The notes under the pieces: generated by a model
What the model saw: the letters and a program-made list of their open reading frames with translations, nothing else
Database searches by the model: none
What the model was told of the DNA's origin: nothing
In this document: one piece after another, positions 1 to 23,574 of the stretch
How the letters are laid out: the number at the start of each line of letters is the position of its first letter
How positions within the stretch are numbered: position 1 is the stretch's first letter
IMG/VR virus record: IMGVR_UViG_3300046028_010882
Coordinates: 1-23,574 of that record
Reading direction: 5' to 3' (one strand)
Length of the DNA: 23,574 bases
Source: a virus
Position numbers and translations under genes: made by a program

Positions 1-172
1 GAATAGTAATCCCTCTAGCGGGAATCAGTCTCAAACAAGCGGAAGTAGAACCGTTGCTTTAGTACGTGGGGATCAGATAACATTTACTATATATCAAAAT
101 AGCGGATCAACTTTAACTCATACAGCAAGTGCTGTAGCTACGCAGTTTTCTATAAGGAGAGTTGGCGACTAA
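1..172 (+). CDS. C-terminal end of a tail-fibre or other virion surface protein (5' partial)
   Basis: Reading from base 2 gives about 56 codons ending in TAA at 170-172; the start lies outside the window. The visible part is rich in Ser, Thr, Asn and Gly, followed by alternating short beta-strand-like stretches, and it ends in FSIRRVGD. This composition and the ending resemble C-terminal beta-sandwich or C1q-like heads of phage fibres and other receptor-facing virion proteins. Its place directly before the lysis cassette also fits the last gene of a tail module. The fibre assignment is inferred from composition and position; no catalytic motif is visible. Confidence 0.5.
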   Translation, partial: NSNPSSGNQSQTSGSRTVALVRGDQITFTIYQNSGSTLTHTASAVATQFSIRRVGD

Positions 173-205
173 TATTTCTGCTTTATAAACGCATGGAGGC
201 GGTTT

Positions 206-712
206 ATGGCTCGTATAAGAATTGGCTTTAGTGATGATACACATTGGACACCATGGGGATGGGCGATCAAGCGGTATATGGGCACTACCTTTTACCATAC
301 TTACTTCTTTTTTGATGATCTTGACGAAACATGGGAATCAGTTACAACAGGCGTTAGAGTTCTACCAAGACAAAAATGGTTAGAAAAACATAAAATAGTT
401 CGTGAATTTTGTTTCATTATTCCAGATGCTAGAATGGAAGAGGTCAGGGCGTTTGCGAAAAGCAAGCTTGGAACTGAATACGGATATTTCCAATACATTG
501 CCATATTGTTTGACCTTGCCAGAACCAATGGACTTAATAGAGTTATATGCTCGGAGTTTGTTGCTAGATGCCTTTCTATAGAACTTGGATATCCTGAAGA
601 CACAAATTTTGATATAATAACACCTAGAGATGTATACGAAAGGGCGAAAGAAAAATATGGTTTTAACTCAGGCTTATGGACAAAGATTCCCAGCATGATA
701 GCGAGAAAATAA
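206..712 (+). CDS. Permuted papain-fold (NlpC/P60-like, YiiX-like) cysteine hydrolase
   Basis: A 168-aa protein with GGAGG at 195-199, six bases before the ATG. A histidine in an YHTYFFF stretch (about residue 31) comes before a cysteine in VICSEFVARCL (about residue 115). That His-before-Cys order and the CSEFVA motif are the signature of circularly permuted papain-like enzymes (YiiX/YebB type), which cut amide bonds in peptidoglycan peptides or in other substrates. It heads a run of lysis-type genes, with its stop overlapping the next start (TAATG at 710-714). A cell-wall role is therefore plausible. No signal peptide is seen. Some relatives act on lipids or on protein conjugates, so the substrate is uncertain. 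Confidence 0.6.
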   Translation: MARIRIGFSDDTHWTPWGWAIKRYMGTTFYHTYFFFDDLDETWESVTTGVRVLPRQKWLEKHKIVREFCFIIPDARMEEVRAFAKSKLGTEYGYFQYIAILFDLARTNGLNRVICSEFVARCLSIELGYPEDTNFDIITPRDVYERAKEKYGFNSGLWTKIPSMIARK

Positions 713-915
713 TGACACCAAAAGAAGAAAGCCGCTTATTCGATAAGCTTGATAGTATGGATATTAAAATAACTGATCTACAAATAGACTTTGCAAGAGT
801 TGAAACAGAATTAAAGTTTAAGACTGGACTATGGAGTGCCATAGTCTCTGCAGTTACTACTGCGATTACTACTTGCTCAATTATGCTAATTGGATATATC
901 AACAAAGGAGATTAA
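712..915 (+). CDS. Small coiled-coil plus one-TM protein, holin candidate (XhlA-like layout)
   Basis: A 67-aa protein if translation starts at the ATG at 712, which overlaps the previous stop as TAATG. An ATG at 676 is also in frame but has no ribosome site at usable distance. Residues 1-45 are charged and heptad-like. A single hydrophobic span of about 20 residues (WSAIVSAVTTAITTCSIMLI) follows, with a short charged tail. This coiled-coil-then-TM layout is that of XhlA-type haemolysin/holin partners, which help release endolysin through the inner membrane. The neighbours are a peptidase-type hydrolase upstream and an M15-like enzyme downstream, which supports a lysis role. It could also be a generic membrane anchor. 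Confidence 0.5.
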   Translation: MTPKEESRLFDKLDSMDIKITDLQIDFARVETELKFKTGLWSAIVSAVTTAITTCSIMLIGYINKGD

Positions 916-916
916 A

Positions 917-1063
917 ATGGGCTGGATTCCGATTGTACTTAAGGTAATAGAACTGATATTAAAGTATTTACTTAGCCAAGAGGAAAGTAAACCACTAGTC
1001 AGAGAAAAACTTTCTGCATTAATTGATGGAGAAAATAAAAAAGATGCCGCCAATCTACGATAG
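917..1063 (+). CDS. 48-aa membrane-associated peptide in the lysis cassette
   Basis: The short ORF has a strong AAGGAG at 905-910, six bases before ATG 917, and begins one base after the preceding stop. Residues 2-19 (GWIPIVLKVIELILKYLL) form a hydrophobic to amphipathic helix, and the rest is a charged helix. It overlaps the start of the M15-like gene by about 20 bases. Possible roles are a second holin component, an antiholin or a lysis regulator; none is proven by sequence. The ribosome site and tight packing make me fairly sure that it is translated. Confidence 0.55.
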   Translation: MGWIPIVLKVIELILKYLLSQEESKPLVREKLSALIDGENKKDAANLR

Positions 1064-1451
1064 ATATCATGGTTTAGTTCGGCAATTTTCTGTCAAGGAA
1101 GGGGTCGATATTAACGATCTATTTTATTTGCCATTTAGTCTATGTCAAATGTTTTTTGATTTCTGCATAAAAGCGGAAGAGTTAGACATGCCAATGGTAG
1201 TTATCACTAGAATAGTTGATGATAAAATCGCAGGTGTTTCCGTTTCCGACTCCCATCGTGGTAGAGCTATCGATATAAGAAGCCAATCTTGGTCGCCAAT
1301 CGCTATTAAAAAGATTGTTGAATATATTAATAATAAATATTCTCACATAGGTGCAATCTCTTTGAGTGACGGCAAGCCTAGGGCCATTGTACACCACGAT
1401 GCAGGATTAAAAATGCACTTTCATTTGCAGGTTAAATCAGGAGTCGTTTAA
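1044..1451 (+). CDS. M15-like metallopeptidase, probable endolysin
   Basis: With the ATG at 1044 the protein has 135 aa. GGAGA at 1028-1032 lies upstream, at rather long spacing; an ATG at 1026 is the alternative start. The motif SHRGRAIDI (about residues 70-78) matches the HxxGxAxD zinc site of M15 / D-Ala-D-Ala carboxypeptidase / hedgehog-fold peptidases. A C-terminal HFHLQV (125-130) gives the second HxH ligand pair. Many phages use such enzymes to cut peptidoglycan cross-links at the end of infection, and the holin candidate upstream fits. No signal peptide is present, so export would need the holin. The 3' end overlaps the convergent membrane gene by 20 bases. Confidence 0.6.
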   Translation: MPPIYDRYHGLVRQFSVKEGVDINDLFYLPFSLCQMFFDFCIKAEELDMPMVVITRIVDDKIAGVSVSDSHRGRAIDIRSQSWSPIAIKKIVEYINNKYSHIGAISLSDGKPRAIVHHDAGLKMHFHLQVKSGVV

Positions 1452-2589
1452 TTGCCATAATTGCCAATACCTTTTCAGGTATCATCGAGAAAGAAAAATA
1501 AGCAATGCTATTTACAAGCAAGCAAGCGATAAATCCCATGAAGAATGGATCATTATATCCAAGGAAAAATAACTCTCCAAGAGAAGCTATTAGTAATAAC
1601 GCTCCAACATTTCCGCCTTCTATCCACCATTGATAGACATCGTTATGAATAAAAATAAAACAATTGTCACCTGATTTAGGAGCGCATTTCCTTGCGTTTA
1701 TTTGTAGTATTGGAAAAGCATATTTAAATGCACCGTTACCGATACCAAAAAGTTTATGGGCATATGGTTTATACAGAATGTTGTAAGCTTGTTTCCAAAC
1801 TTCTATTCTTCCAGCGGAATAAAATATCGGGTGTAATCTAATTCCGAATATCTTATATCGCTTAATTTCATCATCGCCAAATAAATCAACTGATCTTTCC
1901 CACCACAATGGTAATGTTAATAAAATAATTCCACAAACAGATGCCACTACAATTGGATAGCTATAAGACCAATAAATTGTACTTCCAAGTATGATGCCGC
2001 CTATACCAGAAGATCCTTTAGCTTTAAACGTTGCCGATGCTCCAGCAATATATCCAACTAAACCAAGGTAGGGAATTGAACACGCCAAAGATGCCATTGC
2101 CATACAGCTCATGAGCGCACCGTTGATTGAAATATTAGAACCAAGCCCATACATAGGGATTTTCTTCTTCACTGGCTTAGCATAGACCATAAGCGGAAAG
2201 AATGTTGTAATCGCACCGCCAATTGTAATCAGCGGAATCATGTCGAAGAAATTGCTTACTAGGCTATTTGGAAATAATAAAAAAAGAATTGCTAGGCAAA
2301 GCAGATTTATAAATTCATAACTGACACCGCTTATATAATGGTAATTTGTAACGCCATTTTTCCCAGTACAGAAGTTATCTAGGAAATGATTGCCCGATAA
2401 GTAACATGCGCTCCCCATGGCGTAGGCAATTAAAAAACTAGATACCGGCACTAGCTGAAATAAAAACCACCAGAGAATAGCGATAACTAGAAATCTCATG
2501 CAGAGACTTTTCTGGTGGAAATAGTCGGTGTATTTATTCCAAGCAAATACTGGTAGGAAAACCAAGAGAAGAATAATTGTTGTAATCAT
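1432..2589 (-). CDS. O-antigen ligase/polymerase-like (WaaL/Wzy) polytopic membrane protein
   Basis: A 385-aa protein with roughly ten hydrophobic spans. Its most soluble loop (residues about 231-325) carries the family pattern: Arg261 in GRIEVWKQA, a FGIGNGAF turn (281-288), His315 in IHNDVYQWW and Glu324 in WIEGG. These match the Arg, G-x-G and His of WaaL/Wzy_C enzymes, which move or join undecaprenyl-linked sugar chains on the periplasmic side of the inner membrane. It is shorter than many WaaL proteins but has all the core elements. It lies alone on the minus strand between lysis genes and an SGNH lipoprotein. No ribosome site precedes the ATG (upstream bases read GACAATATTAT), so it may be weakly translated or nearly leaderless. 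The family call is inferred from motifs and topology. Confidence 0.6.
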   Translation of the reverse strand: MITTIILLLVFLPVFAWNKYTDYFHQKSLCMRFLVIAILWWFLFQLVPVSSFLIAYAMGSACYLSGNHFLDNFCTGKNGVTNYHYISGVSYEFINLLCLAILFLLFPNSLVSNFFDMIPLITIGGAITTFFPLMVYAKPVKKKIPMYGLGSNISINGALMSCMAMASLACSIPYLGLVGYIAGASATFKAKGSSGIGGIILGSTIYWSYSYPIVVASVCGIILLTLPLWWERSVDLFGDDEIKRYKIFGIRLHPIFYSAGRIEVWKQAYNILYKPYAHKLFGIGNGAFKYAFPILQINARKCAPKSGDNCFIFIHNDVYQWWIEGGNVGALLLIASLGELFFLGYNDPFFMGFIACLLVNSIAYFSFSMIPEKVLAIMAIKRLLI

Positions 2590-2714
2590 ATAATATTGTC
2601 AGAGAAAAAAATAATATCGTCAAAATTATAATAATTATTAAAGATTATAAATTTTTTCAAAATGAGAAGGTAGGATTGCTCGGTGAGTCGTGGAATAAAA
2701 AAAAGGTTTTTCTG

Positions 2715-2756
2715 ATACTAAGATTCGAATATGATATGCGCTCCGAATCCTAGTAT
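2715..2756. repeat. Inverted repeat with 13-bp arms (12 of 13 paired)
   Basis: The arms ATACTAAGATTCG (2715-2727) and CGAATCCTAGTAT (2744-2756) are complementary except for one A-C mismatch, with a 16-base spacer. No U-run follows, so it is not a typical terminator. It is long enough to be a dimeric protein-binding site or a stable RNA hairpin. Confidence 0.5.
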
Positions 2757-2872
2757 ACTATTCAGCTCAAAAAACAAGCCCGAATATTACGGATATACTC
2801 TAGTGAATTCAATATGTTACAAGATGTTAACAGATATTACCAACGTGGTTTCAATAAGTTATATTTACGATA

Positions 2873-2920
2873 ACCCCTTATATAGACTAGGGGTAAATGC
2901 TTAGAATCGATATTTCTAAG
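2873..2920. repeat. Two adjacent short inverted repeats upstream of the 3018 promoter
   Basis: ACCCCT (2873-2878) pairs with AGGGGT (2889-2894) around a 10-base loop. Six bases later CTTAGAA (2900-2906) pairs with TTCTAAG (2914-2920) around TCGATAT. Both are perfect. They sit 40-80 bases before the promoter of the accessory operon, where activator or repressor sites are common. Function is inferred only from position. Confidence 0.4.
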
Positions 2921-2956
2921 GTCAATGAAATCAGGTAGTTAGACTAAACAAAGGTA

Positions 2957-2985
2957 TATACAAAAGTATATACTTGTGGTATAAT
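2957..2985 (+). promoter_or_regulatory. Extended -10 sigma70-type promoter with overlapping palindromic operator
   Basis: TATAAT at 2980-2985 is preceded by TGG (2977-2979), a perfect extended -10. A -35-like TATACA lies at 2957-2962 with a 17-base spacer. Two copies of the self-complementary GTATATAC (2954-2961 and 2966-2973), 12 bases apart, cover the -35 and the spacer, an ideal place for a repressor. Transcription should start near 2992, giving a leader of about 26 bases before the AAGGAG of the 3018 gene. Confidence 0.6.
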
Positions 2986-3017
2986 TAGATATAAGGGAAA
3001 TTGAAAAGGAGAATAAA

Positions 3018-3356
3018 ATGAAAAAAACAATCAAGATTATAGAGCAAGAAAAAGTATCAAGTGTTGGCGCAAATGGTGGTTATAGATTTATGAGTGTTTT
3101 TTCAATAGGTTCTGACATGTTTAGAGTAGTGATAAAAGGCGATAGCTACATATTCCAAACCAAAGCTAAACTTGAAAAGTGGACAACAGAAAAAGGGTTT
3201 TGCCCAATAATTGAAAGAAAATTAACAGAAAAAGAAAACGTTAGCTCAGTGACCATTTATGAAACCCGAGCGCTTGTTCAGGCATGCAAAGAATTTAGCA
3301 TAATAACTAAAGACTTTGAATCTAAGGCACAAAATATTGTAAAAATTTTAAAATAA
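3018..3356 (+). CDS. Orphan 112-aa protein, first gene of the accessory operon
   Basis: AAGGAG at 3006-3011 sits six bases before the ATG. The protein is Lys-rich and mixed alpha/beta, with no membrane span or signal peptide; it has one cysteine (in GFCPII) and a second in QACKEF. The first half looks like a beta-rich domain (YRFMSVFSIGSDMFRVVI) and the second half is helical. I do not recognise a family. It is the gene nearest the promoter and is followed after 19 bases by the SGNH lipoprotein gene, so both should be made together and early. A regulator of the cargo or a host-takeover factor are guesses only. Confidence 0.6.
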   Translation: MKKTIKIIEQEKVSSVGANGGYRFMSVFSIGSDMFRVVIKGDSYIFQTKAKLEKWTTEKGFCPIIERKLTEKENVSSVTIYETRALVQACKEFSIITKDFESKAQNIVKILK

Positions 3357-3375
3357 GAAAAAGAAGGGGCATCGT

Positions 3376-4083
3376 ATGAAAACAATAATATTAATAACAA
3401 TAATGATCCTAATAGGATGCAAAGGACAAGATCAAGTTAGCGGCCAAGCAGCCCCTCAAGTGGTCTACGATGCCTCTCCAGAATGTGATCCATTGACTGC
3501 AGAAATGCCAGAATTAGACGGAAGAGATGCTGTCCTAATAATTGGCGATTCAATATCAATGAATTACACCGATGAAATTCATTCTCTAATGCCGGACTTT
3601 CAAATAATGCGAAATTCATGTAACGGTAAAAACACAACATGGGGCGCAAGATATATTGAACTATGGGTGGATCATGCAGACAGCTGGGCGGTATGTACTA
3701 TCAACCATGGACTTTGGAATCTCTTTAACGGCTTGAATGAAGAAGGAGAGTTGTATAACCAAGGAACTGAGCAATACTTAGATGATCTAGAGTATGAAAT
3801 ATCAGTTTTAAAAACCAGATGCGAAAAAGTGATATTTGTAACCACCACTTCAACCCCGATATTATATACCGCACATACTACTCAGAAAGTGGTTGAGTTG
3901 AATGATGCCGCCAAAGAACGAATGGCAGAATTAGAAATCCCAGTTTGCGATATATACCCAGTGACAATTGGAATTGACCACTTAAGGCAACAGCCAGAAT
4001 CAAAATTTGACGTGCACTGGTCACCAGCCGGTGCGAGATTAATAGCTGAAAAAATAAAAACCTGTATTGAAGAGGAGTTATAA
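3376..4083 (+). CDS. SGNH/GDSL-hydrolase-like lipoprotein (esterase or deacetylase candidate)
   Basis: A 235-aa protein. Residues 1-15 form a lipoprotein signal peptide with lipobox LIGC and acylated Cys15, so it should sit in the envelope of a Gram-negative cell. The mature part shows SGNH blocks: IIGDSI with nucleophile Ser59, a TINHGLW stretch with Asn110 in the block III position, and FDVHWSPAG with Asp212/His214 as block V. SGNH enzymes remove acyl groups, often O-acetyls, from sugars or lipids. Together with the O-antigen-ligase-like gene across the control region, it could alter surface glycans and block superinfection. Substrate and effect are inference; family membership rests on the three motifs. 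AAGAAGGGG precedes the ATG. Confidence 0.65.
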   Translation: MKTIILITIMILIGCKGQDQVSGQAAPQVVYDASPECDPLTAEMPELDGRDAVLIIGDSISMNYTDEIHSLMPDFQIMRNSCNGKNTTWGARYIELWVDHADSWAVCTINHGLWNLFNGLNEEGELYNQGTEQYLDDLEYEISVLKTRCEKVIFVTTTSTPILYTAHTTQKVVELNDAAKERMAELEIPVCDIYPVTIGIDHLRQQPESKFDVHWSPAGARLIAEKIKTCIEEEL

Positions 4084-4084
4084 A

Positions 4085-4300
4085 ATGAAAGAATTAATGT
4101 TGGCATTACATAAACAGAACCTTGATCTGGATAAAAAGTATAAGTTCTATTTTGAAAAGCATTCAGAGTTCTGCGTAAGGTTCGATGAATTGAGTGAAGA
4201 TAAAGAATCAAGTGCAAGCGACTATCAGGAATTATGTTTAGCATTAATAGATGCTTTCTCAGATCTATACTTTTTCGACAAAACAAAGGAGTCAAAATGA
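4085..4300 (+). CDS. Orphan acidic helical protein, 71 aa
   Basis: The start is the ATG at 4085, seven bases after AGAGGAG (4071-4077) and just after the previous stop; a TTG at 4067 in the same frame is unlikely. The protein is acidic and probably all helical, with aromatic residues in KYKFYFEKH and LYFFDK. The stop overlaps the next start as ATGA (4297-4300), so translation is coupled. No family is recognised. Confidence 0.6.
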   Translation: MKELMLALHKQNLDLDKKYKFYFEKHSEFCVRFDELSEDKESSASDYQELCLALIDAFSDLYFFDKTKESK

Positions 4301-4551
4301 AGTTTAAAATTATCAATCAAGGGGATAGCGATGTTGGCATTAGCGGTTTTGAAGTTGACGTAGAAATTACTTCTACCAGTATCGATCTAGTGGAGTATTT
4401 TGAAGATATGAGAGGGGGAGGGTATGATCCTATACATGATCTAGGTAGAATATTCCAAGAAATGTTTGGTTCCGAGACACGGGCCAGAATTTATTTCAGG
4501 CTAGATGAGTACGAAAATATAACCCCGAAGTTAAGCAAACAAATCAAATAA
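4297..4551 (+). CDS. Orphan small acidic protein, 84 aa
   Basis: AAAGGAG at 4285-4291 and the ATGA overlap fix the start at 4297; an earlier in-frame ATG at 4234 would bury it in the previous gene. Residues 1-30 look like a beta-hairpin (KFKIINQGDSDVGISGFEVDVEI), followed by an acidic helix and a Gly-rich GGGYDP turn. No known domain is seen. It belongs to the 3018-4902 operon. Confidence 0.6.
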   Translation: MKFKIINQGDSDVGISGFEVDVEITSTSIDLVEYFEDMRGGGYDPIHDLGRIFQEMFGSETRARIYFRLDEYENITPKLSKQIK

Positions 4552-4561
4552 GGAGACTAAA

Positions 4562-4723
4562 ATGGAAATCAAGAAGCAAAAGAAATCAGATCATCTAATT
4601 AAACAAGTGCCAGATGCTACATGGGCACTGTTAAAACAAGCTGCGCATGAGTGTGGCGTTACAATGGGAAAAATGTTGGAACTGATTGTATTGGAAGCGA
4701 TTAAAAAAGGAGATAAAAAATGA
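4562..4723 (+). CDS. Ribbon-helix-helix (Arc/CopG-like) small DNA-binding protein, 53 aa
   Basis: AAGGAG at 4550-4555 precedes ATG 4562. After a basic N-terminus (KKQKKSDH), the sequence IKQVPDATWALLKQAAHECG followed by VTMGKMLELIVLEAIKK fits a short strand and two helices, the ribbon-helix-helix layout of Arc and plasmid CopG-type repressors, which bind DNA as dimers. It overlaps the next gene by ATGA. The GTATATAC pair at its own operon promoter is a possible target, which is a guess. Confidence 0.5.
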   Translation: MEIKKQKKSDHLIKQVPDATWALLKQAAHECGVTMGKMLELIVLEAIKKGDKK

Positions 4724-4902
4724 GTGCAGAAAGATTAAATTGTTTAACGATTAAAGAGATGGAAATAATTGAGATAGCGTTAGAGGGTTTCATAGACATT
4801 ATGGACGATTTTGGCGATGAAGATGAAGGGGTTGATATTGTCGAAGCTAGGGATCTTTTAAAAGACATAAAAACTATATTGACGATAGACCGAAACTCTT
4901 AG
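4720..4902 (+). CDS. Orphan acidic helical protein, 60 aa
   Basis: AAAGGAG lies just before the ATG, which overlaps the preceding stop. The protein is very acidic (DDFGDEDEGVDIVEARD in the middle) and helical, a composition seen in DNA-mimic and antirepressor-type phage proteins, but no family is recognised. It is the last gene of the rightward operon; its end overlaps the convergent Fis-type gene by 29 bases. Confidence 0.6.
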   Translation: MSAERLNCLTIKEMEIIEIALEGFIDIMDDFGDEDEGVDIVEARDLLKDIKTILTIDRNS

Positions 4903-5260
4903 CTAGCTTTACCAACTCTTTTTCAACATATTCTTTCTTAGAGGGTAGCCAGTAATCAGGGGTTGCCCTTAGGAATTCTGCTTTCTTTTGTCTGTATGTT
5001 ATTTCTGGAACGTCCATACATGTAGGATACACTTGCTTTAAATCAGGAAACTTATTCAGATTATTTCTAAACGAGCGCATGCACATGCCGAGATATTCTG
5101 CGGTTTCTTTCCGATGCCCATTGCAATGCTCAAGACCTCTTCTTAAATACTCTCGAAGCCATAGTTTTTTCCGCTCGCTTGGGGTAAAAGAATTTGAGAA
5201 TAGTTCGTCGGGAATGTTACGTGGTGTTGCTGAAATAAATCTTTCAAATGGGCGGTTCAT
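4874..5260 (-). CDS. Fis/NtrC-type HTH transcription regulator, 128 aa
   Basis: Residues about 38-72 (LRRGLEHCNGHRKETAEYLG followed by MCMRSFRNNLNKF) match the C-terminal helix-turn-helix of Fis and NtrC-family activators, with the typical NGHRKETAEYLGM..RSFRNNL pattern. The rest has no response-regulator or AAA+ domain. It is the last gene of the long leftward transcript and its start overlaps the previous stop as ATGA. As a promoter-distal regulator it could control the accessory operon that converges on it, or late genes; that is inference. Confidence 0.6.
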   Translation of the reverse strand: MNRPFERFISATPRNIPDELFSNSFTPSERKKLWLREYLRRGLEHCNGHRKETAEYLGMCMRSFRNNLNKFPDLKQVYPTCMDVPEITYRQKKAEFLRATPDYWLPSKKEYVEKELVKLAKSFGLSSI

Positions 5261-5523
5261 AACTCTCCTATATATTCTAATAATGATTCGTCGATGTCTA
5301 TTGGTGTATAGCTATAATCGCAAAACTGAAAAAACCAAAATCCTAAGTTGGCATGATTGATCTTGTTGGCATAATTAAGCTTATTCGTCCAAAGAAGCAG
5401 CTCCCCAGTTTCTTTGACCATGTATATTTTTTCTTTCATATCACTCCCCCTATACTTTTCAAAACATTTTTCAAAAAGTTTTTTTGCAGCAAGAACATAC
5501 CTTATCTGTTCTTCTCTATTCAT
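5257..5523 (-). CDS. Orphan 88-aa protein with G-E-L-L-L-W motif
   Basis: The N-terminal part is a basic helix (EEQIRYVLAAKKLFEKCFEKY). It is followed by MVKETGELLLWTNKLNY, a beta-hairpin-like motif that recurs in the next two upstream genes, and a hydrophobic aromatic stretch (LGFWFFQFCDYSY) with an acidic tail. It overlaps both neighbours by ATGA, so the block is translated as a chain. No family is known to me. Confidence 0.6.
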   Translation of the reverse strand: MNREEQIRYVLAAKKLFEKCFEKYRGSDMKEKIYMVKETGELLLWTNKLNYANKINHANLGFWFFQFCDYSYTPIDIDESLLEYIGEL

Positions 5524-5660
5524 CTTTCCCCCGAATGGTGTCGATGCTCTAAGTCCAAGTCTCTGCCAGTAGGGTCTTCTTCTTTTTCATAATTAAACCT
5601 TTCTGCCGCTATATAAACCTGTCCCTCTTTGTCTTTGCAAACAATTAGAAGGGAATCCAT
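5520..5660 (-). CDS. Orphan 46-aa (or 56-aa) small protein
   Basis: The ORF fills the gap between two tightly packed genes and ends in TGA overlapping the next ATG. From ATG 5660 it has 46 aa. A TTG at 5690, overlapping the previous stop and placed eight bases after a GAGG, would add ten hydrophobic residues (IFVISFCIW) and make a membrane-anchored form of 56 aa. The body holds the GQVYIAAERFNY version of the motif shared with its neighbours, and ends His/Arg-rich (LEHRHHSGER). Function unknown. Confidence 0.5.
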   Translation of the reverse strand: MDSLLIVCKDKEGQVYIAAERFNYEKEEDPTGRDLDLEHRHHSGER

Positions 5661-5686
5661 CCAAATACAAAAACTTATAACGAATA

Positions 5687-5950
5687 TCAAAGGCGTAACC
5701 TCACTTCATGCAGCAGTTGACTAAATTTCTTTACCTCATGGTTATCCGGTATCTCGCTCCAAGGTATTCTTCCGTAATAGAAAAGTAATTCGCCTTGTTT
5801 GTTTTTAACAACGTACTGATACTTGCGTTTTTTGCTGTTCCTTCTATAGACAATCATCTTATGGTAACTTCTTTTCCATGCAATGGTATAGGTCAAATCA
5901 TAAGTTCCACTTTCTGGTATAGTAAATATCTCAGGTTCTTTTTCGGTCAC
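5687..5950 (-). CDS. Orphan basic 87-aa protein with shared beta-hairpin motif
   Basis: Residues 15-45 are beta-rich and strongly basic (YRRNSKKRKYQY). They run into VVKNKQGELLFYYGRIPW, the motif shared with the two following genes, and end in a helix. The ATG at 5950 overlaps the stop of the coiled-coil gene upstream. The basic patch suggests nucleic-acid or membrane contact, which is not proven. Confidence 0.6.
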   Translation of the reverse strand: MTEKEPEIFTIPESGTYDLTYTIAWKRSYHKMIVYRRNSKKRKYQYVVKNKQGELLFYYGRIPWSEIPDNHEVKKFSQLLHEVRLRL

Positions 5951-6159
5951 TCTACGATTCGCCTTATGGGAGCGTCTTTGTCTTTCTCATAAAGGAAGCT
6001 TATGTGTCCCAACATCTTCTTCCGCTCATCTTCCAAAACTGCAAGCCTATCGTTCTGTTCGAGTACAATATTTTTCAGCACTGTGTTTTCCTCTTTTAAT
6101 GACTTGATTTGCTTTAGCAAACGCAAACAATAGTCCGTGTTATCTCCTGAATCCATCAT
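5947..6159 (-). CDS. Coiled-coil protein, about 70 aa
   Basis: The TTG that opens the longer frame at 6174 has no ribosome site. AAGGGGG at 6168-6162 instead points to ATG 6159 or, with better spacing, ATG 6156; both overlap the previous stop. The chain has a clear heptad pattern (LLKQIKSLKEENTVLKNIVL, then QNDRLAVLEDERKKMLGHI) and no membrane span. It is probably a dimerising partner for neighbouring small proteins. Confidence 0.55.
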   Translation of the reverse strand: MMDSGDNTDYCLRLLKQIKSLKEENTVLKNIVLEQNDRLAVLEDERKKMLGHISFLYEKDKDAPIRRIVE

Positions 6160-6251
6160 AACCCCCTTACCCAAAAGCTGAAAACCAGCATTGAAAAAAT
6201 TACTATATCTAATATTAAAATCAGCAATATACTTATAACTCTGCTAATCAT
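6156..6251 (-). CDS. Micro-ORF, 31-aa single-TM peptide
   Basis: From ATG 6251 to TGA 6158-6156 the peptide is nearly all hydrophobic (residues 4-27, with VISILLILILDIVIFSMLVF at its core) and ends in WVRGL. Its start overlaps the stop region of the previous micro-ORF, and its stop overlaps the start of the coiled-coil gene. The overlaps and lack of stops in such a short AT-rich frame suggest that it is real, although the gene is too small for certainty. Confidence 0.45.
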   Translation of the reverse strand: MISRVISILLILILDIVIFSMLVFSFWVRGL

Positions 6252-6369
6252 CAAAATACTCTTCATCCTTCCAATCCTGCCTTGTAATTATATCGTGCAT
6301 GATACATGCAACTATCGTCATTCCCACTAACCAGACCATGACAAATATTACTCCAAGCACTATCATCAT
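6244..6369 (-). CDS. Micro-ORF, 41-aa single-TM peptide with acidic tail
   Basis: Two ATGs (6369 and 6366) overlap the stop of the upstream micro-ORF. Residues about 3-23 form one hydrophobic span (IVLGVIFVMVWLVGMTIVAC). A short HDIITRQDWKDEEYFDD tail follows, predicted to face the cytoplasm or periplasm. It ends eight bases inside the next micro-ORF. No family is recognised. Confidence 0.45.
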   Translation of the reverse strand: MMIVLGVIFVMVWLVGMTIVACIMHDIITRQDWKDEEYFDD

Positions 6370-6488
6370 TCTATTACCTCTTCGAATATTAACGAATGTA
6401 CTTCCCTGTCTATTTTAATTAAGTATGCGAATATTCCAAACTGCAAAGACAGAACAAAAGCGCATATTATTTTAAGTATGTTGCTCAT
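6366..6488 (-). CDS. Micro-ORF, 40-aa single-TM peptide
   Basis: ATG 6488 overlaps the stop of the coiled-coil gene (ATGA). Residues 4-24 are hydrophobic (ILKIICAFVLSLQFGIFAYL) and the tail is charged (KIDREVHSLIFEEVIE). It is one of three membrane micro-ORFs in a row, each coupled to the next. Confidence 0.45.
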   Translation of the reverse strand: MSNILKIICAFVLSLQFGIFAYLIKIDREVHSLIFEEVIE

Positions 6489-6658
6489 ATATCTTGTAAC
6501 CTACATGTACAATCTTCTAGTACGGTTTCAAGCTGATCTTCGCACTCTTTTAGCGATGCTTGCAGTCTTGCAATCTCTTCATCGGCTGCAAGGCGTTCGT
6601 CTATTGACTCCTCAAGTTTACTTCTTAGTAATGACAATTCTTCTTCTAGAAAACCCAT
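6485..6658 (-). CDS. Coiled-coil acidic protein, 57 aa
   Basis: GGGAGA ends a few bases before ATG 6658, just after the exonuclease stop. The whole chain is a heptad-patterned acidic helix (LEEELSLLRSKLEES, then EIARLQASLKECEDQLETVL) ending in CTCRLQDI with two close cysteines. It could pair with the second coiled-coil protein at 5947-6159. Function unknown. Confidence 0.5.
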   Translation of the reverse strand: MGFLEEELSLLRSKLEESIDERLAADEEIARLQASLKECEDQLETVLEDCTCRLQDI

Positions 6659-6660
6659 AA

Positions 6661-7488
6661 TTATTCTCCCTTCTTTTTGATAGTAAAAAACCTACTCGGC
6701 TTGCTCCGATATAATTCAACGTCAATATCTTTTAACGACGGAATGTTTTTATAATCAATCGTTCCTTTTCTATCTGTCCATGTTAACGAATACTTCCCAC
6801 AAATGGATTTCTTCGCTGGTATCATCGATGCAATTTGATCTTGGATTTCCTTTAGTCTAACGGTATCGTTATCGATACTAGTTTTAACTATTTCGTATTC
6901 TGCCAATAACCGCTCAACCAGTGGATCATTAACCACTCTTATATCTGCATCGCAAAGATCAGGAGGCGTTCCAGTTACAATTAATTCCCAAAACTTATGG
7001 GCTTCTTCGATAAGCTTTTTAGTATAAGCTTCATCTTTCGGCACTGGTATAATATTAATCTCATCGTTCCAATATGAAACATAGTCAATATCATAGCCAA
7101 ACATATATGAAAGGAATACTAACTGAGGGTAATATTTATCTGGAATCTTATAATGTCCGTCTTTGCTACCACACTTTATTTCAATTATTCTTTTCGCATC
7201 GTGGTCGACACCGTCGGCGTTACACCGTAGATATGGGTGCAATGGGTGTACTATTCTTTCAGAAATCATGTTTCGCCCAGTGGCAATATTGTATAGTTCC
7301 CTTGCGACCGGTTCAAGCGCAATGCCTCTTTCCGTGGAGTAGTTTCCAACAAAGTCATCTAGCTTTTGCCCGGACTTTTCCAACCATAACGTGTAGCGAG
7401 TCTTGTATGGACTAACTCCCATGATAACCGGCATATCGCTGCTACCTAGACCCTTTGAGCGAAACACTGTGAAGTTATCTTGATCCAT
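6661..7488 (-). CDS. YqaJ/lambda-exonuclease family viral recombinase nuclease
   Basis: A 275-aa protein. GSSDMPVIMGVSPYKT (15-30) is the N-terminal signature of YqaJ-type nucleases, and ERGIALEPVARELY (53-66) contains the conserved Glu. The PD-(D/E)xK core is Asp92 in ADGVD with Glu103 and Lys105 in IIEIKCG. Such enzymes degrade one strand from DNA ends and hand the ssDNA to an annealase for recombination. It overlaps the helicase stop by one base (TAATG). With the Sak4-like and DUF669-like genes of the same transcript it forms a standard phage recombination set. A C-terminal coiled stretch at about 200-225 is also visible. Confidence 0.85.
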   Translation of the reverse strand: MDQDNFTVFRSKGLGSSDMPVIMGVSPYKTRYTLWLEKSGQKLDDFVGNYSTERGIALEPVARELYNIATGRNMISERIVHPLHPYLRCNADGVDHDAKRIIEIKCGSKDGHYKIPDKYYPQLVFLSYMFGYDIDYVSYWNDEINIIPVPKDEAYTKKLIEEAHKFWELIVTGTPPDLCDADIRVVNDPLVERLLAEYEIVKTSIDNDTVRLKEIQDQIASMIPAKKSICGKYSLTWTDRKGTIDYKNIPSLKDIDVELYRSKPSRFFTIKKKGE

Positions 7489-8945
7489 TATCTTCTCCCC
7501 TTTACTTTTAAATACTGGCCCTCTTTTTTAACCTTTATTTGAGTAATATCTTTAAGCAATTCCCTTACATCGTCCTCAGTATCTCTATAGAAGTACTCTG
7601 TTACAATATACTGAAATCCTTTATAGTAACTTGCTTTGGGCATTGTATTGCCAGCCTTTGATGTGTGCATACTTATTATTATTCTGCTAACATCTTGCCA
7701 TTTATTATCTTCTTCATATGAGGTCAATGTAAGATTTTTGAAGGGATTAGATTCTTTAGTTATCGGGCAACACTTCGTCCCATATGCTTTCATTTCAAAA
7801 CATACCGGACACATAAGTAAAAATAAATTGCCACAACTAAAACACTCAGATGCTTCCTGTCTGTTGTAAGTTTCACAGTTGGTGCATAGTTTTAACTTGT
7901 TAGTTCCTTTACCTTCGTTTAGGTCGTAAATACTTCCCATTTCCTTAATAACATTTCCATAGTCTAATAATAATGCGTGATCTTTATTTGCATGTGGTGT
8001 CAGCACTCTTCCTATTGCTTGCACCATTAGCACAGGAGACCTTGTAGGACGCATTAACCAAAGGACTTGAGACGGAGGATCGTTAAAACCTTCACTTACT
8101 ATCAACACGCTTACAAGGAATCTATTGTTACCATGCGTATACTCTTTTAAATTTCTTTCTTGCTCTGATTTTGTCTGTTTAGAATGAATAATAGAAGCTT
8201 TGTCTAATAAATTATAGACTATTTTAGCATGCTCTATACCGGTCGTTACCACCAATATCTTTTTGTATCCTTCGCTTTTTTTAAGGGCATCTTCTACCTG
8301 CAATTTAACTTTATCTTCATTTGCTAAAAACATCTCTTGCAATTCTTTTAATACATAGTCGTCTTTATTCTTTTTAACATTAGAAAAGTCTATCTGGGAT
8401 TGCATCTTCGCTGATTTATAAATTAAAGGGACAAGGTTCTTACTCTCTGTCATTTCTCTAATAGTTTTAACATATGTCTTGTGTGTAAATACTTTCCCTT
8501 CTCCATAGATAGGCCCTTTTGATGTAAATGGAGTGGCAGTAAATCCTATTATTCTACAGTCAGAAAATACTTTAGATATTTGGCCAAACTCAAAATCAAA
8601 CCGATGGGCTTCATCAACTATGATATAATCAAACTTTGCAGTACCTTTATAATTTGCGAATGATTGAATAGTTCCAATAGTAACAGGGCCAATCTCTTTC
8701 TTATGCTTAGATGCCGAATAAATAGAAGGTGCTATGCCAAATTTCAGCAATGTATCTTTAATTTGATCTATTAAGATTGATTTATTTACCAAAATTAAAA
8801 AATCTCCTTTTAAACTTCTAACTATTGATGAAAGAATTACTGTCTTTCCACTACGAACAGCAAGAACACATAAAGCATTCTTGCCATTAGTAATATCTTC
8901 CTTGACTTTTTCAACACAAACTAACTGATAATCTCTTAACTGCAT
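7488..8945 (-). CDS. SF2 DEAH-box helicase with C-terminal zinc ribbons
   Basis: A 485-aa protein. An N-terminal Q-like region (QLRDYQ) is followed by Walker A AVRSGKT (29-35), DEAH (111-114), TATP (136-139) and motif VI QAIGRVLTP (309-317), as in UvsW/RecQ/RAD3-like phage helicases of the DEAD/H ResIII type. After the helicase core come four cysteines (CTNC at 354-357 and CFSC at 368-371) and a second group (CPVC at 379-382, KCC near 392), probably one or two zinc ribbons for DNA contact. It follows the ssDNA-binding gene with no gap and probably remodels forks or recombination intermediates. Walker A has Arg-Ser instead of the usual Gly-rich start, which is tolerated in this family. Confidence 0.85.
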   Translation of the reverse strand: MQLRDYQLVCVEKVKEDITNGKNALCVLAVRSGKTVILSSIVRSLKGDFLILVNKSILIDQIKDTLLKFGIAPSIYSASKHKKEIGPVTIGTIQSFANYKGTAKFDYIIVDEAHRFDFEFGQISKVFSDCRIIGFTATPFTSKGPIYGEGKVFTHKTYVKTIREMTESKNLVPLIYKSAKMQSQIDFSNVKKNKDDYVLKELQEMFLANEDKVKLQVEDALKKSEGYKKILVVTTGIEHAKIVYNLLDKASIIHSKQTKSEQERNLKEYTHGNNRFLVSVLIVSEGFNDPPSQVLWLMRPTRSPVLMVQAIGRVLTPHANKDHALLLDYGNVIKEMGSIYDLNEGKGTNKLKLCTNCETYNRQEASECFSCGNLFLLMCPVCFEMKAYGTKCCPITKESNPFKNLTLTSYEEDNKWQDVSRIIISMHTSKAGNTMPKASYYKGFQYIVTEYFYRDTEDDVRELLKDITQIKVKKEGQYLKVKGRR

Positions 8946-9386
8946 TTAAAAAGGAATAACCCCAGTTGGAGCAGGCATGCCGCTTCCTTTATAAGAAACG
9001 ATAACGTTCTTGTCTGCATACGTTCCAGATTTATCAACTTCTATTTTTAATCTTATCCCCACTTTTTTATTATGAAGAAGTGAGATAAGCGATTCCTTAC
9101 TTAAAGTTTTTAATCTACTCTCATCACAACCAGTTTCAATCAATAAAGATTTCATTTGTTGCATTGCTATCTCAACAGCTTTTTGATTGCTGTTAATAAG
9201 GTTATACATATGAAACACTTTTCGACCTGTGTACTCGGCATCGGTTATAGTAAACTCAGCACTTAAGTACTCCCCGTTATTTGCCTTAGTAGGCTTAAAT
9301 TCTAGATTTGTAATAATGGCCAAATACCACCCTGCTGGCATCGGTTCAAACGTCCCTTTCACTTCTACTTTTTCAAATTCAAACAT
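8946..9386 (-). CDS. DUF669-like ssDNA-binding protein
   Basis: A 146-aa protein with AAGGAG at 9400-9395 on its strand. The opening PMPAGWYLAIITNLEFKPTKANNG and the following beta-strand pattern with GRKVFHMYNLIN are typical of DUF669 proteins. These are found beside Sak4-like ATPases and helicases in phage recombination modules and act as OB-fold ssDNA binders. The last residues, TGVIPF, end in the IPF tripeptide that closes bacterial SSB tails, without the acidic run normally in front. Gene order here (ATPase, RHH, DUF669, helicase, exonuclease) supports the call. Confidence 0.7.
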   Translation of the reverse strand: MFEFEKVEVKGTFEPMPAGWYLAIITNLEFKPTKANNGEYLSAEFTITDAEYTGRKVFHMYNLINSNQKAVEIAMQQMKSLLIETGCDESRLKTLSKESLISLLHNKKVGIRLKIEVDKSGTYADKNVIVSYKGSGMPAPTGVIPF

Positions 9387-9400
9387 GTTAAAACTCCTTC

Positions 9401-9568
9401 CTAAAAGGGCTTAAAATTACCTTTTTTTGGCCCTGCTTTTAATAGATCCACTAATGCTTTTCTAATTATAATTGATCTTGAAACACCTAATTTTTTTGCC
9501 ATCTTGTCAAGCTTAACTTTAAACTTTGGAGGTACAGACACAGAGACCGATGAATAAACTCTACTCAT
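9401..9568 (-). CDS. Ribbon-helix-helix small protein, 55 aa
   Basis: ATG 9568 overlaps the stop of the ATPase gene (ATGA), and TAG lies at 9403-9401. The sequence VSVSVPPKFKVKLDKMAKKL, then GVSRSIIIRKALVDLL, is a clear strand-helix-helix ribbon-helix-helix fold with basic arms. It ends KKGNFKPF. As the second gene of the leftward transcript it may repress that operon; the palindrome GTATATATATATAC at the operon promoter is a candidate site. Target is inference. Confidence 0.6.
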   Translation of the reverse strand: MSRVYSSVSVSVPPKFKVKLDKMAKKLGVSRSIIIRKALVDLLKAGPKKGNFKPF

Positions 9569-10254
9569 GATTTCATCCTTTCTAATATTTGTGCAAGGTT
9601 TGGTTCCTCAATAACACTTGGTAATTTTCCCGACCTGTCTTTTGTAATGATGTTATCAACATCGGTATATAGGTAACGTTTGTTCCGGTTGTCGTCTTTC
9701 CTTTCAACATCTTTATAAAGATAGAACACCCCATCAAAAAATTGTGGCAATTGTGAAGCCAGTTTCCCTACAACATCGGGGAGTTTAAATCTCCTATTCA
9801 ATTCATCTTTTTCCACTTGATCCAATGCAGTTACAATAAAATTAAATTTCTTCATATCACGACAATATTTTATTAAACCTTTTAATTGTTTTGAAGCTTC
9901 ACCATATGCTACTAAAGATTTTGATCTATCGTTATTAACCAATTCAAAATTATAATCAACTATTATCTGTGATATTTCTGTTAATGAATCAATAAATATA
10001 TTATCGAAATCTAATGTAGGCAAACTCATAAATATCTTTTTTAAATGCTCATATTTTTCAGTAGCAGTTCTTCCTTCTACTTCAAGATATGGTATATCAC
10101 GCCCAGCTAAGCACGATAACCCTCCTTCACACGACATAATCCCTGTCTTGCCCTTTAGTGTTGATGCTAACATTGTTTTCCCCGCACCACTTTGGCCATA
10201 TACTAGTAGGCTAACACCCTGTGAACTGATATCTTTTGTAGTTTTAAAAATCAT
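9565..10254 (-). CDS. Sak4-like RecA-fold ATPase (AAA_24 type) of the recombination module
   Basis: A 229-aa protein. Walker A GQSGAGKT sits at 20-27 in VSLLVYGQSGAGKTMLA; a Walker B-like NIFIDSLTE follows at about 85-93, and FNFIVTALDQVEKDEL provides the sensor strand. Length and motifs match phage Sak4/AAA_24 ATP-binding proteins, which anneal or pair ssDNA together with an SSB-like partner; that partner is probably the DUF669-like protein. It is the first gene after the leftward promoter. A Cys-rich loop (SCEGGLSCL) after Walker A is typical of the family. UvsX/RecA proper is excluded by the small size. Confidence 0.75.
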   Translation of the reverse strand: MIFKTTKDISSQGVSLLVYGQSGAGKTMLASTLKGKTGIMSCEGGLSCLAGRDIPYLEVEGRTATEKYEHLKKIFMSLPTLDFDNIFIDSLTEISQIIVDYNFELVNNDRSKSLVAYGEASKQLKGLIKYCRDMKKFNFIVTALDQVEKDELNRRFKLPDVVGKLASQLPQFFDGVFYLYKDVERKDDNRNKRYLYTDVDNIITKDRSGKLPSVIEEPNLAQILERMKS

Positions 10255-10416
10255 AGTAATCCTCTTTTTTCAAAAGTATATATATATACAACTTGCAAAG
10301 TAAAGTAATATATTAACGGTTATTTTTAAAAGTTAACTTTACATAGTTATATTGTATTATTAAGCTTTTCACATCGTTACATTTTTACCTATCCAAGCCG
10401 GAATTGAGGGAGTTTT
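10255..10416. promoter_or_regulatory. Divergent promoter/operator region of the recombination and replication operons
   Basis: Leftward: -10 TATACT (RC of 10275-10280) and -35 TTTACT (RC of 10299-10304), with an 18-base spacer. The 14-bp palindrome GTATATATATATAC (10276-10289) overlaps the -10. Rightward: -35 TTAACT (10333-10338) and -10 TATTAT (10355-10360), with a 16-base spacer. The perfect 12-bp palindrome AAAGTTAACTTT (10329-10340) overlaps that -35. Both promoters are only moderate matches, so their use is inferred. The 12-mer CAAAAGTATATA (10271-10282) also occurs at the 2957-2985 promoter. Confidence 0.5.
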
Positions 10417-12474
10417 ATGGAGAATATTTATTTAAATAACTGTAGTTTATTCTTTGATATGGGGTACTCTGTACTCCCCACAAAGGGAAAGGATGCATTC
10501 TATCCTAACTGGCAGAATACTGACTTTAGCACTATTACATCTACTAGATTCAAAGGTTGTAATATTGGCTTGAAAACAGGCGTCCCATCGGGCGTGATCT
10601 GTGTTGATATTGATACCTTTGATAAAGAACTACAGCAAAAAATCTATGCATTATTACCGCCACTTTATTCTGGAAAGGTAGGAAACAAAGATAAGGGTAT
10701 AAACTACTTCTTTGCTTATAACGGAGAACAGACTGAAACAATAAAACATAATGGCAGTATGGTCGTTGAGCTTATATCAACAGGTCGACAAGTTATCATT
10801 CCGCCATCAATTCATCCTGATATGAATTATCCCTATGAGTGGATAGGGAAAAGTCTTTTAGATGTTGACGAATTACCAATACTCCCCGAAGGATTCATGA
10901 ATGAGGTTAGGGCCATAATAGGGGAGATGCCGTTATTAAATGTTAAAGCTACAAGTGGACGCAATAATAAATTAGTTGAGATTATTACTGCTATGAAAAT
11001 AAGAGGCGAATCTGAAAGAGATATTATAAACGAAATATACGATTACGATCAAGCAAATCATAGTCCACCAATGTTTGGAGACCTTACCGAGAAACATAAA
11101 GAGGCCGATCCTAAAGTAGTCGCCATGCTATTTTACCATAGAATTGCAACATCATTGATTAGGAATAAGGTAGTAGATTTTCCAACTAGAATGCCCAGCA
11201 TAAACATAAGTGAGATTACGCCAAAAGAAGCTCCGAATTACAAAAAGCATAAGCAAACTCACTTCAGAGGGATAGCTCAAGATATATTCCAGCACATATA
11301 CAAAACCTCTCCCGTGCCACGTAGTCAGTTCTCTTTCGCTAGTACCCTTGCCGTTATGTCAACATTGTTGGGTAATAAGATTCAATACCAAGGTACTTTT
11401 CCAAACTTATATTTAATGGTAATAGGGAAATCAGGTTCGGGAAAAGACTACCCATTAAAGTTCCCCTATAAACTTTTTGCCGAAGCAGGAATTAAGCACC
11501 TAATTGGAGAAGGTTCTCCGTCATCTCATACATCTCTTATACATAACTTGCCTTCAAATAAAGTCAGATTAGATGCCGTTGATGAATCTAGTTTCCTATT
11601 CAGAGGAATGAACGCTAAGGAAAGTTTTACTGCAAAGATGGCAGAAATATATCAAACACTTTATACATCAACTGGGGACTATTACCCAGGTGTAACAGCG
11701 ACCGGCCATCGTTCAAAAGAAAATCCTAATGGTAGATTAGGTGAATGCAATTACCCTTATGTTAATCTATTCTGTACTATGACTCCCACAGATTTTCTAG
11801 AAACATTCACTACCCGATTAATGGAAAAAGGTTTAGGTGGTAGGATGATGTACTTTGTCGATACAGAAGTTAAGCTAATCAAAGAAGTTGATATTCAACC
11901 AATCCCAAAACATATTATTGATTATGCCTACAAAATCAGATCCACCGAAAGCGGAGTTTTTGATTTCTCTGACGATGTCATGTATATTAAAATTACACCG
12001 AACACACGAGCGTACTTAGCAGAAGTTAGACTTAATTTAGATAAAGAAAGTAAAAAGCCTAATATAAATGAAAAAATAGCACCTATATTAAATAGAAAAG
12101 CTCAACTGCTTACGAAAATAGCCATCATAGATGCTTGCTCATGTCAGTGGGAGAAACCACTAGATCAAATAAATTTAGGTAAGGATAATATTGATTGGGC
12201 ACTAAAAACTATAAACGCCAACTCTGACAACATGGAATTATTTATTAATGATTACCTCTCAGGTGGTAAACAAGAGCAAATGATAAATCTTATAAGAACA
12301 GTAATAGCAGAATATGGCGGTAAAATATCTAAAACAGACCTTGGAAGAAAAACTAGAGTAGGAAAGGCCATCCCAATCGCAAAAGATCGTACAGCATATC
12401 TAAATTCAATGAAAGAAGATGGGATAATCGAAATAGCTAATGATAAGAACACAACATATTATATTTTAAAGTAA
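10417..12474 (+). CDS. Bifunctional primase-polymerase with DUF3987-like helicase domain
   Basis: A 685-aa protein with GAGGGAG at 10406-10412. Residues 1-150 are a prim-pol (AEP) domain: GYSVLPTKGK near 16-25, metal-binding Asp64/Asp66 in VICVDIDT, a further acid in VVELIS (Glu118), and STGRQVIIPPSIHP (121-134), the conserved nucleotide-binding motif. Residues about 280-640 resemble DUF3987 helicase-like modules, with P-loop GKSGSGKD (337-344) and an acidic Walker B-like DAVDE (386-390). The C-terminal 60 residues look like a winged helix. The protein should prime and unwind phage DNA at the origin. It is read away from the recombination operon. Confidence 0.8.
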   Translation: MENIYLNNCSLFFDMGYSVLPTKGKDAFYPNWQNTDFSTITSTRFKGCNIGLKTGVPSGVICVDIDTFDKELQQKIYALLPPLYSGKVGNKDKGINYFFAYNGEQTETIKHNGSMVVELISTGRQVIIPPSIHPDMNYPYEWIGKSLLDVDELPILPEGFMNEVRAIIGEMPLLNVKATSGRNNKLVEIITAMKIRGESERDIINEIYDYDQANHSPPMFGDLTEKHKEADPKVVAMLFYHRIATSLIRNKVVDFPTRMPSINISEITPKEAPNYKKHKQTHFRGIAQDIFQHIYKTSPVPRSQFSFASTLAVMSTLLGNKIQYQGTFPNLYLMVIGKSGSGKDYPLKFPYKLFAEAGIKHLIGEGSPSSHTSLIHNLPSNKVRLDAVDESSFLFRGMNAKESFTAKMAEIYQTLYTSTGDYYPGVTATGHRSKENPNGRLGECNYPYVNLFCTMTPTDFLETFTTRLMEKGLGGRMMYFVDTEVKLIKEVDIQPIPKHIIDYAYKIRSTESGVFDFSDDVMYIKITPNTRAYLAEVRLNLDKESKKPNINEKIAPILNRKAQLLTKIAIIDACSCQWEKPLDQINLGKDNIDWALKTINANSDNMELFINDYLSGGKQEQMINLIRTVIAEYGGKISKTDLGRKTRVGKAIPIAKDRTAYLNSMKEDGIIEIANDKNTTYYILK

Positions 12475-12823
12475 CAGCATCACATTGCACTTCTCATTAC
12501 ATTTATCTTGTTAAATTGTACTCAATTCCGATGCAGTTTACTACCTTGGCATGGAGTACTTCAGAAAATGCTAACTAAAAACAATTGAACGTTTTCTGAA
12601 ATTTATTGTGTAATGGAGTGTACTGGGGTGTAAAGTCTTTTTTAATTAAATCTAATAATATTATATATATATATATAGATATACCCTTATAAATAACTAT
12701 GCATACATTACATAGATACACCTCTTTTTTAAATAAACTTTATATTCAAATATACATATGCCTAGTAATGTGTAATGTAATTGGTGTAATATCCAATTCT
12801 TTCAAACAAAAGGAGTTTAAATT
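12475..12823. other. Candidate replication origin: RTGTAATG repeats and AT-rich tract, 349 bp without genes
   Basis: No ORF is supported here. RTGTAATG occurs at 12608-12615 and 12770-12777 on the plus strand and at 12495-12502 and 12706-12713 (as CATTACAT) on the minus strand. Variants GTGTACTG (12618) and GTGTAATA (12784) add to these, and GTGTA repeats at exactly 10-base steps at 12608, 12618 and 12628. A TATA run (12662-12677) could be an unwinding element. An inverted repeat TTCAGAAAATG/CGTTTTCTGAA (12560-12570/12590-12600, one mismatch) lies on the left. Adjacent to the primase-helicase gene, this has the layout of an iteron origin; it could also be an operator set. Confidence 0.4.
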
Positions 12824-13045
12824 ATGAGTAATAGTTTTTTATTGATTGACCAAATCGACCCTAAACGTAAACACAAATTGCTTACGATAATTAATTTGAA
12901 TGAAATAGAAATTATCGACACGTATGCCGGCGACGTTAATGTGAAATTGAAGACGGGAAGGGATGCGGTATTTTCATTTGATGATATGTCGAAAGCAAAA
13001 GTAGTAAACATGGAAAAAATCATAGAAATATTTTCTAAAATGTGA
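12824..13045 (+). CDS. Orphan 73-aa protein before the VRR-NUC gene
   Basis: AAAAGGAG ends at 12815, eight bases before ATG 12824. The protein is a mixed alpha/beta fold, with strands IEIIDTYAG and VNVKLKTGRDAVFSF and a final helix. It has no cysteine, signal or membrane span. I do not recognise a family. Its stop lies 12 bases before the next start, within reach of a hairpin that hides that start, so its translation probably controls the nuclease. Confidence 0.65.
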   Translation: MSNSFLLIDQIDPKRKHKLLTIINLNEIEIIDTYAGDVNVKLKTGRDAVFSFDDMSKAKVVNMEKIIEIFSKM

Positions 13046-13048
13046 AAC

Positions 13049-13083
13049 AATTTCTCTATGCACGAATCAGACATAGAGAAATT
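13049..13083 (+). promoter_or_regulatory. Perfect 12-bp hairpin covering the start codon of the VRR-NUC gene
   Basis: AATTTCTCTATG (13049-13060) pairs perfectly with CATAGAGAAATT (13072-13083) around an 11-base loop. The last three bases of the left arm are the ATG of the nuclease gene. In mRNA the start would be locked unless a ribosome finishing the upstream gene at 13045 opens it. The arm is also a possible dimeric protein site. Confidence 0.6.
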
Positions 13084-13438
13084 ATTCTTTGAATATGGAA
13101 ATTTACAAAAAGACTTTTTTGTTTATAAAGTTCCAGACCAAAGAAAATGCGTTAACGGAACCTATGCTAGGAATCCAATGATGCCGGCCGGTCAACCCGA
13201 CTTGATTGTTGTGCATGATACAGGTGTTGTCAGCTATGTCGAAGTCAAAACACAAACTGGAAAACTTTCAGATAATCAAAAAAGATTTATTGATAAGCTA
13301 CAGGGGATGAAAGTAATGGTTTTTGTATGTAGAACCATTGCTGAGTTTAAGCAGGCTTTAAATGACATTAGGAATATGTCCCAGAACGCACAGAATGCCC
13401 TAGGATTGATTCAAACACCAAAAGATGAGATAACATAA
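13058..13438 (+). CDS. VRR-NUC (PD-(D/E)xK) nuclease
   Basis: A 126-aa protein. The motif AGQPDLIVVHDTG then VSYVEVKTQTGKLSDNQKRF (about residues 44-80) gives the Asp, Glu-x-Lys and following Gln of the VRR-NUC family, small structure-specific or Holliday-junction-type nucleases common in phages. KVMVFVCRTIAEF is the usual next strand and helix. Only ATG 13058 follows the in-frame stop at 13043-13045. There is no ribosome site, and the start is inside a perfect hairpin (13049-13083), so coupling to the upstream gene is likely. It may resolve recombination or packaging intermediates. Confidence 0.8.
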   Translation: MHESDIEKLFFEYGNLQKDFFVYKVPDQRKCVNGTYARNPMMPAGQPDLIVVHDTGVVSYVEVKTQTGKLSDNQKRFIDKLQGMKVMVFVCRTIAEFKQALNDIRNMSQNAQNALGLIQTPKDEIT

Positions 13439-13477
13439 GACTTGCCTTTTAAAATTAGTTAGGGCTAAGATTCTACA

Positions 13478-13530
13478 ACGTCCATAGCGTAAAGAGAGGA
13501 CGTGTCTACGGAAGGGCCACTCTCTTTTTT
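13478..13530 (+). ncRNA. Pseudoknot-like RNA element ending in a terminator-type U run
   Basis: ACGTCC (13478-13483) pairs with GGACGT (13498-13503). Within its loop, AAAGAGA (13491-13497) pairs with TCTCTTT (13521-13527), which is followed by U's to 13530. The two stems can stack as an H-type pseudoknot or compete. The second stem (AAAGAGAG/CTCTCTTT, 8 bp) plus U run alone is a rho-independent terminator for the replication genes. I matched it to no known riboswitch by eye, and whether it is more than a terminator is unproven. Confidence 0.45.
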
Positions 13531-13596
13531 AATTTACTTCCAACGATTCTTTCATTACGATTTATATATTCATAATACTCTTTCTAACCAGACTAT

Positions 13597-13634
13597 GGGG
13601 TGAGTTTAATTGTTTGTCTCGCCCCTCTTTACTT
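13597..13634 (+). terminator. GC-rich hairpin, terminator candidate
   Basis: GGGGTGAG (13597-13604) pairs with CTCGCCCC (13618-13625) with one G-U pair and a 13-base loop, followed by a pyrimidine-rich TCTTTACTTTTC. It is the only GC-rich stem in the gap and would separate replication from packaging transcription. The U run is interrupted, so efficiency is doubtful. Confidence 0.45.
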
Positions 13635-13682
13635 TTCTTTGAATCCAGTCAATAATTTTAGTACCAAACTCAAGGACGAGCT

Positions 13683-13904
13683 ATGAACGCTGGTAGTGTT
13701 ACTGTTGAAAAGTATAAAATAAAAGGCAAAGTCTATGCGACAATTGACGATATAGCACTTGCTTACGGTGTATCACATGGGACAGCAGGGAAATGGGTAA
13801 CGAGAAGAATGACTCCGGATAGAGATTTCATAAGGCTTATAACAATAATCCTTAACGAAAAAGGGAAGGAAATAGATGTCGAAGACTTTGCAACAACAAG
13901 ATAG
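13683..13904 (+). CDS. Small HTH-like DNA-binding protein, 73 aa
   Basis: AAGGA at 13672-13676 precedes the ATG. Residues 15-45 (KVYATIDDIALAYGVSHGTA, then GKWVTRRM) look like a helix-turn-helix of the kind in small phage regulators or the N-terminal part of small terminases. The C-terminal part is a strand plus an acidic tail. It overlaps the HNH endonuclease gene by 29 bases. It may be a terminase- or endonuclease-associated DNA-binding protein; the exact family is not recognised. Confidence 0.5.
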   Translation: MNAGSVTVEKYKIKGKVYATIDDIALAYGVSHGTAGKWVTRRMTPDRDFIRLITIILNEKGKEIDVEDFATTR

Positions 13905-14523
13905 TAGAAACAGACTTAAACTAATAAAAATATTAAAATACCCAAAAGCAGAATATATTTGTTCGTGCGGTAATGTTGTGATTAAAAATAGGTATCTTGT
14001 TGCCAACGGAGATACTAAATCGTGCGGATGTTTAAAGTCAGAATCAAGCAGTACCAATGGGAAAAATAATAAAACTCATGGTATGACAAATACGCCAACT
14101 TTCTCTGTATGGCACGGAATGCTTACTAGATGTAATGATAAGAAATGCCCAAATTACAATAGATATGGTGGAAGAGGTATTGGTGTGGCCCCAGAATGGA
14201 TGGACTTTAAAAACTTTTTTACAGATATGGGCGAAAAGCCAAAGGGAAAATCAATAGACAGAATTGATAACAACAAGGGATATTCAAAAGACAACTGTAG
14301 ATGGGCAACAATGGACCAACAGCAAAATAATAGAAGTAGTAATGTGCGCATAAAATGGATGGATATAGAACTAACCATTAAGCAGTGGTCTGATGTTTTA
14401 GAAGTAAGAGACAGCAGAATAGCAGCAAGAATTAGAAATGGGTGGACGATAGAAGACGCATTGTTTTTGCCGAAAGGCGCTGGTAATACAAAAAGGGATT
14501 CGCTTGGAAGGTTTTGTTCCTAG
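13876..14523 (+). CDS. HNH endonuclease with N-terminal zinc ribbon
   Basis: A 215-aa protein with AAGGA at 13866-13870. Residues 29-32 (CSCG) and 50-52 (CGC) form a zinc ribbon. A W..ML.RC...CPNYNRYGGRGI region (79-101) and SIDRIDNNKGYSKDNCRWAT (126-145) form the HNH-type core common in free-standing phage homing endonucleases. The C-terminal part (LTIKQWSDVLEVRDSRIAAR) is an HTH of the NUMOD kind. It lies between the replication and packaging blocks, a frequent insertion site. No intron boundaries are seen around it. Confidence 0.75.
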   Translation: MSKTLQQQDSRNRLKLIKILKYPKAEYICSCGNVVIKNRYLVANGDTKSCGCLKSESSSTNGKNNKTHGMTNTPTFSVWHGMLTRCNDKKCPNYNRYGGRGIGVAPEWMDFKNFFTDMGEKPKGKSIDRIDNNKGYSKDNCRWATMDQQQNNRSSNVRIKWMDIELTIKQWSDVLEVRDSRIAARIRNGWTIEDALFLPKGAGNTKRDSLGRFCS

Positions 14524-14579
14524 AGAAATGGAAATGAAATTGATCCAAAAGATTTCGCATTAATTAGGTGAGGGAATAC

Positions 14580-15890
14580 ATGAATAAAACTATTAAAGTA
14601 ACTTGCGATGTTAAAGACTATGCCGACCTTGAAGATATCCACGTTATTCAAGGGAAATTAAAAACCCTATCAGAAGCAAATTATAAAAAACTGCGTGATT
14701 CAATTGAGAAAGAAGGTTTCGCTTTTCCAATTCATGTTTGGCCAAACAATGGCGTATACAATATTATTGGTGGCACACATAGGAAGCTTGCCTTAACCAA
14801 GATGAAAGAAGAAGGGTATGATATTCCAAAAATACCAATTATAAAAATAGAAGCAAATGATTTGCAACACGCTAAGAAATTATTGCTTTTAGAAACTTCA
14901 AGCTTTGCAAAAATAACAGAAGAAGGTCTTGCTGAATTTATGGAGGATATGGACTTTTCTATTCTTGAAGATGTTGAGCTTGAGGGTATGGAAGATTTCG
15001 ATTTCTTGATACCGCCAATCGAAGGAGATGATTCAAAAGATGATGAAGTCCCAGAAGTAGAAGAAAACGCTGTTGCTAAATTAGGAGATGTTTGGTTGCT
15101 TGGTAGCCACCGTTTGCTTTGTGGGGATAGTACGAAAAGAGAAGATGTCGATAAGCTAATGAAAGGCGAGAAGGCAGATATGGTTTTTACTGACCCACCG
15201 TATGGGATATCTCTTGGATTTGAGACGCCAGAACAAGCCAAGGCTAGAAATAGAAGGACGGATGGTCTTAGGGTTCAAAACGATGATCTGCAAGATGATG
15301 ATCTTTTACAGTTCCTTATTTCTTCTATTTCTAACGCAGACTCGGTTCTTGAGAAAGGCGGAGCTTTTTATATTTGTAGCCCGATAGGTAAAGAGGTTAG
15401 AAAATTTATTGAAGCAATTGAGTTTTCTAATTGGCACTATCAAAGCGGTTTAGTTTGGAATAAATCTTCCCTATCTTTATCTCGCCATGACTATCACCCA
15501 AAACACGAAATTATTCACTATGGATGGAAGGGTGGTAAAGCTCACACATGGGAAGCAGATAGAAAGCAAACCACTGTTTTTGATTTTGACAAACCAAGCA
15601 AGTCGGGTCTTCATCCTACAATTAAACCTGTTGAGTTGGTTGAATACTATATTTCAAATGTATCAAAACATGGATTTAAAGTTCTAGATTTATTCTTAGG
15701 TTCTGGGACATCAATAATAGCATCAGAAAAACTTGGAAGAAGTTGTTACGGCATGGAACTTGATGAAAAATACTGCGACGTTATTATAAAGCGGTGGCAA
15801 GAATACACAAAAAAAGAAGCAATTCGAGAAAGTGACGGAGCGAATTTTAATAACTTATATTCAGAAGTATTAACGAAAAGGTCTTGTTAG
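14580..15890 (+). CDS. ParB/sulfiredoxin-like domain fused to a beta-class DNA methyltransferase
   Basis: Start at ATG 14580 with AGGTGAGGG at 14566-14574, giving 436 aa; a GTG at 14568 is part of that ribosome site. Residues 20-110 are ParB-like, with GGTHRK at 64-69. From about 168 follows an amino-methyltransferase with DPPY at 205-208, HPTIKP at 345-350 and SAM-binding VLDLFLGSGT at 368-377. This order (DPPY before FxGxG) defines the beta class, which methylates adenine N6 or cytosine N4. The ParB-MTase fusion is frequent just before terminase genes in phages and may mark DNA for packaging or against host restriction. No cognate restriction enzyme is present here. Confidence 0.85.
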   Translation: MNKTIKVTCDVKDYADLEDIHVIQGKLKTLSEANYKKLRDSIEKEGFAFPIHVWPNNGVYNIIGGTHRKLALTKMKEEGYDIPKIPIIKIEANDLQHAKKLLLLETSSFAKITEEGLAEFMEDMDFSILEDVELEGMEDFDFLIPPIEGDDSKDDEVPEVEENAVAKLGDVWLLGSHRLLCGDSTKREDVDKLMKGEKADMVFTDPPYGISLGFETPEQAKARNRRTDGLRVQNDDLQDDDLLQFLISSISNADSVLEKGGAFYICSPIGKEVRKFIEAIEFSNWHYQSGLVWNKSSLSLSRHDYHPKHEIIHYGWKGGKAHTWEADRKQTTVFDFDKPSKSGLHPTIKPVELVEYYISNVSKHGFKVLDLFLGSGTSIIASEKLGRSCYGMELDEKYCDVIIKRWQEYTKKEAIRESDGANFNNLYSEVLTKRSC

Positions 15891-15904
15891 TGGGTGGAGA
15901 GAAA

Positions 15905-16078
15905 ATGAAATACTCAGACTACATTCTAAACTGCGCTAACAAAAAAGCTAAGTTCGACTACTCTTGGCTGAGTGAAAAAGAAAAGAAAAAAACTAGCATA
16001 GCGCAAATAACAGTCGATACGTTCATGAAACATGTTGATTTTTTATATAGACAAAAACGCATTAGGCCGGTTAAATAA
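15905..16078 (+). CDS. Orphan basic 57-aa protein before terminase
   Basis: ATG 15905 follows GGTGGAGA; a TTG at 15884 opens the frame earlier but lacks a site. The short, Lys-rich helical protein (KKAKFDYSWLSEKEKKKTSIA, without membrane span) contains two Tyr-Asp motifs. Its placement suggests a small packaging accessory or DNA-binding factor. No family is recognised. Confidence 0.55.
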   Translation: MKYSDYILNCANKKAKFDYSWLSEKEKKKTSIAQITVDTFMKHVDFLYRQKRIRPVK

Positions 16079-16083
16079 AATTA

Positions 16084-16092
16084 TGGTATATA
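16084..16092 (+). promoter_or_regulatory. Weak extended -10-like element before terminase
   Basis: TGGTATATA (16084-16092) resembles the extended -10 TGGTATAAT of the 2957-2985 promoter, but no -35 stands at the right spacing. It could start the packaging transcript about 25 bases before the terS ribosome site. Confidence 0.25.
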
Positions 16093-16121
16093 TGCGGTGT
16101 TTTAAAACAAAAGGAGTTTAA

Positions 16122-16469
16122 TTGTCGCTAAAATTAGATATGGATTGGTCTAAGCTAGAAGGTATGTTGATTTTTGATGCTTCCAAGGTCGCTTGTGCAA
16201 TGATATTAGGCATAAGCGCAGATACAATTGAAAGAAGAATTAAAGAAAAGTATAACATGAATTTTACTGAATATAAGAAAACGCATCTTGAAACCACTGT
16301 ACTTAGACTTAAGCAACGAATGATAAAAAAAGCCCTTGATGGAGACAACACCTGTTTGATATTCACGTTGAAAAATATTTCAGACTGGAAAGATCAAGTA
16401 GAAAATAAATCAGACAACAAAGATAATCAGATAACACTTAATATCAAACAATGGGAAAATTCAAAATGA
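16122..16469 (+). CDS. terS: Terminase small subunit
   Basis: A 115-aa protein started at TTG 16122, the first codon after an in-frame stop and five bases after AAAAGGAG (16109-16116); the next ATG (16140) has no site. It has an HTH-like N-terminal half (ASKVACAMILGISADTIERR) and a C-terminal region LDGDNTCLIFTLKNISDWKD, the recurring DG(D)..a..F.LKN..gWkd pattern of small terminases. It recognises phage DNA and loads the large subunit. The last 19 bases overlap the HNH gene, and the large subunit follows after it. Confidence 0.7.
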   Translation: MSLKLDMDWSKLEGMLIFDASKVACAMILGISADTIERRIKEKYNMNFTEYKKTHLETTVLRLKQRMIKKALDGDNTCLIFTLKNISDWKDQVENKSDNKDNQITLNIKQWENSK

Positions 16470-16951
16470 CATTCGCAGAGGCAAGACAACATTTTAAATA
16501 TTATGATGGCGAACTGTATTGGCGAAAACCAACAAGTAGATGTGTTAGAGTGAACGCAAAGGCAGGTAACGTCTATGATAACTATGAGTTCTTAAGGTTC
16601 AAAGGGAAAAGTTATCCAACCCATAAAGTAATCTTTCTTTATTTCAATGGATATAAGCCTAGGTTTATAGACCATATAGACAGAAATAAAACAAATAACA
16701 ATATAGAAAATCTTAGAGAATGTACCAAGTCTCAAAACGAAGCAAACACCGGACATCGGAAAACAAATAAGCTCAAAGAAAAACATATTTGTATAAATTG
16801 GGGATGGTATAGAGTTCGGATAGACAGGCACGAAAAAAGGATTGAGGGAAGTTTTAAGACGATAGAAGAAGCCATAACATTCAGAGACAATGCTCTTAAA
16901 GAAGTAGACAAAGAATTTTATTACAAAGGGAATGAACAACTTTGCCAATAG
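16451..16951 (+). CDS. HNH homing endonuclease with AP2-like C-terminus, between terS and terL
   Basis: A 166-aa protein. YYDGELYWRKP opens the HNH_3-type fold; FIDHIDRNKTNNNIENLREC (70-90) holds the His-Asp-His-x-Asn core, followed by SQNEAN. YRVRIDRHEKRIEGSFKTIEEA (119-140) is an AP2-like DNA-binding hairpin. It overlaps terS by 19 bases and terL by 10, so translation of the three is linked. It is a free-standing selfish endonuclease rather than part of an intron, since both terminase reading frames look complete. Confidence 0.75.
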   Translation: MGKFKMTFAEARQHFKYYDGELYWRKPTSRCVRVNAKAGNVYDNYEFLRFKGKSYPTHKVIFLYFNGYKPRFIDHIDRNKTNNNIENLRECTKSQNEANTGHRKTNKLKEKHICINWGWYRVRIDRHEKRIEGSFKTIEEAITFRDNALKEVDKEFYYKGNEQLCQ

Positions 16952-18189
16952 TTAAAGATATTTCGCTTTTCAAAAAGCAAATAGATTTCTTACAAGCAAC
17001 AGAAAGGGACGTTCTTTTAGATGCTGCTATCGGCTTCGGAAAAACAAAAATAGGATGCTTATGGCTGCACATGGTTGCAATTCAATACCCCAAAAGTAGA
17101 TGGCTAATGGTCGCAAGGGATGTTCCTCAGTTGAGAAATGCGGTCGTACACGAATTCTTAAAAGTAGGTCAAGACTGGCTTGGCATAGAAGACGGTATTC
17201 ATTTTGAACATAATAAATCACGCAATGAATTTGTATACACGAATGGTTCAAAGATTATAGGAGTAGGGGCCACAAACTATGATTCGGCATTTCGCGGACC
17301 ATCTTATTCGGGTGGATTATTTGACGAAGTTGATTACTACAAAGAAGAAGCGTTCCTTGCGCTTTTAGGAAGGATTAGAGAACCGCCAGAATTACTTAGA
17401 TTCGTTTCTTCTCCAAAGGGATTTAACCATGTCCATAATTATTTTTACGTTAACAAAAACGATACTAAAAAAGTTATAAATGCGACAACATATGATAACC
17501 CAACTCTAAGTAACGAGTATATTTCTGCGCTAAAAGGAGCATACTCTCCAAGACTATTCGAACAGGAAGTTCTAGGAAAAAGATTACAGATAAACGTTGG
17601 TAGAGTTTACAATGAATTCAACCGAGATATACACGTCAAGAATTGTCGGGAATTATTAAAAGACACCGATCAGCTTTATTTCTTCACCGACTATAACATT
17701 GCAAATTACTGCGGTATTTATACATTCTTCCGAGACGGCATTGTCTATGCTATAGGAGAGGAACATTTAAATTACGAAGGCACTCGCAAGATGGCAGAAA
17801 ACATTTATGCGAAATATGCAAAGGATAGGTTTGTAATTGTATGTGGTGATAGTGCTGGAAATAATAAAAGAGATGTTGCAGCCGATAAAACCAATTATGA
17901 AATATTCAAAGAAGTTCTAGGCGAGCATTGTACTAAGAAAGTTACTAACCCACCGGTGCTACAAAGAATCATCGCAGCAAACTCAAACTTCTATCACAAA
18001 AGGCTAGTAATAGATCCCTCTTGTAAAAACTTAATAAAAGATTTAGAATTGTTAGCATGGAAGGAAGACGGCAAGGACATTGAAAAGACAATCGACTTGT
18101 CACATGCCAGTGATGCATTTTCATATAGCACATGGTTTTTCCTTCCCATTAAACCAGAAAGAAGACAAAGCACTAGTATACAATTGTAA
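16942..18189 (+). CDS. terL: Terminase large subunit (packaging ATPase and nuclease)
   Basis: A 415-aa protein. The only start after the in-frame stop is TTG 16942; the next ATG lies beyond Walker A. Walker A AIGFGKTK (29-36), Walker B GGLFDEVD (124-131) and the SSPKG coupling motif (156-160) form the motor. An RNase-H-like nuclease follows, with Asp250 in FTDYN, Asp303 in CGDSAG and Asp391 in SHASDAF. It pumps DNA into the capsid and cuts it at headful or cos sites. It overlaps the HNH gene by 10 bases. Confidence 0.9.
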   Translation: MPIVKDISLFKKQIDFLQATERDVLLDAAIGFGKTKIGCLWLHMVAIQYPKSRWLMVARDVPQLRNAVVHEFLKVGQDWLGIEDGIHFEHNKSRNEFVYTNGSKIIGVGATNYDSAFRGPSYSGGLFDEVDYYKEEAFLALLGRIREPPELLRFVSSPKGFNHVHNYFYVNKNDTKKVINATTYDNPTLSNEYISALKGAYSPRLFEQEVLGKRLQINVGRVYNEFNRDIHVKNCRELLKDTDQLYFFTDYNIANYCGIYTFFRDGIVYAIGEEHLNYEGTRKMAENIYAKYAKDRFVIVCGDSAGNNKRDVAADKTNYEIFKEVLGEHCTKKVTNPPVLQRIIAANSNFYHKRLVIDPSCKNLIKDLELLAWKEDGKDIEKTIDLSHASDAFSYSTWFFLPIKPERRQSTSIQL

Positions 18190-18199
18190 GGATGCAATT

Positions 18200-19558
18200 A
18201 TGATAGACACGGAAGAGATTGTTAAGAAAATTAAAAACAATGAAGCCAATTATGTAGTCAATAAAAACTTATTCGACATACTAGAAGGGCAGTTACTAGA
18301 TAAGATAGATATGGCGTTGAAAGATTCCTATATCTCTAACCGAGCTTATAATATAGCCAGAAAACAAATTGCTCCGATTAATATTATAAATCAAATGGTA
18401 AGTAAGTTATCAAAGATTTATTCAACCCCTGTTACTAGAACCGCAGAAAATCCAACAGACCAAGAGTTGATGGATTATTATGTTAATGAAATGCAGTTTG
18501 ACTCTATGATGGCAGAGGCAAATAGATTTTACAATGGAATGAAAAGCTCCGCAGTAGAACCATACCTAGATGAATCTAAACCACGTTTGAGAGTATTACC
18601 ACCACATCAATTTCTTCCAATATCAACTGACATAGTTAGTCCTACTAAGATGAATGAGTTTGTAAAGTATATGGGCGACGATGTTTTCTTTGTTTATTCT
18701 GAGGATGAATTTAAAGCAATTGATAAAGAAGGAAAAGAACTTCCGCAATATATGATAGAGAATGAAGGGGAGAATCCCTTCGGTATTCTTACACAGGTGT
18801 ATATTAATAAATCAAAACATATGTTGATACCTCATGCAGATAAAGATTTGTTACAGATTGGATTGATAGTTAACATTAAACTCGCAAACTTAATGTATGC
18901 AATTCAGTATCAAACCAACTCTATCATATATGGAATTGATCTAGATATAAGTAAACTAGAACTAAACCCAGATAACTTCTGGAGCTTATACACAACTGAC
19001 GATGGGAAAAAACCAGAAATTGGGATGATAAAACCAGAAGTAAATATTGTCGAAGTGTTAAGTATGCTAGGGCAAGTGACCGAGCAATTTTTAAATAGTC
19101 GCAACCTTCGAAGTAACGCTACCAGCGACGTTTCAAGCAGCGGTGTTGCTCTACAAATTAAGAACATCGACACCACTGACGATAGAAAAGAACAGATAGT
19201 ATATTTCTCAAGTGTTGAAGATAGACTATGGCAAACAATTAAAGTAATGCACAACTATTGGGCCGATGCTGGTTTAGTAGAGGAGAGAAGAAAATTCTCA
19301 GAAGATTTCAAACCGTCTATAACTTTCGCTAGCCCAAAACCAATTGAATCACAAAGCGAAATCGTGGCAAGAAATAAAGAATTAATTGACATGGGACTTA
19401 TTACAAAGTCTTTAGCAATGAATGAAATATATCCAAACAAGTCTCAAGAAGAGATCGATCAACTATTAAAAGAAATAGAAGATAGTAATATAATCAAGGT
19501 GGAAAATATTGCCAGCGAAACACCAGAAATTCAAAATATCGATAGATCCGAAATATAG
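18200..19558 (+). CDS. Portal protein (SPP1 gp6-like)
   Basis: The real start is ATG 18200 with AAGGAT just upstream, 10 bases after terL; the longer frame from 18080 lies inside terL. The 452-aa protein shows the DUF1073/SPP1-type portal pattern: a helical N-terminus, PPHQFLPIS, a long beta-rich wing, then SNATSDVSSSGVALQIK (about 310-330) and a helical stem and crown, ending acidic. Twelve copies form the DNA entry ring to which terminase docks. Its last 50 bases overlap the next gene. Confidence 0.75.
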   Translation: MIDTEEIVKKIKNNEANYVVNKNLFDILEGQLLDKIDMALKDSYISNRAYNIARKQIAPINIINQMVSKLSKIYSTPVTRTAENPTDQELMDYYVNEMQFDSMMAEANRFYNGMKSSAVEPYLDESKPRLRVLPPHQFLPISTDIVSPTKMNEFVKYMGDDVFFVYSEDEFKAIDKEGKELPQYMIENEGENPFGILTQVYINKSKHMLIPHADKDLLQIGLIVNIKLANLMYAIQYQTNSIIYGIDLDISKLELNPDNFWSLYTTDDGKKPEIGMIKPEVNIVEVLSMLGQVTEQFLNSRNLRSNATSDVSSSGVALQIKNIDTTDDRKEQIVYFSSVEDRLWQTIKVMHNYWADAGLVEERRKFSEDFKPSITFASPKPIESQSEIVARNKELIDMGLITKSLAMNEIYPNKSQEEIDQLLKEIEDSNIIKVENIASETPEIQNIDRSEI

Positions 19559-20096
19559 TGATGAAGCTAAGGAGTCGATTGCTCAAGATGTAATTGACTT
19601 TATAGTCAAGAGAACTAAGCAACGCAAAGATAAGTTTGGCGAACCCATGGCAGGGTATTCCAAAGCTTATGCGAAATCCGTAACGGGACAAGCGGCAGGC
19701 AAGAAAACGGGACAAGCTGCAAACTTAAACCTAAGTGGTGATATGTTATTTGCGCTTGGAGAATACAAGAAAATCGGCAAAAGTTACATCGAGTTGGGAT
19801 ATGAAAAAGGTTCGGAAGAGAATGGTAAAGCCGATGGGAATATTCGTGGAACCTATGGAAGCGATACACCTAATCCATCTAAGGCAAGGGATTTTTTGGG
19901 CATTAACGACAAAGAGTTACAAACAATCTTATCAAACTATCCAATCGAAGACGAAGAGAAAATTGAAGAGAGCATTTCTATTAACAAATTCGCTGAGGCA
20001 AAGGCAAAAGAAATAGCAGAAAAAACTTCAAAGAAGTTAGAAAAAAACATAGCAGCATTGGTTGAGAAATACGGGTATGGCGATGGGAAGAAATGA
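19509..20096 (+). CDS. gpG-like virion morphogenesis / head completion protein
   Basis: TTG 19509 is the start: AAGGTGGA lies six bases upstream and the first ATG is 46 codons later. The 195-aa protein has LNLSGDMLFALGEY (about 73-86) and a NPSKARDFLGIND motif (about 120-133), which match the (L)xxTGxMxxS... and RxFLGL signature of Mu gpG / HK97 gp10-type proteins, needed for joining heads and tails. The C-terminal part is Lys-Glu-rich coiled coil. A virion role fits its place between portal and scaffold. Confidence 0.5.
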   Translation: MPAKHQKFKISIDPKYSDEAKESIAQDVIDFIVKRTKQRKDKFGEPMAGYSKAYAKSVTGQAAGKKTGQAANLNLSGDMLFALGEYKKIGKSYIELGYEKGSEENGKADGNIRGTYGSDTPNPSKARDFLGINDKELQTILSNYPIEDEEKIEESISINKFAEAKAKEIAEKTSKKLEKNIAALVEKYGYGDGKK

Positions 20097-20547
20097 TGAC
20101 TATATAAAAAGGCTTAAGAAGAGACTTTTAAGACTACAAACAGGGTCAGAATACGAACCAATACCAGAAGAAATAGCTACCATGATTCGGGTTCGGGTTA
20201 GACAAGGTTATGGGGTATCGAAATCAAAGGAAACCAAGGAAAAGTTTAAGGATTTGGAAACGTCAACAATTAACGCAAGGAAAAGGAAAAAGAAAAAAGG
20301 GTTGTTACTTTCAGGAGAAAGCCCAAGCAAAAGCAATTTAACTGAAACTGGAGAAATGACCGACTCAATTACCGGACAATCAAAGTCAACTTCTATTGAA
20401 ATATACTTAGATGGAACTCGAAACAAAAAACTCGCATCATACCATGAAGTTAAATCCAGACCATTCTTCCATCTAACGGGGCTAGAATATAATAAAGTAA
20501 TTAGATTAATCAGAGCAAGAATTAAAGAAATCATAAGAGAAATTTAG
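20077..20547 (+). CDS. Second gpG-like virion morphogenesis protein
   Basis: The start is ATG 20077 or 20083 (GGG at 20073-20075); the TTG at 20062 is unlikely. Basic, about 156 aa. LTETGEMTDSITG (about 88-100) and VKSRPFFHLTGLE (about 125-138) repeat the same two signature motifs as the preceding protein, so these are probably diverged tandem copies or functional partners. KRLLRLQTG and RKRKKKKGLLLSGESPS are strongly basic, which suits contact with DNA in the neck. It overlaps the preceding gene by 20 bases. Confidence 0.45.
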   Translation: MAMGRNDDYIKRLKKRLLRLQTGSEYEPIPEEIATMIRVRVRQGYGVSKSKETKEKFKDLETSTINARKRKKKKGLLLSGESPSKSNLTETGEMTDSITGQSKSTSIEIYLDGTRNKKLASYHEVKSRPFFHLTGLEYNKVIRLIRARIKEIIREI

Positions 20548-20580
20548 TCTTGCTTATAAACAATAAATAGGAGTAAAATA

Positions 20581-21180
20581 ATGATTGATGAAACAAGTGT
20601 TAGTGACACGACCGAGCCCGTTCGAGACGCATCGGAAACAAAACCAAGTGATACCATTGCATACGAGACGCATAAAAAACTTTTGAACCAGCGTAAAGCA
20701 GATCAAGAGAAGTTGCGTGCAGTAGAAACCCAGTTGAATGAACTTCTTACTGCTAAAAAGCAAACAGAAGAACTAAAACTGAAGGAGCAAGGCAAGTATC
20801 AAGAATTGGTAACTGAAAGAGAGAAAGAAATCGAAGCACTAAGACAAGAGAACTTAAGTTATAAAAGTTCCTTCGATAAGGCGATAAAACTTTCTGCTTT
20901 CAGAGATCAACTTGGTGGAACAGTAGACAATTCTGCTTACTACGATTTCGTTAACGTAGATAAGATTATTGTCGATCCAGATACAGGAGTTCCAGACATG
21001 TCTAGTGTTGCGGAAGTCGTAAATGAATTTAAACAAAAGCACTCCAAACTTTACACCCCGAAAGTTTCTAGAGCTTTACCAAACGACGCACCTAAAGACA
21101 ACTACACTTATGGAACTCCGAAAAACAAAAATGATTATGCTAACGCTTTGAGAGATGAGCTTTCAAAGCAATTTAAGTAA
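20581..21180 (+). CDS. Scaffold-like protein
   Basis: AGGAG at 20569-20573 precedes ATG 20581. The 199-aa protein is an acidic, disordered N-terminus (residues 1-30), then a long coiled coil (KKLLNQRKADQEKLRAVETQ onward to about 100), then a C-terminal domain with a Lys-rich end (RDELSKQFK), the usual layout of capsid scaffolding proteins (GP20-like). It stands directly before the major capsid gene, the normal site. No protease motif is visible. Confidence 0.65.
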   Translation: MIDETSVSDTTEPVRDASETKPSDTIAYETHKKLLNQRKADQEKLRAVETQLNELLTAKKQTEELKLKEQGKYQELVTEREKEIEALRQENLSYKSSFDKAIKLSAFRDQLGGTVDNSAYYDFVNVDKIIVDPDTGVPDMSSVAEVVNEFKQKHSKLYTPKVSRALPNDAPKDNYTYGTPKNKNDYANALRDELSKQFK

Positions 21181-21194
21181 ACAGGAGTTTAAAA

Positions 21195-22049
21195 ATGGTA
21201 GACGCATTATTTGGTAGTACAGAAACTACCGCTGTATCAAATGCAAGAATTGCATCTTTGGTACAATCATATTTAGTTCAAGAAGCAAAATTGCTTCCAT
21301 TAGTAACAGACTATTCTTCATTAGTAGGGCCAGGAGCGAAATCAATTGCACTTCCAAGAAGTGGCGGTTTTACTGTTCAAGATAAAACAGAAAATACCGC
21401 TGTAAGTTCACAAATCGTAACTTACGCAGCCGATGCAATTAACCTTACTACTCATAAAGTAGTACAGTTTTTAGCAGAGAAATTTGCTACAAGACAATCA
21501 GCTCCAAACGTTCTTTCTGATATGTTGATGAAAGCTGGTAAAGACATGGCATATGCAGTTGACCAATTGATTGCAGCCGCTATTCTTGCTGGCCCATCTA
21601 CTTCTAATCCAGATCATATTATTGATTTCAATGATGGAACGAATAACGACGTTGAGCTAGCTGACTTCCTAAATATCAGATCATTACTACTTGCTCAGAA
21701 TATTGATGTTTCTGAATGTTATGTTGGTCTTAACCCAGCTAAAGAAAAAGACGTTCTAGGAATTTCTAACTTTATCGAAGCCGCTAAATGGGGTAACAGT
21801 ATGCCAATCCAAAATGGTGTTATTGGTCAAGTTTACGGTCTTAAAGTTATTATTTCTAACGTGTTTGAAACTGATTCAATAGTTGCATGGCATCCATCGG
21901 CTGTTGGTTTTGCTTTTGGACAATCTTTAGTAATTGACGAACAAAAAGACCTAGCTAACCTAGCTACTCGTTACTCTTTGGATTTTATCTGCGGTGTAAC
22001 TGGTGGTCTAGATTCTGGTAAACGACAAGTACTTGTTGAGCCAGTTTAG
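21195..22049 (+). CDS. Major capsid protein (HK97-fold candidate)
   Basis: AGGAG at 21183-21187 precedes ATG 21195. The 284-aa protein has an N-terminal helix (ARIASLVQSYLVQEAKLLPL) and SIALPRSGGFTVQDK. It continues with a long E-loop-like region, a spine helix (SDMLMKAGKDMAYAVDQLIA), and YVGLNPAKEKDVL with VIGQVYGLKVIISNV, the P-domain pattern of HK97-type coats. Strong ribosome site, Ala/Gly/Val-rich codons and a terminator 22 bases downstream fit a highly expressed shell protein. Confidence 0.75.
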   Translation: MVDALFGSTETTAVSNARIASLVQSYLVQEAKLLPLVTDYSSLVGPGAKSIALPRSGGFTVQDKTENTAVSSQIVTYAADAINLTTHKVVQFLAEKFATRQSAPNVLSDMLMKAGKDMAYAVDQLIAAAILAGPSTSNPDHIIDFNDGTNNDVELADFLNIRSLLLAQNIDVSECYVGLNPAKEKDVLGISNFIEAAKWGNSMPIQNGVIGQVYGLKVIISNVFETDSIVAWHPSAVGFAFGQSLVIDEQKDLANLATRYSLDFICGVTGGLDSGKRQVLVEPV

Positions 22050-22070
22050 TTTTATCGACTATAATTAAAT

Positions 22071-22095
22071 GAGGGGGCTTAGGCCCTCTCTTTTT
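22071..22095 (+). terminator. Rho-independent terminator after the major capsid gene
   Basis: GAGGG (22071-22075) pairs with CCCTC (22084-22088) around an 8-base loop, followed by TCTTTTT (22089-22095). The stem is short but GC-rich, with a proper U run, and would limit read-through so that capsid mRNA exceeds that of later genes. Confidence 0.7.
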
Positions 22096-22109
22096 AAAAA
22101 GGAAGTATA

Positions 22110-22544
22110 ATGGGATTTCAAATTGGACAAAAACTCATTAAGAAATATGAGTATGATTTTGCTGTTGACGGTGGAGCTTCTACTGCAGTTATCAACTTAA
22201 GAGAAGAAGGCGAGAATTTAGTAAACGGTTGCCATATTACAAAAATGTATGTTGTTACTGAAACCGCTTTCACAAGCGCAATAAGCGACACAACTATTAC
22301 TATCGGTAATACAACTGATGCTGATGGATATTTCGCTGATTGTTTTACTGCTTTATCTAGCACAACTACTGGAACTTTTTCTAGTGGAGAAATTGCCGGA
22401 GCTTTATTATGGGATGATAGTAACGACCACGACATTCTATATAGCCCAAAGGTAGCTAATGATTTAACCGTGGCAATGACCATTGGTAACTACTCTTTGA
22501 CCGCTGGAAAATTAGAATTATATGTAGAGTTTTTTAGAGCTTAA
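22110..22544 (+). CDS. Virion protein, capsid decoration or head-fibre candidate
   Basis: AAAGGAAG at 22098-22104 precedes ATG 22110. The 144-aa protein is nearly all beta: VDGGASTAVINL, then a Ser/Thr-rich region and GKLELYVEFFRA at the end. Such small beta-sandwich proteins directly after the coat gene are commonly decoration or minor head proteins. No enzyme motif is seen. The family assignment is by layout and position only. Confidence 0.5.
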   Translation: MGFQIGQKLIKKYEYDFAVDGGASTAVINLREEGENLVNGCHITKMYVVTETAFTSAISDTTITIGNTTDADGYFADCFTALSSTTTGTFSSGEIAGALLWDDSNDHDILYSPKVANDLTVAMTIGNYSLTAGKLELYVEFFRA

Positions 22545-22567
22545 TTTCTTTTAACTTGTGGGTGACT

Positions 22568-22738
22568 ATGGAAAAACCTGTGATGATTCCACATTTTGTA
22601 ATAGCTCCAAATAAACAAGAACTGATGCGCTTGATGCTAAAGATAAACCTTGAGTCAAGCGCATTTCATAAATTCTTTGATATTCAAAAAGATGGGAATA
22701 GTTGGGTGGCTTGGTATTATAAGGAAGTTAAGATATGA
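22568..22738 (+). CDS. Orphan 56-aa protein in the head block
   Basis: ATG 22568 is preceded by GGGTGA; GTG 22562 and TTG 22556 are in-frame alternatives. The helical middle (NKQELMRLMLKINLESS) and a strand ending WVAWYYKEVKI suggest a small structural or adaptor protein. Its stop overlaps the next start as ATGA (22735-22738). No family is recognised. Confidence 0.5.
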   Translation: MEKPVMIPHFVIAPNKQELMRLMLKINLESSAFHKFFDIQKDGNSWVAWYYKEVKI

Positions 22739-23574
22739 GTAAAACGTTAACTGACTTAGAGAAAGATAAATTCACTACCACAATTGAAGATGATACCGCA
22801 GTAAGAGTCGTTGTGTATAATTCAAGTAAAGTTGTTATTGATAACAGTACTATGGCACCCCTTAATGCAAATGCTATCTTCAATGGAACATCATTTAATA
22901 CTTTAGATTATTCGATGCTATTCGTAACTGTTTATAGTGATGTTGGCAGTGCTATTGATGGGCTTTGTGTTGAAACAAGTAGTGATAATATTGTCTGGAG
23001 AGACGGCGATTGTTTTACAATACTTGGTGGATTCGAGAAAACATTTTCGTTTCAACCGAACAAACAATATATGCGAGTTAAATATACTAATGGTGGAATC
23101 GCACAATCTGCTTTTGATCTTCATACTATTGCCAAGAAAACAAACTCAAAGCCTTCTAACCATAGGATACAAGATTCGATTGTAACGGAAGATGATGCCG
23201 AGCTTGTAAAGGCTGTATTGACTGGAGAGAATACAAATTTTCCTGGCCAGTTTTTAAATATTAAAACAACCGCTGGTGGTAATCTTAGGGTTACCGTAGA
23301 TCAAGTTGACACTACTACAAATTCATTAAAGGTCATCAACTATTCACATGCAGAATTACATGGCGGGGACCACTTTGCGGTTAAAAAAACAGAAGCACTT
23401 GCTCGGAATACAAGAAAAGATATCTTGATTGTTACACCAAATACGACAAGATGGGCACATATGATAAAGGGAATTGAATCAACAGAATCTTTAATTACAG
23501 TTTCCTTTTATGAAAATACTGTGACAAGCGCAGATGGCACATTAGATGGCGGCTATAATAGGAATCGAAATTCC
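22735..23574 (+). CDS. Virion structural protein (3' partial)
   Basis: From ATG 22735 the frame is open for 280 codons to the window end without a stop. The protein is beta-rich and acidic at first, with a central part resembling phage structural beta-sandwiches. It ends with VTPNTTRWAHMIKGIEST, SFYENTVTSADGTL and NRNRNS, a (Y/F)E..TV(T)..GT.L....N.NR.S pattern that recurs in phage virion proteins encoded just after the coat gene. It is coupled to the preceding gene by ATGA. The exact role (adaptor, fibre or decoration) is not readable. Confidence 0.65.
   Translation, partial: MSKTLTDLEKDKFTTTIEDDTAVRVVVYNSSKVVIDNSTMAPLNANAIFNGTSFNTLDYSMLFVTVYSDVGSAIDGLCVETSSDNIVWRDGDCFTILGGFEKTFSFQPNKQYMRVKYTNGGIAQSAFDLHTIAKKTNSKPSNHRIQDSIVTEDDAELVKAVLTGENTNFPGQFLNIKTTAGGNLRVTVDQVDTTTNSLKVINYSHAELHGGDHFAVKKTEALARNTRKDILIVTPNTTRWAHMIKGIESTESLITVSFYENTVTSADGTLDGGYNRNRNS

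Follow-up and report, generated by a model that had tools for sequence, protein, structure and literature searches.

A virus record that carries an O-antigen polymerase-like gene on one strand and an SGNH lipoprotein gene on the other, close to a presumed lysis cassette, raises the question of whether such a phage could rebuild the surface polysaccharide of its host. The window is the whole stretch of 23,574 nucleotides that was analysed (positions 1 to 23,574 of IMG/VR record IMGVR_UViG_3300046028_010882), and the features of the locus are collected in Table 1. The answer favored here, with moderate confidence, is that the two genes are surface-remodelling cargo ("moron" genes), a Wzy_C glycosyltransferase and an SGNH envelope esterase, held in a variable slot between the lysis and early modules.

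Table 1. Coordinates of the cargo genes and their flanks in the window, with the basis of each assignment
Positions	Strand	Feature	Basis
206..712	+	Permuted papain-like peptidase (C92), preceding the endolysin gene	PF05708 E=7e-4; phrog_1128 E=1e-9
676..915	+	Possible holin, 79 aa; single hydrophobic segment, C-terminal	Hydropathy; family matches unconvincing
1023..1451	+	Probable endolysin, left flank of cargo; M15-like HxxGxAxD ... HxH by eye	PHROG endolysin, E=0.15 (weak)
1432..2589	-	Polytopic membrane glycosyltransferase of the Wzy_C family, 385 aa; resembles O-antigen/capsule polymerases or ligases	PF04932 match, hydropathy, HX10G, shuffled controls
1588..1980	-	Wzy_C domain; GR261, GIGNG and HNDVYQWWIEGG motifs in its loop	Six-frame profile search, hydropathy, motif reading
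2590..3017		Intergenic gap, 428 bases, between two divergent transcription units	ORF map
3018..3356	+	112-aa protein, no assigned function; first gene of + operon, good ribosome site	phrog_10108 E=0.004 (weak, sole PHROG match)
3376..4083	+	235-aa SGNH/GDSL hydrolase; lipoprotein signal with Cys15; Ser59, D212/H214 motifs	PF13472, model, motifs
4085..4300	+	Small ORF after SGNH gene	ATG start; TTG-start version from 4067
4562..4723	+	53-aa possible ribbon-helix-helix DNA-binding protein, final part of + operon	Weak RHH_5 E=0.21; ribosome site
4874..5260	-	Fis-type HTH_8 regulator, right flank of cargo	PF02954 E=9e-6

Family membership of the two proteins

An earlier, sequence-only reading had proposed a WaaL/Wzy-like membrane enzyme and an SGNH hydrolase with GDS and DVH motifs, and the coordinates and reading frames that it gave for both genes are exact. 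Profile searches of the sequence confirmed that the 385-aa protein belongs to the Wzy_C / O-antigen polymerase-ligase superfamily. The Pfam search matched residues 203-334 to PF04932 (Wzy_C) with E=1e-6 and 29.1 bits, slightly below the curated cut-off of 31.7 bits, and a six-frame search scored it at 32 bits, above that cut-off. Neither reversing the protein nor shuffling it locally (three copies) gave a Wzy_C match. Wzy-beta of epsilon15 scores 40.0 bits, that of D3 21.9 and the VarioGold protein 16.2. By hydropathy only, the protein has about 9-10 hydrophobic segments, the family norm being 10-14 with a large periplasmic loop. On the same basis, residues 231-324 (about 95) make up a hydrophilic loop. 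The loop carries R232, R251, R261 and H315, the last of which sits in an HX10G motif, HNDVYQWWIEGG. In this combination of motif and long Arg/His loop the protein resembles D3-type Wzy-beta (PMC4815439), and also O-antigen ligases (PMC10920833), which favors its placement in the superfamily. An AlphaFold model built without relatives reached a pLDDT of 38.6, too poor for use on the GT-C fold.

The membership of the 235-aa protein in the SGNH/GDSL hydrolase family was also confirmed. The match to Lipase_GDSL_2 (PF13472) spans the entire protein, and is weak (E=6e-5, 24 bits, below the cut-off of 32.9 bits); it was absent from the reversed protein and from three locally shuffled copies. The GDS motif is at residues 57-59 and the DVH motif at 212-214, while the Gly and Asn blocks (NGKN, INHGLWN) were read by eye and are less certain. 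The structural model, of low confidence (pLDDT 50), aligned best to solved GDSL/SGNH esterases, with Z up to 12.0 and 3.5 A over 164 residues. Acetyl and carbohydrate esterases account for many of the solved structures matched, which also include the thioesterase/lysophospholipase TesA and the peptidoglycan enzyme PatB. The signal, MKTIILITIMILIGC, contains the lipobox ILIGC with Cys15, and from this lipobox only the protein is predicted to be acylated as a lipoprotein.

Searches of phages, plasmids and viral contigs found no close relative of either protein. For the Wzy-like protein the same holds for 84,980 genomes, and no similar Wzy protein is present among 50,697 phage records. A second example of a conserved wzy and SGNH pair was not found in the collections searched. 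A DNA pattern for HNDxxQWxxExG, which is no measure of how frequent Wzy genes are in phages, found one true Wzy_C protein in viral contigs (L050, 67 bits) and one chance match. A profile of P0001 and L050 gave spurious matches only against the PDB, and an anti-phage defence library gave no relevant match.

Gene order and the cargo slot

The two genes had been described as flanking one control region. This holds for wzy and does not hold for the SGNH gene, since the 428-base gap is flanked only by wzy and ORF 3018-3356. The SGNH gene is the second gene of the plus-strand operon, and wzy and SGNH are in separate transcription units. An extended -10 promoter-like site lies upstream of ORF 3018 at 2957-2985 (+), in a gap where the counts of such sites are not higher than in shuffles. 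No Shine-Dalgarno sequence was visible upstream of wzy on reading the sequence. No polymerase-inhibitor peptide of the D3 or epsilon15 kind was recognisable in the gap and no small hydrophobic ORF with a ribosome site was convincing in 2560-3030, such peptides being too short to exclude. Searches for RNA families and tRNAs found none.

The cargo is positioned between an endolysin-like gene and the early genes, next to what is presumed, from weak matches and motifs, to be a lysis cassette. The probable endolysin gene is convergent with wzy, overlaps it by 20 bases, and has 45% identity to the gene at the equivalent place in a 34-kb relative, G018; the HTH_8 regulator on the other flank has 32% identity to a G018 protein. 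G018 has ERF and SSB genes straight after its endolysin gene and no Wzy_C gene. The contigs of the relatives have no Wzy_C gene, and no SGNH gene was found in those relatives' records that were searched for one. The cassette looks optional because the relative has ERF and SSB genes at that place instead. The cassette was seen on one contig only; an assembly chimera was considered and is unlikely because of the 20-base overlap and because both flanking genes have relatives in G018. Base composition did not point to a recent foreign origin: in GC, GC3 and codon use, neither wzy nor the SGNH gene falls outside the range shown by the remaining genes of the phage.

No tyrosine or serine integrase (PF00589, PF00239) was found in the window and four relatives, all of them partial or of completeness not established. 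Terminase relatives in genomes gave no clue to the host. Since no integrase was found in these sequences, lysogenic conversion is not supported.

Comparison with serotype-converting phages

The earlier reading regarded such pairs as unusual companions of a lysis cassette. For cargo of this kind that view is not supported, because Pseudomonas phage D3, Salmonella phage epsilon15 and Variovorax phage VarioGold carry theirs beside or very near their lysis genes. In D3 (iap, oac, wzy-beta), the Wzy_C protein of 386 aa is near-equal in length to the one described here, wzy-beta is on the strand opposite the nearby endolysin gene, and an acetyl-handling enzyme with an SGNH domain, the O-acetylase (PF19040 E=8e-37), is on the other strand from wzy-beta. 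However, the D3 enzyme, in which the SGNH domain is joined to an acyltransferase-3 domain, adds acetyl groups, whereas here the SGNH protein is a free lipoprotein; D3 also has an inhibitor peptide and an integrase, neither of which was found here. Outside the motif there is no sequence similarity between D3 Wzy-beta and the 385-aa protein.

Epsilon15 has a 392-aa Wzy_C protein encoded on the strand opposite the adjacent holin and endolysin genes, without BLAST similarity to the 385-aa protein outside the HN...G motif. It differs in having an alpha-polymerase inhibitor gene alongside Wzy-beta and an integrase, and in lacking an SGNH enzyme. The VarioGold gene VG_p25 encodes a Wzy_C protein; it immediately follows the lysis cassette and converges with it, in the same position and orientation as here, but this phage is temperate. 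Its neighbor VG_p26, a secreted protein, was considered as an SGNH enzyme and was not recognised as one, having no Pfam match. An Acinetobacter prophage encodes WzyPh1, which acts on capsule and alters the K-unit linkage (PMC9241936); as a phage-encoded Wzy it is likened to the 385-aa protein by description, not by sequence.

On the esterase side, deacetylation of surface polysaccharide was demonstrated for the phage tail fibre G7C gp63.1, and two Klebsiella prophage RBPs were shown to be active esterases (PMC13123978). These share the SGNH esterase fold with the 235-aa protein but are virion parts, whereas the 235-aa protein bears a lipoprotein signal and would be deployed by the infected cell. 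In the known cassettes compared here, Wzy is accompanied by an acetylase or an inhibitor, and a combination of polymerase and deacetylase is not among them. The arrangement closely resembles that of known serotype-converting phages and is a fresh example, not a new system.

Proposed mechanism and alternatives

By analogy with D3, epsilon15, the Acinetobacter prophage Wzy and VarioGold, the Wzy-like protein most likely serves to remodel surface polysaccharide. The minus-strand gene would give an inner-membrane Wzy_C glycosyltransferase that, following the D3/epsilon15 model, would polymerise lipid-linked sugar repeats on the periplasmic side, using a linkage unlike that of the host. The O-antigen or capsule chain to which other phages attach would be altered as a result. 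The plus-strand gene would give an SGNH esterase, anchored in the envelope as a lipoprotein, that would most likely strip acetyl (or other acyl) groups from envelope polysaccharide. We infer secretion, substrate, linkage change and phage exclusion; that the two enzymes act jointly is a guess.

It is unlikely that the Wzy_C protein alone remodels the surface while the SGNH lipoprotein has a separate part in lysis or in access to the envelope (a lysophospholipase, for instance, or a peptidoglycan O-acetyl esterase aiding the endolysin). The SGNH gene does belong to another operon than wzy and shares its strand with the lysis genes, and TesA and PatB are among its fold relatives. However, the many acetyl and carbohydrate esterases among its solved matches argue against this reading, wzy separates the gene from the lysis genes, and its operon consists of small genes without assigned function.

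Rather unlikely is the alternative that the 385-aa protein is not a polymerase and attaches chains to a new acceptor, as a WaaL-type ligase or as a protein-directed O-oligosaccharyltransferase of the same superfamily. R261...H315 is a candidate counterpart of the conserved Arg265...His313 of O-antigen ligases, with a spacing of 54 that is close to the ligase spacing of 48, and the catalytic position holds His in O-ligases, as H315 does here, and Asp or Glu in most ligase-clan polymerases (PMC10920833). But D3-type Wzy-beta, a true polymerase in which Arg and His residues are proven essential, likewise requires His300 in its HX10G motif (PMC4815439). The phage precedents at this position are also known or presumed polymerases.

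Surface-remodelling cargo is kept as the preferred reading. Its boldest form, an integrase-less, possibly strictly lytic phage that rebuilds host surface polysaccharide in two coordinated steps, with a divergent Wzy changing the linkage and a host-side lipoprotein esterase removing acetyl, is distinctly unlikely. Superinfection exclusion by physical blocking, in which the SGNH lipoprotein would mask a receptor from the outer membrane without catalysis, is very improbable: the 235-aa protein is a predicted lipoprotein, as are the phage lipoproteins Llp and Cor with their receptor-masking role, but it retains the complete SGNH fold along with its GDS and DVH motifs, and its sole Cor-like match is to the signal peptide (E=0.3).

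As surface-remodelling cargo, the locus would extend surface conversion of the D3/epsilon15 type to an uncultivated, divergent phage group, and it suggests that the edge of the lysis module is a recurrent landing place for surface-conversion genes. To our knowledge, surface-polysaccharide deacetylation in phages is so far known only from tail fibres; should the SGNH lipoprotein act as a deacetylase on the surface of its own host, this would be a host-side version of a tail-fibre activity.

The Wzy-like membrane protein

The Wzy-like protein matches Pfam Wzy_C over residues 203-334 (E=1e-6, 29.1 bits), and in a six-frame search its ORF scored 32 bits, above the curated cut-off for the family. 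Reversed and locally shuffled copies of the protein gave no match to Wzy_C. On the same scale the known serotype-converting phage polymerases of D3 and epsilon15 score 21.9 and 40.0 bits, and the proposed O-antigen ligase-family protein of VarioGold 16.2. Hydropathy analysis gives about 9-10 membrane segments and a single loop of about 95 residues. The loop carries R232, R251, R261 and H315, the last lying within HNDVYQWWIEGG, an HX10G motif. In a D3-type Wzy-beta, Arg254, Arg270, Arg272 and His300 are essential (PMC4815439). The protein has no sequence similarity to the D3 and epsilon15 polymerases outside the motif, and a structure model built without relatives was unusable. As proposed in the sequence-only reading, whose coordinates for this and the SGNH ORF were exact, the HMM match and the negative shuffled controls place the protein in the Wzy_C family, as a polymerase or a ligase, which these data do not separate.

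The SGNH lipoprotein and the gene arrangement

The second protein has the N-terminus MKTIILITIMILIGC with a lipobox, and the motifs GDS (57-59) and DVH (212-214). Lipase_GDSL_2 matches it over the whole length, below the cut-off (E=6e-5), and three other GDSL/SGNH families match weakly. The best solved matches of a low-confidence single-sequence model (pLDDT 50) are nearly all GDSL/SGNH esterases; the top one superposes 164 residues at 3.5 A with Z 12.0, and Z is 8 or more for 152 of 1000 chains. Together these bear out the SGNH/GDSL assignment. Because many of the structural matches are acetyl or carbohydrate esterases, polysaccharide deacetylation would be the likeliest activity. Some phage tail fibres are known to contain SGNH deacetylases (PMC13123978); the window protein instead has a lipoprotein signal.

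The wzy gene is directed toward the endolysin-like gene, and the ends of the two genes share 20 bases. A gap of 428 bases separates wzy from the + strand operon, in which a 112-aa protein is followed by the SGNH protein and then small proteins. The two genes had been thought to flank one control region. This holds for wzy; the 112-aa gene comes first in the operon, and therefore SGNH does not border the shared region. The frequency of promoter-like sites does not exceed that of shuffled sequence, although one extended -10 site is suitably placed for the + operon. Upstream of the wzy start no ribosome site can be seen. The small ORF at the operon's end is possibly a regulator of the divergent cargo.

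Features of the window
Feature	Position	Strand	Remarks
Permuted papain-like (YaeF/YiiX, C92) peptidase	206-712		beside presumed lysis genes
Endolysin-like gene	1023-1451		
Wzy-like protein	1432-2589	-	385 aa
Extended -10 site	2957-2985		
112-aa protein	from 3018	+	start of operon
SGNH lipoprotein	3376-4083	+	235 aa
Possible ribbon-helix-helix DNA-binding small ORF	4562-4723		end of SGNH operon; RHH_5 E=0.21, weak
ParB-like domain fused to DNA methyltransferase	14568-15890		upstream of terminase; phrog_498 E=2e-109
HNH endonuclease ORF	16451-16951		between small and large terminase genes, overlaps both

Genome setting and relatives

The window is a linear IMG/VR virus contig of 23,574 bases with a tailed-phage gene set. 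A probable lysis group occupies its left end, the middle carries genes for primase, helicase, RecE-like exonuclease and annealing protein, and the terminase, portal and capsid genes lie on the right. The C92 peptidase has a distant homologue (24%) among the tail genes of a related contig, G013, and so may derive from the tail genes instead of being a lysis protein. In the relative G015 the terminase gene is in two pieces, and in the relative G003 the large terminase gene (L004:4551-5783) has an internal stop or frame break on straight read-through.

Terminase-related loci were collected from viral contigs, 17 at first and later 23. A Wzy_C gene is absent from all 23 related records searched and an SGNH gene from the first 17. 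As most of the records are short fragments, weight attaches only to the longer ones, above all to G018 (34 kb, terminase 66% identical). G018 has relatives of both cargo flanks (endolysin 45%, HTH_8 32%). Its endolysin homologue is followed directly by convergent early genes, SSB and ERF, at the position that wzy and the SGNH operon occupy in the window, which makes the wzy/SGNH cassette look like optional cargo. Neither base composition nor codon use distinguishes it. No close relatives of either protein were found in phage, plasmid or virus contigs, nor of the Wzy-like protein in genome contigs.

Comparison with known surface-remodelling genes beside lysis genes

The sequence-only reading saw genes of this kind as non-standard neighbours of a lysis cassette, and here the phage records contradict it. 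In D3, a single HNH endonuclease gene separates the endolysin gene from the neighbouring iap (-), O-antigen acetylase (+) and wzy-beta (-). The D3 acetylase contains an SGNH domain (PF19040, E=8e-37) fused to an acyltransferase, whereas the window enzyme stands alone. In epsilon15 a 392-aa wzy (-) and a polymerase inhibitor (-) immediately precede the holin/endolysin group (+). VarioGold has the same layout as the window: its Wzy_C gene is convergent with the lysis cassette and adjoins it on the spanin side.

D3-infected cells resist other phages, which is attributed to the D3 inhibitor and Wzy-beta (PMC4815439), and in Acinetobacter a phage-encoded Wzy sets the capsule linkage (PMC9241936). 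No inhibitor peptide of the D3/epsilon15 type was recognised in the 428-base gap. Lysogenic conversion is weakened since no integrase was found in the window, a partial contig, or in four relatives. Joint action of the Wzy-like and SGNH proteins would be conjecture. Surface remodelling by the Wzy-like protein, the part of the earlier interpretation that stands, is the best reading and a reasonably probable one. The wzy/SGNH cargo would be a further case of the surface-remodelling genes already known beside phage lysis genes.

Follow-up and report, generated by a model that had tools for sequence, protein, structure and literature searches.

A perfect 12-bp hairpin contains the start codon of a phage VRR-NUC nuclease gene and may couple its translation to the preceding reading frame

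How is a gene translated when its start codon lies in a stem and no ribosome site precedes it? This arrangement is found at the VRR-NUC nuclease gene of IMG/VR virus record IMGVR_UViG_3300046028_010882, positions 1 to 23,574, a stretch of 23,574 nt that is here called the window. The original prediction had described a perfect 12-bp hairpin holding the ATG of this gene, the lack of a ribosome site, and an upstream gene stopping 12 bases earlier, and these three points were confirmed. The inverted repeat has arms at 13049-13060 and 13072-13083 and a loop of 11 nt, with the left arm ending in the ATG, and when one mismatch was allowed it grew to 15 nt (13046-13060/13072-13086). The upstream TGA occupies 13043-13045, which leaves a gap of 12 nt to the ATG, and the hairpin begins 3 nt after this stop codon. 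The Shine-Dalgarno duplex calculated for the nuclease ATG was +0.4 kcal/mol, with no match. The features of the locus are the following:

12824-13045, + strand: upstream ORF, 73 aa, with an AAGGAG ribosome site ahead and ending AAA ATG TGA
13043-13045, + strand: UGA stop codon of the upstream ORF, in a frame identical to that of the nuclease
13043-13051, + strand: TGA-AACAAT, a weak extended -10-like string, 4/6 bases, ending 6 nt before the ATG
13046-13057, + strand: intergenic gap, 12 nt, without Shine-Dalgarno sequence, holding 9 of the 12 left-arm bases
13049-13060, + strand: hairpin left arm, the last three bases being the nuclease ATG (13058-13060)
13058-13438, + strand: VRR-NUC domain nuclease, 126 aa (PF08774, E 1.7e-11)
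13061-13071, + strand: hairpin loop, 11 nt, nuclease codons 2 to 5
13072-13083, + strand: hairpin right arm, within the nuclease coding sequence, codons D-I-E-K-L
13491-13530, + strand: terminator-like hairpin and T run past the nuclease, AAAGAGAG...CTCTCTTTTTT, with a folding energy no better than that of shuffles

The encoded protein matched PF08774 with 44.6 bits against a curated cut-off of 23.8, which places it in the family. Among four aligned sequences, L002 and L003 being identical in the alignment, residues G45, D48, and E62-V63-K64 were invariant, and these include the D and E-x-K that we take to be the catalytic core motif of VRR-NUC proteins. E3 and S4 were also invariant in this set, and the relatives aligned from M1, which speaks against a wrongly chosen start codon and makes ATG 13058 very probably the true start; moreover, no alternative in-frame ATG, GTG, or TTG was found between the upstream TGA and this ATG. 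Stand-alone VRR-Nuc proteins are described as resembling Holliday-junction resolvases, with dimers that cut four-way junctions, and the best-studied one as structure-selective; psNUC leaves linear duplex uncut, while stNUC and saNUC also gave nonspecific activity (PMC4103454). The nuclease of the window is like these three in its PF08774 domain, its small single-domain size, and its conserved acidic and lysine core residues, a likeness of family and domain rather than one drawn from sequence comparison. The suggestion that the nuclease is potentially toxic finds little support in the selectivity reported for the best-studied protein, although two phage VRR-Nucs showed nonspecific activity (PMC4103454). 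Low, regulated synthesis of a resolvase-type nuclease is nevertheless plausible, and may benefit the phage.

The nuclease start was then compared with the other starts in the window. Among the 31 tested, its ATG was the least likely to be unpaired (probability 0.00) and lay in the most stable local fold (-15.7). Opening this ATG was predicted to cost 6.27 kcal/mol, the largest value of the set, none of the other 30 starts exceeding 3.19. The whole-site opening cost, 12.77, was also the largest in the window, with the start at 18080 close behind (11.97). A Shine-Dalgarno duplex of -3.1 or stronger was calculated at 26 of the other 30 starts, the four others being weaker than -3. The upstream ORF looks translated, judging by its good ribosome site (duplex -8.2 kcal/mol) and by codon use like that of other genes, the codon score being +0.18 in frame and falling to -1.09 and -1.15 when the two alternative frames were read. 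The two genes thus lie on the same strand with a stop-to-start distance of +12 nt, and the downstream start is predicted to be structured and has no Shine-Dalgarno sequence. They also share one reading frame, with a single TGA dividing them, a feature absent from the original prediction. The terminator-like hairpin after the nuclease suggests that the upstream ORF and the nuclease form one transcription unit.

The DNA around this pair showed features of its own. Before the operon, positions 12480-12823 are AT-rich and non-coding over about 340 bp, with a TATTGTGTAATG-like word repeated at 12604 and 12766 and a long AT palindrome at 12655-12690, and this region is a candidate origin or regulatory region. 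Ahead of a 73-aa gene at 13683, positions 13597-13640 contain GGGGTGAG...CTCGCCCC, followed by T-rich DNA; in the relative L007, the matching place holds a strong hairpin (-19.7 kcal/mol) whose tail is similar, and therefore a conserved terminator is likely at 13597-13640. At the left end of the record, weak matches to a Wzy_C O-antigen ligase (1432-2589, - strand) and to an enoyl-CoA hydratase (206-712, + strand) might be cargo genes or host flank.

The counts favored the claim that such a repeat is unlikely to fall on the ATG by chance. The stem was the only one of at least 11 bp (loop 3-20) in the whole window; 12-bp stems were expected at 0.067 per window (4 of 60 simulated first-order Markov windows had one), and randomization of the upstream 60 nt with the coding side fixed gave 12 bp in 0 of 30,000 draws and 10 bp in 8 of 30,000, although all these figures flatter the hairpin because the site was chosen after the whole window had been read. 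The RNA folding proposed as a check was favorable at short range, as the 41-nt element folded at -13.2 kcal/mol (z -7.1) and 101 nt around the hairpin gave z -3.11, but the signal was weak over 121 nt (z -1.32, with 24 of 200 shuffles as stable). With the protein sequence and the left arm held fixed, the synonyms required for a perfect right arm had a probability of 0.012. Upon synonymous resampling of the coding arm, however, 380 of 5000 draws folded at least as stably, so that little in the choice of codons points to selection for the stem; the comparison of this resampling over other starts took in 21 of the 31. The hairpin is thus real and unusually placed, and the evidence for selection is modest.

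We consider that the hairpin may be a start-sequestering element of a two-gene operon, with the nuclease made mainly by reinitiation after the upstream ORF, and hold the chance of this to be about even. In naked mRNA, the sole usable VRR-NUC start codon would be fully paired and would have no Shine-Dalgarno sequence, so 30S subunits would rarely initiate there. Ribosomes finishing the 73-codon ORF would halt on the UGA at 13043-13045 with their leading edge already inside the left arm; we take a ribosome at this codon to cover roughly to 13055, i.e., 7 of the 12 left-arm bases, or about half. The RNA beyond such a stopped ribosome, 13056-13110, was computed to fold at only -4.4 kcal/mol, and the remainder of the stem would collapse once the left arm is partly covered. 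A fraction of the post-termination ribosomes would then advance by 15 nt to the AUG at 13058, without a change of frame, and reinitiate, and the outcome would be a low nuclease level linked to translation of the upstream ORF.

Published work on coupled genes bears on how far this can go. For reinitiation at a distance of +13/14 nt, Haloferax pairs are reported to retain 40-60% of activity and E. coli pairs 20-60%, the loss in the latter being 40-80% at +14 nt (PMC10666635). Downstream starts of coupled pairs are known to carry inhibitory structures, a structure directly after the stop codon can reduce coupling, and at close spacing a second ribosome is described as unable to start until the first departs (PMC12548453). 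It follows from the second of these points that the hairpin may be an obstacle as well as a gate, and from the third that reinitiation is likelier than unfolding, since a new ribosome could not land beside a terminating one at this spacing. The original prediction had invoked strict coupling, in which ribosomes would act by melting the stem. The layout fits translational coupling, with its buried ATG, missing Shine-Dalgarno sequence, stop codon 12 nt away, and translated-looking upstream ORF; strict coupling finds no support, as the published pairs at +13/14 nt are only partly coupled (PMC10666635), and melting alone is the less likely route here. We therefore favor reinitiation by the same ribosome, probably with low to moderate efficiency, while the hairpin would block independent starts.

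The pair would resemble MS2 and fr coat-lysis, f1 VII-IX, and E. coli rpmI-rplT, in which the downstream start is weak or silent alone and is opened or reached by ribosomes of the upstream gene. Those pairs have listed spacings of -50, -38, -4, and +52 nt (PMC12548453), whereas the pair in the window has +12 nt, no Shine-Dalgarno sequence, a local perfect hairpin, and a single frame. The arrangement looks like a fresh example of known translational coupling and not a new type of control, and in the literature searched for VRR-NUC, phage, and translational coupling, no description of a start hairpin on a VRR-NUC gene was found.

Relatives were gathered to look for conservation of the stem. A scan with the single VRR-NUC protein gave two loci in viral contigs (30%), one record in the phage collection (31%), and none in genome contigs, while a VRR-NUC profile gave 59 viral loci (28-54% over the matched segments) and four genome loci (35-51%); all the relatives found were distant. 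The exact hairpin pattern occurred in no viral contig, and the stem was absent from the relatives found. Primase and helicase scans for relatives found none, and a DNA search of the hairpin region against plasmids and phages gave no matches. In 36 loci collected through the terminase (17), methyltransferase (15), or HNH protein (4), there was no clear homologue of this nuclease, the weak profile matches being L007 at E 0.022 and L016 and L017 at E 0.82. Two near-identical contigs, L005 and L006, begin downstream of the hairpin by position. The nearest genomic relative reaching the region is L007 (terminase 65%), which has a different VRR-like nuclease in the slot, with its own AGGGG ribosome site and lying about 80 nt past the previous ORF. 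This VRR/Hjc-like gene (L007:1268-1678) precedes a homologue of the 73-aa gene found at 13683 in the window, i.e., a nuclease swap.

Several distant VRR-NUC relatives had 4-nt ATGA overlaps in place of the hairpin. Scoring covered 66 loci, from which two near-edge starts and 20 duplicates were dropped to leave 44; in 20 of these the start call fell within two codons of the expected place, the starts of the remaining 24 being uncertain. A 4-nt or 1-nt overlap with the upstream ORF was observed in 7 of the 20 (L002, L004, L027, L028, L039, L042, and L047) and in 13 of all 44 loci, suggesting that tight linkage is common in the VRR-NUC family, with a geometry differing from that of the window.

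The absence of the same stem from every relative found is in line with a hairpin that has no role, having arisen by chance in AT-rich DNA or by mutation, for example if a template switch during replication had copied the right arm in inverted orientation to give the left one. In that case the nuclease would be weakly translated, and any coupling would be of an ordinary kind, independent of the hairpin. The window-wide expectation given above is small yet not negligible, the equally stable synonymous draws point the same way, and template switching is described as able to make a perfect stem in a single event (PMC8794818), which the Markov nulls ignore. Against this, the stem lies exactly on an ATG that has no ribosome site, upstream randomization never reached 12 bp, and the ATG would be sequestered even if the origin of the stem were neutral. 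We regard this explanation as unlikely, though to be taken seriously.

Phage T4 offers another way of opening such a start. In T4 e, soc, 49, and I-TevI, the Shine-Dalgarno sequence and/or AUG is reported to lie within an inhibitory helix (PMC3014915), late promoters yield helix-free transcripts of e and I-TevI, and similar arrangements are described for I-TevII, I-TevIII, segB, and Aeh1 mobE (PMC2988022, PMC3014915). As a positive control, 94 minus-strand T4 starts were scored alike, excluding regA (cut), repEB, repEA, and + strand genes. The metrics recovered segB, I-TevII, 49, and e within the top 10 of the 94 by site opening, and gene 49 folded as a start hairpin; when two further starts are added to the 94, the window nuclease would take third place by ATG opening. 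Several T4 genes that are not known to be under hairpin control, such as regB, 45.2, and gene 1, scored high as well, so the opening metric is not specific.

The window nuclease is like segB, 49 (endonuclease VII), e, soc, and I-TevI in being a phage gene with a paired start region, several of these genes encoding nucleases. The stem of T4 segB (L110, about 41918, minus strand) is also a perfect 12-bp one that includes the ATG, but in its 3' arm. In T4 it is the 3' arm that holds the start, a Shine-Dalgarno sequence is present, and transcripts from late promoters lack the 5' arm, whereas in the window the start codon belongs to the 5' arm, the 3' arm falls within coding sequence, and a Shine-Dalgarno sequence is missing; the layout is thus not that of T4-type control. 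With the ATG at the end of the 5' arm, a promoter of the T4 kind would have to give a leaderless mRNA to release it. A transcript switch as in T4 49, e, segB, and I-TevI would mean that the long mRNA is silent and that an adjacent promoter gives a leaderless mRNA with one arm. The recovery of the T4 genes by the same metrics and the TGA-AACAAT string ahead of the ATG would agree with it, the extended match being found at 14 of 870 window ATGs. The distant VRR-NUC gene of L029 is also suggestive of it, with an ATG abutting an 11-bp stem and TATAAT 7 nt before it. However, the hexamer in the window has only 4/6 bases, a promoter scan showed no + strand promoter-like pair there, some -10-like string lies at that distance from 188 of the 870 ATGs, and Shine-Dalgarno sites serve most other genes of the window. 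We judge a transcript switch improbable.

A start codon within a compact hairpin is the classical form of a translational operator, e.g., the MS2 replicase operator. The stem could accordingly bind a phage RNA-binding protein, perhaps the upstream protein, as for the MS2 replicase operator and T4 gene 43, and the small size of that protein, together with a low-confidence model of mostly beta strands, would suit this role. Against it, the model was built from one sequence (pLDDT 71.7), and the fold search of the PDB gave no match with E <= 0.001 and was uninformative. No relatives of the upstream ORF were detected, with no phage match at E 10. Besides, the hairpin has no second copy within the 23,574-nt window, and this explanation is very improbable.

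Read-through of the UGA at 13043-13045, stimulated by the downstream stem, would give a fused protein of the upstream ORF and the VRR-NUC domain, an idea raised by the single stop codon that separates the two same-frame ORFs. A shared frame has a one-in-three chance, however, the alignment of the relatives starts at M1, and where the 4-nt overlap is present the upstream ORF is in a different frame; moreover, the window is without a tRNA gene, and the absence of an Rfam match means that there is no recorded recoding element, making read-through the least probable of these explanations. A different genetic code was dismissed, as table 11 gave normal reading of the main genes, with TAA, TAG, and TGA all serving as stop codons, and so were a known Rfam element (no Rfam match) and a transcription terminator (the stem has no trailing T run and the terminator scan was empty there). 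A DNA operator seems unlikely, the element sitting inside a transcribed gene pair.

A broader idea is that phages repeatedly place hairpins on the starts of junction-cutting or other nucleases and open them variously: T4 by late promoters (49, segB), the present phage by a terminating ribosome, and L029 by a leaderless promoter. The ribosome halted 3 nt upstream would here unpair the 5' arm, giving a Shine-Dalgarno-less, in-frame, hairpin-gated reinitiation switch. In a survey of 246 ATG starts, taken from ORFs of 120 aa or longer in the window and in a set of loci mostly chosen for VRR-NUC, start-touching stems of at least 9 bp were found at three: the window nuclease (12 bp), L029 (11 bp), and another ORF in L045 (10 bp). 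Two of these three longest start stems are on VRR-NUC genes, which is suggestive, but we draw no significance from it because most loci were selected for VRR-NUC. The L029 element (L029:1470-1494) has a terminator-like hairpin just upstream, and its start is possibly leaderless. We think it quite improbable that this broader idea holds.

Gated reinitiation at the window nuclease, if it works, would provide a compact two-gene cassette tying a phage resolvase-type nuclease to the preceding gene. It would also offer a way to ask whether a terminating ribosome opens the structure or itself reinitiates, a matter described as not firmly established in a 2025 review (PMC12548453), and it could be used to ask whether phages favor start hairpins on junction-cutting nucleases.
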